Source of the DNA: Oscillospiraceae bacterium
Lineage (GTDB): Bacteria; Bacillota; Clostridia; Oscillospirales; Oscillospiraceae
DNA length: 64,000 nucleotides
Direction of reading: 5' to 3'
NCBI GenBank assembly: GCA_021770845.1
Contig: JAETQF010000005.1
Coordinates: 1-64,000 of the forward strand
This document shows, in pieces, positions 1-64,000 of this stretch; position 1 is the stretch's first letter, and every line of letters begins with the position of its first letter. The notes below the pieces were generated by a model that was not told where the DNA came from, searched no databases, and saw only the letters and a program-made list of their open reading frames with translations. The translations under genes were made by a program, and so were the position numbers.

Positions 1-217
1 AAGCGTGTCTTTCGGTTCCTTTCTGCACGAGCAGAAAGGAACGCCCCCGGCAGGGGCGCTGAGCGCCGGTGGCGCTCGTCCAGCGCCGACCGAGCCGAAG
101 GCGAGACCCCCCTGCCCCCCCAGCGGCCCAGGGGGGCGCAGCCCCACCCCCCCGGCGGCAGCCGGAAACAGGGGCCCCGGGGGAACGCCCCCAGGCTCCG
201 TCCAATTTCCCTTGTAA
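1..217. repeat. Edge copy of long hairpin-rich intergenic repeat
   Basis: The window opens inside a copy of the dispersed repeat also seen at 48.8-50.2 and 58.3-59.1 kb. The order is an AAGCG(T)..CTTT.GG remnant, then a hairpin with arms TTCCTTTCTGC/GCAGAAAGGAA (16-41), then CGCCCCCGGCAGGGGCG. The right end at 50142-50190 has the same order. The rest, to about 205, is GC-rich with further short inverted repeats. An open frame here is proline/glycine-rich with no protein character and is not called as a gene. Confidence 0.6.
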
Positions 218-240
218 TTGACAGAGAAATGCGGTACAAT
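212..240 (+). promoter_or_regulatory. Probable promoter of the PepV-type dipeptidase
   Basis: TTGTAA at 212-217 and TACAAT at 235-240 are separated by 17 bp, about 80 bp before the gene start. A closer TTGACA at 218-223 would leave only 11 bp and is not favoured. Confidence 0.5.
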
Positions 241-318
241 GGGACAAGTTACCGGCCCTGAAGGGGCCCCGCAGGGCAGCCATTCCGGCCCCGCGGGAGA
301 CGAGGAGTGTTTATACAT

Positions 319-1722
319 ATGATCACAAAAGAACAGATCGAAGCCTATTTCGCGGATAAGGAAAAGACGCTGGTGGAGGCGGTGAGCCGCCTGGTGTCCA
401 TCGACAGCGTGGAGGGCGAGCCCGCCCCGGGCGCCCCCTTCGGCCCCGGCCCCGCCGCCGCCCTGGACGAGGCGCTGGCCATCGCCCGGGAGTGGGGCCT
501 GACGGCGGAAAACCATGAGGGCTATGTGGGCACCGCCGACCTGAACGGCGGCGAGGACGCCCTGCACATTCTGGGCCACCTGGACGTGGTGGCCCCCGGC
601 GAGGGCTGGAGCGTCACCCAGCCCTACAGCCCAAAGCTGGTGGACGGCCTGCTGTACGGCCGGGGCACCGACGACGACAAGGGGCCGGTGGCGGCCTCCC
701 TGCTGGCTATGAAGGCGGTGAAGGATCTGGGCGTGCCGCTGACGAAGAACTGCAAGCTGATCATGGGCACCAATGAGGAGAGCGGCTCCGGCGACATCGC
801 CTGGTACTTCGCCCGCCACCCCTTCGCCCCCGCCACCTTCTCCCCTGACTCCGGCTTCCCCGTGATCAACACGGAGAAGGGCAGCCTCCGCCCCACCTTC
901 ACCAAGAGCTGGCCCGCCCAGGAGGCCCTGCCCCGGGTGAACTGGCTCCACGGCGGCATCCGGACGAATATCCTGCCCGGGGACGCCTCCGCCGGGGTGG
1001 AGGGGCTGACCATGTACGATATCCAGCCCATCGCCCGGAACGTCACTTCCCGCACTGGGGTGAAGTTCACCTTCGCCAACGAGGACGGGGTGACGGTGAT
1101 CAAGGCCAAGGGGGAGGCCTCCCACGCCGCCTACCCCGAGGGGGGCAACAACGCCATCACCGGGCTCATCTCCCTGCTGTGCGCCCTGCCCCTGGCCGAC
1201 GGGGGCTGCAAGGAGGCGCTGGGCCAGCTCAACGCCCTGATCCCCCACGGGGACTGCAAGGGCCGGGCCCTGGGCATCGCCCAGGAGGAGCCTATCTCCG
1301 GGCCGCTGACCCTGGCCTTCTCCCTGCTGGAGGTGACGGACACCGGGCTGAAGGGCTTCTTCGACAGCCGGGCGCCCCTGTGCGCCACCGAGGAGAACTG
1401 CCTCCAGGTGGCCAAGGCCGCCTTCGAGGGCAGGGGCTTCACTTTTGAGGGAGAGCAGGGCGCGCCCCACCACGTCCCTGAGAACAGCCCCTTCATCCAG
1501 ACCCTGCTGCGCCGGTACGAGGAGTACACCGGGTTGAAGGGGGAGTGCCTGTCCACCGGCGGCGGCACCTACGTCCACGACATCCCCGGCGGCGTGGCCT
1601 TCGGCTGCACCCTGCCCGGCTTCGACACCCACCTCCACGGCGCGGACGAGCGGGTGCGGGTCAGCGATCTGATGCTGTCCGCCAAGCTGTTTGCCCATAT
1701 TATCGTGGATTTGTGCGCATAA
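319..1722 (+). CDS. pepV: Sapep/PepV-family M20 dipeptidase
   Basis: A cytosolic zinc dipeptidase of the M20 family that releases amino acids from dipeptides (467 aa, the usual length). Metal and catalytic signatures are visible in order: [22 protein letters not shown] (bridging Asp), [10 protein letters not shown] (general base and metal Glu) and, near the C-terminus, [11 protein letters not shown] and HGADERV. The ATG at 319 is chosen over an upstream in-frame GTG at 307 because GAGGAG (302-307) is well placed for the ATG and overlaps the GTG. It is transcribed alone; a hairpin after the stop probably ends the transcript. Substrate range is inferred from the family only. Confidence 0.9.
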
Positions 1723-1725
1723 GCC

Positions 1726-1754
1726 TTGACATTTCCGGCAGGCTGCGGTATAAT
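1726..1754 (+). promoter_or_regulatory. Consensus sigma-A promoter of rpsF operon
   Basis: TTGACA (1726-1731), a 17-bp spacer and TATAAT (1749-1754) form a perfect vegetative promoter only four bases after the pepV stop codon. The -10 box lies at the centre of a long inverted repeat (1736-1768). Confidence 0.9.
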
Positions 1755-1771
1755 ACCGCAGTCTGCCGCCT
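1736..1771 (+). terminator. Inverted repeat centred on the rpsF -10 box; likely pepV terminator
   Basis: The 33-base inverted repeat is symmetric about position 1752. Its arms are GGCAG.CTGCGGTA and TACCGCAG.CTGCC, with one G-T position that is a wobble pair in RNA. A short T-run (CCTTTT) follows. In a transcript arriving from pepV it would fold as a terminator hairpin; in DNA it puts the rpsF -10 box in the loop. Confidence 0.6.
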
Positions 1772-1850
1772 TTTACCCGAACGACGCGGCATACCATCCT
1801 TGCCTCCGGTTCGGCCGGAGGCCAAAAGACCATAAGGAGGTGCAAACACA
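1769..1850 (+). promoter_or_regulatory. rpsF leader, candidate S6:S18 autoregulatory region
   Basis: The roughly 90-nt leader contains an 8-bp hairpin GCCTCCGG/CCGGAGGC (1802-1822) just before the AAGGAGGTG ribosome-binding site. Leaders of rpsF in many bacteria bind the S6:S18 complex. I see the position and a hairpin but cannot confirm the consensus fold. Confidence 0.3.
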
Positions 1851-2147
1851 ATGGCAAAAGTCAGTGGAAACTACGAGGTGCTCTACGTCCTCAACCCCAA
1901 CCTGGGCGAGGAGGAGACCGCCGCGCTGGTGGCCCGCTTCAAGGAGCTGGCCGAGGGCCGGGGCTCCGTGTCCGAGGTGGACGAGTGGGGCAAGCGCCGC
2001 CTCGCCTATCCCATCAACGACCTGGAGGAGGGCTACTACGTGCTGATGACCTTCTCCGCCGATCCCGCCTTCCCCGCCGAGCTGGATCGTCTGATGCGGA
2101 TCAATGTGAGCGTCATGCGCTCCATCATTGTCAGCAAGGACGAGTAA
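1851..2147 (+). CDS. rpsF: 30S ribosomal protein S6
   Basis: Small-subunit protein S6 (98 aa), which pairs with S18 on the 16S rRNA platform. The start YEVLYVLNPNL, the GKRRLAYPIND core and the RSIIVS end are typical. AAGGAGGTG lies at ideal spacing before the ATG. It is the first gene of the rpsF-ssb-rpsR operon, a conserved order in Firmicutes, so S6 and S18 are made together with the replication SSB. Confidence 0.97.
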   Translation: MAKVSGNYEVLYVLNPNLGEEETAALVARFKELAEGRGSVSEVDEWGKRRLAYPINDLEEGYYVLMTFSADPAFPAELDRLMRINVSVMRSIIVSKDE

Positions 2148-2160
2148 GAGGGAGAAAATT

Positions 2161-2667
2161 ATGCTCAATCACATCGTAATCATGGGCCGGCTGGCCCGTG
2201 ACCCCGAGCTGCGCCACACCCAGTCCGGCACCCCGGTGGCCACCTTCACCCTGGCGGTGGATCGGGACTTCAAGGACAAAAACACCGGCGAGCGCCAGAC
2301 CGACTGGATCGACGTGGTGGCCTGGCGTGGCACCGGCGAGTTCGTCTCCCGCTACTTCTCCCGGGGCCGCATGGCCGTGGTGGAGGGCCGCCTCCAGATC
2401 CGGGACTGGACGGACAAGGAGGGCAACAAGCGCCGCTCCGCCGAGGTAGTGGCGGACAGCGTCTACTTCGGCGACTCCAAGCGTGACGGCGACGGCCAGG
2501 GGAGCTACAACAGCGGTTACGGCAATTCCGGCTACGGAGGACAACAGGGCGGAGGCTATGGACGGCCCGCCGCCCCGGCCGCCCCCGCCGCCGACTACGG
2601 CATCCCGTCGGGCGGCGACCAGTTCGCGGAGCTGGCCGACGATGACGACGGCGATCTTCCCTTCTAA
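2161..2667 (+). CDS. ssb: Single-stranded DNA-binding protein
   Basis: SSB (168 aa) coats single-stranded DNA during replication and repair. The OB fold occupies about residues 1-105 (LNHIVIMGRLARDPELRHT, TDWIDVVAWRGTGEF, GRLQIRDWTDKEG). A Gly/Tyr/Pro-rich flexible linker follows, then the acidic tip DDDDGDLPF that recruits partner proteins. The ATG at 2161 with GAGGGAG upstream is preferred over an in-frame upstream start that would overlap rpsF. It lies between rpsF and rpsR. Confidence 0.97.
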   Translation: MLNHIVIMGRLARDPELRHTQSGTPVATFTLAVDRDFKDKNTGERQTDWIDVVAWRGTGEFVSRYFSRGRMAVVEGRLQIRDWTDKEGNKRRSAEVVADSVYFGDSKRDGDGQGSYNSGYGNSGYGGQQGGGYGRPAAPAAPAADYGIPSGGDQFAELADDDDGDLPF

Positions 2668-2703
2668 GCAAGGGTATCTCACATAAAGGAGGTCTCGCCA
2701 ATT

Positions 2704-2946
2704 ATGGCTATGGATAATGCGAAGCCCCGCGGCGGCCGGAAGCGCCGCAAAGTGTGCGCGTTCTGCGTGGACAAGGTGGAGCAGATCGACTACAAGGACG
2801 CCCAGAAGCTCAAGCGGTATCTGTCCGAGCGTTCCAAGATCCTGCCCCGCCGCACCACCGGCACCTGCGCCATGCACCAGCGCCAGCTGACCGACGCCAT
2901 CAAGCGCGCCCGTCACGTGGCCCTGCTGCCCTACGTCACCGACTAA
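2704..2946 (+). CDS. rpsR: 30S ribosomal protein S18
   Basis: Small-subunit protein S18 (80 aa), partner of S6. It has the basic N-terminus [12 protein letters not shown] and the core [21 protein letters not shown], and it ends in [19 protein letters not shown] precedes the start. It is the last gene of the operon and is followed directly by a strong terminator. The two-cysteine N-terminal motif (CAFC) is the metal-binding form found in some S18 proteins. Confidence 0.97.
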
Positions 2947-2952
2947 AACGGC

Positions 2953-2991
2953 AAAAAGGCGCCCCGGAGCACCGCTCCGGGGCGCCTTTTT
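2953..2991. terminator. Strong bidirectional terminator
   Basis: AAAAAGGCGCCCCGGAG and CTCCGGGGCGCCTTTTT pair perfectly around a 5-base loop. A-run and T-run flanks let it serve both rpsR (+) and the converging zinc-ribbon gene (-). Confidence 0.93.
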
Positions 2992-3003
2992 GCTTTGAAG
3001 GCT

Positions 3004-3204
3004 TTACCCCTCCAACTTGGACACGTCCTCCAGGTAGAGGGACACCTCCCCGCATCTGGGGCAGATGGCCACTCTGGGCTTGCCGATCCGCCCGCTGAAA
3101 ATCTTGTTTTCCTCGGTGGACAGCACCACGCCGTAGCCCGCGCCCTCCACTTTTACCGTGCAGCCCTCCTGCATTTCTGCGCCGCACCTGAGACACTTTC
3201 TCAT
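3004..3204 (-). CDS. Small zinc-ribbon protein
   Basis: A 66-aa protein with two CxxC pairs (MRKCLRCGAE near the start, ICPRCGEV near residue 50), which should form one zinc ribbon. Between them is a short strand-rich stretch. No enzymatic motif is visible and the function is unknown. It is the last gene of the leftward operon led by the XRE regulator, 42 bp behind the DUF3169-like gene, with AAGAAGG upstream. Confidence 0.7.
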   Translation of the reverse strand: MRKCLRCGAEMQEGCTVKVEGAGYGVVLSTEENKIFSGRIGKPRVAICPRCGEVSLYLEDVSKLEG

Positions 3205-3246
3205 TTTGTTGACCTTCTTTCTGATTTAATAAGATGTTGTTTGGGC

Positions 3247-4050
3247 TCAATAGACGCTCCCGCCGGACTTGCCCAGCTTCAGCGCCCACCAGGCGTACAC
3301 CGACTGCCCCACGCCCCAGACGATACACACCGCCAGGGCGGGCAGGAACCCCCAGCTGAAGAACATCCCGCCCAGGGCGAACACCACCCACAGCCCCAGG
3401 CACACCCGCACCATGGCCTGGTACGCCTTCATGGCGCACTGGCCGATGATGGCCCGCTCCGCCTCGTCGCAGCTGTCGTACCATTTCTTTTGGAACTTGG
3501 TGTCGTACACCGAGCCCTTTTTCTCCGGGTTGAGCTGTTTTGTGAGATCCACCAGCTTCTGCTGGAGGATCATGGGGGCGAACAGGTTCACCAGGAAGGC
3601 CGCCAGCCCGCCGAAGAACAGGGGGGCGGGCATCATCCAGTGCGTCCCCGCATTGCCCACGAACCCGGCGAACATGGCCGCCAGCAAAAAGAACGCCAGC
3701 ACCGTACACAGCCCGGTGAGCCAGATGCACACCGACAGCCTGGCCTCCACCTGGTCGCTGACGGCCTCGTCCTCCCCGTCCCAGGCGGCCAGCCGCTTTT
3801 TCGCGCTGAAATAGATGGGCAGGCAGACGGCAAACTCCACCACCGGCAGGGCGATGATCAGCCACGGCGCCACATAGTTGGTGAAGAACCGCCCCGCCCC
3901 GTCCAGAGCGTCCTGGAAGTTCTCCAGGCTCAGCTTCACCATGAGGACGCCCAGCACGCCGCCCACGATCAGGCTGCACACCACGATCAGGATGAATTTG
4001 GGCAGGGCCTTCCGGTTCTCCTGCCGGGCCGTATTGTCATTGTTGTTCAT
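3247..4050 (-). CDS. DUF3169-like multi-pass membrane protein
   Basis: A 267-aa protein with a polar N-terminus and about six hydrophobic segments (near residues 20-40, 63-82, 109-132, 140-160, 215-235 and 237-256). A charged cytosolic stretch around residues 165-205 separates the last pair. Overall pattern and neighbourhood match DUF3169 proteins, which commonly lie next to a short XRE regulator, as here, where the start overlaps the regulator's 3' end by 14 bp. Molecular function is not known. Confidence 0.65.
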   Translation of the reverse strand: MNNNDNTARQENRKALPKFILIVVCSLIVGGVLGVLMVKLSLENFQDALDGAGRFFTNYVAPWLIIALPVVEFAVCLPIYFSAKKRLAAWDGEDEAVSDQVEARLSVCIWLTGLCTVLAFFLLAAMFAGFVGNAGTHWMMPAPLFFGGLAAFLVNLFAPMILQQKLVDLTKQLNPEKKGSVYDTKFQKKWYDSCDEAERAIIGQCAMKAYQAMVRVCLGLWVVFALGGMFFSWGFLPALAVCIVWGVGQSVYAWWALKLGKSGGSVY

Positions 4051-4252
4051 GGTTCTCCTCCTCCAGACTGAAAATGTCCTCCACCGCCACCCCGCAGATC
4101 TTCGCCAGGGTGAGGGCCAGCGTCACCGACGGGGAGTAGTCCCCCCGCTCAATGAGGCTGATGGTCTGCCGGGACACCCCGGCCAGCCGCCCCAGCTCCT
4201 GCTGGTTCACGCCTAACGCGGCGCGGCGCTCCTTCAGGCGGTTTTTCAGCAT
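4037..4252 (-). CDS. Short XRE-family transcriptional regulator
   Basis: A 71-aa Cro/C1-type helix-turn-helix protein: LKERRAALGVNQQELGRLAG, VSRQTISLIERGDYSPSV, then the typical LALTLAKICGVAVEDIF tail. It has no ligand domain. The ATG at 4252 overlaps the stop of the upstream small membrane gene (TAATG), implying translational coupling. It probably autoregulates through the phased TTGTC/GACAA repeats at 4475-4521. Confidence 0.88.
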   Translation of the reverse strand: MLKNRLKERRAALGVNQQELGRLAGVSRQTISLIERGDYSPSVTLALTLAKICGVAVEDIFSLEEENHEQQ

Positions 4253-4449
4253 TACCCCGCCTCCTCCTCCGAGGCCCCGCCCTCCTGGGTGAAGCCCTCC
4301 CAGAGCCTCCGGGGCCAGCCCTTTTCCCCGTTCATGCGGGCGTGGGCCTCCCGGATCCCATTGCGCACCGCCCACTTGACCACAAAGTACAGCGCGCACA
4401 GCACGATCAGCGCCGTACCGCCGCTGATGCCCAGCTCACTCCAAATCAT
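4252..4449 (-). CDS. Small single-pass membrane protein, first gene of XRE operon
   Basis: A 65-aa protein with one hydrophobic helix (SGGTALIVLCALYFVVKWAV) followed by a charged tail (EAHARMNGEKG...). It resembles short uncharacterised proteins (DUF6019-like) found upstream of XRE/DUF3169 pairs; that family name is from memory. Its stop overlaps the regulator's start. Function unknown. Confidence 0.6.
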   Translation of the reverse strand: MIWSELGISGGTALIVLCALYFVVKWAVRNGIREAHARMNGEKGWPRRLWEGFTQEGGASEEEAG

Positions 4450-4472
4450 GTCCCATTCCTCCTGACAGCTTT

Positions 4473-4521
4473 CTTTGTCGGTCTGACAATTTTCCTTGTC
4501 TCTTTGACAATTTTATTTGTC
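4473..4521. promoter_or_regulatory. Phased tandem operator repeats
   Basis: Two tandem 21-bp units each carry TTGTC-N5-GACAA (4475-4489 and 4496-4510). A third TTGTC half-site lies exactly 21 bp further on (4517-4521). The array sits downstream of the leftward -10 box. It is probably the operator of the adjacent XRE protein. Confidence 0.7.
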
Positions 4522-4527
4522 ATCATG

Positions 4528-4556
4528 AGGATAGCACACCGCCGGGCCGCTGTCAA
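4528..4556 (-). promoter_or_regulatory. Promoter of the leftward XRE/DUF3169 operon
   Basis: On the minus strand TTGACA (4556-4551), a 17-bp spacer and TATCCT (4533-4528) precede the operon. The operator repeats lie immediately downstream. Confidence 0.7.
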
Positions 4557-4602
4557 GAGGTGTTGCGCAAATTTTTCAGAGTTGTTAAATTTTCCCCGGG
4601 TC

Positions 4603-4631
4603 TTGCCAGAACCCGTCGAATTATGTAAAAT
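4603..4631 (+). promoter_or_regulatory. Promoter of the SLH/GH25 gene
   Basis: TTGCCA (4603-4608), 17 bp, TAAAAT (4626-4631), about 78 bp ahead of the ATG. Confidence 0.55.
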
Positions 4632-4708
4632 AGAAAGCACGAGACGAAATGCCTGTGCCCACGGCCGCGGCGCAGGCGCCCAACCCCACCCGGTGAAAAG
4701 GAGCGCCC

Positions 4709-6190
4709 ATGAAAAAACGTATTGCCATTCTGCTGCTGGCCGTCCTGCTGGCGGCCTCCTCCAGCACCACCGCCCTGGCCGCCCCGGGGCCCCTGTTTTC
4801 CGATCTGCCCGAGGATCGCTGGTCCCACCAGTACGTGTCCGACCTGTACCGGCAGGGGGTGGTGAACGGCTACCCTGACGGCACCTTCCAGCCCTTTGGC
4901 AGCGTTACCTACGGGGAGGCGTTCAAGCTGATCCTGCTGTCCATCGGGGTGAAGGAGCCCGCCCCCGCCGGGCCGGGGGAGCACTGGGCCATGCCCTACG
5001 TGCAGCTGGCCCTGGACAACCGGCTGATGTACTCCTTCAACGACGCCTATCTGAACGCGGTGCCCACCCGGCTGACGGTGGCCCGGATGACCGCCCGGGC
5101 CCTGGATCTGACGGACATCTCCGGCCCCAGCCCCTACGCCGACTGCGAGGACGGCTACGTGGTGGAGCTGTATGAGAAGGGGATCATGGACGGCTTCCTC
5201 AGCGAGGACGGGGTGCGTACCTTCCGGCCGGACAAGCCCATCTCCCGGGAGGAGCTGGCGGCCATCGTCTGGCGGGTGCGGAACGCCAACCTGAAGGATA
5301 CCATGATCCGGTTCAACAACTACTACATAGACCGGCTGGACGGGGTGCCCGCCTCCCCCTTCACCAGCGGCCAGTTCAGCCGGGACGACGGGGGCCGGAT
5401 CTCCTACTCCGGCGGCTATTTCGCCCACGGCATCGACGTGTCCGGCCACAAGGGGATCATCGACTGGGAGGCGGTGGCGGCGGACGGCATCGACTTCGCC
5501 ATCATCCGGGCGGGCAACCGGGCCTGGGGCTCCGGCGTGCTCATGGAGGACTCCAAATTCGAGGGCAATATGCAGGGGGCCATCGCCGCGGGGCTGGACG
5601 TGGGGGCCTACTACTTCTCCAACGCCATCACCGTGGCGGAGGCGGAGGAGGAGGCGGACGCCTTCCTGGCCCGGCTGGAGCCCTACCGGGAGCACATCAC
5701 CTACCCCGTGGTGTGCGACTGGGAGTACCTGGGCGGCAACGAGTCCCGGGCCTACGGCGTGGACGCCCGGATCATCACCCAGTGCATCGACGCCTTCTGC
5801 AAAAAGGTGGCGGCGGCGGGCTACACCCCCATGGTGTATTTCAACGAGTACTGCGGCTACGTGAAGATGGATCTGAGCAAGCTCACCCAGTACCAGTTCT
5901 GGTACGCCGAGTATGCCAACAGCCCCTCCTGTATGTACAACTTCCAGTTCTGGCAGTACTCCTCCAAGGGCAAGGTGGCGGGCATCGGCTCGGACGTGGA
6001 TATGAACCTGTGCTTCGTGCCCTTCGGCAAGGGGACGGGGGAGAATCCCGATCCCGGCCCGGAGGAGACGGATCCCGTGGAGACGGAGCCGGTAGAGACC
6101 GATCCTGTGGAGACGGAACCGGTGGAAACGGCCCCCGTGGAGACCGTCCCTGTGGAGCCGGAGCCCACGGTTCCCGGGATCATGGTTTGA
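4709..6190 (+). CDS. Secreted SLH-domain GH25 lysozyme
   Basis: A 493-aa exported muramidase that would hydrolyse peptidoglycan glycan strands while anchored at the surface. A signal peptide (KKRIAILLLAVLLAASS, cut after ALA) is followed by SLH modules at about residues 29-80, 85-135 and 145-195 (FSDLPEDRW, GVVNGYPDGTF, REELAAIVWRVRN). The GH25 domain spans about residues 230-445, with catalytic acidic residues in HGIDVSGHKG and VCDWEY, and QFWQYSS and DVDMN near its end. The C-terminal 45 residues are an acidic PVETEP/PVETDP repeat, probably a wall-spanning or disordered tail. Its own promoter and terminator make it a single-gene unit. Confidence 0.88.
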   Translation: MKKRIAILLLAVLLAASSSTTALAAPGPLFSDLPEDRWSHQYVSDLYRQGVVNGYPDGTFQPFGSVTYGEAFKLILLSIGVKEPAPAGPGEHWAMPYVQLALDNRLMYSFNDAYLNAVPTRLTVARMTARALDLTDISGPSPYADCEDGYVVELYEKGIMDGFLSEDGVRTFRPDKPISREELAAIVWRVRNANLKDTMIRFNNYYIDRLDGVPASPFTSGQFSRDDGGRISYSGGYFAHGIDVSGHKGIIDWEAVAADGIDFAIIRAGNRAWGSGVLMEDSKFEGNMQGAIAAGLDVGAYYFSNAITVAEAEEEADAFLARLEPYREHITYPVVCDWEYLGGNESRAYGVDARIITQCIDAFCKKVAAAGYTPMVYFNEYCGYVKMDLSKLTQYQFWYAEYANSPSCMYNFQFWQYSSKGKVAGIGSDVDMNLCFVPFGKGTGENPDPGPEETDPVETEPVETDPVETEPVETAPVETVPVEPEPTVPGIMV

Positions 6191-6200
6191 ATGACAAAAC

Positions 6201-6240
6201 AAGCGCGGGCGCTTCCCTTTTCCGGAAGCGCCCGCGCTTT
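6201..6240. terminator. Bidirectional terminator
   Basis: AAGCGCGGGCGCTTCC pairs with GGAAGCGCCCGCGCTT, followed by T5. It serves the lysozyme (+) and the converging YmdB-like gene (-). Confidence 0.88.
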
Positions 6241-6255
6241 TTCGTTGCTTGTTGT

Positions 6256-7032
6256 TCAGGGCAGATCCACCCGCCGCACGTCCACACACCGCTTGGCGGC
6301 GGCGTCGATCTCAAAGAGCACCGCCCCCATCCGGCAGGGGCCGGGGGCGGGCTGGAACCGCTGGGGCAGGCCGCCCAAAAAGCGGTTGATGGCCTGCTCC
6401 GGCTTGACGCCGATGACCGACTGGCTGGGGCCCGTCAGCCCCAGGTCGGTGACGAAGCCCAGCCCCTGGGGCAGCACCTGGCAGTCGGCGGTGGGCACGT
6501 GGGTGTGGGTGCCCCACAGGGCCTGGGCCCGGCCGTCCAGATACCAGGCCATGGCCCCCTTCTCGCTGGTGGCCTCGGCGTGGAAGTCCACCAGGGTCAG
6601 ATCGGCGCGATCCGCTTTCAGGATCTCGTCCATCTTGGTGAAGGGGTTGTCGAAGTTGGGGTTCATCTCCACCCGGCCGATGAGATCCACCACCCGGAGG
6701 CGCAGGCCCTGGGGGCCGTCGAACACCGCCCAGCCCCGGCCGGGGGCCCGGTCGGGGTAGTTGGCGGGCCGGAGGATATAGGGGGTGTCCTCCAGGTAGG
6801 TTACGATCTGGCGTTTATCCCAGGTGTGATTGCCCATGGTAATCACATCCGCCCCGGCGGCGAAGATGGCCTCCGCCTGGGCGGGGAGCAGCCCGTCGCT
6901 GGCGGCGTTCTCCCCGCACACCACGGTGAAATGGACGCCCTGCTCCTTCCGCAGGGCGGGCAGCCGGCGGCGGAGGAAGTCCAGGCCGGACTCCCCCACC
7001 ACGTCGCCCACGGCCAAAATGCGAATGTTCAT
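6256..7032 (-). CDS. ymdB: YmdB-family metallophosphoesterase
   Basis: A 258-aa cytosolic phosphodiesterase of the YmdB/TIGR00282 family; B. subtilis YmdB hydrolyses 2',3'-cAMP and affects biofilm decisions. Metal-binding motifs appear in order: ILAVGDVVGESG at the start, VCGENAASD, ITMGNHTWD, VDFHAEATSEK and GTHTHVPTAD. Length is the family norm. It lies downstream of the DEAD-box helicase gene in the same direction, separated by a terminator-like hairpin. Substrate in this organism is inferred. Confidence 0.88.
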   Translation of the reverse strand: MNIRILAVGDVVGESGLDFLRRRLPALRKEQGVHFTVVCGENAASDGLLPAQAEAIFAAGADVITMGNHTWDKRQIVTYLEDTPYILRPANYPDRAPGRGWAVFDGPQGLRLRVVDLIGRVEMNPNFDNPFTKMDEILKADRADLTLVDFHAEATSEKGAMAWYLDGRAQALWGTHTHVPTADCQVLPQGLGFVTDLGLTGPSQSVIGVKPEQAINRFLGGLPQRFQPAPGPCRMGAVLFEIDAAAKRCVDVRRVDLP

Positions 7033-7079
7033 CCCGTTCCCCTCCCGTCATGTTGTGTGCCGCCCCACCCTGCGGCAAA

Positions 7080-7112
7080 GAAACCGGGGTCGCTCTGCCG
7101 CTCCCCCGGTTT
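7080..7112 (-). terminator. Terminator-like hairpin after DEAD-box gene
   Basis: On the minus strand AAACCGGGG and CCCCGGTTT form a stem just past the helicase stop, followed by CTTTG. The T-run is weak, so partial read-through to ymdB is possible. Confidence 0.5.
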
Positions 7113-7117
7113 ACGGA

Positions 7118-8302
7118 TCAACTCTCCTGCTCCACCACCATCAGGCAGCCGTCCTTGTCGTACTTCAGCAGCTGGATCTCCATCCGGGTGTTCCGGGCGA
7201 TGTCCCGCATTTTGACGGACTCGGTGACGGAGGCCATCAGGGTGTAGGCCACGCCGTGCTTCTTCGCCCGGCCGGTGCGGCCGATCCGGTGGATATAGTA
7301 CTCCTGCTCGTCGGGCACGTCGTAGTTGAACACGGCGTCCACGTCGTCGATATCCAGTCCCCGGGCGGCCACGTCGGTGGCCACCAGCACCTGGAGCTTC
7401 CCCTCCTTGAACCGCTGGAGGGTGCGCTCCCGCTCCTTCTGGGGGATGTCGCCGTGGATGGCCTCGCAGGGGAAGCCCCGCATCTTCAGCAGGCCGGCCA
7501 GCCGGTCGGTCATGTTCTTGGTGTTGCAGAAGGCGATGGCCCGCTCATAGCCGCCGTGGGTGAGCAGGGCGGACATGGTGTCCAGCTTCTGCTCCCGGCC
7601 CATGAGCTCGATGGCGTACTGCTGGATATCCGGGCGGTTCTCCTCCACCGGGCGGACGGTGATCTCCGCCGGATCCCGCTGGTACACCCAGGAGATATCC
7701 ATAACTTCCCGTGATATGGTGGCGGAAAATAACCCCAAGTTGCGGCGGTGGGGCATTTTGTCCAGGATCCGGGTCACGTCCTGGATGAAGCCCATGTCCA
7801 GCATCCGGTCGGCCTCGTCCAGCACCACGGTCTGCACCTTGTCCAGCTTGACGGTGCGCCGCTTCATGTGATCCATCAGCCGCCCCGGGGTGGCGACCAC
7901 GATCTGGGGCTTGGCCTTGAGCTGGGAGATCTGCTTGTCGATGGGCTGGCCGCCGTAGAGGCACACCGTCCGCACCCCCTCCCGGAAGGCGCACAGATCC
8001 CGCAGTTCGTCCCGGATCTGGATGGCCAGCTCCCGGGTGGGGGCCAGGATCAGGCCCTGCACCGCGTCGGAGCCCGGGTCGATGTGCTCCACCATGGGGA
8101 TGCCGAAGGCGAAGGTCTTGCCGGTGCCGGTGGGGGCCTTGGCCACCACGTCCTTCCACTCCATGAAGTAGGGGATGGCCCCGCCCTGGATGGGGGTGGC
8201 CTGGGTGAAGCCCTTCTTGTCCAGGGCCTTCATGGTGGCGTCGGACAGGCCCATATCTCTATAATAATATACTTCCTGTACCTGTTGGCCGTTGATTTCC
8301 AT
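7118..8302 (-). CDS. DEAD-box ATP-dependent RNA helicase
   Basis: A 394-aa RNA helicase with both RecA lobes. Motifs: ATPIQGGAIP (Q), APTGTGKT (I), PTRELAIQ (Ia), [13 protein letters not shown] (II), SATIS (III), TDVAARGLDIDDVDAV (V) and [12 protein letters not shown] (VI). It lacks the long basic C-terminal tail of the second helicase in the window, so it is a minimal core. Start at 8302 follows GGGAGAGG; an upstream in-frame extension would include the promoter. Likely role is RNA remodelling or ribosome assembly; the partner is unknown. Confidence 0.93.
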   Translation of the reverse strand: MEINGQQVQEVYYYRDMGLSDATMKALDKKGFTQATPIQGGAIPYFMEWKDVVAKAPTGTGKTFAFGIPMVEHIDPGSDAVQGLILAPTRELAIQIRDELRDLCAFREGVRTVCLYGGQPIDKQISQLKAKPQIVVATPGRLMDHMKRRTVKLDKVQTVVLDEADRMLDMGFIQDVTRILDKMPHRRNLGLFSATISREVMDISWVYQRDPAEITVRPVEENRPDIQQYAIELMGREQKLDTMSALLTHGGYERAIAFCNTKNMTDRLAGLLKMRGFPCEAIHGDIPQKERERTLQRFKEGKLQVLVATDVAARGLDIDDVDAVFNYDVPDEQEYYIHRIGRTGRAKKHGVAYTLMASVTESVKMRDIARNTRMEIQLLKYDKDGCLMVVEQES

Positions 8303-8339
8303 GGAACCGTTCCTCTCCCGTAAAAAAGTCTCAAAAAAC

Positions 8340-8368
8340 ATTATAGCACAGGGCGGGCCCGGGCGCAA
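8340..8368 (-). promoter_or_regulatory. Promoter of DEAD-box helicase gene
   Basis: Minus strand: TTGCGC (8368-8363), 17 bp, TATAAT (8345-8340), about 40 bp before the ATG. Confidence 0.75.
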
Positions 8369-8401
8369 CCGCTATTCCCCGGCCTGCGCGGCCGCGGCAG
8401 A

Positions 8402-8827
8402 TTATGTGGGCTCCCCCTGCCCCTCCTGCCGCGCCAGCAGGTCGGCCAGGGTGGTGCCGTCCACCACCGCGGACACCGCCCGGTGGATATCCCGCCACAG
8501 GCCCACGGTGAGGCAGTCCCCGCTGCGCTCGCAGAAGCCGCCGTCGGTGGCGCACTCCACCGGGGCCAGATCCCCCTCCAGGGGGCGGAGGATATCGCCC
8601 ACGGTGTACTCCTCCGGCCTCCGGGTGAGCAGGTAGCCGCCCCCGGCTCCCCGCACCGAGCGCACCAGCCCCGCCCGGGCCAGGGGGGTGACGATCTGCT
8701 CCAGGTATTTGTCGCTGAGGCCCTGCCTCCGGGCCGCGTCCCGGAGGGACACCGGCTCCCGGCCGCCCTGCTGGGCGATATCCGCCATCAGGCGCAGGGC
8801 GTAGCGGCCCTTGGTGGAAATTTTCAT
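8402..8827 (-). CDS. Rrf2-family regulator with three-cysteine cluster site
   Basis: A 141-aa winged-helix regulator. The N-terminal MKISTKGRYALRLMADIA and LSDKYLEQIVTPLARAGLV are classic Rrf2/IscR features. The cluster loop ECATDGGFCERSGDC has three cysteines (C-x6-C-x5-C), which suggests an iron-sulfur or redox-sensing site. The histidine that usually follows as fourth ligand in IscR is replaced by valine in LTVGLW. It is a single gene with a palindrome between its -35 and -10 boxes, so autorepression is likely. No sulfur or cluster-assembly gene lies beside it. Confidence 0.88.
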   Translation of the reverse strand: MKISTKGRYALRLMADIAQQGGREPVSLRDAARRQGLSDKYLEQIVTPLARAGLVRSVRGAGGGYLLTRRPEEYTVGDILRPLEGDLAPVECATDGGFCERSGDCLTVGLWRDIHRAVSAVVDGTTLADLLARQEGQGEPT

Positions 8828-8859
8828 GGCGCAGACCTCCCGGAACTACTGATATACCC

Positions 8860-8888
8860 AAAATACCATATGTTCGGTAGGAATTCAA
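8860..8888 (-). promoter_or_regulatory. Rrf2 promoter with embedded palindromic operator
   Basis: Minus strand: TTGAAT (8888-8883), 17 bp, TATTTT (8865-8860). The spacer holds TACC-N8-GGTA (8864-8879), an Rrf2/CymR-like dyad that would block polymerase when bound. Confidence 0.65.
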
Positions 8889-8971
8889 GGGGGAAATCTG
8901 CCCAAACCCCGCCGCGTTCCCTGCGGCCCCCATCCTAAAGAAATCTTCAGAAATTTTTAGAGGAACCTTTG

Positions 8972-8999
8972 TTGCGCTTTTTTCTTGTTCCGCTATAAT
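8972..8999 (+). promoter_or_regulatory. Promoter of DedA/VTT gene
   Basis: TTGCGC (8972-8977), 16 bp, TATAAT (8994-8999), about 80 bp before the chosen start. Confidence 0.7.
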
Positions 9000-9077
9000 A
9001 TAGGGCATACGGTCAAGGCGTGCCCCACGCCCCCCTTGACAACACCAACCCGATCCCGCGGAAAGAAGGCGCGTCCC

Positions 9078-9758
9078 ATGGAACGCAGGCCCCTGAAAAT
9101 CCTCCTCTGGGTGCTCACCCTGGCCATTCTGGGCGGCAGCGTGTGGGCGCTGTACGCCACCGGCTTCTTTGAGGCCGCCGGCTCCCAGCAAAAGCTGGGG
9201 GAGTATATCGCCCGGTGCTCCCCCTGGTCGCACCTGGCCTATTTCGGCATCCAGCTGGCCTCGGTGGTCATCGCCCCCATCCCCAGCAACCTCACCGCGG
9301 CGGCGGGGGCCTACCTGTTCGGGCTGTGGCCCTCCTTCCTGCTGACCTGGGGGGCGGTGGCCCTGGGCTCCGCCGTCGTGTTCGGGCTGGCCCGGGCCCT
9401 GGGGCAGGGCTTCGTGGGGCAGTTTGTCAGCGAGAAGGTGTCCGGCAAGTACCTGGACGTGATCCGCCGGAAGCGGGACGTGTTCCTGGCCCTGGCCTTC
9501 CTGTTCCCCTTTTTCCCCGACGACATCCTGTGCATCCTGGCGGGGCTCACCGACATCTCCTTCAAGCGGTTCTTTCTGCTGGTGGCGGTGTGCCGGCCCT
9601 GGGGGCTGCTGGTGGCCTGCGGGGTGGGTAGCGCCACGGTGGCCATTCCCTGGTGGGGGATGGCCCTGCTGGGGGTAGTCGGGCTGGCGGTGTTCCTGCT
9701 GGCCATGAAGTACGGCGATAAGCTGGAGGACGCGGTGATGAAACGATTGGAAAAATAG
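9078..9758 (+). CDS. TVP38/TMEM64 (VTT-domain, DedA-like) membrane protein
   Basis: A 226-aa polytopic membrane protein of the VTT/DedA superfamily, thought to act in lipid or ion transport and membrane homeostasis. It has an N-terminal helix (LKILLWVLTLAILGGSVWAL), a re-entrant region around IAPIPSNLTAAAGAYLFG, and further helices near residues 85-110, 145-165, 175-195 and 198-218. FPFFPDDILCILAGLTDIS matches the conserved VTT core. The ATG at 9078 is preferred to an upstream in-frame ATG that would start inside the promoter. Confidence 0.85.
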   Translation: MERRPLKILLWVLTLAILGGSVWALYATGFFEAAGSQQKLGEYIARCSPWSHLAYFGIQLASVVIAPIPSNLTAAAGAYLFGLWPSFLLTWGAVALGSAVVFGLARALGQGFVGQFVSEKVSGKYLDVIRRKRDVFLALAFLFPFFPDDILCILAGLTDISFKRFFLLVAVCRPWGLLVACGVGSATVAIPWWGMALLGVVGLAVFLLAMKYGDKLEDAVMKRLEK

Positions 9759-9762
9759 AGGA

Positions 9763-9797
9763 CGGGCCGCTGCGGCTTGGCAGCGGCCCGCGTTTTA
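9763..9797 (+). terminator. Terminator of DedA-like gene
   Basis: GGGCCGCTGC and GCAGCGGCCC form a 10-bp stem with a T-rich tail (GCGTTTTATTT). It touches the stop codon of the convergent NYN gene. Confidence 0.85.
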
Positions 9798-10544
9798 TTT
9801 CTTGTTGCGCACAAATACCTGGGTGCCCTGGTACTTGGCGTTGTGCCGCTCGTCGATCTCGAAGCCGTCCAGGGCGGCGATGAACTTGGACAGCTTGGCA
9901 AAGCCGTAGTTCCGGGAGTCGAAGTCGGGCTGCTTCTTGATCAGCAGGGTGCCCAGATCGCCCAGGTAGGCGTAGCCGTCCTCGTCCGCCAGATCCTCCA
10001 CCGACTGGGCGATGAGCTCCTGCACCGACAGGTCGGAGGACTCCGCCGGGCTGGGGGCCTTCTTCTTGGCGCTCTTGCCGGCGGGGGCTGGGGGCTGGGG
10101 CTTTTCCGCCGCCTTCAGAGACTCGATGTAGACGAACTTGTCGCAGGCCACGATGAAGGGCTTGGGGGTCTTTTTCTCCCCCATGCCGTACACCTTCATT
10201 CCCGCCTCCCGCAGCCGGGTGGCCAGGCGGGTGAAGTCGCTGTCGCTGGACACCAGCACGAAGCCGCCGCAGTTGCCGGAGTAGAGGATGTCCATGGCGT
10301 CGATGATCATGGCCGAGTCGGTGGCGTTCTTGCCGGTGGTGTAGCTGTACTGCTGGAAGGGGGTGATGGCGTGCTCCAGCAGCAGGGGCTTCCAGCTGCC
10401 CATGTTGGGGGCCGTCCAGTCGCCGTAGATGCGTTTGATGGTGGCTGAGCCGTACACCGCCACCTCCGCCATGATCTCCCGCAGGGCGGTGCGGGGGGCG
10501 TTATCCGCGTCGATGAGGACGGCGAGGCGCAGTTCGTTTTCCAT
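9795..10544 (-). CDS. NYN-domain protein with C-terminal OST-HTH/LOTUS domain
   Basis: A 249-aa LabA-like protein. The N-terminal NYN (PIN-like nuclease) domain spans about residues 1-145, with acidic catalytic positions in AVLIDADNAPR, KNATDSAMIIDAMD and LVSSDSDFTRLATRLRE. A Lys/Ala/Pro-rich linker (about residues 148-170) leads to an OST-HTH domain (about residues 173-249; VQELIAQSVEDLADEDGYAY, YGFAKLSKFIAAL), expected to bind RNA. It is probably an RNA-processing or decay factor; targets are unknown. It is a single gene. Confidence 0.85.
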   Translation of the reverse strand: MENELRLAVLIDADNAPRTALREIMAEVAVYGSATIKRIYGDWTAPNMGSWKPLLLEHAITPFQQYSYTTGKNATDSAMIIDAMDILYSGNCGGFVLVSSDSDFTRLATRLREAGMKVYGMGEKKTPKPFIVACDKFVYIESLKAAEKPQPPAPAGKSAKKKAPSPAESSDLSVQELIAQSVEDLADEDGYAYLGDLGTLLIKKQPDFDSRNYGFAKLSKFIAALDGFEIDERHNAKYQGTQVFVRNKK

Positions 10545-10650
10545 GGTTGGTACGCTCCTTTCCCTGCCCGCCGGGGGCGTCAGGGGTAGTATATCACAGC
10601 TTGGGGGAAATTTCCAGCAAAATGATGACGCAAGGATGGGAGGGCTTCCC

Positions 10651-11298
10651 TCACCGGGTGCCCTCCGGCCCCTCCCCCGCCGCCAGCTCGTCCAGATATT
10701 TGTAAACCGTGTACCGGGACACGCCTAAACGCCCCGCCACATAGGGCACCGACTTGCGGTAGGAGAAGGCGCTTCGCTGGCGCAGCATGGCGATGACCTT
10801 CAGCCGATCCGCCTTGGTCAGCGCGTCCAGCGGCTTGCCCAGGGCGGCCACGCACTGGTCGAACAGGTCGGCCAGCTGCCGGGAGTCCCCAGGCTGCCAC
10901 AAGGCGGTACGCAGGTCGGCCTGGGCGCTCATGAGGTCGGCCAAAATCCGGTTGGCGAACACCAGGGAGGTGTAGTCGAAGTTGATGCCCAGGGCCAGGT
11001 TGTAGTCCTCGCCGATCATGTGGAAGGTGGAGGATTTGGTCTGCCGCCCGTCGGGGGTGACGGCGGCCAGGTTCACCTGATCGGTGGTGGCCGCCTGCTC
11101 GTCCAGCTCCAGGCCGATGCCCATGATGTCCATGGTGGAGCCCACCTCCCGGCCGGACACGTGGCCGTTGTAGATGGACAGGATGGGGTGGGTGGGCACT
11201 CCCATATCGTGCACCAGCGTCTCACAGGAGGATCCGAACATCTCCGCGATCCCCCGGGCGGCGCGATCCAGAAATTCAAAGGCCTGATCCCGGGTCAT
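10651..11298 (-). CDS. YheO-like PAS/HTH transcriptional regulator
   Basis: A 215-aa regulator. The YheO-type PAS-like domain covers about residues 1-115 (VHDMGVPTHPILSIYNGHV, GEDYNLALGINFDYT). The C-terminal HTH is about residues 160-205 (KADRLKVIAMLRQRSAFSYRK, VAGRLGVSRYTVYKYLDEL). The ATG at 11298 lies 11 bases after GGAGG; the upstream GTG would sit on the ribosome-binding site. It is monocistronic and divergent from secA; ligand and targets are unknown. Confidence 0.85.
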   Translation of the reverse strand: MTRDQAFEFLDRAARGIAEMFGSSCETLVHDMGVPTHPILSIYNGHVSGREVGSTMDIMGIGLELDEQAATTDQVNLAAVTPDGRQTKSSTFHMIGEDYNLALGINFDYTSLVFANRILADLMSAQADLRTALWQPGDSRQLADLFDQCVAALGKPLDALTKADRLKVIAMLRQRSAFSYRKSVPYVAGRLGVSRYTVYKYLDELAAGEGPEGTR

Positions 11299-11429
11299 AG
11301 TCCGACACACCTCCGCAACAGTTTGTCAACGGCCCTATTGTACTCCCCTTCCGGGCAAAAGGCAAGAAAAATCCCCCGTTTGCCCCTGCGGTTTATTTAC
11401 AATTTCCTCTTTTTTCTTCCCCACGCTTG

Positions 11430-11438
11430 TGGTATACT
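11430..11438 (+). promoter_or_regulatory. Extended -10 promoter of secA
   Basis: TG-G-TATACT (11430-11438) is an extended -10 box without a clear -35, about 55 bp before the secA start. Confidence 0.55.
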
Positions 11439-11491
11439 GTACCGAGTTAAATTGGGTTTTTATACTTTAATGATAGAAAGGACGCAACGCT

Positions 11492-14275
<2,784 letters not shown>

Positions 14276-14449
14276 AAAATCTCAAAACCTCCGTCCCCTC
14301 GGAGAGCGGAGGGGGGCCTCCGGGGGGAACTGGTTCCCCCCGGAAGGCGCGGCTCGGGCGCGAAGCGCCGCATTTTCCGCAGAAAATGCCCGCGCCGGGA
14401 AGAAGTGCACCTGCGCGGAATATCATAAGGATTCGTAAAAGGAGCGCCT

Positions 14450-15262
14450 ATGAATATCATCGAGCAGACCAAAAACGGCGTCGTCTATTTCCAGTCCGAC
14501 GGCATCGCCGCCGCCGGGGGCGTTGCCCACGGCTTCTCCACCCGCCTGGGCGGCGTGTCGGAGGGGATGTGGGAGTCCCTGAATTTAGGCGTGGGCCGGG
14601 GGGACGACCCCGACCACGTCCGGGAGAACTACCGCCGCTTCTTTGCCGCCGCCGGGGTGAAGGCCGGACAGGTGGCCATGACCAACCAGATCCACGGCGG
14701 CGTGGTGCGCACCGTCACCACCGCCGACCTCCACGCTGACCCCTATGACAAGGTGGGGTATGAGGCGGACGGCCTGATGACCGACCTGCCCGGGGTGGCG
14801 CTGATTGTCTACTCCGCCGACTGCATCCCCATTTTGTTCTACGACCCGGTGCGGCGGGTCATCGCCGCCGTCCACGCGGGCTGGCGGGGCACCGCCGCCG
14901 GCATCGCCACCGCCGCCGTCCAGCGGATGGAATCGGTGTACGGCAGCGAGCGGGGGGACATCCTGGCCGCTATCGGCCCGGGCATCGGCCCCGACTGCTT
15001 TGAGACCCACGAGGACGTGCCCAACGCCATGACCGCCGCCCTGTCCACCGCCGTCCTCCAGCACATTACCATCAAGGAGAACGGCAAGTTTGCCGTGGAT
15101 CTGAAGGCCATCAACGCCATGCGGCTGGAGCAGGCCGGGCTGGATCCCGCCCACATCGCCGTCAGCGATCTGTGCACCGCCTGCCATCCCGACAGGTTCT
15201 GGAGCCACCGGATCCAGGGCACCAGCCGGGGCTCCATGGCCGCCGTGATTCAGCTGCAATGA
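14450..15262 (+). CDS. pgeF: Peptidoglycan editing factor PgeF (laccase-domain purine nucleoside phosphorylase)
   Basis: A 270-aa YfiH/PgeF-family zinc enzyme. Family members phosphorolyse or deaminate purine nucleosides; in E. coli PgeF also corrects peptidoglycan precursors. Metal and active-site residues lie in MTNQIHGGVVR, SADCIPILFYDP (Cys) and AVHAGWRGTAAGIA (His). The ATG follows AAAGGAGCGCC immediately after the duplicated secA end. Its stop overlaps the next gene's start (ATGA). Confidence 0.92.
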   Translation: MNIIEQTKNGVVYFQSDGIAAAGGVAHGFSTRLGGVSEGMWESLNLGVGRGDDPDHVRENYRRFFAAAGVKAGQVAMTNQIHGGVVRTVTTADLHADPYDKVGYEADGLMTDLPGVALIVYSADCIPILFYDPVRRVIAAVHAGWRGTAAGIATAAVQRMESVYGSERGDILAAIGPGIGPDCFETHEDVPNAMTAALSTAVLQHITIKENGKFAVDLKAINAMRLEQAGLDPAHIAVSDLCTACHPDRFWSHRIQGTSRGSMAAVIQLQ

Positions 15263-16812
15263 GGCGGGCCCGACCCTTCCTGGCCCTGTGCCTTTGCGCC
15301 CTGCTGGCCCTGTCCGGCTGCGGGGAGCCGGAGCCCCTGCCCTCCCCCACCGCCACGCCGGAGCCCACCCCCAGCCCCACCGCCCAGCCCGCTGCCCGGT
15401 TCAGCCTGGGGTATGATCCCGCCGCCTCCCTCCACCCCATCACCGGGGAGAGCCAGGTGAACCAGGAGCTGACGGGGCTGGTGTACCAGGGGCTGTATGA
15501 GCTGGACAACACCTTCACCCCCCGGCCGGTGCTGGCCCAGTCCGCCACGGTCAGCGAGGACGGCCTCACCTGGACGTTCACCCTGAAGTCCGGGGCGGTG
15601 TTTTCCGACGGCACGCCCCTCACCGCCGCCCACGGGGCGGCGTCGCTGAACGCCGCCCGGGCCGCCCCCCTCTACGCCCCCCGGCTGGCGGGGGTCACCG
15701 GGGCGGCGGCGGGGGAGGAGGGCGCGCTGATCGTCACCCTGTCCGCCCCCAACGGCAGCCTGCCCGCCCTGCTGGACGTGCCCATCGTGCTGGAGCAGCC
15801 GGAGGGCGCTGCCCCCCTGGGTACGGGATATTACCACTATGAGCAGGCGGGGGAGCAGCTGCTGCTCCGGGCCAACCCCCACAACGCCTCCGCCTCCGCC
15901 CTGCCCTATGACGCCATCCCGCTGACGCCGGCCTCCGACGCCGCGTCCCGGATCGCCGCCTTTGACAGCGGGGAGGTGTCCTGCGTCACCACCGATTTCA
16001 CCTCCCCCTATGCCCTGGGCTACTCCAGCAGCTACGAGACCACCGACTTCCCCACCACCGCCCTGCTGTACGTGGGCTTCCGGGCCGGCGGCGGGATGTG
16101 CCGCTCCCCCCTGGTGCGGCGGGCCTTCTCCATGGCCCTGGATCGGGAGGAGGCGGTGCGGCTGGATCTGTCCGGCCACGGGGACGGGGCCTGCCTGCCC
16201 GTCTCCCCCCTGTCCGGGGAGTACGGCCAGACCGCCGCGGATACTCTGGCCTATGATCTGGAACAGGCCGCCGCCCTGCTGGAGGAGGCGGGCTATACCA
16301 AGGGGGAGGACGGGCTGCTGTACAGCGGCCGCGCCCCGGCGGAGGTCACCCTGCTGGTGAACAGCGACAACGACGCGCGGCAGGCCATCGCCAACCGGCT
16401 GGCCCAGGCTCTGGAGGAGCTGGGGGTGACGGTGACGGTCACCCGCCTGCCCTGGAGCGGCTACACCGCCGCGCTGGAGAAGGGGGACTTTGATCTGTAC
16501 CTGGGGGAGGTGCGCCTCACCGGGGACTTCGACCCCACCTCCCTGCTGGCGGGGGAGCTGAACTACGGCGGCTTCTACGGCGAGGAGCTGTCCGCCCGGC
16601 TGGCCCAGTGGAAGGCCGCCCGGGGGGAGGGGCGGGCCCAGGCCGCCAGCGCCCTGTGGGAGCAGTTCGCCCAGGAGGCGCCCATCGCCCCGGTGTGCTT
16701 CAAGCGGGGCTCCCTGCTGATGCGGTGGGGGATGGCCGCCAACCTGACCCCCACCCGGGCCAACCCCTATTATCAGATGGATCAGTGGATCACCACGGGA
16801 TATGGCCGGTGA
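15259..16812 (+). CDS. Oligopeptide-type ABC transporter substrate-binding lipoprotein
   Basis: A 517-aa SBP_bac_5 (family 5) binding lipoprotein. The signal peptide RARPFLALCLCALLALSGC ends in a lipobox, followed by a Pro/Thr-rich linker. The solute domain shows LTGLVYQGLYEL, DGLTWTFTLKSGAVFSDG and VRRAFSMALDREEAV. ATG at 15259 overlaps the pgeF stop, so the two are translationally coupled. No permease or ATPase gene is adjacent, so it is an orphan binding protein that may feed a distant permease. Ligand unknown. Confidence 0.85.
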   Translation: MRRARPFLALCLCALLALSGCGEPEPLPSPTATPEPTPSPTAQPAARFSLGYDPAASLHPITGESQVNQELTGLVYQGLYELDNTFTPRPVLAQSATVSEDGLTWTFTLKSGAVFSDGTPLTAAHGAASLNAARAAPLYAPRLAGVTGAAAGEEGALIVTLSAPNGSLPALLDVPIVLEQPEGAAPLGTGYYHYEQAGEQLLLRANPHNASASALPYDAIPLTPASDAASRIAAFDSGEVSCVTTDFTSPYALGYSSSYETTDFPTTALLYVGFRAGGGMCRSPLVRRAFSMALDREEAVRLDLSGHGDGACLPVSPLSGEYGQTAADTLAYDLEQAAALLEEAGYTKGEDGLLYSGRAPAEVTLLVNSDNDARQAIANRLAQALEELGVTVTVTRLPWSGYTAALEKGDFDLYLGEVRLTGDFDPTSLLAGELNYGGFYGEELSARLAQWKAARGEGRAQAASALWEQFAQEAPIAPVCFKRGSLLMRWGMAANLTPTRANPYYQMDQWITTGYGR

Positions 16813-16884
16813 GGCGGAACAATCCCGGGCCGCTGTCCCGATACACAGACCCGGCCCAGTTCCGGGAAAAGGAGAGAATCACCA

Positions 16885-19800
16885 ATGAGTGAGACGGTAA
16901 ACCAGGTATTCCGCTGCTACGCCCGCAAGCGCCCCGGCTTTGACGTGGAGGCCCGCGCCCTGTTGAATCAGCTCCGGGGGCAGTTGGGCGTGGGGCAGTT
17001 GGAGGGGCTGTCCATCCTCCACCGCTATGACGTGGAGGGGGTCTCCCGGGAGGTCTTTGAGCAGGCCAGGGGCATCGTGTTCTCCGAGCCCCAGGTGGAT
17101 GACGTGTTTGACGAGGACGACCCCTCCGCCCGCCCGCCGGAGTACACCCTGGCGGTGGAGGCCCTGCCGGGGCAGTTCGATCAGCGGGCGGACTCCGCCG
17201 CCCAGTGCATCCAGCTCATGGCCGGGGTGGAGCGGCCCCGGGTGGCTTGCGCCACCATCTACCACTTCTACGCCGCCCAGGGGGCGCTGTCCCAGGCGGA
17301 TCGGGACAAGATCAAGGGCTACCTCATCAACCCGGTGGAGTGCCGGGAGGCGTCCCTGGACAAGCCGGACACTCTGGCCCGGGAGTACGCCGCCCCCACC
17401 ATGGTGGAGACGCTGGACGGCTTCACCGGGCTGTCCGGCGAGGAGCTGGCCGCCCTGCTGGACAAGCTGGGGCTGGCCATGGATCTGGACGATCTGAAGT
17501 TTCTGCAAAACTACTTCCGGGACTGGGAGCGCCGGGATCCCACCATCACCGAGGTGCGGGTGGTGGACACCTACTGGTCGGATCACTGCCGCCACACCAC
17601 CTTCTCCACCCACCTGGACGAGGTGGACATACAGGATCCCCGGGTGCGGGGGGCCTATGAGCGCTACCTGGCCGCCCGGGAGGAGGTCTACGGCCCGGAC
17701 AAGGCCAAAAAGCGCCCCCAGACCCTGATGGACATCGCCACCATCGGCGCCAAGGTGTTGAAAAAGCGGGGGGAGCTGCCCGAGCTGGACGAGAGCGAGG
17801 AGATCAACGCCTGTTCCATCCACGTCACCGCCGACGTGGACGGGGAGGAGCAGGACTGGCTGCTCATGTTCAAAAACGAGACCCACAACCACCCCACCGA
17901 GATCGAGCCCTTCGGCGGCGCGGCCACCTGCATCGGCGGGTGCATCCGGGATCCCCTGTCCGGCCGGGCCTACGTCCATCAGGCCATGCGGGTCACCGGC
18001 GGCGGCGATCCCACGGTTCCCCTCTCGGATACGTTGGAGGGCAAGCTGCCCCAGCGGAAGATCGCCCAGACCGCCGCGGCGGGCTACTCCTCCTACGGCA
18101 ACCAGATCGGCCTGGCTACCGGCCACGTGGCGGAGCTCTACCACCCCGGTTACATCGCCAAGCGGCTGGAGTGCGGCGCGGTGGTGGCCGCCGCCCCCGC
18201 CAGCCATGTGCGCCGGGAGCGCCCCGCCCCCGGGGATGTGGTGATCCTCTTGGGCGGGCGCACCGGACGGGACGGCATCGGCGGGGCCACCGGCTCCTCC
18301 AAGAGCCACAACAAGAAGTCGCTGGCGACGATGGCCAGCGAGGTGCAGAAGGGCAACGCCCCCGAGGAGCGCAAGCTCCAGCGGTTCTTCCGCCGGGAGG
18401 ACGTGTCCCGGATGATCAAGCGGTGCAACGACTTCGGCGCGGGGGGCGTGTCCGTGGCCATCGGCGAGCTGGCCGACGGGCTGGCCATCGACCTGGACGC
18501 GGTGCGGAAAAAGTACGACGGACTGGACGGCACCGAGCTGGCCATCTCCGAGAGCCAGGAGCGGATGGCGGTGGTGGTGGCCCCCGAGGACGAGGAGCTG
18601 TTTATCTCGCTGGCGGAGGCGGCGGAGAACCTGGAGGCCTACCGGGTGGCGGTGGTGACGGAGAGCCCCCGGATGGTGATGAAATGGAAGGGACAGGTCA
18701 TCGCCGATCTGAGCCGGGAGTTTTTGAACACCAACGGCGCGGTGAAGCGGGCCCGGGTTTTTGTAGGGGGCGCTGTCCCCAGCGCCCCGTGCCCCGGATC
18801 AAACGGGCCGGTGAGGACACCGGCCCCTACGTTGCGGGAGATGGCGGCCAGCCTGAAGTGCGCCTCCCGCCGGGGGCTGGTGGAGCGGTTCGACGGATCC
18901 ATCGGGGCGGGCTCTGTGCTGATGCCCTTCGGCGGCAAGACCCAAACCACCCCCGCCCAGGCCATGGCGGCGCTGCTGCCCACCATGCCGGGGGAGGAGA
19001 CGGATCAGGCCAGCGTCATGGCCTGGGGCTGCGACCCGGACTGGCTGAGCGCCGATCCCTTCGCGGGGGCCCGGGCCAGCGTCACCGTCTCCCTGGCCAA
19101 GCTCGTGGCGGCGGGGGCGGATTACCACGACGCCTATCTCACCATGCAGGAGTTCTTCGAGAAGCTGCGGGACGACCCCGCCCGCTGGGGCAAGCCCTTT
19201 GCCGCCCTGCTGGGGGCGTTGAGCGCCCAGCTGGACTATGGCACCGCGGCCATCGGCGGCAAGGATTCCATGTCCGGCTCCTTCCTGGATCTGGATGTGC
19301 CCCCCACCCTGATCTCCTTCGCCATCGCCCCCGTCAAGGCCGGGGAGGTGCTGTCCCCCGAGTTCAAGGAGGCGGGGCACCCGGTGTATGTGTTCGCGGG
19401 CGGCCCAAAGGATCAGTCCGCGTGGGATGCCTTCCACAAGCTCTGTCAGGAGGGCAAGGTAAAGGCCGCCTGGGCGGTGGAGCACAGCGTGGCCGAGGGT
19501 ATTATGAAGATGTCCTTCGGCAACCGGATCGGCTTTGCCGCCGACCCGGAGGTGCCTTTGGGCTGGTACGCCCCCGCCCAGGGCAGCATTATCGCCGAGC
19601 TGACCGAGGATGTGGACATAAAGGCGGGGCGGGATCAGGTTATCCGCATCGGAACGACCACTGCTGAGCAGGTCATCAAGCTGTACCACAGCGGGGACTG
19701 GCCCAACTGCCCCGAGGGCGAGGATTCCGCCCCCATCGACGAGCTGCTGGCCCTCAACGAAAAGACGCTGGAGGAGGTCTACCCCACTCGGGCGGGCACG

Positions 19801-20664
19801 TCCGAGGCGGTGGAGCCCATCACCTGGGATCGCCGCTCCCCCGCCGTGTTCGACGGCGAGATCGCCCGGCCCCGGGTGGTGATCCCCGTGTTCCCCGGCA
19901 CCAACTGCGAGTACGACTCCGTCCGGGCCTGCCTGCGGGCGGGGATGGACGCGGAGACGGTGGTGATCCGCAACCTCACCCCCCAGGCGCTGGCCGATTC
20001 CGCCCTGGAGCTGGAGCACGCCATCAAGCACGCGCAGATTGTGTTCCTCCCCGGCGGCTTCTCCGGCGGCGACGAGCCGGAGGGCTCCGCCAAGCTGATC
20101 GTGTCCTTCTTCCGCAACCCCCGGCTCACCGACGCGGTGCATGACCTGCTCAAGCGCCGGGACGGGCTGATGCTGGGCATCTGCAACGGCTTCCAGGCGC
20201 TGGTGAAGCTGGGCCTCGTCCCCTACGGCGAGATCCGGCCCACCGACGAGCACAGCCCCACCCTGACCTACAACCTCATCGGGCGGCACCAGAGCCGGTA
20301 TGTCACCACCCGGGTGTGCTCGGTGAAATCCCCGTGGATGCTGCTCAGCCATGTGGGCGACCTCCACGCCATCCCCGTGTCCCATGGCGAGGGCCGGTTT
20401 GTGGCCCCCCGGGACGTGCTGGATCAGCTCATCGCGGACGGCCAGGTGGCCACCCAGTACGTGGACGCCGCCGGCGCGCCCTCCATGGACAGTGCTGTCA
20501 ACCCCAACGGCTCCATGTGCGCCATCGAGGGGATCTTCTCCCCCGACGGCCGGGTGTTCGGCAAGATGGGCCACAGCGAGCGGCGGGGGCAGTTTGTGGC
20601 GAAAAACATCCCCGGGGACAAGCTCCAGCCCATTTTTGAGTCCGGGGCGCTGTATTTCCGGTAA
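16885..20664 (+). CDS. purL: Phosphoribosylformylglycinamidine synthase, long single-chain form
   Basis: FGAM synthase (1259 aa), step four of purine synthesis, using glutamine and ATP. Synthetase halves: DTYWSDHCRHTTF, FKNETHNHPTEIEPFGGAAT and GATGSSKSHN in the first, GGKDSMSGSF in the second. The C-terminal class I glutaminase starts near residue 995 (FPGTNCEYDSVRACL) with its nucleophile in MLGICNGFQAL. Residues about 627-649 derive from an inserted double-hairpin repeat (18763-18830) that keeps frame. No other pur gene lies beside it. GAAAAGGAGAG precedes the ATG. Confidence 0.95.
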   Translation: MSETVNQVFRCYARKRPGFDVEARALLNQLRGQLGVGQLEGLSILHRYDVEGVSREVFEQARGIVFSEPQVDDVFDEDDPSARPPEYTLAVEALPGQFDQRADSAAQCIQLMAGVERPRVACATIYHFYAAQGALSQADRDKIKGYLINPVECREASLDKPDTLAREYAAPTMVETLDGFTGLSGEELAALLDKLGLAMDLDDLKFLQNYFRDWERRDPTITEVRVVDTYWSDHCRHTTFSTHLDEVDIQDPRVRGAYERYLAAREEVYGPDKAKKRPQTLMDIATIGAKVLKKRGELPELDESEEINACSIHVTADVDGEEQDWLLMFKNETHNHPTEIEPFGGAATCIGGCIRDPLSGRAYVHQAMRVTGGGDPTVPLSDTLEGKLPQRKIAQTAAAGYSSYGNQIGLATGHVAELYHPGYIAKRLECGAVVAAAPASHVRRERPAPGDVVILLGGRTGRDGIGGATGSSKSHNKKSLATMASEVQKGNAPEERKLQRFFRREDVSRMIKRCNDFGAGGVSVAIGELADGLAIDLDAVRKKYDGLDGTELAISESQERMAVVVAPEDEELFISLAEAAENLEAYRVAVVTESPRMVMKWKGQVIADLSREFLNTNGAVKRARVFVGGAVPSAPCPGSNGPVRTPAPTLREMAASLKCASRRGLVERFDGSIGAGSVLMPFGGKTQTTPAQAMAALLPTMPGEETDQASVMAWGCDPDWLSADPFAGARASVTVSLAKLVAAGADYHDAYLTMQEFFEKLRDDPARWGKPFAALLGALSAQLDYGTAAIGGKDSMSGSFLDLDVPPTLISFAIAPVKAGEVLSPEFKEAGHPVYVFAGGPKDQSAWDAFHKLCQEGKVKAAWAVEHSVAEGIMKMSFGNRIGFAADPEVPLGWYAPAQGSIIAELTEDVDIKAGRDQVIRIGTTTAEQVIKLYHSGDWPNCPEGEDSAPIDELLALNEKTLEEVYPTRAGTSEAVEPITWDRRSPAVFDGEIARPRVVIPVFPGTNCEYDSVRACLRAGMDAETVVIRNLTPQALADSALELEHAIKHAQIVFLPGGFSGGDEPEGSAKLIVSFFRNPRLTDAVHDLLKRRDGLMLGICNGFQALVKLGLVPYGEIRPTDEHSPTLTYNLIGRHQSRYVTTRVCSVKSPWMLLSHVGDLHAIPVSHGEGRFVAPRDVLDQLIADGQVATQYVDAAGAPSMDSAVNPNGSMCAIEGIFSPDGRVFGKMGHSERRGQFVAKNIPGDKLQPIFESGALYFR
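18763..18830 (+). repeat. Double-hairpin element inserted in frame in purL
   Basis: The element begins GTAGGGGGCGCTG and ends CACCGGCCCCTAC. It holds two hairpins, GGGGCGCTG/AGCGCCCC and GGGCCGGTG/CACCGGCCC, and is translated as a Pro/Gly/Val-rich linker (about 23 residues). The element at 47312-47385 has the same ends. Confidence 0.75.
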
Positions 20665-20762
20665 GCGCGGGACAGAACTACCCGCCCCGCCGTAGTTCTG
20701 CTGACGAGGACAGGACACGGACGGCGGGCCGTCCCGCCCTAAGGGCTGAGGTTAGGAGAGAA

Positions 20763-20806
20763 TCCGGTGTAGGGGCGCATACCACGCGCCTCTGCACCGG
20801 ACATTT
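20763..20806 (+). terminator. Terminator-like hairpin built from a GTAGGGG repeat
   Basis: TCCGGTGTAGGGGCGC pairs (one mismatch) with GCGCCTCTGCACCGGA, followed by CATTTTT, upstream of the SDR gene. An earlier perfect hairpin CAGAACTAC/GTAGTTCTG lies at about 20674-20701. Together they probably end the purL transcript. Confidence 0.65.
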
Positions 20807-20830
20807 TTAGCAAAAAGAGGGGGAATTTCT

Positions 20831-21562
20831 GTGAAATACGCGCTGATCACCGGCGGATCCCGGGGGATCGGGGCCGCCGCCGCCCGCCTGTTCGCCCGCC
20901 GGGGCTGGGGGGTGGCGGTGGGCTACTGCCGAAGTGAAGACCGGGCCCTGGCCCTGGCGGACGAGCTGTCCGGGCTGGGGGTGCCCGCCATGGCCGTTCA
21001 GGCGGATGTGGCCGATGAGGGGCAGGTGGGGCGGATGGTTGACAATGTGTTAGAAAAATTTTGTCAACTTGACATTTTGCTTTGCTCCGCCGGGGTGTCT
21101 CATGTGGGCCTGATCAGTCAAATTGACGGGGACGAATGGCGGCGGCTGTTCGCCGTCAACGTGGACGGGGTGCACCACTGCTGCCGGGCCGTCCTCCCCC
21201 ATATGCTGGGGCGGAAAAGCGGCTCCATCGTCACCGTATCCTCTATGTGGGGGCAGGTGGGGGCCTCCTGCGAGGCGGCCTACTCCGCCACGAAAGGGGC
21301 GGTGATCGCCTACACCAAGGCCCTGGCCAAGGAGCTTGGCCCCTCCAATATCCGGGTGAACTGTGTGGCCCCGGGGGTGATTGACACGGAGATGAACGCC
21401 CACCTGTCGCCGGACGACCTGGCCGCCCTGGCGGAGGAGACCCCCCTGGGCCGGATCGGGACGGCGGAGGAGGCGGCGGCGGCCGCGGCTTTTCTGGCCT
21501 CCGACGAGGCGTCCTTCCTCACGGGGCAGGTGGTGTGTCCCAACGGGGGACTGGTGGTTTAG
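20831..21562 (+). CDS. SDR-family reductase, probable EF-P 5-aminopentanone reductase (YmfI-like)
   Basis: A 243-aa short-chain dehydrogenase/reductase. It has the cofactor loop ITGGSRGIGAAAA, a Ser in VTVSSMWG and the YSATKGA catalytic pair (Tyr, Lys), plus ALAKELGPSNIRVNCVAPGVI. This last stretch and SSMWGQVGASCEAAYSATK resemble clostridial YmfI proteins, which finish the 5-aminopentanol modification of elongation factor P. A FabG-type 3-oxoacyl-ACP reductase role is the alternative; no fatty-acid genes are adjacent. GAGGGGGAA precedes a GTG start. Confidence 0.8.
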   Translation: MKYALITGGSRGIGAAAARLFARRGWGVAVGYCRSEDRALALADELSGLGVPAMAVQADVADEGQVGRMVDNVLEKFCQLDILLCSAGVSHVGLISQIDGDEWRRLFAVNVDGVHHCCRAVLPHMLGRKSGSIVTVSSMWGQVGASCEAAYSATKGAVIAYTKALAKELGPSNIRVNCVAPGVIDTEMNAHLSPDDLAALAEETPLGRIGTAEEAAAAAAFLASDEASFLTGQVVCPNGGLVV

Positions 21563-21630
21563 GGACAAATCCCGTCACAATATCATACAGCCCCGTTGTC
21601 CATCCGCCTGCCTTTGTGCAAAATTGCTGG

Positions 21631-21659
21631 TTGACAACAGGGGCGGGCAAGTATATAAT
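21631..21659 (+). promoter_or_regulatory. Consensus promoter of the liv operon
   Basis: TTGACA (21631-21636), 17 bp, TATAAT (21654-21659). A leader of about 145 nt follows. Confidence 0.9.
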
Positions 21660-21669
21660 TGTCAACAAT

Positions 21670-21795
21670 CTGGGGGGCGCAATCGTGCCCCCTTCGATGT
21701 TTGAAGCTCTATGCGCAGCCTCAAAAGCCGTCCGGGCCGCCGGACGGCGGTTCCGGCCGCGCGTGCGGCTTCCCTGGATCGTCAGCATGACATAG
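21670..21795 (+). promoter_or_regulatory. Structured 5' leader of livK
   Basis: Hairpins GGGGGC/GCCCCC (21672-21692) and GCCGTCCGG/CCGGACGGC (about 21728-21749) are readable. No T-run, uORF with branched-chain codons or known riboswitch core was recognised, so a regulatory role is only possible. Confidence 0.35.
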
Positions 21796-21809
21796 AGGAG
21801 GAACCGAGA

Positions 21810-22994
21810 ATGAAGAAGAAGAACCTTGCGGCCCTGCTCATGGCGGGAGCCCTGTGCTTCGGCCTGCTGGCCGGCTGCTCCAACGGCAATAATCCCGGCG
21901 GCAGCGGCGGCGGCGCGGTCACCATCAAGGTGGGCGGCATCGGCCCCACCACCGGCGACGCCGCCCAGTACGGCACCGCCACCGAGTGGGGCGCGGAGAT
22001 CGCCGTGGAGGAGATCAACGCCCTGAACGGCCCCGTGAAGCTGGACTTCAAGTACGAGGACGACACCGGCGTGGCCGACACCGCCGTGTCCGCCTACAAC
22101 TCCCTGAAGGACTGGGCCAAGGACGCGCCCCTGGTGATCTACGGCACCACCACCACCGCCCCCTGCGTCACCGTGGCCGCCGAGACCTACAGCGACCGGT
22201 ACTTCCAGCTCACCCCCTCCGCCTCCTCCCCCGAGGTGGTTAAGGACAAGGACAACGTGTTCCAGATGTGCTTCACCGACCCCTATCTGGGCACCGCCGG
22301 GGCGGAGTACCTGAACAGCAAGGGCCTGGGCACCAAGTACGCCGTCATCTACAACAACGGCGACGCCTACTCCACCGGCATTGCCGAGGCCTTCATCGCC
22401 AAGACCAAGGAGCTGGGCATGGAGCTGGTGGCCACCCAGACCTATCCCGACGACAAGACCACTGACTACACCGTGCAGCTCAACGCCTGCAAGGACGCCG
22501 GGGCGGACGTGGTGTTCCTGCCCATCTACTACACCCCCGCCTCCCTCATCCTGGCCCAGGCCAAGCAGATGAGCTACGCGCCCCTGTTCATCGGCGGCGA
22601 CGGCATGGACGGTATGCTGGACATGGAGGGCTTTGACAAGTCCCTGGCGGAGGGCCTGCTGCTCATGACCCCGTTCAGCGCCGGCGCGGAGGACGAGCGC
22701 ACCCAGTCCTTCGTGAAGAAGTACCAGGAGGCCCACGGCATCCTGCCCAACCAGTTCGCCGCCGACGGCTACGACTGTATGTACGCCATCTATGAGGCCT
22801 GCTGCGAGCTGGAGGGCCTGGCCGACATGGACAGCGCCGCGCTGTGCGACGCTCTGTCCGCCAAGTTCGGCGGCGGCCAGTTCAAGGTGGACGGCCTCAC
22901 CGGCAAGGGCATGACCTGGAAGGACACCGGCGAGATCTCCAAGTCCCCGCTGATCTTCAAGGTGGAAAACGGCGCCTACGTGGACGCGCAGTAA
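21810..22994 (+). CDS. livK: Branched-chain amino-acid ABC transporter substrate-binding lipoprotein
   Basis: A 394-aa periplasmic-binding-fold lipoprotein of the LivK/Peripla_BP_6 family that captures branched-chain amino acids or similar ligands. The signal peptide ends LCFGLLAGC and is followed by a Gly/Ser/Asn linker. The domain begins KVGGIGPTTGDAAQYG and includes ASSPEVV and YAVIYNNGDAYSTG, typical of the family. ATG at 21810 follows GAGGAGGAA. It leads livHMGF, separated from livH by a hairpin that should make livK the most abundant product. Confidence 0.93.
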   Translation: MKKKNLAALLMAGALCFGLLAGCSNGNNPGGSGGGAVTIKVGGIGPTTGDAAQYGTATEWGAEIAVEEINALNGPVKLDFKYEDDTGVADTAVSAYNSLKDWAKDAPLVIYGTTTTAPCVTVAAETYSDRYFQLTPSASSPEVVKDKDNVFQMCFTDPYLGTAGAEYLNSKGLGTKYAVIYNNGDAYSTGIAEAFIAKTKELGMELVATQTYPDDKTTDYTVQLNACKDAGADVVFLPIYYTPASLILAQAKQMSYAPLFIGGDGMDGMLDMEGFDKSLAEGLLLMTPFSAGAEDERTQSFVKKYQEAHGILPNQFAADGYDCMYAIYEACCELEGLADMDSAALCDALSAKFGGGQFKVDGLTGKGMTWKDTGEISKSPLIFKVENGAYVDAQ

Positions 22995-23006
22995 GCAAAG
23001 AACGTA

Positions 23007-23042
23007 AGGGGGCTGCCGGGTCAGTCCGGCAGCCCCTTTTTT
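23007..23042 (+). terminator. Intra-operon terminator/attenuator after livK
   Basis: GGGGGCTGCCGG pairs with CCGGCAGCCCC and is followed by T6. It sits between livK and livH, so it probably gives partial termination and an excess of binding protein. Confidence 0.85.
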
Positions 23043-23044
23043 CA

Positions 23045-23270
23045 AGGCCATGGCGGGGGATCTGCCATGGCCGTATCGCAATTTTGCGGGCGCGGGATAA
23101 GCCTCGCAGAGTTCGCGCCCGCAGGCGCGAAAAAAGTTCAATCCGTTTTTGGGGCGGCTTTGCTGGCCCAAAAACACAGCTCGGCCCGCAAGTGTGCCCG
23201 AAGGGCGCGCGCAGTCGGGCCGCATCCCCATCCATCGGAAAAGGCGCAGCCTTTTTCGATGGATAGACAG
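23045..23270 (+). repeat. Chain of hairpins between livK and livH
   Basis: This spacer holds successive inverted repeats: GCCATGGC/GCCATGGC, GCGGGCGCG/CGCGCCCGC, GTTTTTGGG/CCCAAAAAC, CGGCCCG/CGGGCCG and ATCCATCG.AAAAGGC/GCCTTTTTCGATGGAT. No open frame with protein character was seen. It looks like an inserted structured repeat or an RNA-processing region. Confidence 0.55.
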
Positions 23271-23282
23271 AGAGGTGAAGAA

Positions 23283-24161
23283 ATGTCCTTCCTGAACAAC
23301 GTGATCACCGGCATCAGCCTGGGCAGCATCTACGCCATCATCGCCCTGGGCTACACCATGGTATACGGCATCGCCAAGATGCTGAACTTCGCCCACGGCG
23401 ACGTGATCATGGTGGGGGCCTACGTGTGCTTCTTCGCCATGGGCAGCTTCAACCTGCCCCCGGTGGCGGGGGTGCTGCTGGCGGTGGTGGTGTGCACGGT
23501 GCTTGGCATGGTGATCGAGCGCCTGGCCTACAAGCCCCTGCGGGCCGCCCCCTCCCTGGCGGTGCTGATCACCGCCATCGGCGTCAGCTACCTGCTGCAA
23601 AACAGCGCCCAGATCCTGTGGGGCGCCGCCACCAAGACCTTCCGGCCCATCGTGGAGGGCAGCCTGACGCTGGTGGCCGGGCAGCTTTCCATCTCCTATG
23701 TGGCCATCCTGTCGGTGGTGTGCTGCGTCATCGTCATGGTGGGCCTGACCCTGTTCACCGGCCAGACCAAGATGGGCAAGGCCATGCGGGCCTGCTCCGA
23801 GGACAAGGGCGCGGCCCAGCTCATGGGCATCGACGTGAACGCCACCATCTCCATGACCTTCGCCATCGGCTCCGTCCTGGCGGCGCTGGCGGGGGTGCTG
23901 ATGTGCTCCGCCTACCCGGTGCTGTCCCCCACCACCGGCTCCATGCCCGGCATCCGGGCCTTCACCGCCGCCGTGTTCGGCGGCATCGGCTCGGTGCCCG
24001 GAGCGCTGCTGGGCGGCATCCTGCTGGGCGTCATCGAGACCTTCGGTAAGGCGTACATCTCCACCGACCTGTCAGACGCGGTGGTGTTTGCGGTGCTGAT
24101 CATCGTGCTGCTGGTGCGCCCCGCCGGACTGATGGGCAAGTACGTGCCCGAGAAAGTGTGA
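23283..24161 (+). CDS. livH: Branched-chain amino-acid ABC transporter permease LivH
   Basis: A 292-aa inner-membrane permease. GISLGSIYAIIALGYTMVYG and MLNFAHGDVIMVGAY are LivH signatures. About eight hydrophobic helices follow, and the EAA-like loop reads RACSEDKGAAQLMGIDVN. It pairs with LivM to form the channel. ATG at 23283 with GAGGTGAAG upstream; upstream in-frame codons belong to the hairpin spacer. It is followed by the frameshifted livM after 7 bp. Confidence 0.93.
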   Translation: MSFLNNVITGISLGSIYAIIALGYTMVYGIAKMLNFAHGDVIMVGAYVCFFAMGSFNLPPVAGVLLAVVVCTVLGMVIERLAYKPLRAAPSLAVLITAIGVSYLLQNSAQILWGAATKTFRPIVEGSLTLVAGQLSISYVAILSVVCCVIVMVGLTLFTGQTKMGKAMRACSEDKGAAQLMGIDVNATISMTFAIGSVLAALAGVLMCSAYPVLSPTTGSMPGIRAFTAAVFGGIGSVPGALLGGILLGVIETFGKAYISTDLSDAVVFAVLIIVLLVRPAGLMGKYVPEKV

Positions 24162-24168
24162 GGCGGCC

Positions 24169-25240
24169 ATGGAAAAAAGATTGAACGGAAAACGGCTGAG
24201 TAAAGCCTCCCGAAGCGGCTTTATCAACTACGGCATTGTGATCGCCGCCTTTGTCATCCTCCAGCTCCTCATGGCCCTGGGCCTGCTGTCCAACTCCCTC
24301 CAGAGCCTGCTGGTGCCCACCTGCTGCTACATCGTCATGGCGGTGTCCCTGAACCTGACGGTGGGCATCCTGGGCGAGCTGTCCCTGGGCCACGCGGGCT
24401 TCATGAGCCTGGGGGCCTTCTCCGGCATCGTGGCCTCCTTCCTGCTGGCGGACGTGATCCCCTTTGCCCCCCTGCGCCTGGCCCTGTCCATGATCGTGGG
24501 GGCGGTGTTCGGGGCGGTGGGCGGCGTCATCGTGGGCGTGCCCGTGCTGCGCTTGCAGGGGGACTATCTGGCCATCGTCACCCTGGCCTTCGGCCAGATC
24601 ATCAAGAATATCATCATTGCTGTACGTGGGGGTGGATGAAAAGGGCCTCCACATCGCCGCCAATTCCGAGCGGTTCAACCTGGCAGAGGGCGGCACCGCC
24701 ATCATCAAGGGCCCCATGGGGGCGGTGGGCGTGGCCAAGCTGGCCTCCTTTACCGCCGGGTTTGTGCTGATCCTGATCACCCTTTTGGTGGTGCAGAACC
24801 TGGTGAACAGCCGCTCCGGGCGGGCCATCATGGCCCTGCGGGACAACCGCATCGCCGCCGAGAGCGTGGGCGTCAACGTCACCAAGTACAAGCTGATGGC
24901 CTTTGTCACCTCCGCGGCGCTGGCGGGGGCGGCGGGGGCGCTGTTCGGGCTGAACTACTCGTCCACCGTGGCCTCCAAGTTCGACTTCAACGCCTCCATC
25001 CTGGTGCTGGTGTTTGTGGTGCTGGGGGGGCTGGGCTCCATCCGGGGCTCCATCATCGCCGCCGCCCTGCTCTACGTGCTGCCGGAGCTGCTGCGGCAGT
25101 TCGGCGACATCGCGGACTACCGGATGCTGGTGTACGCCATTGTGCTCATCCTGGTGATGCTGGCCACCAACAACGATCAGCTCAAGGCGCTGGTGGGCCG
25201 GATCATCCCGAAGCGAAAGGGGGCGGCGTCCCATGGCTGA
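24169..25240 (+). pseudogene. livM: Branched-chain amino-acid permease LivM, frameshifted
   Basis: The N-terminal half (24169-24639) ends abnormally after GQIIKNIIIAVRGGG. The C-terminal half continues in the +1 frame from about 24617 (LYVGVDEKGLHIAANSERF) to 25240. Joined, they give a normal-length LivM of about 355 aa with LSLGHAGFMSLGAFSG early and RAIMALRDNRIAAESVGVN late. The break lies around 24612-24624 and fits a one-base insertion or two-base deletion relative to the usual N-x-LYVGVD context. Both halves keep good coding character, so the lesion is recent, a sequencing error, or bypassed. Without repair no working permease dimer is expected. Confidence 0.85.
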
Positions 25241-26096
25241 CAAGAAGCAGTTTTCCAAGGGCAAAATGGTGCCCGTGCCCAGCGTGTCCATCATCCCGGA
25301 GCGGGATCTGGGCACCACCCCCATCCTGGAGTGCAGCCACTTAGGGATAGACTTCGGCGGCCTCACCGCCGTGAACGAGTTCAACATCACCGTGGGCCGC
25401 ACGGAGATCGCCGGCCTCATCGGCCCCAACGGGGCGGGCAAAACCACCGTGTTCAACCTGCTCACCAAGGTGTACCAGCCCACACGGGGCACCATCCTGC
25501 TGGACGGCCTGGACACCCACGGCAAGACCCCCGCCCAGATCAACCGCATGGGCATCGCCCGCACCTTCCAGAACATCCGGCTGTTCAACAACCTGTCCGT
25601 GGAGGACAACGTGAAGATCGGCCTGCACAACCAGGAGAAATACTCCATGTTCTCCGGCATCCTCCGCCTGCCCAAGTACTGGCGGCAGGAGAAGGCCGCC
25701 CACGAGCGGGCGCTGGAGCTGCTGTCCATCTTCAACATGGAGGATCTGGCGGATCACCAGGCGGGCTCCCTGCCCTACGGCGCCCAGCGGCGGCTGGAGA
25801 TCGTCCGGGCCCTGGCCACCAACCCGTCCCTGCTGCTGCTGGACGAGCCGGCGGCGGGGATGAACCCGTCGGAGACGGCGGAGCTGATGGAGAACATCGT
25901 GAAGATCCGGGACACCTTCCAGATCGCCATCATGCTCATTGAGCACGACATGAGCCTGGTCATGGGCATCTGCGAGGGCATCTGCGTGCTGAACTTCGGC
26001 CAGATCATCGCCAAGGGCACCGCGGAGGAGATCCAGTCCAACCCCACGGTGATTGAAGCCTACCTGGGCAAGCAGCAGGAAGGGGGCGAGGGCTGA
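25233..26096 (+). CDS. livG: Branched-chain amino-acid ABC transporter ATPase LivG
   Basis: A 287-aa ATPase. Walker A is GPNGAGKTTVFNLLT and the Q-loop region is RTFQNIRLFNNLSVEDNV. The signature segment reads GSLPYGAQRRLEIVRALA, with YGAQ in place of SGGQ, a LivG trait. Walker B is LLLLDEPAAGMNP and the H-loop is LIEHDMSLVMGI. A 30-residue N-terminal extension precedes the domain. The start overlaps livM by 8 bp, so translation is coupled. Confidence 0.93.
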   Translation: MADKKQFSKGKMVPVPSVSIIPERDLGTTPILECSHLGIDFGGLTAVNEFNITVGRTEIAGLIGPNGAGKTTVFNLLTKVYQPTRGTILLDGLDTHGKTPAQINRMGIARTFQNIRLFNNLSVEDNVKIGLHNQEKYSMFSGILRLPKYWRQEKAAHERALELLSIFNMEDLADHQAGSLPYGAQRRLEIVRALATNPSLLLLDEPAAGMNPSETAELMENIVKIRDTFQIAIMLIEHDMSLVMGICEGICVLNFGQIIAKGTAEEIQSNPTVIEAYLGKQQEGGEG

Positions 26097-26097
26097 T

Positions 26098-26799
26098 ATG
26101 CTGAAGGTAAACGACATCAATGTGTACTACGGCGCCATCCACGCCATCAAGGGCGTGTCCTTCGAGGTGAACGCCGGCGAGGTGGTCACCCTCATCGGGG
26201 CCAACGGCGCGGGCAAGTCCACCATCCTGAACACGGTGTGCGGGCTGCTCCACTCCCGCACCGGCTCCATTGAGTTTCTGGGCAAGCCCCTGGGGGGGAC
26301 GCCCGCCCACAAGATTGTGGAGCAGGGCATGGCCCACGTGCCCGAGGGGCGGCGGATCTTTTTGCAGATGACGGTGGAGGAGAACCTGGAGATGGGGGCG
26401 TACACCCAGCCCCGCTCCACCATTGAGCCCAACCTGGAGCGGGTGTACGAGCAGTTCCCCCGGCTGAAGGAGCGCCGGAAGCAGATCGCGGGCACCCTGT
26501 CCGGCGGCGAGCAGCAGATGCTGGCCATGGGCCGGGGGCTGATGTCCAGCCCCAAGCTGCTGATGCTGGACGAGCCGTCCATGGGGCTGGCCCCCATCCT
26601 GGTGGAGCAGATCTTCGACATCATCAAGCGGCTCCACGAGAAGGGCACCACCATCCTGCTGGTGGAGCAGAACGCCCAGATGGCGCTGTCCGTGGCGGAT
26701 CGGGGCTATGTGCTGGAGACGGGCAAGATCGTGGCCACCGGCACCGGCCAGGAGCTGCTCCGCAACGCGGCGGTGAAAAAGGCGTATTTAGGCGGATAA
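26098..26799 (+). CDS. livF: Branched-chain amino-acid ABC transporter ATPase LivF
   Basis: A 233-aa second ATPase. Walker A is GANGAGKSTILNTVCG, the signature TLSGGEQQMLAMGRGLM, Walker B LMLDEPSMGLAP, and the H-loop region LLVEQNAQMAL (Gln-Asn where His is usual, normal for LivF). The ATG at 26098 begins one base after the livG stop. The operon ends here with a strong terminator. Confidence 0.94.
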   Translation: MLKVNDINVYYGAIHAIKGVSFEVNAGEVVTLIGANGAGKSTILNTVCGLLHSRTGSIEFLGKPLGGTPAHKIVEQGMAHVPEGRRIFLQMTVEENLEMGAYTQPRSTIEPNLERVYEQFPRLKERRKQIAGTLSGGEQQMLAMGRGLMSSPKLLMLDEPSMGLAPILVEQIFDIIKRLHEKGTTILLVEQNAQMALSVADRGYVLETGKIVATGTGQELLRNAAVKKAYLGG

Positions 26800-26836
26800 A
26801 AAATTCCCCGCGGCGCAGGCCGCGGGGAATTTTTCT
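26798..26836. terminator. Bidirectional terminator
   Basis: AAAAATTCCCCGCGGC pairs with GCCGCGGGGAATTTTT. It ends livF (+) and the converging DHHW gene (-). Confidence 0.92.
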
Positions 26837-26840
26837 GCTT

Positions 26841-28001
26841 TTAATGATCCAGCTTGAACAGGTTGATATCCGTGGAGAAGTTGGCCACGGAGTATAGCAC
26901 CAGCACCTGGTCGATGCCGTTGTCCGTGACGTACTGGGTCAGGGACATATTGTTGTACCGCAGGTCGAACAGGTGCACCTCCTGGAACGCCTCCGCCAGG
27001 AAGGGGGCCAGGGAGTCGGAGTAGGAGTCCCGCACAACCAGCAGCCTGCCGCCTGCGGCGTCGGGATTTTTGATCACGCACAGGGGCTGGTTGCCGCCCA
27101 GGAAGTAGGCGTATTTGTCCTTGACCTCCAGCTTCTCGGGGTGGTACAGGGAGCTGTCGATGGGCGCGCCCTCGGGGTAGCCGGTGACGGTGACGTTCCC
27201 CTTTGTGCCCCCCTCAGGGATCACGGTGTGGATGCTGTCCGGCTCCACCCAGCCCGCCCCGGAGGAGGAGTAGGTGGTGCCGTAGAAGCTGTCGCTCACC
27301 TCGGTGTAGGGCAGTCCCTGATAGGACAGCCCGGATAGATCCTCCGCCTCTATCGGACGAGTAAGGCCCATCCCCGACATCAGCCGCTGGAACGCGAGCC
27401 GGGCCCCCATGGTGGTCCAGTGGTGGTCGGTGCGGTAGAATGCGTCCTGCTCCTCAGTCAGCATGGTTCGCAGGTCGATATAGGTCACGCTGCCCCCGCA
27501 CAGCGCCTCAGCCCTGCTGATGGTGGATCCGTCGTCCACCTTGGGGGCGTTGGCGGGGAGAAGGCTTGCCCAGGCCCAGCTCTTGTCCGGCACCAGGGAG
27601 AAATACACCGGTACATCCAGGTTTTCCCCCAGCTTGTTCACGAAGCCCACCCGCTGGGAAAGCTCCTCGTCGGTGGGCGGGATGAACTGGGCGAACAGGG
27701 TCTGGCCGTCGGCGCCGAAGTAGACCTTGTTGTTCTCCTGCTTGCCCAGCAGGCGCTCCGAGCGGGCCTTGAGCTGGATCCACTGATCCCGCAGGGGGAA
27801 CTGGTCGGAGACATACTTCTCAAAGTTCTCCATGAACTTGCCGGAGCGCAGGGTGTCCGCTGTGGGGGCCTTGAACTGGGTTAAGAAGCGGTTCTCCTGC
27901 TCGGAGAAATCCCGGCTGGGGGTGAGGATCAGCGCCGCCCCGAACCCGAAGGTGAACAGGCAGAACAGCACGGTGATGAAAATGGAATATTTTTTATTCA
28001 T
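26841..28001 (-). CDS. DHHW-family (AlgJ/AlgX-like) surface polysaccharide acylation protein
   Basis: A 386-aa protein with one N-terminal membrane anchor (IFITVLFCLFTFGFGAALIL) and an extracellular SGNH-like domain. FSEQENRFLTQF is the family opening. The diagnostic YRTDHHWTTMGA holds the Asp-His pair, and VVRDSYSDSLAPF carries the nucleophilic Ser segment. Such proteins transfer acyl groups delivered by MBOAT partners to glycans outside the cell. It lies 12 bp behind the MBOAT gene. The glycan acceptor is unknown. Confidence 0.85.
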   Translation of the reverse strand: MNKKYSIFITVLFCLFTFGFGAALILTPSRDFSEQENRFLTQFKAPTADTLRSGKFMENFEKYVSDQFPLRDQWIQLKARSERLLGKQENNKVYFGADGQTLFAQFIPPTDEELSQRVGFVNKLGENLDVPVYFSLVPDKSWAWASLLPANAPKVDDGSTISRAEALCGGSVTYIDLRTMLTEEQDAFYRTDHHWTTMGARLAFQRLMSGMGLTRPIEAEDLSGLSYQGLPYTEVSDSFYGTTYSSSGAGWVEPDSIHTVIPEGGTKGNVTVTGYPEGAPIDSSLYHPEKLEVKDKYAYFLGGNQPLCVIKNPDAAGGRLLVVRDSYSDSLAPFLAEAFQEVHLFDLRYNNMSLTQYVTDNGIDQVLVLYSVANFSTDINLFKLDH

Positions 28002-28013
28002 GCGCTTACCCTC

Positions 28014-29447
28014 TTAAAAACGGAAGTAGAGGAAGGGGTTGTAGGTGCCGTCCACCAGGTAGGCGGTGGTGAACACCAGCCCCGCCAGCATCAGCACCGG
28101 AAAGGCGATCTGACGGGCCCGCTCCGGCAGCCTGTGCCACAGGGTTTTGGCCAGCGGCGTGGCGGCCACGATGGCGATGACAAGAATGGGCAGGTAGTTG
28201 CGCAGGTAGTACAGGAAGTTGGAATCCAGCGCCCCCGCCCCAAAGCCGAACATGGCGGCCAGGTACGGCCCCATGGCGGAGAAGTCCTCCACCGCGAAGA
28301 TGGCCCAGCCCACGATGGCGATGAACACGCCGTAGACATGGCACACCCAGGCCGGGGCCCTGTCCAGCACCCTGCCCAGCCACAGCTTCTCCAACGTGAT
28401 CCACACGAACCAGTACAGGCCCCAGATCAGGAAATTCCAGCTGGCCCCGTGCCAGATGCCGGTGGCGGCCCAGACGATCAGGAGGTTGAACACCATGCGG
28501 CCCTTCCCCACCCGGCTGCCGCCCAGGGGGAAGTACAGGTACTCCCGGAACCAGCTGCCCAGGGAGATGTGCCACCGCCGCCAGAACTCGCTGGCGGACT
28601 TGGAGATATAGGGATAGTTGAAGTTCTCCAGAAACTCGAAGCCCAGCATCCGGCCCAGGCCGATGGCCATATCCGAGTAGCCGGAGAAGTCGAAGTAGAG
28701 CTGGAGGGAGAAGGCCACAATCCCCAGCCACGCCCCCAGGGTGGTGAGCTGGGCGGAGGGGGTGGCCAGATACACGTCCCACAGGGGGCCCAGGGCGTTG
28801 GCCAGCAGCACCTTTTTACAGGCGCCGATGGTGAAGCGCTGGACGCCGGAGGCGAACTTTTCAAAGGTGTGATCCCGCCGCTCCAGCTGATCGTCCAGAT
28901 CCTTGTACTTGATGATGGGCCCGGCGATGAGCTGGGGGAACAGGGTGACGAAGGTGCCGAAGGTGATAATGTTCTTCTGGCAGCGGGCGTCCCCCCGGTA
29001 CACGTCGATGGTGTAGCTCATGGTCTGGAAGGTGTAGAAGGAGATGCCGATGGGCAGGGTGAAGGGGATGGACTCCCCCCCGGGCAGGGGCAGGCTGTCG
29101 ATGACGGGCAGGAAGCCCGCGCCGACGGCGGCCAGACTGCCGGCGATGAAGTTGTAATACTTGAAGAAGCCCAGCAGCAGCAGGTTGAACACCACCGACG
29201 AGGCCACCGCCATCCGGGCCCCCCGGTCGTTCCCCTTGGCCTTGCAGCGGGTGACGATCCGCCCGTGGGAGTAGTCGATGGCGATGGAGGCGAACATGAT
29301 CACCACGTATACCGGCTCGCCCCAGCCATAGAAGATCAGGTTGACGACCAGCAGCACCAGGTTGCGCCATTTCAAAGGGGAGATGTAGTAGAGAATCAAT
29401 ACAATGGGGAAATAGAGGAACAGAAATAACGGGCTGGAAAATATCAC
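28014..29447 (-). CDS. MBOAT-family O-acyltransferase (AlgI/DltB-like)
   Basis: A 477-aa polytopic membrane acyltransferase that passes acyl groups, usually acetyl, across the membrane for surface polysaccharide O-acylation. It opens with IFSSPLFLFLYFPIVLILYY and carries LPIGISFYTFQTMSYTIDVY, YFDFSGYSDMAIGLGRMLG and the catalytic His region in ATGIWHGASWNFLIWGLY. The GTG start at 29447 follows GAGGTGAAGG. With the downstream DHHW gene it forms a PatA/PatB-like pair. Confidence 0.9.
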   Translation of the reverse strand: MIFSSPLFLFLYFPIVLILYYISPLKWRNLVLLVVNLIFYGWGEPVYVVIMFASIAIDYSHGRIVTRCKAKGNDRGARMAVASSVVFNLLLLGFFKYYNFIAGSLAAVGAGFLPVIDSLPLPGGESIPFTLPIGISFYTFQTMSYTIDVYRGDARCQKNIITFGTFVTLFPQLIAGPIIKYKDLDDQLERRDHTFEKFASGVQRFTIGACKKVLLANALGPLWDVYLATPSAQLTTLGAWLGIVAFSLQLYFDFSGYSDMAIGLGRMLGFEFLENFNYPYISKSASEFWRRWHISLGSWFREYLYFPLGGSRVGKGRMVFNLLIVWAATGIWHGASWNFLIWGLYWFVWITLEKLWLGRVLDRAPAWVCHVYGVFIAIVGWAIFAVEDFSAMGPYLAAMFGFGAGALDSNFLYYLRNYLPILVIAIVAATPLAKTLWHRLPERARQIAFPVLMLAGLVFTTAYLVDGTYNPFLYFRF

Positions 29448-29474
29448 GGGCCTTCACCTCGCCGAATTAGGTTG

Positions 29475-29502
29475 AACTGCCCCGGCGCGAAGCGCCGGGG
29501 CA
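29475..29502. terminator. Hairpin between DUF4358 and MBOAT genes
   Basis: CTGCCCCGGCGC pairs with GCGCCGGGGCAG around GAA. There is no T-run, so it is more likely an attenuating or mRNA-stabilising hairpin than a full stop. Confidence 0.45.
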
Positions 29503-29511
29503 GCGGTATTG

Positions 29512-30264
29512 TTAGAATAGGGCGTTGAACTGGGACACGATCTGATCGGAGTTCTCGTGCACCACCATCATGACGTAATTGCCGTTGGACACCACCCGGG
29601 AGTTGTTTTGCCAGGACTCGATGGCTCCGGGATACCAGGCCGCGCCGGGGTTGTCGTCGGTGCCCACCATCTGATCGATGCGGGCCTGGAAGATGGCCTT
29701 CACCCGGGCCACGTCGGCGCTGTTCTTCACCTGCACCAGCCCAAACTCGCCGTTGTTCATGGTCATCTGGCAGATGTAAACCAGCTGCTGCTCCGTGGGG
29801 ATGGAGGACAGGCCGGGGTAATAGCCGTCCAGCAGGGTGCTGTCCGCCAGCTGCAAGTGGCCGAACTCGTGCATACTGGTGACGTCCTCATAGAAGGCGG
29901 CCAGATCCACCCCCGCCGGAGGCTCGGGCGTGGGCTCCGGCGTGGGGGCAGGGGTGGGAGTAGGCGCCGGAGTGGGCTTGGGCGTGGGCTTGGGGGTGGG
30001 AGCGGGGGTAGGCTTGGGGGTGGGCTTGGCCTCCGGGGTGTTGGCGGCCGGGGTCTCAGTGGGCTCGGGGGTGGGCTCTGCCGTGGGCTCCTCGGTGGGC
30101 AGGGCCAGGGTGGGTTCCTCGGTGTTGTCCGCCGGGGGGACAGAGGCGGTCTCGCCGGGGGGATCGGAGGGGATCAGGGTGGTATCGGCCCCGGGGTTTC
30201 CACAGCCGGACAGCAGGGACAGGCCCAGAACCAGGGCCAGCATCAGAGGAATCAGACGTTTCAT
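29512..30264 (-). CDS. DUF4358-like lipoprotein with Pro/Thr-rich stalk
   Basis: A 250-aa lipoprotein. The signal peptide IPLMLALVLGLSLLSGC has a lipobox. A stalk of about 70 residues built of PTP, EPT and KPT repeats (about residues 50-120) leads to a C-terminal domain (about residues 124-250). That domain resembles the next protein upstream (VDLAAFYEDV, LVYICQMTMNNGEFGLVQVK, NGNYVMMVVHENSDQIVSQFNALF). DUF4358 is recalled from this pattern. Function is unknown; location before MBOAT/DHHW suggests a surface role in glycan acylation. Confidence 0.7.
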   Translation of the reverse strand: MKRLIPLMLALVLGLSLLSGCGNPGADTTLIPSDPPGETASVPPADNTEEPTLALPTEEPTAEPTPEPTETPAANTPEAKPTPKPTPAPTPKPTPKPTPAPTPTPAPTPEPTPEPPAGVDLAAFYEDVTSMHEFGHLQLADSTLLDGYYPGLSSIPTEQQLVYICQMTMNNGEFGLVQVKNSADVARVKAIFQARIDQMVGTDDNPGAAWYPGAIESWQNNSRVVSNGNYVMMVVHENSDQIVSQFNALF

Positions 30265-30305
30265 TATGTCACACACACTCCTGTTTTTTTTATGTCTGCG
30301 GGGGG

Positions 30306-30803
30306 TTATTTGAACAGCGCCTCAAACTCGCTGACGATGGCGTCCGCGTCGGCGTGGCAGATCAGCATCACGTAGGTGCCGTTGGAGGCCACCTTGGCGG
30401 ACTTGCTCCACAGCTCCACGGTCTCCGGGTACTGCATCCCCTCCTCGGTCATGGCGGCGATGCGGGCCTCGAAGGCCTCCTTCACCTTGGCGGCGTCCTC
30501 GGTGCTCTTGGCCTGGGCCAGGGCGAACTCGCCGGTGTTGAAGGACACCATGCTCAGGTAGATCTCCATCTGCTCCAGATCCATGCCCTCCAGGGCGGGG
30601 TAGGAGCTTTTCAGCATGGTTGTGCCAAACTCGTCGCTGACGTCCAGCCGCTCCACGAAGTCGGCGAACTCATGCTGCTCCTTCAGGGTCTGGGCGAAGG
30701 CGGCCAGATCCACCTTTTTCTCCTCGACGGGCTTGGGGCCGCAGGCGGACAGCAGGGACAGGCACAGCACGGCGGCGGCGCACAGGGCAATGATTCGTTT
30801 CAT
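30306..30803 (-). CDS. DUF4358-like lipoprotein, short paralogue
   Basis: A 165-aa lipoprotein: signal IIALCAAAVLCLSLLSAC, then directly the domain (VDLAAFAQTLKEQHEF, YLSMVSFNTGEFALAQAK, NGTYVMLICHADADAIVSEFEALF). It is a tandem paralogue of the neighbour at 29512-30264 but lacks the proline stalk. First gene of the leftward acylation operon; AGGAGAG precedes the ATG. The original start inferred further upstream has no ribosome-binding site. Confidence 0.72.
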   Translation of the reverse strand: MKRIIALCAAAVLCLSLLSACGPKPVEEKKVDLAAFAQTLKEQHEFADFVERLDVSDEFGTTMLKSSYPALEGMDLEQMEIYLSMVSFNTGEFALAQAKSTEDAAKVKEAFEARIAAMTEEGMQYPETVELWSKSAKVASNGTYVMLICHADADAIVSEFEALFK

Positions 30804-30939
30804 GGGGTTAGTACTCTCCTTTGTGTTATAATTGGGGCTATGCAAACAGGGCGTTGGATTTGCCTGGGAGCTGATCGCGTTCACCGGCGGAGATCGGCGC
30901 AGGTTCCACCGCTGTGATTGTGCGCCGCGCCGGGGGTTT

Positions 30940-31560
30940 TTATGCGTTCCCCTGGATGTGGCTGCGCACCCGCTGCACGATCATGTCCAGGGCCACCAGG
31001 TTGCGGCCCCCCTCCAGCACCACGATGTCGGCATATTGGCGGGAGGGCTGGACAAACTGCTCGTGCATGGGCTTGACGGTGGTGAGGTACTGGCTGATCA
31101 CCGAGTCCAGGGAACGGCCCCGCTCCTTCACGTCCCGGAGGATCCGGCGGAGGATGCGCACATCGGCGTCGGTGTCCACGAAGATCTTCACGTCCATCAG
31201 CTCCCGCAGGGCGGGGTCGGCGAAGATCAGAATGCCCTCCACGATCACCACCTTGGTGGGGAGCACCTCCACCGTCTCCTCCGAGCGGTTGTGGATGGTG
31301 TAGTCGTACACCGGGCAGCGGATGGCCTCCCCGGCGGCCAGCTTCTTCAGGTCGGCCACCATCAGGGCGGTGTCGAAGGCGTCCGGGTGGTCGTAGTTCA
31401 GGGCCGCCCGCTCCTCGTAGGTCATCCCCGTGTGCTTTTTATAGTAGTTGTCGTGGTAGACCACCGACACGTCGTCCCGGAAGGTGTCCTGAAGCTTTCT
31501 GGTGAGCGTGGTTTTTCCCGAGCCGGTGCCTCCGGCGATGCCGATGATCATGGTGTCCAT
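30940..31560 (-). CDS. udk: Uridine kinase
   Basis: A 206-aa P-loop kinase that phosphorylates uridine (and usually cytidine) for pyrimidine salvage. It has IIGIAGGTGSGKTTLTRKL, then VVYHDNYYKKH, NYDHPDAFD, CPVYDYTIHNRSEETV, VVIVEGILIFADPALREL and ILRRILRDVKERGRSLDSVI, all standard Udk motifs. The ATG at 31560 follows GGGAGGACG. It is monocistronic with its own promoter. Confidence 0.93.
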   Translation of the reverse strand: MDTMIIGIAGGTGSGKTTLTRKLQDTFRDDVSVVYHDNYYKKHTGMTYEERAALNYDHPDAFDTALMVADLKKLAAGEAIRCPVYDYTIHNRSEETVEVLPTKVVIVEGILIFADPALRELMDVKIFVDTDADVRILRRILRDVKERGRSLDSVISQYLTTVKPMHEQFVQPSRQYADIVVLEGGRNLVALDMIVQRVRSHIQGNA

Positions 31561-31605
31561 GTGCCGTCCTCCCTCTCTGTCCGCACCCATGGGGTTTCTT
31601 GGGGC

Positions 31606-31634
31606 ATTGTATCACACGCCGGGAAAAATGGCAA
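31606..31634 (-). promoter_or_regulatory. Promoter of udk
   Basis: Minus strand: TTGCCA (31634-31629), 17 bp, TACAAT (31611-31606). The rest of the 327-base udk-trmL gap (31635-31835) is a mix of A/T-rich and C-rich tracts without a recognised gene. Confidence 0.65.
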
Positions 31635-31835
31635 CAGGGTTCCGGAGCCCGCGGGTGGAGGCCGTCCTGTAAGCAATACCCCGGCAGAAGCGGAAGGGTT
31701 GCATGGGGATGGGAAAAATTTTATTTTTTGGGGTTTGGCCCCCCGCCCGCCTGAAAAATTTGAGGAAAACGGGGGCGCTTCGGCAAAGTGCCAGCAAAAA
31801 AGGTTAAATTTTTGACAGATTCGCCACATTTTCTC

Positions 31836-31864
31836 TTGCTATTTGCGCCGCAAACGAATATAAT
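31836..31864 (+). promoter_or_regulatory. Promoter of trmL
   Basis: TTGCTA (31836-31841), 17 bp, TATAAT (31859-31864), 24 bp before the ATG. A TTGACA at 31812 is too far upstream to pair with this -10. Confidence 0.7.
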
Positions 31865-31887
31865 GTCCCTGGTTACGGGAGGATGTT

Positions 31888-32427
31888 ATGGTAAATATCG
31901 TATTGGTTGAGCCGGAAATCCCGCAGAATTGCGGCAATATCGCCCGCACCTGCGCCGCCACCCGTTCGCGCCTCCATCTGGTGGAGCCCCTGGGCTTCGA
32001 CGTCAGCGAGAAGGCGGTACGCCGGGCGGGGCTGGATTACTGGCCCATGGTGGACTTGACCGTCTACCCCAGCCTGGACGCGCTGTTCGCCCGGAACCAG
32101 GTGGACGATCTGTGGCTGGCCACCACCAAGGCCCCCCAAGACTACACCCGGGCTCAATTCCGGGACGGCTGCTGGCTGTTCTTCGGAAAGGAGACCGCCG
32201 GGCTGCCGGAGCGGTTCCGGCTGGCCCACGCGGATCGCTGCATCCGCATCCCCATGCGGGAGGACGCCCGAAGCCTGAACCTGGCCAACTCGGCGGCGGT
32301 GCTGGCCTACGAGGCGCTGCGGCAGCAGGGCTTCCCCGGCCTGTCCGGCACGGGGGAGATGGCGGCAAGAAGCGCGGAGCCGTCGAACAGGCGCAGCGTG
32401 ACGGCCTCCGGCCCAAGCAACTCCTGA
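31888..32427 (+). CDS. trmL: tRNA (cytidine/uridine-34 2'-O)-methyltransferase TrmL
   Basis: A 179-aa SPOUT methyltransferase that 2'-O-methylates the wobble nucleotide of certain tRNA-Leu. Motifs: VLVEPEIPQNCGNIARTCAA, LVEPLGF, FGKETAGLP and IPMREDARSLNLANSAAVL, which builds the knotted SAM site. The C-terminal 25 residues beyond the usual end (about residue 155) are polar low-complexity and probably non-functional. It precedes pgk by 59 bp without a visible terminator, so it may run into the glycolytic genes. Confidence 0.92.
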   Translation: MVNIVLVEPEIPQNCGNIARTCAATRSRLHLVEPLGFDVSEKAVRRAGLDYWPMVDLTVYPSLDALFARNQVDDLWLATTKAPQDYTRAQFRDGCWLFFGKETAGLPERFRLAHADRCIRIPMREDARSLNLANSAAVLAYEALRQQGFPGLSGTGEMAARSAEPSNRRSVTASGPSNS

Positions 32428-32486
32428 GAAACCCCATTTTAGTAAGCTAACACTTCAAGTTGTAAGAAATGAAAGGAGTTTTCGCC

Positions 32487-33767
32487 ATGAACTACAACAA
32501 GAAGACGGTCAAGGACATCGACGTGAAGGGCAAGAAGGTTCTCCTTCGCTGCGACTTCAACGTGCCCATGGCCAAGGACGGCAGCGGCGTCATCACCGAT
32601 GACAAGCGCATCCGCGCCGCCCTGCCCACCATCCAGTACCTGCTGGAGCAGGGCGCGGCGGTCATCGCCTGCTCCCATATGGGCAAGCCGGTGGCCACCT
32701 TCGACAGCTACAAGAAGAAGCAGCTGGAGAAGGGCAAGGACGAGGCGTCCATCACCGAGGAGAAGTGGAAGAAGTCCCTGGCTGAGCTGCGCATGGAGCC
32801 GGTGGCCAAGCGCCTGTCCGAGCTGCTGGGCAAGGACGTGATCCTGGCCGACGACGTGGTGGGCCCCGACGCCCAGGCCAAGGCCGCGGCCCTGAAGGGC
32901 GGCGAGATCATGCTGCTCCAGAACACCCGGTTCGAGAAGGGTGAGACCAAGAACGACCCCGAGCTGGCCAAGAAGATGGCCGGCCTGGCCGGGTCTGACG
33001 GCGTGTACGTGTCCGACGCCTTCGGCGCGGTGCACCGCGCCCACGCCTCCACCGCCGGCGTGGCCGACTATCTGCCCGCCGTGTCCGGCTTCCTGATCCA
33101 GAAGGAGCTGGACTTCATCGGCGGCGCCCTGGCCAACCCCAAGCGCCCGCTGGTGGCCATCCTGGGCGGCTCCAAGGTGAGCTCCAAGATCGGCGTCATC
33201 AACAACCTGCTGGAGATCGCCGACACCATCATCATCGGCGGCGGCATGGCCTACACCTTCTCCGCCGCCCAGGGCGGCAAGGTGGGCGACTCCCTGCTGG
33301 AGGAGGACTGGAAGGACTACGCCAACGACATGGTGAAGAAGGCCGCGGACAAGGGCGTGAAGCTGCTGCTCCCCGTGGACACCGTCATCGCTGACAAGTT
33401 CGCCGCCGACGCCGACAGCAAGGTGGTCAAGTCCGGCGAGATCCCCGACGGCTGGCAGGGGCTGGACATCGGCCCCGAGACCGTGAAGCTGTACTGCGGC
33501 GCGGTGGCCGACGCGGGCACCGTGATCTGGAACGGCCCCATGGGTGTGTTCGAGTTCGAGAAGTTCGCCGCGGGAACCAAGGCGGTGGCCGAGGCCCTGA
33601 GCAAGACCAGCGCCATCACCATCATCGGCGGCGGCGACAGCGCGGCTGCCGTGCAGCAGCTGGGCTACGCCGACAAGATGACCCACATCTCCACCGGCGG
33701 CGGCGCCTCCCTGGAGTTCATGGAGGGCAAGGAGCTGCCCGGCGTTGCCTGCCTGCTGGACGCATAA
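32487..33767 (+). CDS. pgk: Phosphoglycerate kinase
   Basis: A 426-aa glycolytic enzyme that makes ATP from 1,3-bisphosphoglycerate. Substrate-binding motifs [10 protein letters not shown] and [22 protein letters not shown], the nucleotide-site [27 protein letters not shown] and the C-terminal GGGDSAAAV and [12 protein letters not shown] are all present. About residues 65-90 hold a lysine-rich loop slightly longer than usual. The ATG at 32487 follows AAAGGAG. It is first of pgk-tpiA-gpmI-eno; gapA is not in this cluster. Confidence 0.96.
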
Positions 33768-33853
33768 TTCCCGCAGCACCCGGCAGTCAAGAGAGGATTA
33801 AGAGATTCTAAGAGAACACCCATCCATTTTACTTTATTGGAAGGAGCCCAACC

Positions 33854-34627
33854 ATGAATCTGAAGTACCGTAAGACCATCATCGCCGGCAACTGGAAGAT
33901 GAACAAGACCCTCACCGAGACCAAGGCCTTCGCCGAGGCCCTCAAGCCCCAGCTGGGCCGCCACAAGTGGTGCGACGTGGTGCTGTGCGTCCCCGGGGTG
34001 AATATCCCCGGCGCGGTGCGCCTGTTCAAGGACACCCGGGTGTCCATCGGCGGCGAGACCTGCCACTATGAGGCCAGCGGCGCGTACACCGGCGAGGTCA
34101 CCGTGGAGATGCTCAAGGACGTGGGCGCCAAGTACGTCATCATCGGCCACTCCGAGCGGCGGCAGTACTATAACGAGACCGACTTCACCGTGAACAAGAA
34201 GGTGCACGCCGCCCTGGAGGCGGGCCTGCGGCCCATCGTGTGCGTGGGCGAGAGCTTGGAGCAGCGGGAGCTGGGTGTCACCAGCGAGCTGATCTCCTAT
34301 CAGGTGAAGGTGGCCCTGGCGGGGCTGAACGAGAGCCAGGTGCGCCGGGTTGTGGTGGCCTACGAGCCCATCTGGGCCATCGGCACCGGCAAGACCGCCA
34401 CGGCGGAGCAGGCCGGCGAGGTGTGCACCCACATCCGCACCATCATCCGCAAGCAGTACGGCGCCCGGGTGGCCCGGGCCGTCACCATCCAGTACGGCGG
34501 CTCCATGAACGCCAAGAACGCCCATGAGCTGCTGGCCCAGCCCGACATCGACGGCGGCCTCATCGGCGGCGCGTCCCTGAAGCCGGACGACTTCATGGCC
34601 ATCATCAACGCGGCCAACCAGGAGTAA
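33854..34627 (+). CDS. tpiA: Triosephosphate isomerase
   Basis: A 257-aa TIM barrel that interconverts dihydroxyacetone phosphate and glyceraldehyde-3-phosphate. The catalytic Lys is in [10 protein letters not shown], His in [11 protein letters not shown], and Glu in [16 protein letters not shown]; the phosphate loop is [10 protein letters not shown] and [17 protein letters not shown] precedes the ATG, 86 bp after pgk. The 45-aa small gene follows 11 bp later. Confidence 0.96.
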
Positions 34628-34638
34628 GGAGGCCGGCT

Positions 34639-34776
34639 ATGAATATGACCGAGGTCGCAAGGCTGCTTTTGGGGCTGAGAGCGGCCGGATGGAGCGAAAA
34701 GAAGATCAATGACTTCGTACTGTATATTGAATCGGGCGACGAGAGCTATAAGCCTCAGCCGGACAACAAGGACTGA
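34639..34776 (+). CDS. Small protein between tpiA and gpmI (45 aa)
   Basis: A 45-codon gene starting NMTEVARLLLGLRAAGWSEK and ending PQPDNKD. AAGGAGG stands 7 bases before its ATG, and it lies 11 bp behind tpiA. One amphipathic helix and a second helix (KINDFVLYIESGDE) are predicted by eye. Codon choice (GTA, CTT, TTG, AGA, ATT) is less GC-biased than its neighbours. Co-directional position and an ideal ribosome-binding site argue it is real; function unknown. Confidence 0.7.
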   Translation: MNMTEVARLLLGLRAAGWSEKKINDFVLYIESGDESYKPQPDNKD

Positions 34777-34813
34777 CAGCCGTGCCCTATTCTGAACAGA
34801 GAGGCATCCATTT

Positions 34814-36337
34814 ATGAAAACACCTACCACACTCATTATTATGGACGGCTTCGGCCTGTCCCCCTCCACCAAGGCGGGGGACAACGCCATCGCCGCCGCC
34901 CGTACCCCCAATCTGGATAAGCTGTTCGCCGAGAACCCCTGCTGCAAGCTGTCCGCCTCCGGGCTGGACGTGGGCCTGCCCGACGGGCAGATGGGCAACA
35001 GCGAGGTGGGCCACACCAACATCGGCGCGGGCCGGGTGGTGTTCCAGGATCTGCCCAAGATCACCAAGGCCATCCAGGACGGGGACTTCTTTGAGAATCC
35101 CGCCTACAAGGACGCCATGCTGGCGGCGAAAAACGCCGGGACGGCCGTCCACATCTACGGCCTGATGTCCAACGGCGGCGTCCACAGCCACATTACCCAC
35201 CTACAGGCGGCGGTGAAGATGGCCCACGACCTGGGCTGCCCCAAGATCTTCGTCCACTGCTTCATGGACGGGCGGGACGTGCCCCCCACCTCGGGCAAGG
35301 AATTTGTGGCGCAGATGAAGGAGACCTGCGATCAGTACGGCGCGCAGATCGCCACCATCTCCGGCCGGTACTACGCCATGGATCGGGACACCAACTGGGA
35401 TCGGGTGGAGCGCTCCTACAAGGCCATGGTGTACGGCGAGAGCGAGCGCCGCTTCATCGGCGACCCGGTGGGGGCCATGCAGGCCAGCTACGACGCGGGG
35501 GTGACGGACGAGTTCGTCATACCGGTGATCACCGCCGAGCACGCCGAGATCGGGGACGGGGACTCCATCATCTTCATGAACTTCCGGCCCGACCGGGCCC
35601 GGGAGATCACCCGCGCCTTCGTGGATCCCGACTTCACCGGCTTTGAGCGGAAGAAGGGCTTCTTCCACGTGAACTACGTGTGCACCACGTCCTACGACGC
35701 GTCCATGCCCAACGTGGCCATCGCCTTCCCCAAGGAGAGCCTGGACAACATCTTCGGCGAGTATATCGCCCAGCAGGGCATGACCCAGCTGCGCATCGCC
35801 GAGACGGAGAAGTACGCCCACGTCACCTTCTTCTTCAACGGCGGCGTGGAGACCGTGTTCCCCGGGGAGGATCGGTGCCTGATCCCCTCCCCCAAGGTGG
35901 CCACCTACGACCTCCAGCCCCACATGAGTGAGCCCGAGGTTGCCGCCGAGGCCGTCAAACGCATTGAGAGCGGCAAGTACGATGTGGTCATCCTCAACTT
36001 CGCCAACTGCGACATGGTGGGCCACACCGGCGTGTACGAGGCCGCGGTGAAGGCCGCCGAGGCGGTGGACACCGGCGTGGGCCAGGTGGTGGAGGCCACC
36101 GCCAAGATGGGCGGCGTCACCCTCATCACCGCCGATCACGGCAACGCCGAGCACATGGTGGAGGAGGACGGCTCCCCCTTCACCGCCCACACCACCAACC
36201 TGGTGCCCTGCTGCGTGGTGGGCGCGGACGTGACGCTGCGGGACGGCCGGCTGGCCGACCTGGCCCCCACCATGCTGGATCTGATGGGGCTGAAGCAGCC
36301 CGCGGAGATGACCGGCCAGACCCTGATCGTGAAGTAA
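34814..36337 (+). CDS. gpmI: 2,3-bisphosphoglycerate-independent phosphoglycerate mutase
   Basis: A 507-aa alkaline-phosphatase-superfamily mutase converting 3- to 2-phosphoglycerate with two metal ions. Metal ligands are in LIIMDGFGLSPS, the phospho-Ser in DGQMGNSEVGHTNIGAG, HCFMDGRDVPP in the transferase domain, and NFANCDMVGHTG and TADHGNAEHM at the second metal site. It lies within the lower-glycolysis cluster. Confidence 0.96.
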   Translation: MKTPTTLIIMDGFGLSPSTKAGDNAIAAARTPNLDKLFAENPCCKLSASGLDVGLPDGQMGNSEVGHTNIGAGRVVFQDLPKITKAIQDGDFFENPAYKDAMLAAKNAGTAVHIYGLMSNGGVHSHITHLQAAVKMAHDLGCPKIFVHCFMDGRDVPPTSGKEFVAQMKETCDQYGAQIATISGRYYAMDRDTNWDRVERSYKAMVYGESERRFIGDPVGAMQASYDAGVTDEFVIPVITAEHAEIGDGDSIIFMNFRPDRAREITRAFVDPDFTGFERKKGFFHVNYVCTTSYDASMPNVAIAFPKESLDNIFGEYIAQQGMTQLRIAETEKYAHVTFFFNGGVETVFPGEDRCLIPSPKVATYDLQPHMSEPEVAAEAVKRIESGKYDVVILNFANCDMVGHTGVYEAAVKAAEAVDTGVGQVVEATAKMGGVTLITADHGNAEHMVEEDGSPFTAHTTNLVPCCVVGADVTLRDGRLADLAPTMLDLMGLKQPAEMTGQTLIVK

Positions 36338-36365
36338 AACACCCCCACAGAAAGGAGACTGCCCC

Positions 36366-36512
36366 ATGTCCGGCGATAAGGAGATCCTTATGGCTCAGAA
36401 GGCCACGGTGTACGATCTGGAGCGCATTTTGGAGCAGAACCCGGGTAAAGCTTACACCGTTGAGGAACTGCGGCAGCTTATGGATGCCTACATTCAGGGC
36501 ATGGAACAGTAA
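36366..36512 (+). CDS. Small protein between gpmI and eno (48 aa)
   Basis: A 48-codon gene with AAAGGAG upstream. A second in-frame ATG at 36390, itself preceded by AAGGAG, would give 40 aa (MAQKATVYDLERILEQNPGK ... MDAYIQGMEQ). The body looks helical and the YTVEELRQLMDAYIQ segment is strongly amphipathic. It lies 28 bp after gpmI and 74 bp before eno, so it is co-transcribed with glycolytic genes. No family was recognised. The second start may be the true one. Confidence 0.68.
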   Translation: MSGDKEILMAQKATVYDLERILEQNPGKAYTVEELRQLMDAYIQGMEQ

Positions 36513-36562
36513 CCCTACCACTTGGTCTCTGAGGCGTATGCCTCTTATACCTATACCTTTGA

Positions 36563-37888
<1,326 letters not shown>

Positions 37889-37908
37889 GGGCTTTCCAAT
37901 CAAGCGCG

Positions 37909-37945
37909 AAAAAGCGTCCGGCGGCTGTGCCGCCGGACGCTTTTT
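37909..37945 (+). terminator. Terminator of the glycolytic cluster
   Basis: AAAAAGCGTCCGGCGGC pairs with GCCGCCGGACGCTTTTT around TGT. Confidence 0.92.
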
Positions 37946-38000
37946 GTCAAAATTGCCCGGTTCCCGCCAAAAAGACGCCCGCCCTTTTCCAAGGAAACAC

Positions 38001-38029
38001 TTGTATTTTGGGCCAAAATAGAATACAAT
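38001..38029 (+). promoter_or_regulatory. Promoter of the Asp23-fakA operon
   Basis: TTGTAT (38001-38006), 17 bp, TACAAT (38024-38029), about 60 bp before the ATG. Confidence 0.7.
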
Positions 38030-38089
38030 ATAGAGACGTATAAAACCGGAACAATTGAACCAAACCCGCTCCAAGAAAGGAAGGTTCCC

Positions 38090-38440
38090 ATGAAGATACA
38101 AACCGAAAAGGGCCGCGTCCAGCTTACCAGCGACGTGTTTTCCAACCTCACCGGCGCGGTGGCCACCAGCTGCTATGGGGTGAAGGGCATGGCCTTCCGC
38201 TCCAAGACCGACGGACTGGTGCACCTGCTGCGGCGGGAGTCCATGTCCAAGGGCGTGAAGATCACCTATAACGAGGATCAGTCCATCACCATCGACCTCC
38301 ACATCATTGTGGACAACGGCGTCAATCTGGTGGCGGTGGGCCGCTCCATCCAGAGCGAGGTGAAGTATAACGTCCACCGTCTCACCGGCGTGGAGGTGCG
38401 CGGCGTCAACGTCTGCGTGGACTCCATGGTGATCGGCTGA
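38090..38440 (+). CDS. Asp23/Gls24-family protein
   Basis: A 116-aa cytosolic protein of the Asp23/Gls24 (DUF322) family, often called envelope stress protein. It has GRVQLTSDVFSNLTGAVATS, CYGVKGMAF, and the conserved IDLHIIVDNGVNLVAVGRSI and VEVRGVNVCVDSMVI. It precedes the FakA-like kinase by 33 bp, a gene order conserved across Firmicutes (yloU-yloV). GAAAGGAAGG is upstream. Confidence 0.9.
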   Translation: MKIQTEKGRVQLTSDVFSNLTGAVATSCYGVKGMAFRSKTDGLVHLLRRESMSKGVKITYNEDQSITIDLHIIVDNGVNLVAVGRSIQSEVKYNVHRLTGVEVRGVNVCVDSMVIG

Positions 38441-38473
38441 GCCGTCCAGACCAGACAGAAAGGATGATCTGAC

Positions 38474-40159
38474 ATGATTGACATCATTGACGGCGCGCTG
38501 TTTCAGCGCATGATCATACACGCCTCCGCCTCCATCAACGCCCAGAAGCAGGCCATCAACGAGCTGAACGTGTTCCCCGTCCCCGACGGGGACACCGGCA
38601 CCAATATGTCCCTCACCATCGGCACCGCCGCCGCCGAGGCCAAAAAGAAGCCCGCCCAGTCCATCGGGCAGGCCGCCTCCACCAACGCCTCCGCCCTGCT
38701 GCGGGGGGCCCGGGGCAACTCCGGCGTAATTTTGTCCCTGCTGTTCCGGGGGATGTCCAAGGGCCTCAAGGAGCGGGAGACCGCCGACGGTGCGGTGTTC
38801 GCCGCCGCCCTCAGCGAGGGCGTGTCCGCCGCCTACAAGGCGGTGATGAAGCCCGCCGAGGGCACCATCCTCACGGTGTCCCGGCTGGCCAGCGTCAAGG
38901 CGGCGGAGACCGCCCACAGCCAGAACAGCGTGGAGGCGGTGCTGGAGGCCGCCATTGCCGAGGGCCAGATCGCCCTGGCGGACACGGTGAACCAGAACCC
39001 GGTGCTGAAAAAGGCCGGGGTGGTGGACGCGGGGGGCAAGGGCTTCCTGTGCATCCTCCAGGGGATGCTGGACGAGCTGCGGGGCGTGGCCGCTCCGGAG
39101 GGGCCGGACGAGTCCCAGGGCGTGAAGGAGTCCGCCGACTTCGCCGCCCTGTCCGAGGAAGACATCACCTTCACCTTCGACACGGTGTTCATCGTCCGCA
39201 AGACGGCGGGCAAGTCCATCGAGCCCTTCCGGGCCTACCTGAACAGCATCGGCGACAGCCTGGTGATCGGGGAGGACGACGAGGCCTTCAAGGTTCACGT
39301 CCACACCGACACCCCGGGCGCGGCGCTGTCCGAGGCCCAGAAGTACGGCACCCTGGAGCTGGCCAAGATCGAGAATATGCGCACCCAGGCCGAGGAGCTG
39401 GCCGCGGGCAAAAAGGCCCAGAGCACCGACGATCTGGAGCAGATCGAAGCGGAGCTGGAGGCCCAGGAGGAGGACGGGGACGCCGTCGCCCCGCCGGAGA
39501 AGAAGTTCGGCGTGGTGGCCGTCAGCGCCGGGACGGGCATGGCCTCCGTGTTCAAGGATCTGGGGGTGGACGGCATCATCTCCGGCGGGCAGACCATGAA
39601 CCCCTCCACCGAGGACATTCTGCGGGAGATCGCCCGCACCCCCGCCGAGACGGTGTTTGTCCTGCCCAACAACAAGAACATCATCATGGCCGCCGAGCAG
39701 TGCGTGGGCCTCATTGAGGGCAAGGAGATCGTGGTGGTGCCCACCCGCACCGTGCCCCAGGGCATCGCCGCCATGCTGGTGCTGGATCCCGACGGGGACA
39801 GGGACAGCAACGCCGCCGCCATGGAGGAGGCCCGAAAGAACGTGCGCACCTCCGAGATCACCTACGCCGCCCGGAACTCCGACTTTGACGGTTTCGAGAT
39901 CCACGAGGGGGACTACATGGCCCTGGCGGAGGGACAGCTGTTCGGCACCGACCAGTCCATCAACGCCCTGCTGGAGCGGCTGGCCAAGGCGGATGTGCAG
40001 CAGGACGCGGAGTTTATCAATATCTTCTACGGCGAGGACGTGTCCGAGGAGCAGGCCAACGAGGCCCTGGAGATCTTCCGGGCGGCCTGCCCCAACGCCG
40101 AGATCACCCTGCTGGCCGGGGGCCAGCCGGTGTACTACTATATGATCTCCGCGGAGTAA
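38474..40159 (+). CDS. DAK2-domain fatty-acid kinase catalytic subunit (FakA/YloV-like)
   Basis: A 561-aa kinase that, with a DegV-type FakB carrying the fatty acid, phosphorylates exogenous fatty acids for phospholipid synthesis. The N-terminal DAK2 domain has NVFPVPDGDTGTNMSLT and ALLRGARGNSGVILSLLFRG. A middle domain (about residues 225-310; FDTVFIVRKTAG, FKVHVHTDTPG) and an acidic linker (residues about 315-340) come before the C-terminal DegV-like half (ISGGQTMNPSTEDIL, VLPNNKNIIMAAEQ). No FakB gene lies in the window. Confidence 0.9.
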   Translation: MIDIIDGALFQRMIIHASASINAQKQAINELNVFPVPDGDTGTNMSLTIGTAAAEAKKKPAQSIGQAASTNASALLRGARGNSGVILSLLFRGMSKGLKERETADGAVFAAALSEGVSAAYKAVMKPAEGTILTVSRLASVKAAETAHSQNSVEAVLEAAIAEGQIALADTVNQNPVLKKAGVVDAGGKGFLCILQGMLDELRGVAAPEGPDESQGVKESADFAALSEEDITFTFDTVFIVRKTAGKSIEPFRAYLNSIGDSLVIGEDDEAFKVHVHTDTPGAALSEAQKYGTLELAKIENMRTQAEELAAGKKAQSTDDLEQIEAELEAQEEDGDAVAPPEKKFGVVAVSAGTGMASVFKDLGVDGIISGGQTMNPSTEDILREIARTPAETVFVLPNNKNIIMAAEQCVGLIEGKEIVVVPTRTVPQGIAAMLVLDPDGDRDSNAAAMEEARKNVRTSEITYAARNSDFDGFEIHEGDYMALAEGQLFGTDQSINALLERLAKADVQQDAEFINIFYGEDVSEEQANEALEIFRAACPNAEITLLAGGQPVYYYMISAE

Positions 40160-40168
40160 AAACCGTAA

Positions 40169-40208
40169 AGAAAGCGCCCGGTTTCTTCGGAAACCGGGCG
40201 CTTTTTTG
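40169..40208. terminator. Terminator with UUCG tetraloop
   Basis: AAAGCGCCCGGTTTC and GAAACCGGGCGCTTTT enclose TTCG. It serves fakA (+) and the bactofilin gene (-). Confidence 0.92.
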
Positions 40209-40219
40209 CCTGTAGCGGG

Positions 40220-40714
40220 TTATTCACCCTCAATATCATAAGCGGGGCCGAACTGGAGGTCGTCGGTGACGGTCACGTCGGCCAGCTCGGGCTCCGGGGC
40301 GGGGCCCTTGATCATGGTGGAGCGGCCGTTGAGGCGGCCGCCGTCCTCCACCACCAGGGAGGCGGTGGCCACGTCGCCGATGAGGGTGCCCGACTGCTCC
40401 AGGCGCATATGCTCCCGGGCGGTGACGTTGCCCTCCACCTTGCCGGCCACCCGAACCACGTCGGCGGAGATGGGGCCCCGCACCAGGCCGGTATCGGCCA
40501 CGATGACCGCCCCTGTCATGCGGAACTCACCCTCCACCACGCCTTCCACCTGAACCACGCCTTCGCCCTCAATGGCGCCTTTAAAGGTGATGCCCGGCGT
40601 GATCAGGGCGCTGACCACCTTCTGGGGAGGGGGCAGGCTCTCCTGGGGGGACTTGCCCTCCACGGCGATGGGGAGCTGGGTGTCCGACCTCTGCGTGCTG
40701 CTGAAAAAGCCCAT
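40220..40714 (-). CDS. Bactofilin-family cytoskeletal protein
   Basis: A 164-aa polymer-forming protein. A short disordered N-terminus with prolines (about residues 1-32) is followed by a right-handed beta-helix core of repeated glycine-valine strands (about residues 37-130; GEGVVQVEGVVEGEF, RGPISADVVRVAGKVEGNV, LIGDVATASLVVEDGGRLNG), then an acidic tail. Bactofilins form membrane-associated filaments affecting shape or sporulation. It is monocistronic. Confidence 0.9.
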   Translation of the reverse strand: MGFFSSTQRSDTQLPIAVEGKSPQESLPPPQKVVSALITPGITFKGAIEGEGVVQVEGVVEGEFRMTGAVIVADTGLVRGPISADVVRVAGKVEGNVTAREHMRLEQSGTLIGDVATASLVVEDGGRLNGRSTMIKGPAPEPELADVTVTDDLQFGPAYDIEGE

Positions 40715-40789
40715 TGGGATTCCTCACCTTTCCTTTTAGTACAGCATGGAACCTGACCCGGAGCGCTCCTGCTGTCTCAGATACTGCGT

Positions 40790-40818
40790 ATTGTATCACA
40801 GCAGTACCGGGATTTCAA
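40790..40818 (-). promoter_or_regulatory. Promoter of bactofilin gene
   Basis: Minus strand: TTGAAA (40818-40813), 17 bp, TACAAT (40795-40790). The leader is about 75 nt. Confidence 0.7.
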
Positions 40819-40854
40819 GGGCCGAACCGGGGGGAAAGTGACGAAAATAGGCAT

Positions 40855-41586
40855 TTACTGCTCCACCATTTTCCAATGGAACAGGGTTGCCGCCAGTGCC
40901 AGCATCGCCGCCGCCCAGGCGGACACCCACAGCAGATGCCCCGGCAGGGCGGCCCAGTCCCCGGCCAGCGCCGCCCGGGCCCCATCCGCCCCGTGGGCGA
41001 AGGGGAGGAGGTAGGCAAACGTCCGGAACCCCCCGCCCAGCAGGGACAGGTCGAACCAGATCCCCGCCAGCCAGGCCGTCACGTTGGTGAGCAGGGCGCC
41101 GCACATACCGCCCACCTGCTTGTCGTTGAACAGGGTGCCGCACAGCAGGCCCAGGGCGATAAACAGCAGGGCCGAGGGGATCAGGGACAGCACCACCGCC
41201 GGCAGATTCCAGCTCAGGGGCAGGCCCAGGGCCACCGCCGCCGCCAGACAGATGACGCTTTGCCCCACCGCCATGGGCAGCAGGGGCAGCAGGTAGCCCA
41301 GCAGAAAATCCGCCGCCGTCATGGGCGACGCCGCCAGCCGGGACAGGAAGGCGGTGGAGCGATCCCGGGCCAGCAGCAGGCCGGAGAACAGCGCCAGGAA
41401 GGTCAGCCCGAACAGGGCGATGCCCGGGGCCAGGGTCTCCAGCCGGAAGATCTCCACCGGGACGCTGCGCTGGATCACGTTCATCAGCACCAGCAGCACC
41501 AGGGGGAAGCCCAGCCCGAAAAACAGGGTCAGGGGATCCCGGAGCAGCTCCTTGGTGTTGCGCCTGGCAAAGGCCAGCATCCTCAT
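40855..41586 (-). CDS. ABC-2 type transporter permease
   Basis: A 243-aa permease with about six helices and the ABC-2 pattern: an N-terminal amphipathic start (ARRNTKELLRDPLTLFF), FGLTFLALFSGLLLARDRSTAFLSRL (the conserved loop), and a closing helix before a short tail. Its ATG overlaps the ATPase stop (ATGA). Together with the ATPase it should export an unknown substrate. The last of three genes under the AbrB-type regulator. Confidence 0.85.
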   Translation of the reverse strand: MRMLAFARRNTKELLRDPLTLFFGLGFPLVLLVLMNVIQRSVPVEIFRLETLAPGIALFGLTFLALFSGLLLARDRSTAFLSRLAASPMTAADFLLGYLLPLLPMAVGQSVICLAAAVALGLPLSWNLPAVVLSLIPSALLFIALGLLCGTLFNDKQVGGMCGALLTNVTAWLAGIWFDLSLLGGGFRTFAYLLPFAHGADGARAALAGDWAALPGHLLWVSAWAAAMLALAATLFHWKMVEQ

Positions 41587-42302
41587 GACGCCGCCTCCTC
41601 TCCCGCCAGCGCCACAAAGGCGTCCTCAAAGGTCTGGCAGCCCGCCAGGGCCTTCAGCTCCTCCGCCGTGCCCACCGCCCGGAGCTTCCCCGCCGCCATA
41701 ATGCCGATGCGGTCGGCCAGGGCCTCCGCCTCCTCCAGGTAGTGGGTGGTGAGGATGATGGCGGTATGGCCTTTCAGGCCCCGGATGACCCCCCACAGCT
41801 CCCGGCGGGCCAGCACGTCCAGACCCAGGGTGGGCTCGTCCAGGAACAGCACCTCCGGCTGGGACACCAGGGCCATGGCGATGGACAGCCGCCGCTGCCA
41901 GCCGCCGGACAGGGTTTTGGCCCGCTGTCTGGCCCACTGGGTCAGGCCCAGCTGCTCCATGACCGCCTGAACCCGCGCCCGGGGGCGGCCGTAGATGCCC
42001 GCCATCAGCTCCAGGTTCTCCCCCACCGTCAGGCCGGGGGCCACCGCCGTCTCCTGGGGGGAGACGGCCAGCACCTCCTTGGCCCGGCGGCTGTCCGTGC
42101 GGACGCTGTGGCCCATGAGGGCGGCGTCCCCCTCGGTGGGGGCGGTGAGGCAGCACAGCATCTTGATGGTGGTGGACTTGCCCGCCCCGTTCACGCCTAA
42201 GAGGGCGAACAGCTCCCCCGGCCCCACGGTGAGCTCCAGGCGATCCACCACCCGGCGCTTCCCGTAGTCCCGGGAGAGGCCGGTGATTTGAATGGCGTTC
42301 AT
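41583..42302 (-). CDS. ABC transporter ATP-binding protein
   Basis: A 239-aa ATPase of the CcmA/DRA type. Walker A is GVNGAGKSTTIKMLC, the signature TLSGGWQRRLSIAMAL (SGGW for SGGQ), Walker B VLFLDEPTLGLD and the H-loop ILTTHYLEEAEAL. It overlaps the AbrB-type gene upstream and the permease gene downstream by 4 bp each, so the three are tightly coupled. Substrate unknown. Confidence 0.9.
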   Translation of the reverse strand: MNAIQITGLSRDYGKRRVVDRLELTVGPGELFALLGVNGAGKSTTIKMLCCLTAPTEGDAALMGHSVRTDSRRAKEVLAVSPQETAVAPGLTVGENLELMAGIYGRPRARVQAVMEQLGLTQWARQRAKTLSGGWQRRLSIAMALVSQPEVLFLDEPTLGLDVLARRELWGVIRGLKGHTAIILTTHYLEEAEALADRIGIMAAGKLRAVGTAEELKALAGCQTFEDAFVALAGEEAAS

Positions 42303-42553
42303 TTGGGTTCCTCCTCCTGATTCTCCTGCTCCTGCTGGGCCTGCCGGGCCTGACGCACCGACTCGTGCATGAAGTCGATCATGCCGTCAAAGCCCACGAT
42401 GGCGATACCCCGTTTTTTGTCGGCCATGAGCATCAGGCTGTCCCCCGGCTCGATCTCAAAGAGATCCCGCACCTCCTTGGGGATGACGATCTGGCCCTTG
42501 TCCCCCACCCGCACGGTGGAGAGAAATTGATCCCGCGGCAGCTTCAGCTTCAT
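42299..42553 (-). CDS. AbrB/MazE/SpoVT-family DNA-binding regulator
   Basis: An 84-aa protein. The swapped-hairpin DNA-binding domain is at the N-terminus (STVRVGDKGQIVIPKEVRDL, FEIEPGDSLMLMAD), followed by a hydrophobic stretch and a Gln/Glu-rich tail (about residues 66-84). It leads an ABC exporter operon, a recurrent arrangement, and probably autoregulates through the inverted repeat overlapping its -10 box. Confidence 0.88.
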   Translation of the reverse strand: MKLKLPRDQFLSTVRVGDKGQIVIPKEVRDLFEIEPGDSLMLMADKKRGIAIVGFDGMIDFMHESVRQARQAQQEQENQEEEPK

Positions 42554-42571
42554 TCCGATTCCTCCTATTAG

Positions 42572-42617
42572 TTATACTTTTCTTACTAAGTATAATTCCG
42601 GGAACCTGGGCTGTCAA
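42572..42617 (-). promoter_or_regulatory. Promoter and overlapping inverted-repeat operator of the AbrB-ABC operon
   Basis: Minus strand: TTGACA (42617-42612), 17 bp, TATACT (42594-42589). TTATACTT at 42572-42579 and AAGTATAA at 42588-42595 form an inverted repeat, one arm covering the -10 box. This is a likely autoregulatory site. Confidence 0.75.
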
Positions 42618-42684
42618 GCGGGTGCCGCAAAAAAATTGCCATAAGTTCCGCCCCCGCCGCATAGGATCCAGGGAGGTGATCGCG

Positions 42685-43866
42685 ATGCGAAAGAAAAGGA
42701 CAACCCGGGGACTGCTGCGGGCGCTGCGGCTGGCGGCGGCGGCGCTGGTGGCGGGGCTGGCGGCGTGGCTGCTGTGGCTGGTGGGGGATCCCGGGGCGGC
42801 GCTGGGGGATCTGCTGCGGCTGGCGGACAGCGCCCAGGTGGCCACCGCCCTGCTGGCGGCGGAGCTGGGCGCCCCCCGGCAGGGGGACGGCCTGTCCGGC
42901 TGGGACAGGCTGGTGCTGGCCCAGTCCTCCCTGCTGGGAGGGGCGGCGTCCCCTCGGGAGGACGCCCCGGGCCGGGGGGAGCCCACCCCCTCCATCCCCC
43001 TGGATCCGGAGGAGCTGGATCCGGACGATGGGGAGGAGGAGCACAACCTCCCCACCACCACCACCGCCCCGGAGGGGATTGTGGCCAAGACCATGGTGGC
43101 GGGCTCCTCCGCCAAGTACGTCACGTCGGGCAGCCTGTCCGTCTACAACCACACGGACTACACCCTGGATCTGGACGGCCTGCGGGCGGCGGCTCCCGCC
43201 CTGTCCGCCCAGGGGGAGGGGCCCAAGGTGCTGATCTACCACTCCCACGCCACCGAGGCCTACACCATGGACGGGGAGGATGTGTACGAGGAGAGCGACA
43301 GCTACCGCACCCTGGACACAGAGCACAATATGGTGCGGGTGGGAGAGGAGATGGCGGCGGTGTTCCGGGCGGCGGGGGTGGAGGTGATCCACGACACCAC
43401 CCTCTATGACTACCCCAGCTACAACGAGGCCTACAAGCGTTCCCTGGAGGGGGTGACGGCGGCGCTGAAGGAGCACCCCTCCATCGTGCTGCTGCTGGAC
43501 GTGCACCGGGACGCGCTGGTGGCCAGCGACGGCACCATTTACAAGGTGGTGGCGGGCTCGGTGGACGACTGCGCCCAGGTGATGATGGTGCTGGGCAGCG
43601 ACGGAGGGGGGCAGGTGCACCCCAACTGGAAGGTAAACCTGTCCCTGGCCCTGGAGATCCAGGACGCCCTGACCAGCAAGTGGGCCACCCTGGCCCGGCC
43701 GGTGGTGCTGCGGGGCTCCCGGTTTAACCAGCACCTGTCCACCGGCACCCTGCTGGTGGAGGTGGGCACCCACGGAAACACCCTCCAGGAGGCCATCACC
43801 GCCGCCCGGCTGTACGCCCGGACGGTGGCGGAGCTGATGACGGAGGGGACGGAAGGAACGCCGTGA
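42685..43866 (+). CDS. spoIIP: Stage II sporulation protein P
   Basis: A 393-aa SpoIIP, the amidase/endopeptidase of the engulfment machine that degrades septal peptidoglycan with SpoIID and SpoIIM. The N-terminal membrane anchor (LAAAALVAGLAAWLLWLV) is followed by a variable low-complexity stretch (to about residue 130). The catalytic domain has VLIYHSHATEAYT, LLLDVHRDAL and LLVEVGTHGNTLQEA, which carry the zinc ligands and catalytic Glu. GGGAGGTGATCGCG precedes the ATG. This is the clearest sign that the organism has sporulation genes. The usual gpr partner is not adjacent. Confidence 0.92.
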   Translation: MRKKRTTRGLLRALRLAAAALVAGLAAWLLWLVGDPGAALGDLLRLADSAQVATALLAAELGAPRQGDGLSGWDRLVLAQSSLLGGAASPREDAPGRGEPTPSIPLDPEELDPDDGEEEHNLPTTTTAPEGIVAKTMVAGSSAKYVTSGSLSVYNHTDYTLDLDGLRAAAPALSAQGEGPKVLIYHSHATEAYTMDGEDVYEESDSYRTLDTEHNMVRVGEEMAAVFRAAGVEVIHDTTLYDYPSYNEAYKRSLEGVTAALKEHPSIVLLLDVHRDALVASDGTIYKVVAGSVDDCAQVMMVLGSDGGGQVHPNWKVNLSLALEIQDALTSKWATLARPVVLRGSRFNQHLSTGTLLVEVGTHGNTLQEAITAARLYARTVAELMTEGTEGTP

Positions 43867-43884
43867 GAAAGGCCGCCCTTGTGG

Positions 43885-43913
43885 TTGACTTTGCCAGGCG
43901 GCTGTGGTATGCT
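43885..43913 (+). promoter_or_regulatory. Promoter of BMC shell cluster
   Basis: TTGACT (43885-43890), 17 bp with TGG just before the -10, TATGCT (43908-43913). A leader of about 90 nt follows. Confidence 0.65.
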
Positions 43914-44010
43914 GTTCTCAGACTAATTTTGTGCAAAAATCCGAAAATACTCCGGGGAGCGGGGCGGATTTTGTGCGCGGCATACCGGGCAGTCAAGGGG
44001 GATCGGCGCC

Positions 44011-44373
44011 ATGAGCGAACGGCAGGATCAGATTCGGATCATACAGGAGACGGTGGCGGGCAAGGAGATCACGTTTGCCCACGTGATCGGCGGCCCCGCG
44101 CCCATCATATACCAGAAGCTGGGGCTGAACCCGTCCATCGACTACGGCTCCAGCGCCATCGGCATCATGAACCTGACGCCGCCGGAGTCCGCGGTGATCG
44201 CCGCCGACATCGCGGTCAAGAGCGGCGACGTGTACCTGGGTTTTGCCGATCGCTTTACCGGCACCATGATCGTCTCGGGAGACATCGCGGATGTGAACGC
44301 GGCGCTGACCGAGGTGGTGGATTATTTCCGGGACGAGATGGGCTATGTCGTGTGCAGGATCACGAAGCGGTAA
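44011..44373 (+). CDS. EutS-type bacterial microcompartment shell protein, copy 1
   Basis: A 120-aa circularly permuted BMC-domain protein of the EutS/PduU family, which forms hexameric shell tiles. It has RIIQETVAGKEITFAHVIGG at the N-terminus, then IGIMNLTPPESAVIAADIAV, GDVYLGFADRFTGTMIVSGD and a final VVDYFRDEMGYVVCRITK. It is followed 12 bp later by a second EutS-like gene and then EutP. No enzyme or other shell gene is nearby. Confidence 0.9.
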   Translation: MSERQDQIRIIQETVAGKEITFAHVIGGPAPIIYQKLGLNPSIDYGSSAIGIMNLTPPESAVIAADIAVKSGDVYLGFADRFTGTMIVSGDIADVNAALTEVVDYFRDEMGYVVCRITKR

Positions 44374-44385
44374 GGGACGTTCACC

Positions 44386-44817
44386 ATGGGAGAGCGCATG
44401 ACGCGGGAGGAGTTTCTGGAGAAGGTCTTCTCCCGGAAGTATGAGGATTTGAAGGGGAAGGAGCTGCGCCTGGTGCGGGTGCGGATGCCGGGAAAGGAGA
44501 TATCCCTGGCCCAGCTCATTGGGATCCCCAACGCCGAGATCTATCAAAATCTCGGGCTCCATATCGGCACCCACCTGGGGGAGGATCACACCGGCGAGGC
44601 GTTGGGCCTGCTGCACATCTCGCCCTGGGAGGCCGCGGTGGTGGCGGCGGACGTGGCCCTGAAGCGCGGCGACGTGGAGGTGGGCTTTCTGGATCGCTTC
44701 AGCGGGACGGTGATCCTGCTGGGGAGCCATTCCCACGTGAAAAGCGCCCTGGAGGGCGTGATCGACTTCTTCCGGCGGGAGCTGAACTTTGTGGTGTGCG
44801 AAGTAACGGAAAAGTAG
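44386..44817 (+). CDS. EutS-type bacterial microcompartment shell protein, copy 2
   Basis: A 143-aa EutS/PduU-like protein: MPGKEISLAQLIGIPNAEIY, LGLLHISPWEAAVVAADVAL, GDVEVGFLDRFSGTVILLGS, VIDFFRRELNFVVCEVTEK. It differs from copy 1 by an N-terminal extension of about 25 charged residues (TREEFLEKVFSRKYEDLKGK) and by several changes in the core. The extension may act as a docking peptide. The pair may form mixed or distinct tiles. Confidence 0.9.
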   Translation: MGERMTREEFLEKVFSRKYEDLKGKELRLVRVRMPGKEISLAQLIGIPNAEIYQNLGLHIGTHLGEDHTGEALGLLHISPWEAAVVAADVALKRGDVEVGFLDRFSGTVILLGSHSHVKSALEGVIDFFRRELNFVVCEVTEK

Positions 44818-44826
44818 AGAGCAGCG

Positions 44827-45342
44827 ATGAAAAAATTGTTTTTGATGGGCCGGAGCGAGGCGGGAAAGACCTCCCTGACGCAGGTGCTGAAGGGCGAGGA
44901 GCTGCGGTATCACAAAACCCAATATACCAATACGGGGGAAGAAATCATCGACTCCCCGGGCGAGTATGCCGAGACGAAGCACTGCGGCCTGGGCCTGGCC
45001 TGTTTTTCCTTCGAGGCGGACGTGCTGGCCCTGCTGATCGCGGCGGATGAGCCCTTCAGCGTGTTTGAGCCCAACTGCCAGTGCTTCACCAACCGGCCGC
45101 TCATCGGGATCATCACCAAGATCGACTCCCCCTTTGCCAACGTGCCCATGGTGCGCAACTGGATGACCATTTCCGGCTGCGAGCGCATTTTTGAGGTGAG
45201 CTGCACCACCCGGGAGGGGCTGGACGAGCTGATGGCCTATCTGGACGGGGATCCGGTCAGGCTGACCTGGCAGCAGGCCAAGGAGCGGCAGGCCCGGGGA
45301 CTGAACGAGTGGGAGGACGCCTCCCGGTACGGGCTGGTGTAA
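44827..45342 (+). CDS. EutP/PduV-family GTPase-like protein
   Basis: A 171-aa P-loop protein of the EutP/PduV family, which associates with microcompartments (E. coli PduV is linked to their movement; EutP has acetate kinase activity in some reports). Walker A is MGRSEAGKTSLTQ, the second motif EEIIDSPGEYAETKH, and the specificity motif ITKID. It follows EutS copy 2 after 9 bp. The C-terminal 25 residues are charged. Confidence 0.88.
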   Translation: MKKLFLMGRSEAGKTSLTQVLKGEELRYHKTQYTNTGEEIIDSPGEYAETKHCGLGLACFSFEADVLALLIAADEPFSVFEPNCQCFTNRPLIGIITKIDSPFANVPMVRNWMTISGCERIFEVSCTTREGLDELMAYLDGDPVRLTWQQAKERQARGLNEWEDASRYGLV

Positions 45343-45352
45343 ACTGGATAAA

Positions 45353-45394
45353 GGGGGGCCTGGGTGTTTGGAACAAACGCCCAGGCCCCCTTTT
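45353..45394 (+). terminator. Terminator of BMC cluster
   Basis: GGGGGCCTGGG pairs with CCCAGGCCCCC, loop extended by GTGTTTG/CAAACGC, followed by T4. Confidence 0.88.
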
Positions 45395-45428
45395 GCGGGA
45401 AAATCAGGGCCCCGGGGAAAGAACGCCC

Positions 45429-45457
45429 TTGCGCCGCGGCGGGTTTCCTGATATAAT
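45429..45457 (+). promoter_or_regulatory. Promoter of aroK
   Basis: TTGCGC (45429-45434), 17 bp, TATAAT (45452-45457). Confidence 0.75.
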
Positions 45458-45505
45458 AATTTGTCATACTGTGCGCGGCAGATTTTGGTATTGGAGGCGG
45501 GGCGG

Positions 45506-46027
45506 ATGGACAACCTAATTCTGATCGGGATGCCCGGCTCCGGCAAGAGCACCGTGGGCGTGGTGCTGGCCAAGGCCTTGGGACTGCGCTTCCTGGATGT
45601 GGATCTCCTGATTCAGGAGCGGGAGGGGGCTTTGCTCCAGGAGCTGATCGACCAACGGGGGGTGGAGCGGTTCCTGGATCTGGAGCGGGACGCCATCCTG
45701 TCCCTGGACTGCCGGGGGACGGTGGTGGCCCCCGGGGGGAGCTGCGTGTGCCGGGAGGAGTCCATCGCCGGACTGCGGCGGCTGGGTACGGTGGTTTACC
45801 TTCAGCTGCCGCTGGAGGACGTGGCCGGTCGGATCCACAACCTGGCCTCCCGGGGGATCGCCCTCTCACCCGGCCAGACGCTGGCCGACGTATACCGGAT
45901 CCGGGTTCCGCTGTACGAACGCTGCGCGCACATCACCGTTCCGGCCGGGGGCCAGAGCCTGGCGGAGACGGTGGAAGCAGTGAAACAAGCTCTGGCGGCT
46001 GATCACAGCCAATCCAGAATAGAATAG
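45506..46027 (+). CDS. aroK: Shikimate kinase
   Basis: A 173-aa kinase, step five of the chorismate pathway. It has LILIGMPGSGKSTVGVVLA (P-loop), FLDVDLLIQ (shikimate-binding Asp), ERFLDLERDAI and VVAPGGSCVCREE, where shikimate kinases usually read GGG. No other aro gene is adjacent. The ATG at 45506 follows GGAGGCGGGG and overrides an earlier in-frame start. It is separated from the BMC genes by a terminator, so it is not part of that operon. Confidence 0.88.
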   Translation: MDNLILIGMPGSGKSTVGVVLAKALGLRFLDVDLLIQEREGALLQELIDQRGVERFLDLERDAILSLDCRGTVVAPGGSCVCREESIAGLRRLGTVVYLQLPLEDVAGRIHNLASRGIALSPGQTLADVYRIRVPLYERCAHITVPAGGQSLAETVEAVKQALAADHSQSRIE

Positions 46028-46042
46028 GACGTAGAAAAGGAC

Positions 46043-47947
46043 ATGAATTTCCGTGACTTGGGGCTTACCGCCCCCATCCTGAAGGCCCTCACCCAGGAGG
46101 GCTACACCGACCCCACCCCCATCCAGCGCAAGGCCATCCCCCCCGCCCTGGCGGGGCGGGATGTGCTGGGCTGCGCCCAGACGGGCACCGGCAAGACCTG
46201 TGCCTTCGCCACCCCCATCCTCCAGCGGCTCAGCGGGCGGACGCCTAAGCCCCGGGTGATCCGGGCGCTGATCCTCACCCCCACCCGGGAGCTGGCCCTC
46301 CAGATCCAGGACTCCTTTGTGGCCTATGGCCGGAACCTGCCCCTGCGCTCCGCCGTCATCTTCGGCGGCGTGGGGCAGCAGCCCCAGGTGGACGCCATCA
46401 ACCGGGGGCTGGATATCCTCGTGGCCACTCCGGGGCGGCTCCTCGACCTCCACGGGCAGGGGCTGCTGGATCTGTCCCACATTGAGATCTTCGTGCTGGA
46501 CGAGGCCGACCGGATGCTGGACATGGGCTTTATCCACGATGTGAAGCGGGTGCTCAAGCTGCTGCCGGAGCGGAAGCAGACCCTGTTCTTCTCCGCCACC
46601 ATGCCCCCGGAGGTGATGGGGCTGGTGAACGGGCTGCTCCACGACTACCAGCGTGTGGCGGTGGATCCCGTGTCCTCCCCGGTGGAGGTCATCAAGCAGT
46701 CCCTCTACTATGTGGACAAGGCCAACAAGACCAAGCTGCTGGCCCATCTGATGGAGGAGCGGCACATTACCTCCGCCCTGGTGTTCTCCCGCACCAAGCA
46801 CGGGGCCAACCGCATCGCCCAGGATCTGGTGAAGCGGGGGATCTCCGCCGCCGCCATCCATGGCAACAAGAGCCAGACCGCCCGGGTGCAGGCCCTCAGC
46901 GACTTCAAGGCGGGCCGGGTGCGGGTGCTGGCCGCTACCGACATCGCCGCCCGGGGCATCGACATCGACCAGCTGCCCTTTGTGTTCAACTACAACCTGC
47001 CCGACGTGCCCGAGACCTACGTCCACCGCATCGGGCGGACGGGCCGGGCGGGCCACGAGGGGGAGGCCATCTCCTTCTGCCAGTTCGACGAGAAGGACGA
47101 GCTGAAGGCTATCGAGAAGCTGCTGGGCAAGCCCATTCCGGTGGTGGAGGATCACCCCTTCCCCATGGAGAACTTCGACCCGCCCCAGAAGGATAAGCGG
47201 GGCCGGGTTGTCAACGCCGAGGACGCCGAGGCCCGGGCCGCGGCCAAGGAGAAGCGCCGCCAGAAGGACGGGTCAAACAAGGCAAAGGCGGAGGAGCGGA
47301 AAAAGGCCGCCGTAGGGGAGGGGCTTGCCCCTCCCGTGGGACGTTCGCCGCAGCTGGGGGCGGGAGGGGCAAGTCCCGCCCCTACAGATACGGACGGGAC
47401 AGACGCGCCCAAAAAGAAACGGCGCCGCCGCAAAAAGGGCGGGGCCGCTCAGGCGGGCGCCCCGGCGCCGGAGACCGTGGCCCCGGCGGAGCAGGCGCCG
47501 CTGGTTCTGCGGGATAAGCCCATTGGGCGGGGCGTGCGCCAGGGGCACATTGAGGACACCCTGCCCGACGATCCCGCCATGCCCGTCACCGACTTCTACA
47601 AGCCCAACCCGCTGGACTCCGACGTGATCATGGACGCCACCGCCCGGCTGCTGGCCCCGCGGCGGCCCGCCTCCCGGCCCCAGGTTCAGCCCCAGCAGAA
47701 AAAACAGGAGCAGGAGCCGGGGCAGAAGCAGGGCCGTCAGAAGCCCCGCCGGAAGGGGAAAAAGCAGGGGGCCCCGGCCCAGCCGGTGAAGGAGCCCGTG
47801 CTGCCCCCCTCCCTGTCCGGGAAGAAGAAGCGCCGCCGGGACGACCGGCCCCGGCCCATCGAGGCCGCCCCCCGCTCTGACCGGCAGAAGGACTCCACCC
47901 AGCACAAGAGCCTGATGCGGCCCTATTACCTCCATGACGACGACTGA
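46043..47947 (+). CDS. RhlE-like DEAD-box RNA helicase with basic tail
   Basis: A 634-aa helicase. The core (about residues 1-375) has the full motif set: [71 protein letters not shown] and [11 protein letters not shown]. The tail (about residues 390-634) is Lys/Arg/Ala/Pro-rich and disordered, suited to RNA binding. An in-frame double-hairpin repeat (47312-47385) lies inside it. It follows aroK after 15 bp. Probable role in ribosome assembly or RNA decay. Confidence 0.93.
47312..47385 (+). repeat. Double-hairpin element inserted in frame in helicase tail
   Basis: It begins GTAGGGGAGGGGC and ends GTCCCGCCCCTAC. Two hairpins, GGGAGGGGC/GCCCCTCCC and GGGCGGGA/TCCCGCCC, are present. The ends match those of the purL element. 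It is translated as a Pro/Gly/Ala stretch in a disordered region. Confidence 0.75.
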
Positions 47948-48827
47948 GCGGGGGGGCGGACGGCACCGCCGCCCCCGGAAAAAATGCCGCCCGCTGGTGT
48001 GGCTCATCGCGCTGGCGGTGGTGGCCGTGGCGGGGGTGTTCTGGTTCCACTGGCAGTGCTGGGGCCTCCAGACTACCCGTACCACGGCGGAGCTGGACGG
48101 GCTGCCCGCCGGATTCAACGGCTTTGCCATCGCCCACCTGTCCGACCTCCACGGCCACGAGTACGGGGAGGACAGCGGGGAGCTGGTGGAGCGGGTGAGG
48201 GGGGAGAAGCCCGACCTCATTGTGATCACCGGGGATCTGATCGACCAGAAAAGCCAGATGGAGATGGTGCCCGCCCTGGCAAGGGGGCTGGCCGCCATCG
48301 CGCCCACCTATTACGTCACCGGCAACCACGAGTGGGCCCTGGGCTCCGCCGCGGTGAAGGAGCTGAAGGCACGGCTGGTGGAGTGCGGGGTGGCGGTGCT
48401 GTCCAACCAATGCGAGATTCTGGAGCGGAACGGCGGCCGGCTGGCGCTGGCCGGGGTGGACGACCCCAACGGCTACGCCGACCAGACCACCCCGGAGGAG
48501 CTGTACGCCTGGATCCAGGAAAACAACCCCGGGCTGTTCACCCTCCTGCTGGCCCACCGGAATGAGCGGTTCGGACAGTATGCCAACGCGGGATATGACT
48601 TTGTGATGTCCGGCCACGGGCACGGGGGGATTGTGCGCCTGCCCTTTGTGGGCGGGCTCCTCGGCACTGACCGGCGGTTTTTCCCGCCCTGGACGGCGGG
48701 GCTGTACACCGTGGGGGACAGCACCCTGTTTGTGTCCCGGGGGCTGGGGAACAACACGACCCCCTTCCGGGGGTTTCGGATCTTTAACCGCCCGGAGCTG
48801 GCGGTGGTGACCTTGAAGCAGGGGTAG
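47934..48827 (+). CDS. Membrane-anchored metallophosphoesterase
   Basis: A 297-aa calcineurin-like phosphoesterase with a basic N-terminus and a single anchor ([20 protein letters not shown]), likely facing outside. Metal ligands are in [43 protein letters not shown] and [13 protein letters not shown]. It resembles UDP-2,3-diacylglucosamine-like/YkuE-type phosphoesterases; substrate unknown. Its start overlaps the helicase end by 14 bp. Confidence 0.86.
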
Positions 48828-48840
48828 GGCCCCTTGCAGC

Positions 48841-49130
48841 CCCTTGCAGGGGTGCGCCCTGCGGGGCGTTACTTTCTCTCACGTGAGAGAAAGTAACCAA
48901 AGAGAACGCTTAGGGGGTGGCCTCCGGCGGACGCTTCGCGTCCTTAGTCGGCCTCCCCCTAAGAACCCCTGTTAAGGTCAAGGGCACGCCGATTTCGGGT
49001 GGCGGGGGAGTGACCGGCGCTTGCCCTCTGGACTGGTGTCATCCCCATTGGTGCTGCCGCCCGTGTGTGGGGACAAGCCCAGGCGGTTCCCACGGTTGGC
49101 GCCTGGGGGGTGCGGGGGGGTTAGCGGGTC
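48841..49130 (-). repeat. Left arm of inverted-repeat element (locus A)
   Basis: This arm reads outward to inward as: CGCCCTGCGGGGCG, a perfect 28-bp palindrome with arms TTACTTTCTCTCAC (48869-48896), CCAAAGAGAACGCTTAGGGGG, a variable inner hairpin, CCCCCTAAGAACCCC, then AAGGTCAAGGGCACGCCGAT and a GGTGCTGCCGCCCGTGTG segment. It is the reverse complement of 49905-50190. The tip through GCTTAGGGGG matches the right arm exactly over about 52 bp. Confidence 0.85.
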
Positions 49131-49375
49131 AGCTCCAGGGCGAGACGGAAGCCGGCGCGGAAATAGGCGGACTCCCGCAGCTCGCCGATGGCGAGCTGTT
49201 CTGTCAGCAGCGTGTCGAGCAGTGACGCGGTGTTTGGATGGAGGGTTCCAAGCAGGCGCTTTACCTCGCCGTCCTGGTGGCTGATACGGACACAATATTC
49301 GCCGTCTCCATTCAAAAACTCCTCCTCAACCGCTTTACTCACACAGCTATAAAAGGTGTCCATTAGCTCAGTCAT
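49121..49375 (-). CDS. Small helical protein inside the inverted-repeat element
   Basis: An 84-aa protein starting TELMDTFYSCVSKAVEEEFL and ending FRAGFRLALELTR. It looks all-helical; the C-terminal pattern resembles short DUF6809-like proteins of gut Firmicutes (from memory). It is divergent from the XRE gene and lies between the inverted arms. The ATG at 49375 is preferred over an in-frame TTG at 49384 because AAAGGA is well spaced. Its 3' end abuts or overlaps the left arm. Function unknown. Confidence 0.62.
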   Translation of the reverse strand: MTELMDTFYSCVSKAVEEEFLNGDGEYCVRISHQDGEVKRLLGTLHPNTASLLDTLLTEQLAIGELRESAYFRAGFRLALELTR

Positions 49376-49384
49376 CGAAATCAA

Positions 49385-49473
49385 TCCTTTGCATTAAAAT
49401 GGTTGAATATGCATGAGTTATGCGTATATTATATATGCATAGTTGTTGCGCGTCAAGAGGGAGAACAAAAAAA
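49385..49473. promoter_or_regulatory. Divergent AT-rich promoter region with ATATGCAT repeats
   Basis: TTGAAT (49403-49408) and TATATT (49425-49430, 16-bp spacing) or TATTAT (49427-49432, 18 bp) would serve the XRE gene. ATATGCAT occurs at 49407-49414 and 49433-49440, probable operator half-sites. The AT content contrasts with the surroundings. Confidence 0.55.
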
Positions 49474-49683
49474 GTGAAACTTGCAGAGCGCTTACGGGAG
49501 CTGCGTGGGAAAAAGGGTGTAACCCAAAGCCAAGTGGCGGAATATCTGGGCCTGAAGCTGAGGGCGTATCAATACTATGAAAGCGGCGAACACCGTCCCG
49601 AATATGAAAAACTGATCGCGCTGGCGGATTATTATGACGTAACCACAGACTACCTGCTGGGCCGGACGGACGAGCCGCGTTGA
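49474..49683 (+). CDS. XRE-family regulator carried inside the inverted-repeat element
   Basis: A 69-aa helix-turn-helix protein: LAERLRELRGKKGVTQSQVA, EYLGLKLRAYQYYESGEHRP, and the tail EYEKLIALADYYDVTTDYLL. GTG at 49474 follows GAGGGAG. Base composition (many AAA, GAA, TAT codons) is lower in GC than surrounding genes, a sign of transfer. It pairs divergently with the 84-aa gene; the pair could be a small regulatory or toxin-antitoxin-like module, but no toxin motif is seen. Confidence 0.85.
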   Translation: MKLAERLRELRGKKGVTQSQVAEYLGLKLRAYQYYESGEHRPEYEKLIALADYYDVTTDYLLGRTDEPR

Positions 49684-49699
49684 TGTCCCCGCCCGCTTG

Positions 49700-50190
49700 A
49701 AATCGGCGGTTGCCGACTTCGCACCGGGCCGGGGAGCCCGAGAAGCTCAGGCGCTCCAAAGAAACCCCCAGCTTTTCAGTACCGGAGAAACCCAGGCCCC
49801 TGTGGGCCGGAAAAAGAAGGGGAGCCCATTCGTAATCCGCAATAGCCGGTCACTCTCCCGCCGCTCGAAATCGGCGGTGCACCTTCCACCACCCCAGAAC
49901 ATCCACCGCACCACTTAGGCGCTAACCGAGGGAACCACTTGGAAGTTATCCCACACACGAGCGGCAGCACCAATGGGGATGACACCAGTCCAGAGGGCAA
50001 GCGCCGGTCACTCCCCCACCACGTAAAATCGGCGTGCCCTTGACCTTAAATGGGGGTTCTTAGGGGGAAAGCCGACTGTGGAGATGGCCCGCCCTTTGGG
50101 CCGTCTCCACTCGGAGGCGTCCCCCTAAGCGTTCTCTTTGGTTACTTTCTCTCACGTGAGAGAAAGTAACGCCCCCGGCAGGGCGCCCCC
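49700..50190 (+). repeat. Right arm of inverted-repeat element (locus A), full-length copy
   Basis: About 460 bp, the same orientation and order as 58618-59075: GAGAAGCTCAGGCGCT, GCCCATTCG.AA.CCGCAATAGCCG, CACTTAGGCG, CGGCAGCACCAATGGGGA, CACCAGTCCAG, AAATCGGCGTGCCCTTGACC, a hairpin between GGGGGTTCTTAGGGGG and CCCCCTAAGCG, TCTCTTTGG, the tip palindrome (50142-50169) and CGCCCCCGGCAGGGCG. No gene is seen in it. Confidence 0.88.
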
Positions 50191-50237
50191 TGCCAAACGG
50201 AACCCGCCCCGGCAGGGGCAAGCAAGGAGGTCACGCG

Positions 50238-52103
50238 ATGGCATACAGCGCGGGACAGTATGACGTGGCTGTGGTCGGCGCGGGCCACGCCGGCATCGAG
50301 GCCGCCCTGGCCGCCGCCCGGATGGGCCTGAAAACGGTGTGCTTCACCATAAACCTGGACGCGGTGGGCAATATGCCCTGCAACCCCGCCGTGGGCGGCA
50401 CCGGCAAGGGCCACCTGGTGCGGGAGATCGACGCCCTGGGCGGCGAGATGGCAAAGGCCGCCGACAAGGCCTGCATCCAGTACCGGATGCTCAACCGGGG
50501 GAAGGGCCCCGCCGTCTGGTCCCTCCGGGCCCAGGCCGACCGGCGGCGCTACCAGGAGGTCATGAAGCACACCCTGGAGCTCCAGGAAAACCTGTGGGTG
50601 AAGCAGGCGGAGGTGACGGAAATCCTCACGGAGGATGGCACTGTGTGCGCCGTGCGCACCGTCACAGGCGCGACTTACGCGGTGAAGGCGGCGGTGATCG
50701 CCACCGGCACCTACCTGGGGGGCCGCACCATCGTGGGGGAGGTCACCCGGGACTCCGGGCCGGACGGCATGGCCGCCGCCCTGCCGCTGACGGACTGCCT
50801 GGTGAGGCTGGGGCTGTCCATCCGGCGGTTCAAGACGGGCACGCCTCCCCGGGTGAACCGGCGGAGCGTGGACTTCTCCAAAATGGAGATCCAGCCGGGG
50901 GACGACGTGCCCGTGCCCTTCTCCTTCGAGACGGAAGCAAAGCCGGACAACCGGGCGGTGTGCTACCTCACCTACACCAACGAGGCCACCCATCAGGTCA
51001 TCCGGGACAACCTCCACCGCTCCCCCCTGTTCTCCGGGGTCATCGAGGGGGTGGGGCCCCGGTACTGCCCCTCCATTGAGGACAAGGTGGTGCGGTTCGC
51101 GGACAAGCCCCGGCACCAGCTGTTTGTGGAGCCCATGGGGCTGAACACCGAGGAGCTGTATATTCAGGGGTTTTCCTCCTCCCTGCCGGAGGAGGTGCAG
51201 ATCCAAATGCTCCACACCATCCCCGGGCTGGAGCGGGCGGAGATGACCCGGTGCGCCTACGCCATCGAGTACGACTGCGTGGATCCCACGGAATTACTGC
51301 CCACCCTGGAGTGCAAAAAAATCCCCGGCCTGTACGGCGCGGGGCAGTTTAACGGCTCCTCCGGGTACGAGGAGGCCGCCGCCCAGGGGCTTGTCGCCGG
51401 GGTCAACGCCGCGCTGAAGATCAAGGGGGAGGCACCCCTGATTTTGAGCCGGGGGGACGGTTATATCGGGGTGCTCATCGACGATCTGGTGACCAAGGGC
51501 ACCAACGAGCCCTACCGGATGATGACCTCCCGGACGGAGTACCGGCTGATCCACCGGCAGGACAACGCCGACCGGCGGCTGGCGGCCTACGGACACCGGG
51601 TGGGGCTGGTGAGCGGGGAGCGGCTGGCCCGGGTGGAGGAGAAATACGCCGCCGTGGAGCGGGAGATCAAACGGCTGGAGCACGCGGGGGCGGCGCCCTC
51701 TCGGCCGCTGGACAGGCTGCTGGAGGAGAGGGGGGAGCCCCCCTGCCCCCACGGGGCGCGGCTGGTGGATCTGCTCCGCCGGCCCCGGCTGAGCTATGAC
51801 GATCTGGCCCCCTTTGACCCGGGCAGGCCGGAGCTGCCCCGGCCGGTTGTGGAGCAGGTGGAGATCTCGGTGAAGTACGCGGGGTACATTGAGCGGCAGA
51901 ACCGGCAGGTGGAGGAGCTGCGGAAGCTGGAGGACAGGCCGCTGCCCCCGGACGTGGACTATCTGGGCATCCAGGGCCTGCGGCTGGAGGCGCGGCAGAA
52001 GCTGGATAAAATCCGGCCGCTGAACCTGGGGCAGGCGTCCCGGGTGTCCGGGGTGTCGCCGGCGGATATCACCGCGCTGATGATCTATTTGGAGAGGGGT
52101 TAG
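50238..52103 (+). CDS. mnmG: tRNA uridine-5-carboxymethylaminomethyl modification enzyme MnmG
   Basis: A 621-aa FAD enzyme that, with MnmE, builds the cmnm5 side chain at U34 of several tRNAs. FAD/NAD motif [20 protein letters not shown] is followed by [69 protein letters not shown], and the C-terminal [28 protein letters not shown] precedes the ATG, just after the repeat tip. MnmE and rsmG, common neighbours, are absent here. Confidence 0.95.
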
Positions 52104-52107
52104 CGCC

Positions 52108-52581
52108 ATGGAGATTGTGACCTGTGAACTGCCCGCCGTTTCCATCATTGGAATGGAAGGCGGGGCCAAGCCCGGATACAACCCCGCTTCCGCGCTGTGG
52201 GAAAAAGCCAACGACCGCTTTGGCGAGGTGGAAGGGCTGGCCCTGCGGGACGAAAACGGTGCGCCCGTGGGGATTTGGGGCGCGATGAGCGACTTGTCCC
52301 GCTCCTTTCTGCCCTGGGAGGACGGGTTTTCTCAGGGACTTTATCTGGCGGGGGTTCAGGCCCCCCCGGAGGCCCTGCCGCCGGAGGGCTGGGTGAAATG
52401 GACGCTGCCCGCTTTTGTATGCCTGCGGGTTAGGGCGGAGGGGGATTATGAAGCCGCATTCCAGGCGGGCCTGGACGAACTGAAGCGCCGGGGCCTCACG
52501 CTGGCCGGCGCGGTGCAGGAGTGCCAGCGCCCGGCGGAGGACGGGCAGCTCTACCTGTTCTTTCCATTCAAACGACTGTGA
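52108..52581 (+). CDS. GyrI-like/effector-binding domain protein
   Basis: A 157-aa protein resembling the AraC-type effector-binding (GyrI-like) fold: ELPAVSIIGMEGGAKPGYNP near the start, LYLAGVQAPPEALPPEGWVK in the middle, and YEAAFQAGLDELKRRGL helix before a final LYLFFPFK strand. No DNA-binding domain is attached. It follows mnmG after 4 bp. Such stand-alone domains bind small hydrophobic molecules or, rarely, proteins; the ligand here is unknown. Confidence 0.7.
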   Translation: MEIVTCELPAVSIIGMEGGAKPGYNPASALWEKANDRFGEVEGLALRDENGAPVGIWGAMSDLSRSFLPWEDGFSQGLYLAGVQAPPEALPPEGWVKWTLPAFVCLRVRAEGDYEAAFQAGLDELKRRGLTLAGAVQECQRPAEDGQLYLFFPFKRL

Positions 52582-52596
52582 GAGGAAGCATAGACT

Positions 52597-53928
52597 ATGA
52601 GATTGATCCTGGCTGTTATTGTGTGTAAGCTCCTGCGGTTTGTGGGCGGACTGGTGGGCAAGGGCAGCTCCCTGCCGGGACAGTACGCGCTGAAGGTGTG
52701 CCCCGACGTGCTGGGCCGGGTTCGCCTGCCCGCCCATATCATCGCCGTCACCGGCTCCAATGGCAAGACCTCCACCGTGGAGATGATCGCCGCCATTTTG
52801 ACGGCGGACGGCAGGCGGGTGGTGTACAACAAGGAGGGCTCCAACCAGATCGAGGGGGTGGCCACCCTGATTCTGTCCAACTGCTCCCTGGGGGGCAGGG
52901 TGAAGGGGGACGTGCTGCTGTTGGAGAGCGACGAGCGGTATGCCCGGCACACCTTCAAGTGGTTCCACCCCACCCACTTCGTCATCACCAACCTGTACCG
53001 GGATCAGCTCACCCGGAACGGCCACCCGGAGTGGGTGTACGACGCCATCCGGCCCGCTATTTTTCCGGAGACGACCCTGGTGCTCAACGCCGATGATCCC
53101 CTGGTGTCCTGCTTTGCCCGGGAGCACGATCCGGACAGGGTGAAGTGGTTTGGGCTGGACGAGTGCGCCATCAGTACAAAGGAGCACCATGGCGTGTATC
53201 ACGACGGGGCGCGGTGCCCGGTGTGCAAGGGGCGGATGGAGTATTCCTGCTACCACTACGCCCATATCGGGCACTATGCCTGCCCTGCCTGCGGACATAA
53301 GCGGCACGAGACGGAGTTTGCCGTCACCGAGTTGGATCTGGACGGGGGAACCCTCACCATCAACGGGGAGACCCGGATCTCCCTGGCCTTTAAGAGCATC
53401 TACAATGTCTACAACATCCTGGCCGCCTGGTCGGCCTGCGCCCTGGCGGGGGCGGCCCCCTCTGTCATGGCCGGGGTGATCAACAACTATATGCTGAAAA
53501 ACGGGCGGATGATCACCTTTACCCTGGGGGCGCACAGGGGCACCCTGCTCACCTCCAAGCATGAGAACTCGGTGGCCTATGACACCAACCTGGCCTATAT
53601 CGCCGCCGCGGAGAAGCCCTGCACGGTGCTGGTGATTGTGGACTCCATCAGCCGGAAGTATTTTACGGGGGAGACAAGCTGGCTGTGGGACATCGATTTC
53701 GACCGGCTGGACGCCCCCCACATCGGCAGGGTGATGCTGTACGGCAAATACTGCAACGATCTGGCGGTGCGGTTCCAGTACAGCCGCGTCCCGGCGGATC
53801 GGATCGAGGTGGGAGAGTCCATCGCCGAGGCGGCGGAACGCCTGAAGGAGCGCGGGGACGAGGACGTGTACGTGGTGACCTGCTTCTCCGACCGGGACAA
53901 ATTGTTGGCGCTAACCCAAAAGGATTGA
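52597..53928 (+). CDS. MurT-like Mur ligase, divergent
   Basis: A 443-aa Mur-ligase-family protein of the MurT type (lipid II isoglutaminyl synthase ligase). An N-terminal hydrophobic stretch precedes the ATP motif IIAVTGSNGKTSTVEM and VTNLYRDQLTRNG. A four-cysteine ribbon CPVCKGRMEYSCYH...CPACGHKRHE sits at about residues 206-230. The C-terminal MurT domain has GETSWLWDIDFDRL, where known MurTs carry an Asp-x-SWxWD signature. It is paired with a GatD-like gene 13 bp downstream. Substitutions at key positions make the true substrate uncertain. Confidence 0.82.
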   Translation: MRLILAVIVCKLLRFVGGLVGKGSSLPGQYALKVCPDVLGRVRLPAHIIAVTGSNGKTSTVEMIAAILTADGRRVVYNKEGSNQIEGVATLILSNCSLGGRVKGDVLLLESDERYARHTFKWFHPTHFVITNLYRDQLTRNGHPEWVYDAIRPAIFPETTLVLNADDPLVSCFAREHDPDRVKWFGLDECAISTKEHHGVYHDGARCPVCKGRMEYSCYHYAHIGHYACPACGHKRHETEFAVTELDLDGGTLTINGETRISLAFKSIYNVYNILAAWSACALAGAAPSVMAGVINNYMLKNGRMITFTLGAHRGTLLTSKHENSVAYDTNLAYIAAAEKPCTVLVIVDSISRKYFTGETSWLWDIDFDRLDAPHIGRVMLYGKYCNDLAVRFQYSRVPADRIEVGESIAEAAERLKERGDEDVYVVTCFSDRDKLLALTQKD

Positions 53929-53941
53929 GGGGGGACAGAAT

Positions 53942-54685
53942 ATGGAACTGACCATTTTACACCTGTATCCCGACTGTATGTCCCTGTATGGGGAGTACGC
54001 CAATCTGGCCGTCCTGCGGCGGCACCTGGAGGCGCTGGGCGTGTCCGTGACGGTGGAGACGGCGCTGTTTGAGGATGCGCCGGACTTTGAGCGGGCCGAC
54101 TTCATTTACATGGGCGCGGGCACCGAGCGCACCCAGAAGGCGGCGCTGACCGCCCTGCTGCCCCACAAGGAGGGGCTGAGGGCCGCCATAGAACGGGGGG
54201 CCGTCCTGCTGTTCACCGGCAACGCCATGGAGCTGCTGGGGGCGTCCGTTACCGACGGGGCGGGCAAGGTGTGGCCCGGGCTGGGCTTTGCGGACTTCAC
54301 CACCCAGGAGCTGGACAGGAGGGCTCCGGAGGACGTGATCGCCCACACCGCCCTGTGGGACGAGGGGTTGGTGGGCTTTATGAACAAGTGCTCCGTCACC
54401 CGGGGGGTGGAGTCGCCCCTGTTTGACGGGCTGTCCCTGGGCTTCGGCAATGAGACGGAGGGGGGGCCGGAGGGGTACGTGTCCGGCAATGTGCTGGCCA
54501 CCCATGTCACCGGGCCGGTGCTGGTGAAGAATCCGGCCTTCACCGATTTCCTCGTCCGCCGCCTGTTTGAGGTCAAGGGGTGGGAGGCGCCGGAAACGCT
54601 GCCTGTGCTGCCCTGCGAGCGGGAGGCCTATGAGGTGACGCTCCGGGAGCTGACGGCGCGGATCGGGAAAAAACAGGAGAGCTGA
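53942..54685 (+). CDS. GatD-like glutamine amidotransferase homologue lacking the nucleophile
   Basis: A 247-aa class I glutaminase-fold protein. It starts LTILHLYPDCMSLYGEYANL, as GatD/CobQ-like proteins do, and ends with SGNVLATHVTGPVLVKNPAF, which keeps the His of the family. At the expected nucleophile elbow, where GatD reads xCGGYQLLG, this protein reads FTGNAMELLG with no cysteine. It should therefore not hydrolyse glutamine by the normal route. Partner of the MurT-like ligase upstream. Confidence 0.8.
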   Translation: MELTILHLYPDCMSLYGEYANLAVLRRHLEALGVSVTVETALFEDAPDFERADFIYMGAGTERTQKAALTALLPHKEGLRAAIERGAVLLFTGNAMELLGASVTDGAGKVWPGLGFADFTTQELDRRAPEDVIAHTALWDEGLVGFMNKCSVTRGVESPLFDGLSLGFGNETEGGPEGYVSGNVLATHVTGPVLVKNPAFTDFLVRRLFEVKGWEAPETLPVLPCEREAYEVTLRELTARIGKKQES

Positions 54686-54686
54686 C

Positions 54687-54720
54687 AACAGGCCCCCCGG
54701 CGAGAGCCGGGGGGCCTGTT
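54687..54720. terminator. Hairpin between converging GatD-like and GNAT genes
   Basis: AACAGGCCCCCCGG and CCGGGGGGCCTGTT form a long stem. T-runs on both sides are poor, so termination may be incomplete. Confidence 0.6.
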
Positions 54721-54724
54721 CGCG

Positions 54725-55168
54725 TCAATGGCCGGCCCGCCACTCCATGCGGATGTGGGGGATGCCGTCCTCTAAAAATTCCTCGGAGGTCTGGACGAAG
54801 CCCGCCCGCTGGTACAGCGCCCGGGCGTAGGTCTGGGCCTCGATGGTGATGGTTTGGGCGCCGAATTGCTCCTGGGCGGCGCGGATGCCGGCCGCCACGA
54901 TCCGGCTGCCCAGGCCCTGCCGCCGCTTTACGGCGATGACACGGCCGATGGAGGCGGTGTCGAAGGTGGTTCCCGGCGGCAGCACCCGGAGGTAGGCCGC
55001 GATGCCGTCCCCGTCCTGGAGCCAGAGGTGCCAGGCGGCCTGGTCGGCGTCGTCGATCTCCGGGTAGGCGCACTGCTGCTCCACGATGAACACCGCCACC
55101 CGGAGCTTGTAGATCTGGAACAGCTCGTCTCGGGTGAGCTGGGTGAAGTGCTTGCAGATAAGTTCCAT
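54725..55168 (-). CDS. ElaA-like GNAT acetyltransferase
   Basis: A 147-aa Gcn5-related N-acetyltransferase. ELFQIYKLRVAVFIVEQQCA, YPEIDDADQAAWHLWL and AAYLRVLPPG are ElaA-like. The acetyl-CoA loop reads VIAVKRRQGLGSRIV, and YARALYQRAGFVQTSEEFLE the terminal part. The substrate is unknown. It precedes the ABC gene by a short gap on the same strand (the ABC gene is upstream). Confidence 0.88.
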   Translation of the reverse strand: MELICKHFTQLTRDELFQIYKLRVAVFIVEQQCAYPEIDDADQAAWHLWLQDGDGIAAYLRVLPPGTTFDTASIGRVIAVKRRQGLGSRIVAAGIRAAQEQFGAQTITIEAQTYARALYQRAGFVQTSEEFLEDGIPHIRMEWRAGH

Positions 55169-55223
55169 AGAAGCCTCCTATCTGTTGTCACGCTGGGATT
55201 GGGCGCGCCTATCCTCACGCTTC

Positions 55224-58200
55224 TTATTCGCTTCTCAGGGCCTCCACCGGATCCTTCTTGGCCGCGCCACGGGAGGGGATCAGGCCGGCGAACACGGTGA
55301 GTACCACGCTGATGGCCACCAGGATGGCCCCCGCCACGGGGGGCAGCACCGCGGTGAGGTCGTTAAGCCCCGTCAGGTCGTGGATCAGGGCGTTGATGGG
55401 GAAGGTGGCGGCCACGCTCACCAGGATGCCCAGCACCCCCGCCGCCAGTCCCACGATGAGGGTCTCGGCGTTGAACACCCGGGACACGTCCCGCTTGGAG
55501 GCGCCCACGGCCCGGAGGATGCCGATCTCCTTGGTGCGCTCCAGTACGGAGATGTTGGTGATGATGCCGATCATGATGGAGGAAACCACCAGGGAGATGG
55601 ACACGAAGGCGATGAGCAGGTAGCTGATGCCGCTGATGATGCCGGTGATGGAGCTCATGAGCAGGGCCACGTAGTCGGTGTAGGTGATCTCGTCCTCCTC
55701 GTCGGCCACGCCGTCGTTGTAGTCCTGGATCAGGTCGGCGATCTGATCCTTCTGGGCAAAGGTGGTGGCATAGATGCTGATGGCGGAGGGGGCCTCCAGC
55801 CGGACGTAGCCCAGCAGATCCAGGTTGTCCTCATAGGTGGAGGAGGAGCGGGTGGGGGGCATATAGTTGTCGTAGAGGTAGGCGAACTGCTCGTCGGTGA
55901 GGGACGTGGGAACGCCCATGGACAGCCCCGCCATGCCGGGCTGGGCAAACTCCGCTTCCCGATCCATGGCCTGATCCAGCAGGACGGCCAACTGCTCCTG
56001 GGGCAGGGCGGCCAGCTGCTGGGCCACCCCGGCGGCGTACTGCTCCCGCACGGACTGGGCGATGGCCTCCTCCACCCGGCCGAACAGCTCGTCGTCGCTC
56101 ATGTCGGCAATGTAGCCCCGGACGGTGTCCCCGTCCACCCCCATCTCGCCGGCGTACTGCTCCACGATCATGTTCTCCACCGCCTGGCGGGTCAGGCCCT
56201 CCATCTGCTGGGACACCACCCCGTCCACGTAGTCCTGGGTGGGCTGGCCCATCACATCCACGTAGGTCGCCGCCTTGTCCTGGGCGGACTGCTGGGACAG
56301 ATATTCGGCGACGGCGTCCGCCTTTTCCTCGGCGGTGGGCTCCACGTCGTCCTCCTTGGGGAAGGGCAGGTTGCAGATTACGTCGGTATCGGGGTCGTCC
56401 AGCTGCTTCTTCAAAATTTCGGTGTCCCCGGCGGCCTCGATGGCGAACCGGGTGAGGGCGCTGGTGTAGCCGATGCCGCCGGACAGCATCCCGTGGCCGC
56501 CGTCCACCGGGCGGGCCACCCCCGCCACCTTCAGCCGCACGCCGGTGTCGCCGCTGTTGTAGAGGAAGTCCATCCCCGCCTCGGTTTTGGACATATCGGT
56601 GTAGGTGTCCGTCACCGGGTCGTGCTGGTAGTACTCCGAGGGGAGGATGAGCTTGAAGGTCAGATCGCACAGCTCGTCATAGCCCCAGCTCATGTCGGGG
56701 GCCTCCACGGACTCCCCCTTGGACATGGCCACCATGGCCTCCTCCATGTCGGCGTGGGGCATCAGGCCCAGGGCGTACAGCATGAGATCCGAGATCTCGT
56801 TGTTGCCGTCCACAAAGAGGATCACCTCGTCGTGGTTCTGGGGCCAGCCGCCGTAGAGCAGCTCGTACTGGTTCTTCTCCTGCTGGGACACCAGCTCGCC
56901 GTCCTCCCCGGGCAGCAGCTCCTCCCACACGTCCATGGCGGAGTACATGGAGCCCATCTGCTCAAAATAGGAGGAGTAGTCCCCGCCGTACATGGCGCTC
57001 ATGGCGTCCTGCATCAGGGCCATCACGTCGCTTTTCAGGATGTCGCCGTTCTCGTCCTGGGTGTAGATGTCGAAGCCGAAGTCATAGCTGTAGTGGAGGG
57101 CGGCCATGTCCTTGATGCCGCCGCCTCCGTTGTCCAGATATTCCTTGAACGCCTCCAGGTTGTTGGTCTCCACCTCGGCGTTGAGCATGGAGTCCATCAT
57201 GTCGTACATGACGGTGGAGGCGTACACTCGGTCGGGGTCGGGGTTCGCGCCCCCTTCGCCGCCCCCCTCGCTGTGCCGTGCCCCCATGAGGGAGGCCATC
57301 AGGGCGGTCATGTCGGTGCTCTCCGCCTGGATGGTGATGGGGTAGCTGGACAGGGTGTCCTCCTGCACCTTGTTGATGTAGGTGTTGATGCCGGTGGACA
57401 GGGCCAGAATCAGGGCGATGCCGATGATGCCGATGGAGCCGGCGAAGGCGGTGAGCACCGTGCGGCCCATCTTGGTGCGCAGGTTGGTCAGCGACAGGGA
57501 CAGGGCGGTGAGGAAGGACATGGAGGGCTTCTTGGCCGCCTTGGCCGCCTTGCCGGTGAGGACGAGGGCGGCCTCCTCCGCGTGGTAGGGGTTGGAGTCC
57601 CCGGTGACTTTGCCGTCCTTCAGGGTGACGATGCGGGTGGAATACTGCTGGGCCAGCTCCGGGTTGTGGGTCACCATGATCACCAGGCGATCCCGGGCCA
57701 CCTCCTTCAGCAGTTCCATCACCTGCACCGACGTCTCCGAGTCCAGGGCGCCGGTGGGCTCGTCGGCCAGCAGGATGTCGGGGTCGTTGATCAGGGCACG
57801 GGCGATGGCCACCCGCTGCATCTGGCCGCCGGACATCTGGGACGGCACCTTGTTCAGCTGGTCGCCCAGGCCCACCCGCTCCAGGGCCTCTTTGGCCCGG
57901 CGGCGGCGCTCCGGCTTGGACACCCCCGCCAGGGTCAGGGCCAGCTCCACGTTGGCCAGCACCGTCTGGTGGGGGATCAGGTTGTAGCTCTGGAACACGA
58001 AGCCGATGGAGTGGTTGCGGTAGGCGTCCCAGTCGCCGTCCTTATACTCCTTAGTGGAGCGGCCGTTGATGATGAGGTCGCCGCTGGTGTAGCGGTCCAG
58101 GCCGCCGATGATGTTCAGGGTGGTGGTCTTGCCGCAGCCGGAGGGGCCCAGGATGGAGACGAACTCGTTCTCCCGGAACTCCAGGTCGATGCCCCGGAGG

Positions 58201-58259
58201 GCGTCGATGGTGCTGCCGCCCAGGGTGTACTGCTTGGTGATGCCTGCAAGTTTCAGCAT
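55224..58259 (-). CDS. MacB-like ABC transporter, fused ATPase and FtsX-type permease
   Basis: A 1011-aa fusion. The ATPase covers about residues 1-230: Walker A SILGPSGCGKTTTLNIIGG, signature QMSGGQMQRVAIARAL, Walker B ILLADEPTGALDSE. A first helix is at about residues 262-285, then a roughly 570-residue extracellular domain. Three C-terminal helices (about residues 872-895, 925-950 and 970-990) form the FtsX domain (LISSIMIGIITNISVLERTKEI-like segment, ending DPVEALRSE). MacB proteins are about 650 aa, so the extracellular part is much larger. Possible roles are export or mechanotransmission. Confidence 0.88.
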   Translation of the reverse strand: MLKLAGITKQYTLGGSTIDALRGIDLEFRENEFVSILGPSGCGKTTTLNIIGGLDRYTSGDLIINGRSTKEYKDGDWDAYRNHSIGFVFQSYNLIPHQTVLANVELALTLAGVSKPERRRRAKEALERVGLGDQLNKVPSQMSGGQMQRVAIARALINDPDILLADEPTGALDSETSVQVMELLKEVARDRLVIMVTHNPELAQQYSTRIVTLKDGKVTGDSNPYHAEEAALVLTGKAAKAAKKPSMSFLTALSLSLTNLRTKMGRTVLTAFAGSIGIIGIALILALSTGINTYINKVQEDTLSSYPITIQAESTDMTALMASLMGARHSEGGGEGGANPDPDRVYASTVMYDMMDSMLNAEVETNNLEAFKEYLDNGGGGIKDMAALHYSYDFGFDIYTQDENGDILKSDVMALMQDAMSAMYGGDYSSYFEQMGSMYSAMDVWEELLPGEDGELVSQQEKNQYELLYGGWPQNHDEVILFVDGNNEISDLMLYALGLMPHADMEEAMVAMSKGESVEAPDMSWGYDELCDLTFKLILPSEYYQHDPVTDTYTDMSKTEAGMDFLYNSGDTGVRLKVAGVARPVDGGHGMLSGGIGYTSALTRFAIEAAGDTEILKKQLDDPDTDVICNLPFPKEDDVEPTAEEKADAVAEYLSQQSAQDKAATYVDVMGQPTQDYVDGVVSQQMEGLTRQAVENMIVEQYAGEMGVDGDTVRGYIADMSDDELFGRVEEAIAQSVREQYAAGVAQQLAALPQEQLAVLLDQAMDREAEFAQPGMAGLSMGVPTSLTDEQFAYLYDNYMPPTRSSSTYEDNLDLLGYVRLEAPSAISIYATTFAQKDQIADLIQDYNDGVADEEDEITYTDYVALLMSSITGIISGISYLLIAFVSISLVVSSIMIGIITNISVLERTKEIGILRAVGASKRDVSRVFNAETLIVGLAAGVLGILVSVAATFPINALIHDLTGLNDLTAVLPPVAGAILVAISVVLTVFAGLIPSRGAAKKDPVEALRSE

Positions 58260-58274
58260 GGGGTGTGCTCCTTT

Positions 58275-58617
58275 CTTTGGCGGGGGGCGCCCTGCCGGAG
58301 GCGTTACTTTTCCCGCGTGGGAAAAGTAACCAAAAGGACGCTTAAGGGGGAGCCGCCGGTTCGCGAGGGCCCGGAGGGCGGGCCCCCGCTCTCAGGACGG
58401 CTCCCCCTTAAGAATCCCCTTTTACGGGGGCTGTCAGATCGGTGGGTTGGGTAGATACCCTTCCGGCGCGGAGCGAGTACGGACGCGGATGCCCCTGTCG
58501 CCGCTGCCGCTGAGTGGTGTGGGTACTGGGAAGGGGGTGGGATCCATGTTTTGTGCGCCTGGGTGTCGTGTGGTGCTCACGGGTGCGGATTGGGCGCGCT
58601 GTTTGCGGCGGGGCGGT
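58275..58617 (-). repeat. Left arm of inverted-repeat element (locus B), diverged
   Basis: Outer end GGGCGCCCTGCCGGAGGCG, then a tip hairpin with arms TTACTTTTCCC/GGGAAAAGTAA (58304-58329), CCAAAAGGACGCTTAAGGGGG, inner hairpin, CCCCCTTAAGAATCCCC. Beyond that it diverges from the other copies. It lies directly upstream of the MacB-like gene. Confidence 0.75.
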
Positions 58618-59075
58618 TAGCCTGAGAAGCTCAGGCGCTGGAAAGAGAACCCTGCGTTCTCAGTGCCTGAGAAACGCAGGCCCGGCGTGGGGCGAAAAAA
58701 GAAGGACAGCCCATTCGCAACCCGCAATAGCCGATCACTCTCCCGCCACTTGAAATCGACGGTGCACCTCCCACCGCCTCAGAACATCCGCCGCGCCACT
58801 TAGGCGCCAACCGTGGGTACCACCCGGAATTGTAACGACACACGGGCGGCAGCACCAATGGGGAGTACACCAGTCCAGCCCCCACGCGCCGATCACTCCC
58901 CCACAACCCGAAATCGGCGTGCCCTTGACCTTAATGGGGGTTCTTAGGGGGAGGCCATCCTGTGAGCGGAGGGCCGCCCTTCGGCCCGGAGCCGAACCGG
59001 TGGCCACCCCCTAAGCGCGCTCTTTGGTTACTTTCTCTCGCGCGAGAGAAAGTAATGCCCCCGGCAGGGCGGGAG
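58618..59075 (+). repeat. Right arm of inverted-repeat element (locus B)
   Basis: Same order as 49700-50190 with many point changes. The tip palindrome (59028-59055) has arms TTACTTTCTCTCGC, with CGCG in the centre where locus A has ACGT. The outer end is GCCCCCGGCAGGGCG. No gene was seen in the 819-base gap between the MacB-like gene and htpG. Confidence 0.85.
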
Positions 59076-59078
59076 CCC

Positions 59079-60998
59079 TTACTGCATCAGGGAGCACACC
59101 AGCTCGGTGTAGGCGGCGGGATCCTCGATGGGCAGGCCCGCGATGAGCAGGGCCTGGTGGTAGAGCACCTCCACGTACCGGGCGGCCCGATCCCTGTCCC
59201 CGCTGTCCAGGGCGGACTTCAGGGCGGCGAAGGGGGCGGCGGCGGGGTTCAGCTCCAGCACCCGCTCCGCCTTCATGGGGCCCATGGGGGAGGCGGAGCC
59301 CTCCACCCTGGAGAAGTACTTCTCCATCTCCAGGGACATGGGGCCGTCCGCCGTCATACACACCGGAGCGGTCTTGAGAATTTTGGACACCCGGGCCTCC
59401 TTGATCCGATCGCCCAGGGTCTCCTTCACGAAGTCCAGCACGGGCTTGGCCTCCTCCGCCTGCTTTTCCTGCTCCGCCTTTTCCTCGTCCGTCTCGGGCA
59501 GGGCGTCCGGGTCGGAGACGGACTTCAGCTGCTTGCCCGACACCTCCCGGAGGGCGTTCATCACGAACTCGTCCGTCTCCTCCGTCAGGTAGAGGATCTC
59601 CCAGCCCTTGTCCGCGATGCGCTCCACCTGGGGCAGATGGGCGGCCTGGTCGGCGCTGTCGGCGCAGACGTAGTAAATGTGCTCCTGATCCGCGGGCATC
59701 CGCTCCACGTACTCGGCCAGGGAGGACAGCTTGCCCTCCTTGGAGGTGGTGAACAGCAGCAGATCCTGCAACAGCTCCTTTTTCGCGCCGTAGTTGTCCA
59801 CCACGCCGAATTTGAGCTGGCGGCCGAAGGCGGCCCAGAACTTCTCGTACTTCTCCCGGTCGTCCTTCATCAGTTTGGCAAGCTCGTTCTTGATCTTCTT
59901 CTCCAGGGCGGTGGCGATGATCTTCAACTGGCGGTCGTGCTGGAGCATCTCCCGGGAGATGTTCAGCGAGAAGTCCGGGGAGTCGGCCACGCCCTTCACG
60001 AAGCGGAAGCAGTCGGGCAGAAGATCCGCGCACTTGTCCATGATGAGCACGCCGGAGGAGTAGAGCTGGAGGCCCTTCTCGTACTCCCGGGTGTAGAAGT
60101 CGTAGGGGGTGTTGGACGGGATGAACAGCAGGGCCTTGAAGGTCACCGTGCCCTCGGAGGAGGTGGTGATGGTGGCCAGGGGGGGCTGCCAGTCGCCGAA
60201 CTTTTCCTGGTAGAACTGGTCGTACTCCTCCTGCTTTACCTTGGAGCGGGGGCGCTGCCACAGGGGCACCATGGAGTTGATGGTCTTTTCCTCCACCACC
60301 GTCTCCCACTCGGGCTTGTAGTCGTCCCCGGCGTCGGCGGGCTTCTCCTTCTGGCGGTAGTCCTCCACCTCCATGCGGATGGGGTGGCGGATGTAGTCGG
60401 AGTATTTCTTGATCAGGGTCTGGAGGCGGTTGGCCTCCAGGTACTCGCTGTAGTGCTCGTTGTCGGTGTCGGGCTTGAGGCGCATGATCACGGCGGTGCC
60501 GGCTTCCGGTTTTTCGCAGTCGGTGATGGTGTAGCCGTCCGCGCCGGAGGATTTCCAGCAGTGGGCGGCGTCCTCCCCGTGGCGGCGGGTGATCACCGTC
60601 ACCTCGTCCGCCACCATGAAGGCGGAGTAGAAGCCCACGCCGAACTGGCCGATGATGTCCGACTTGTCCTTGCTGTCCTCCATGTCCGCCTTGAATTGTA
60701 GGGAGCCGCTCTTGGCGATGGTGCCCAGGTTCTGCTCCAGCTCGGCGGCGGTCATGCCCACGCCGTTGTCCGAGACGGTGAGGGTGCGGGCCTCCTTGTC
60801 CGGGGTGACGGTGATGCGCAGGTCGCTCCGCTTGGTTTTTACCGTGTCGTCCGTCAGGGAGAGGTAGGCCAGCTTGTCGATGGCGTCGCTGGCGTTGGAG
60901 ATGATCTCCCGGAGGAAGATCTCCTTGTGGGTGTAGATGGAGTTGATCATCAGATCCATCAGGCGCTTGGATTCCGCTTTGAATTGCTTTTTTGCCAT
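59079..60998 (-). CDS. htpG: Chaperone HtpG (Hsp90)
   Basis: A 639-aa Hsp90. N-terminal ATP site: FLREIISNASDAIDKL, TLTVSDNGVGMT, IGQFGVGFYSAFMVAD and GTAVIMRL. The middle domain has FIPSNTPYD, YSSGVLIMDKCADLLP and GVADSPDFSLNISREML; the C-terminal dimerisation half is complete. The ATG at 60998 is preferred to an in-frame start four codons upstream. It is transcribed alone under a promoter with a perfect CIRCE operator, so HrcA repression is expected. Confidence 0.96.
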   Translation of the reverse strand: MAKKQFKAESKRLMDLMINSIYTHKEIFLREIISNASDAIDKLAYLSLTDDTVKTKRSDLRITVTPDKEARTLTVSDNGVGMTAAELEQNLGTIAKSGSLQFKADMEDSKDKSDIIGQFGVGFYSAFMVADEVTVITRRHGEDAAHCWKSSGADGYTITDCEKPEAGTAVIMRLKPDTDNEHYSEYLEANRLQTLIKKYSDYIRHPIRMEVEDYRQKEKPADAGDDYKPEWETVVEEKTINSMVPLWQRPRSKVKQEEYDQFYQEKFGDWQPPLATITTSSEGTVTFKALLFIPSNTPYDFYTREYEKGLQLYSSGVLIMDKCADLLPDCFRFVKGVADSPDFSLNISREMLQHDRQLKIIATALEKKIKNELAKLMKDDREKYEKFWAAFGRQLKFGVVDNYGAKKELLQDLLLFTTSKEGKLSSLAEYVERMPADQEHIYYVCADSADQAAHLPQVERIADKGWEILYLTEETDEFVMNALREVSGKQLKSVSDPDALPETDEEKAEQEKQAEEAKPVLDFVKETLGDRIKEARVSKILKTAPVCMTADGPMSLEMEKYFSRVEGSASPMGPMKAERVLELNPAAAPFAALKSALDSGDRDRAARYVEVLYHQALLIAGLPIEDPAAYTELVCSLMQ

Positions 60999-61081
60999 GA
61001 GTTTTTGCACCTCGTATCTAAGAAATTTTTACTGTCTCCCCGCGCGGGGGCGGAGGGGCAAAGTGGTAACGACAGGCTGTG

Positions 61082-61108
61082 TTAGCACTCGAATGGTTGG
61101 AGTGCTAA
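61082..61108. promoter_or_regulatory. CIRCE operator (HrcA binding site)
   Basis: TTAGCACTC-N9-GAGTGCTAA is an exact match to the CIRCE inverted repeat. It lies just downstream of the htpG -10 box. Confidence 0.95.
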
Positions 61109-61113
61109 TTGGT

Positions 61114-61142
61114 ACTATAATACGATTCGCCGGACTTTGCAA
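61114..61142 (-). promoter_or_regulatory. Promoter of htpG
   Basis: Minus strand: TTGCAA (61142-61137), 17 bp, TATAGT (61119-61114). The CIRCE element follows the start point. Between here and 61335 only a small inverted repeat TGCAAAA/TTTTGCA (about 61148-61172) was noticed. Confidence 0.75.
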
Positions 61143-61335
61143 GAGAGTTTGCAAAAAATTCACAATTTTGCAGGCGGAGCGGTGGAGCCGGCGGAACGGA
61201 ACGGGCCGTTTTGCCATTTTTCGCGGGAATATTCCGGGGAAAGCAGGGGCAGAATAGGATTGCGGGGGAGAAAGGCGGCTGGAAAAATTTTGCCAGGGCT
61301 TTTGGCGGGGCAAAAGGGTTTTGGGAAAGTTTTGG

Positions 61336-61364
61336 TTGCCTTTACTTAACGTTGGTGCTATAAT
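61336..61364 (+). promoter_or_regulatory. Promoter of murA
   Basis: TTGCCT (61336-61341), 17 bp, TATAAT (61359-61364). The leader is about 115 nt. Confidence 0.75.
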
Positions 61365-61487
61365 GTATTGATGGAAAATGGGCGGGGTGCGTCCGGCCCT
61401 GTTCCGTGTGCTTTGAATTTACCGGGGGAACGCAGCCCCTTTTTACTAAGTATATCCGGCCTGGCCGGGAATCTGAGGTGCTGAACG

Positions 61488-62786
61488 TTGAAAAAATATG
61501 TCATTCACGGCGGGAGACCGCTTTACGGTAAGGTTACGATCAGCGGCGCCAAGAACGCCGCCGTGGGCATTATCCCCGCCACCCTGCTGGTGGAGGGTAC
61601 GTGCCGGATTGAAAATATTCCCGAGATCAGCGATGTGGATCTGCTGCTGAATATTCTCCAGGAGCTGGGGGCCAGGGTGCGGGTGATCAACCGCACCACG
61701 GTGGAGGTGGACTGCTCCGCCGTGGGCAGCCAGACGGTGCCCTATGACGCGGGGCGGAAGCTGCGGGCCAGCTATTACCTGCTGGGGGCCATGCTGGGGC
61801 GGTTCGGCAAGGCCGAGGTGCCCATGCCCGGCGGGTGCGACTTCGGCAGCCGGCCCATCGATCAGCACCTGAAGGGCTTCGCCGCCCTGGGCGCCGAGGT
61901 GGAGATCAAAAACGGTTATATGTGCGCCCAGACCGAGGACGGGCGGATGAAGGGCAGCCAGATCTACCTGGACGTGGCCAGCGTGGGGGCCACCATGAAC
62001 CTGATGCTGGCCGCCGTGCTCGCCGAGGGCACCACTGTCATTGAAAATACCGCCCGAGAGCCCCATATTGTGGATCTGGCCAACTTTTTGAACTCCATGG
62101 GGGCCGAGATCACCGGGGCGGGCACCGATGTGATCAAGATCCGGGGCGTGGAGCGGCTCCACGGCGGGGAATACTCCATCATCCCCGATCAGATCGAGGC
62201 GGGCACCTATATGGCCGCCGTGGCCGCCGCCGGGGGCGAGGTTCGGGTGTGCGGCATCATCCCCAAGCACATGGAGTGCATCACCGCCAAGCTGGTGGAG
62301 ATGGGCGCCGAGGTGGAGGAGGAGGGGGATTCCCTCATTGTGCGCCGCCATGGGCCCCTCCAGAGAACCAACATCAAAACCATGTTTTATCCGGGCTTTC
62401 CCACCGATATGCACCCTCAGATCGCGGCGGTGCTGTGCCTGGCCCAGGGCACCAGCGTGATCACCGAGGGCGTGTGGGACAACCGGTACCGCTATACCGA
62501 GGAGTTCCGGCGGCTGGGCGCCAAGATCCAGGTGGACGGCAAGATCGCCATCATCGAGGGCGTGGAGAAGCTGACGGGGGCGCCCATGGAGGCCTGCGAT
62601 CTGCGGGCGGGGGCGGCCATGATCATCGCGGGTCTGGCTGCTCAGGGCACCAGCGAGATCTCCAATGTGAAGCACATCGAGCGGGGCTATGAGGACATCA
62701 TCGGGAAGCTGACCGGGATCGGAGCGGATATCCGGGCGGTGGAGGTGCCTGAGCCGGAGCGGAAGCAGACGCCCGTCGCGGGGTGA
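61488..62786 (+). CDS. murA: UDP-N-acetylglucosamine 1-carboxyvinyltransferase
   Basis: A 432-aa enolpyruvyl transferase that begins peptidoglycan precursor synthesis. VTISGAKNAAVGIIPATLL at the start, the nucleophilic Cys in MPGGCDFGSRPIDQHL (the fosfomycin target position), TVIENTAREPHIVDLANFL and YPGFPTDMHPQIAAVL are present. The gene starts at TTG (61488) with GAGGTG upstream. It is followed by an 80-bp tandem repeat and a terminator. Confidence 0.95.
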   Translation: MKKYVIHGGRPLYGKVTISGAKNAAVGIIPATLLVEGTCRIENIPEISDVDLLLNILQELGARVRVINRTTVEVDCSAVGSQTVPYDAGRKLRASYYLLGAMLGRFGKAEVPMPGGCDFGSRPIDQHLKGFAALGAEVEIKNGYMCAQTEDGRMKGSQIYLDVASVGATMNLMLAAVLAEGTTVIENTAREPHIVDLANFLNSMGAEITGAGTDVIKIRGVERLHGGEYSIIPDQIEAGTYMAAVAAAGGEVRVCGIIPKHMECITAKLVEMGAEVEEEGDSLIVRRHGPLQRTNIKTMFYPGFPTDMHPQIAAVLCLAQGTSVITEGVWDNRYRYTEEFRRLGAKIQVDGKIAIIEGVEKLTGAPMEACDLRAGAAMIIAGLAAQGTSEISNVKHIERGYEDIIGKLTGIGADIRAVEVPEPERKQTPVAG

Positions 62787-62829
62787 CAGGATAAAAGCTG
62801 GTGCCCCCGCAAAGCCCGTCCTCCGGCTT

Positions 62830-62989
62830 TGTGGGGAGAGAAGGGGCAAGGGTGCGCAGCAGAAAATGCCCGAGGGGCGTTTCCTGGGGAACGGATTTTG
62901 CCCCGACGATGTGGGGAGAGGCAGAGCAAGGAGATGAAGTCCGGGATGCTCGAGGGGCGTCCCGGACGGAATGGACTTTGCGACGGCGA
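62830..62989 (+). repeat. Two tandem 80-bp direct repeats
   Basis: GTGGGGAGAG recurs at 62831 and 62911, and CGAGGGGCGT at 62871 and 62951, both 80 bp apart. Similarity extends across both units (..GCAAG..; GGAACGGATTTTGC / GGAATGGACTTTGC). The 80-bp period is not a multiple of three and no gene is called. Confidence 0.75.
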
Positions 62990-62990
62990 A

Positions 62991-63013
62991 GGGCGGCGAT
63001 GCCGCCCTTTTTT
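62991..63013 (+). terminator. Terminator after murA
   Basis: GGGCGGC-GAT-GCCGCCC followed by T6. Confidence 0.9.
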
Positions 63014-63033
63014 GATGGGAGAGGGTGTGTTTT

Positions 63034-63819
63034 GTGTTAAAAGCGGCGACGCTGGCCAGCGGATCCTCCGGAAACTGCATGGTGGTCAGCGACGGGCGGG
63101 TACATATTTTGATCGACGCGGGCATATCTACCCGGCGGATCGCCCAGGGGCTGAAGGAGCTGGGGCTGGAGCTGCGGCATATCGCCGGGGTGCTCATCAC
63201 CCATGAGCACGTCGATCACGTGGCGGCGCTGCCGGTGCTGTGCCGGCAGGCCGGGGCAGCGCTGTTTACCGCGGAGAGCACCGCCTTCGCCCTGTGCGCC
63301 AAGTGGCCCGGGCTGGAGGAGCGGTTCCGGGTGTTCGCGCCGGGACAGCGGTTCGCCCTGGGGGAGTGGGAGATCGGCACCTTCGCCACCAGCCACGACT
63401 GCGCCTGCCCGGTGGGGTTCTCCGTGGAGGACGGGCGGCGAAAGCTGGCGCTGTGCACCGATACCGGCTATATCACCCCCCAGGCCCGGGAGGGGGTGCG
63501 GGGGGCCCGCACGCTGGTGGGGGAGTTTAACTATGACCCGGAGATGCTGCGGCGGGGGCCCTATCCCAGGCACTTGCAGGAGCGCATACGGGGGGACGCG
63601 GGGCACCTGTCCAACGAGATGGGCGGGGAGCTGGCGGCCTGGACGGTTGAGCACGGGGCGGCGCGGGTGGTGCTCGCCCACCTCTCCCAGGAGAACAACC
63701 GGCCGCAGCTGGCGCTGGAGGCGGCGGGACGGGCGCTGGCGGGGGCTGGAGTCAGAGAGGGAGACGTGGAGCTGCTCTGCGCGCCCCGGGGGGAGTGCTC
63801 AGGGTGGTTTGAGGTTTGA
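63034..63819 (+). CDS. YycJ/WalJ-type metallo-beta-lactamase-fold hydrolase
   Basis: A 261-aa MBL-fold protein. ATLASGSSGNCMVVSDGRVH at the start, the metal motif LITHEHVDHVAALPVL, FATSHDCACPVGFSVEDG, LCTDTGYITPQAREGV and VLAHLSQENNRPQLAL fit YycJ/WalJ, a 5'-3' exonuclease linked to the WalRK locus in Bacilli. No walRK is beside it. GTG at 63034 is chosen over GTG 63025 for spacing from GGGAGAGG. Confidence 0.88.
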   Translation: MLKAATLASGSSGNCMVVSDGRVHILIDAGISTRRIAQGLKELGLELRHIAGVLITHEHVDHVAALPVLCRQAGAALFTAESTAFALCAKWPGLEERFRVFAPGQRFALGEWEIGTFATSHDCACPVGFSVEDGRRKLALCTDTGYITPQAREGVRGARTLVGEFNYDPEMLRRGPYPRHLQERIRGDAGHLSNEMGGELAAWTVEHGAARVVLAHLSQENNRPQLALEAAGRALAGAGVREGDVELLCAPRGECSGWFEV

Positions 63820-63839
63820 GGGGACGTTCCGCGATGAGC

Positions 63840-64000
63840 CTGGACTTCTGGGGCGGCTGTCAGGCGCCGCCCGTGGGAACCGCTTGGGCTAATAACCGCA
63901 TACGGGCGGCAGCACAAATGGGGAGAAAACGCGTCCAGATCCTGGGCGCCGGAAACCTTTAGACACGTTTTCCAAGGAAGAAGGGGGTACATAGGGGGGA
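63840..64000 (+). repeat. Partial copy of the long intergenic repeat at the window edge
   Basis: GGGAACCGCTTGGGCTAATA, CGGCAGCACAAATGGGGAGA and GCGTCCAG match the central part of the arms at 49930-49990 and 58810-58875. The GGGGGTACATAGGGGG near the end corresponds to GGGGGTTCTTAGGGGG. The copy runs off the window. Confidence 0.65.

Follow-up and report, generated by a model that had tools for sequence, protein, structure and literature searches.

An inverted-repeat element in the genome of an Oscillospiraceae bacterium encloses a divergent gene pair, encoding an XRE regulator and a DUF6809-like small protein, and is best explained as a non-autonomous mobile cassette with pseudoknot ends and swappable cargo. 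On the sequences compared, this reading is given a probability of about 0.7. The element lies in the window (the whole stretch of DNA that was analysed, 64,000 nucleotides long) with its edges best placed at approximately 48846–50195, its precise outer limits being uncertain (Table 1). Inverted ends, a patchy high copy number, filled and unfilled sites and a putative scar together argue for mobile DNA. A non-autonomous cassette with variable cargo had been proposed in the initial annotation, and this proposal is supported by cargo that differs among copies and at the orthologous site of one of them (C28b).

The layout described in that annotation is borne out. Its inverted arms comprise one stretch of 64 nt at 97% (48863–48926 and 50112–50175) and one of 164 nt at 84%, with the same perfect 30-bp palindrome at both tips. 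Such inverted arms are not a chance arrangement, since the left arm finds 68 places in the element's own genome by BLAST. When a single DNA strand is folded computationally, in its unshuffled form only, the arms are predicted to form a long hairpin carrying the genes at its head. The XRE gene has a Pfam match to HTH_3 (E 8.5e-15), and its product is RstR-like at 67 bits, under the cut-off of 80. The divergent partner, first described as an 84-aa protein, matches DUF6809 at E 3.7e-4, under the family cut-off, which is exceeded by two of the three homologues tested; an AlphaFold2 model of the protein from its single sequence was unusable (pLDDT 49). The gap between the two genes corresponds to the AT-rich divergent promoter that had been claimed. 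No transposase is recognisable, again as claimed, and six further ORFs in the element (73–113 aa) have no Pfam match at E ≤ 0.01. Elsewhere in the window, positions 1–59 lie inside another end module, of the GTTCC type, at the contig start, so that an assembly break falls in an element; an arm fragment is present at 63861–63939, close to the right window edge.

Table 1. Parts of the window element (E48) and position of a second family member, in window coordinates
Feature	Position	Strand	Basis
Left outer GC-rich tract (H0), hairpin potential, abuts end palindrome	48846..48867	+	Sequence; GC-rich tract before palindrome in other elements too
Left end hairpin (S1), perfect 30-bp palindrome	48868..48897	+	Loop bases 48882–48884 pair with 48906–48908
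Left tract T: CAAAGAG (stem purines mirrored), then ACG complementing the hairpin loop (pseudoknot)	48898..48909	+	Covariation, run-length coupling
Left inner hairpin CTTAGGGGG...CCCCCTAAG	48909..48963	+	Inverted-repeat scan
Left arm, R-type module	48955..49118	+	Inverted-repeat scan, BLAST
DUF6809-like small protein, 87 aa (84 aa from internal ATG)	49121..49384	-	Pfam, homologues
AT-rich divergent promoter region	49385..49473	.	Sequence
XRE regulator, 69 aa, GTG start	49474..49683	+	HTH_3 match
Extra 158-bp R-module copy (one more than relative G060)	49839..49996	-	Repeat scan, comparison
Right arm, R-type module	49903..50066	-	Inverted-repeat scan
Right inner hairpin	50059..50129	-	Sequence
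Right tract T	50129..50140	-	Sequence, covariation
Right end hairpin (S1)	50141..50170	-	Palindrome, end profile
Right outer GC-rich tract (H0)	50171..50195	-	Sequence
Second family element E58, 794 bp, two different end types, no recognisable gene	58278..59071	+	BLAST, end profile

An end-module profile run on fetched stretches resolves 13 complete inverted pairs in the own genome and eight strong unpaired ends, two of the latter at contig ends; elsewhere the arms are therefore mostly paired, and not always single as the initial annotation had set against a cassette. The complete elements range from 593 to 1437 bp. When their contents are listed, as the initial annotation had advised, nine of the 13 have no recognisable gene; these are 593–954 bp long, none shows a low-GC interior, and Pfam gives nothing for the longest ORF in each. 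The remaining four carry small divergent pairs of three kinds. XRE and DUF6809-like genes are found in the window element and in C28b, while C9e holds XRE with RHH (RHH_1 at 20.0 bits, just under the cut-off) and C32a a weakly RHH/Arc-like protein with a 56-aa protein that lacks any match. Two unpaired loci, C28c and C28g, carry XRE plus RHH-like and RHH-like genes respectively. Across the genome there are 48 HTH_3 matches, three of which fall inside the complete elements, which add up to 12.3 kb and would be expected to contain approximately 0.24 by chance. A defence-system role for the cargo was considered and rejected: in a search with six cargo proteins only two XRE proteins matched, both as HTH-type regulators. 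Inverted repeats in the promoter regions of C28b and C9e suggest autoregulation by XRE/RHH proteins; the same scan found no inverted repeat of six or more bases in the promoter region of the window element. The XRE protein would probably repress its own divergent promoter.

The ends share a module that consists of a hairpin, S1 (GTTAC–stem–loop–stem–GTAAC), followed by a tract, T, the last bases of which complement the S1 loop. With the pairing register read from the same sequences in which it was then counted, 100% of the cells of the loop–T helix are paired in a set of 27 distinct genus ends, and each of the three pairs shows double changes. The covariation score for these ends is 0.236, compared to 0.099 (sd 0.011) for shuffled sequences and a maximum of 0.074 when the register is slid; the count of pair types in the 27 ends is not above that of shuffles (412 of 500). 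The ends thus have the form of an H-type pseudoknot module with compensatory changes. The stem purines recur, mirrored, in the first bases of T, and stem and tract runs are of equal length in 57 of the 58 distinct genus ends: stem T-runs of 3, 4, 5 and 6 occur with tract A-runs of 3, 4, 5 and 6 in 42/42, 9/9, 5/6 and 1/1 cases. Outside the genus, in a set biased by the search pattern, the agreement is 13/18, 99/102 and 1/2. The mirror order fits a third strand that may lie along the stem. A fourth type of end hairpin (TTTTT stem, T of CAAAAAGAGC) also occurs singly, at L047:2139–2183, L048:2012–2049, L049:2517–2554 and L039:712–752, and none of the stretches read there contains an arm match.

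Arm DNA is present in 20 of 36 congeners and in none of 23 genomes from other families, and 20 fetched congener stretches yield 21 end pairs. Two of these pairs enclose ordinary genes, namely a sigma-factor locus (1.9 kb) and what reads as a tRNA synthetase gene (4.6 kb), and are taken for separate ends flanking resident genes. End modules stand beside a sigma-factor gene in two genomes, at L035:1989 (by eye) and L090:2418–4290 (Pfam).

Sites are occupied in some relatives and free in others. Searching G060, G002 and G036 with the flanks of ten own elements led to 16 fetched stretches; C28f and C32a have incomplete flank matches in relatives. Eleven of the 16 orthologous stretches have no end module (C47, C28e and C46 in both G060 and G002; C34, C16 and C9e in G002; C9e and C28d in G036), three have two ends (C28b, C34 and C9e in G060), one has a single end (C47 in G036) and one a hybrid palindrome. 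Several of the end-free sites carry some other sequence instead, and at the element-free sites no clean target duplication can be read because the junction flanks have diverged. At the C9e site in G002 (L342), the place occupied by the XRE–RHH cassette in the genome of the window is taken by an unrelated, arm-free XRE-like gene. The hybrid palindrome, GTTACTTTTCCCACGTGAGAGAAAGTAAC, is at the C28d site of G060, where both GC-rich outer tracts are kept; it combines the left half of one end type with the right half of the second type, CACGTG being the junction, and in our reading it would be the scar of a near-precise excision. Cargo also changes at a fixed site: C28b, which is filled in G002 as well (L079), carries XRE and DUF6809 in G000 and XRE and RHH in G060 and G002, and both its flanks match at 90–95% between relatives.

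The site of the window element itself, upstream of mnmG, has a match in 39 of 41 genomes, of which 30 loci were read. A check for empty sites here had been advised in the initial annotation. A complete element is present in five members of the genus (G000, G060, G002, G028 and G017, the G017 copy being gene-free), and elsewhere it is incomplete, absent or replaced: G031 has a right end only, G020 a weak end (E 6e-4) and G014 a relic, and other genomes are empty or have an acetyltransferase gene instead. Neither the site nor the cargo is constant, so the arms are not fixed here with the same genes, the other observation that the initial annotation had held would count against it. A hexapeptide acetyltransferase lies between the phosphoesterase gene and mnmG at L281:2697–3314 (Pfam), with a similar arrangement in L284, L286 and L287; this intergenic site is a variable spot independent of the element. 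Some copies are old and have been inherited, since the window element is common to G000, G060 and G002. Compared with G060, the window has an additional 158-bp arm module in this element and another in E58.

These comparisons bear on the alternative that the gene pair is resident at the mnmG site and gained its ends later, as a captured host pair and not mobile cargo. G036 has an XRE gene and a 65-aa ORF there without arms, and G028 has the same pair with arms, the 3′ end of the small ORF being replaced by arm sequence; in the G014 relic, the 3′ part of a DUF6809 gene adjoins the right outer end. Searching the 42 genomes of the genus with a DUF6809-like model gave 55 matches, spread over 21 genomes, and loci were obtained for 30 of the 55, mostly the best-scoring. 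An XRE match is present at 29 of these 30 loci. Of all 30, 13 are bracketed on both sides by inverted ends, two are one-sided and 15 are end-free (two of them with short flanks). The end-free loci, together with the arm-free pair of G036, indicate that such pairs also exist outside the cassette. However, the 13 bracketed loci fall at six distinct sites and bracketed cargo differs between relatives at one site, and a resident pair is considered unlikely.

For the preferred reading, a mobile cassette, the following mechanism is proposed. At each end the hairpin loop would pair with the tract just inside it, producing an H-type pseudoknot, and for this reason it is most likely as single-stranded DNA in folded form, such as may arise on the lagging strand, that the ends would be recognised. 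The enzyme acting on them may be provided in trans. Inside the ends lie the long arms, and at the centre either filler or a small divergent pair (XRE with DUF6809, XRE with RHH, or an RHH-like protein with the 56-aa protein). Copies may swap cargo, for which homologous recombination between their similar arms would be the simplest means, and elements are probably also lost, one loss having left the hybrid palindrome.

Comparable ends occur well beyond the genus. Matches to the pattern GTTACTTT-N6-24-AAAGTAACCAAAAG number at least 120 in named bacterial genomes, where approximately 0.6 would be expected by chance if all bases were equally frequent; the stretches listed include some from Xanthomonas, Lysobacter, Burkholderia, Mucilaginibacter, Parabacteroides, Selenomonadales, Desulfobacterales, Propionigenium and candidate phyla. 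The same ends, with lineage-specific loops, are thus found in Proteobacteria, Bacteroidota, Selenomonadales and others, and a GTTAC/GTAACC core recurs across phyla. The spread is patchy: in a sample of 149 genomes from the phylum to which the window belongs, two have them, both of this genus. Counts of hairpin–T complementarity, orientation and inverted end pairs were made on 80 of 120 fetched loci (L158–L237). Over 66 distinct pairs, complementarity of the inner hairpin sequence to T is 4.29 compared to 3.46 (sd 0.09), above 300 of 300 shuffles, and other relations of hairpin to T are also above chance (direct repeats, 8/300 shuffles; mirror, 1/300; parallel complement, 0/300). In a cross-phylum class of 23, 84.8% of loop–T cells are paired and the score is 0.184, against 0.053 (sd 0.012) when shuffled; its pairs with double changes (four) are no more than in shuffles (361 of 500). 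In 14 genomes, which were selected for already holding a pattern match, a looser pattern detects between 2 and 26 copies each, and in most of them one loop predominates, G065 being an exception; the same pattern reversed, as a control, gives one and three matches in two of the 14. Nine end pairs come from the 80 loci, two further ones (L188 and L228) being self-overlaps that were left out. In Lysobacter, eight of 11 fetched stretches contain complete elements of 451–461 bp, in which an AAAAG end and an AAAG end flank a centre that varies. In Sphingobacterium mizutaii, three like-oriented end motifs form a tandem array with an exact spacing of 456 bp (L235:1803–2744). Parabacteroides massiliensis has clusters of three to four end motifs within about 0.7–1.3 kb (G076:C1, near 477500, 536000 and 548700), which suggest nested or composite elements.

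The covariation suits RNA as well as DNA, and both cargo genes of the window element are transcribed outward into its ends; the ends might accordingly act as a transcribed pseudoknot RNA, a structured 3′ element or terminator spread by occasional duplication. Yet the orientation of 67 cross-phylum copies to neighbouring genes is unbiased (21, 18, 14 and 14, by crude ORF calls with 19 motifs inside an ORF), which argues against a 3′ RNA element, and the ends occur as inverted pairs of opposite sense. Rfam gives no match at E ≤ 1 across 48700–50300, and at seven other element loci it returned tRNAs, riboswitches and RsmW at E 0.066, under the gathering score. An RNA role for the ends is distinctly unlikely, and the structured-RNA locus with a dedicated regulator that the initial annotation had offered is likewise less favoured, given the gene-free majority of elements, the unbiased orientation and the blank Rfam result.

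A third alternative is that these are repeats of the REP or TIR type and that a Y1 (HUH) tyrosine transposase, of the RAYT or TIRYT kind, mobilises them. A hairpin with a guide-like tract resembles what has been reported for IS200/IS605 and REP sequences (PMC6006769), and TIR repeats are described as tied to RAYT-like genes in Stenotrophomonas maltophilia and others (PMC3733652). Y1 genes are present in 16 of 42 genomes of the genus, including a copy with an internal stop in the element-rich G060, and in 10 of 14 other element-bearing genomes. However, Y1 is absent from the remaining four of those 14, and it has no match in the own genome (82% complete) or in the end-rich G002, G017, G023, G027, G028 and G036, genomes that are partly incomplete. 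Nor are any of 20 stretches around Y1 genes, part of those listed, flanked by ends, although one stretch has a single end motif about 2.7 kb away. Y1 transposase, the class that the helper-gene search covered, was rejected as the helper on its absence from the own genome and on these 20 stretches, and movement by it is judged very unlikely. Other vehicles were rejected as well: plasmid carriage, as the window element has no match in PLSDB and a Lysobacter element is matched over 9–20% of its length in 13 Burkholderiales records; and viral carriage, as only seven pattern stretches are in viral contigs. No parent element with the same ends was seen among 13 own, 21 congener and 9 cross-phylum pairs, from incomplete genomes.

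Maintenance of the palindrome and loop complementarity without selection, by the template-switch repair at quasi-palindromes that makes hairpins perfect, is highly improbable, since such repair cannot copy the mirror-order run-length coupling of 57/58 genus ends and the GTTAC/GTAACC core recurs across phyla.

With the mobile cassette as the preferred reading, the end signature, supported by covariation, ties an odd locus of one bacterium to repeats in several phyla. It provides a search model for more such elements and for their mobiliser, and it suggests how small XRE/RHH regulator pairs reach different chromosomal sites. A wider proposal is made tentatively, at somewhat less than even odds: that the ends define a cross-phylum class of mobile DNA, read as folded single strands, each a hairpin with its loop paired to the adjoining tract and stapled by a triplex-like segment that matches the stem. 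If so, its loop/tract code would often be uniform within a genome and differ between lineages, its mover would be an enzyme or host process other than a Y1 transposase, and in Oscillospiraceae it would have become a carrier of interchangeable regulator pairs.

Integron attC sites, folded sites that are recognised by an integrase, may offer an analogy to the element ends. Sequence-string searches of open-access papers for the loop-pairing ends gave matches judged incidental from titles and abstract openings. The subterminal hairpins of IS200/IS605, with their guide tetranucleotides, are similar in joining a hairpin to an adjacent tract through base interactions (PMC6006769); in the present element, by contrast, the tract pairs with the loop of its own hairpin, the ends are inverted repeats and the own genome has no Y1 match. 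REP, REPIN and TIRYT repeats are likewise species-specific and palindromic and often form inverted pairs (PMC3733652 and PMC6006769), but the element differs in its loop-to-flank pairing, no Y1 association was found, TnpA_REP included, and S1 in the window is preceded by GGGGC, not by a GTAG or GTGG guide. TIMEs, miniature elements derived from Tn3, share with it a non-autonomous, mosaic and DNA-carrying nature (PMC4133298). MITEs are defined, in a definition quoted in PMC3733652, as elements of 70–300 bp with no coding capacity. The present family is like them in being dispersed, multi-copy and mostly gene-free, with terminal inverted repeats and no transposase, and unlike them in its loop-pairing ends, its lack of a parent element among those seen, its length of 593–1437 bp and the gene pairs of four of its 13 complete members. 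In mobile insertion cassettes, such as IS231-MIC231, the ends enclose passenger genes and not a transposase. The window element has the same arrangement; it differs in that no cognate IS was found, by a helper search that covered the Y1 class, and in that the recognisable cargo of the four gene-bearing complete elements in its own genome is a small divergent pair. As a transposase-less cassette, the element resembles both MITEs and mobile insertion cassettes.
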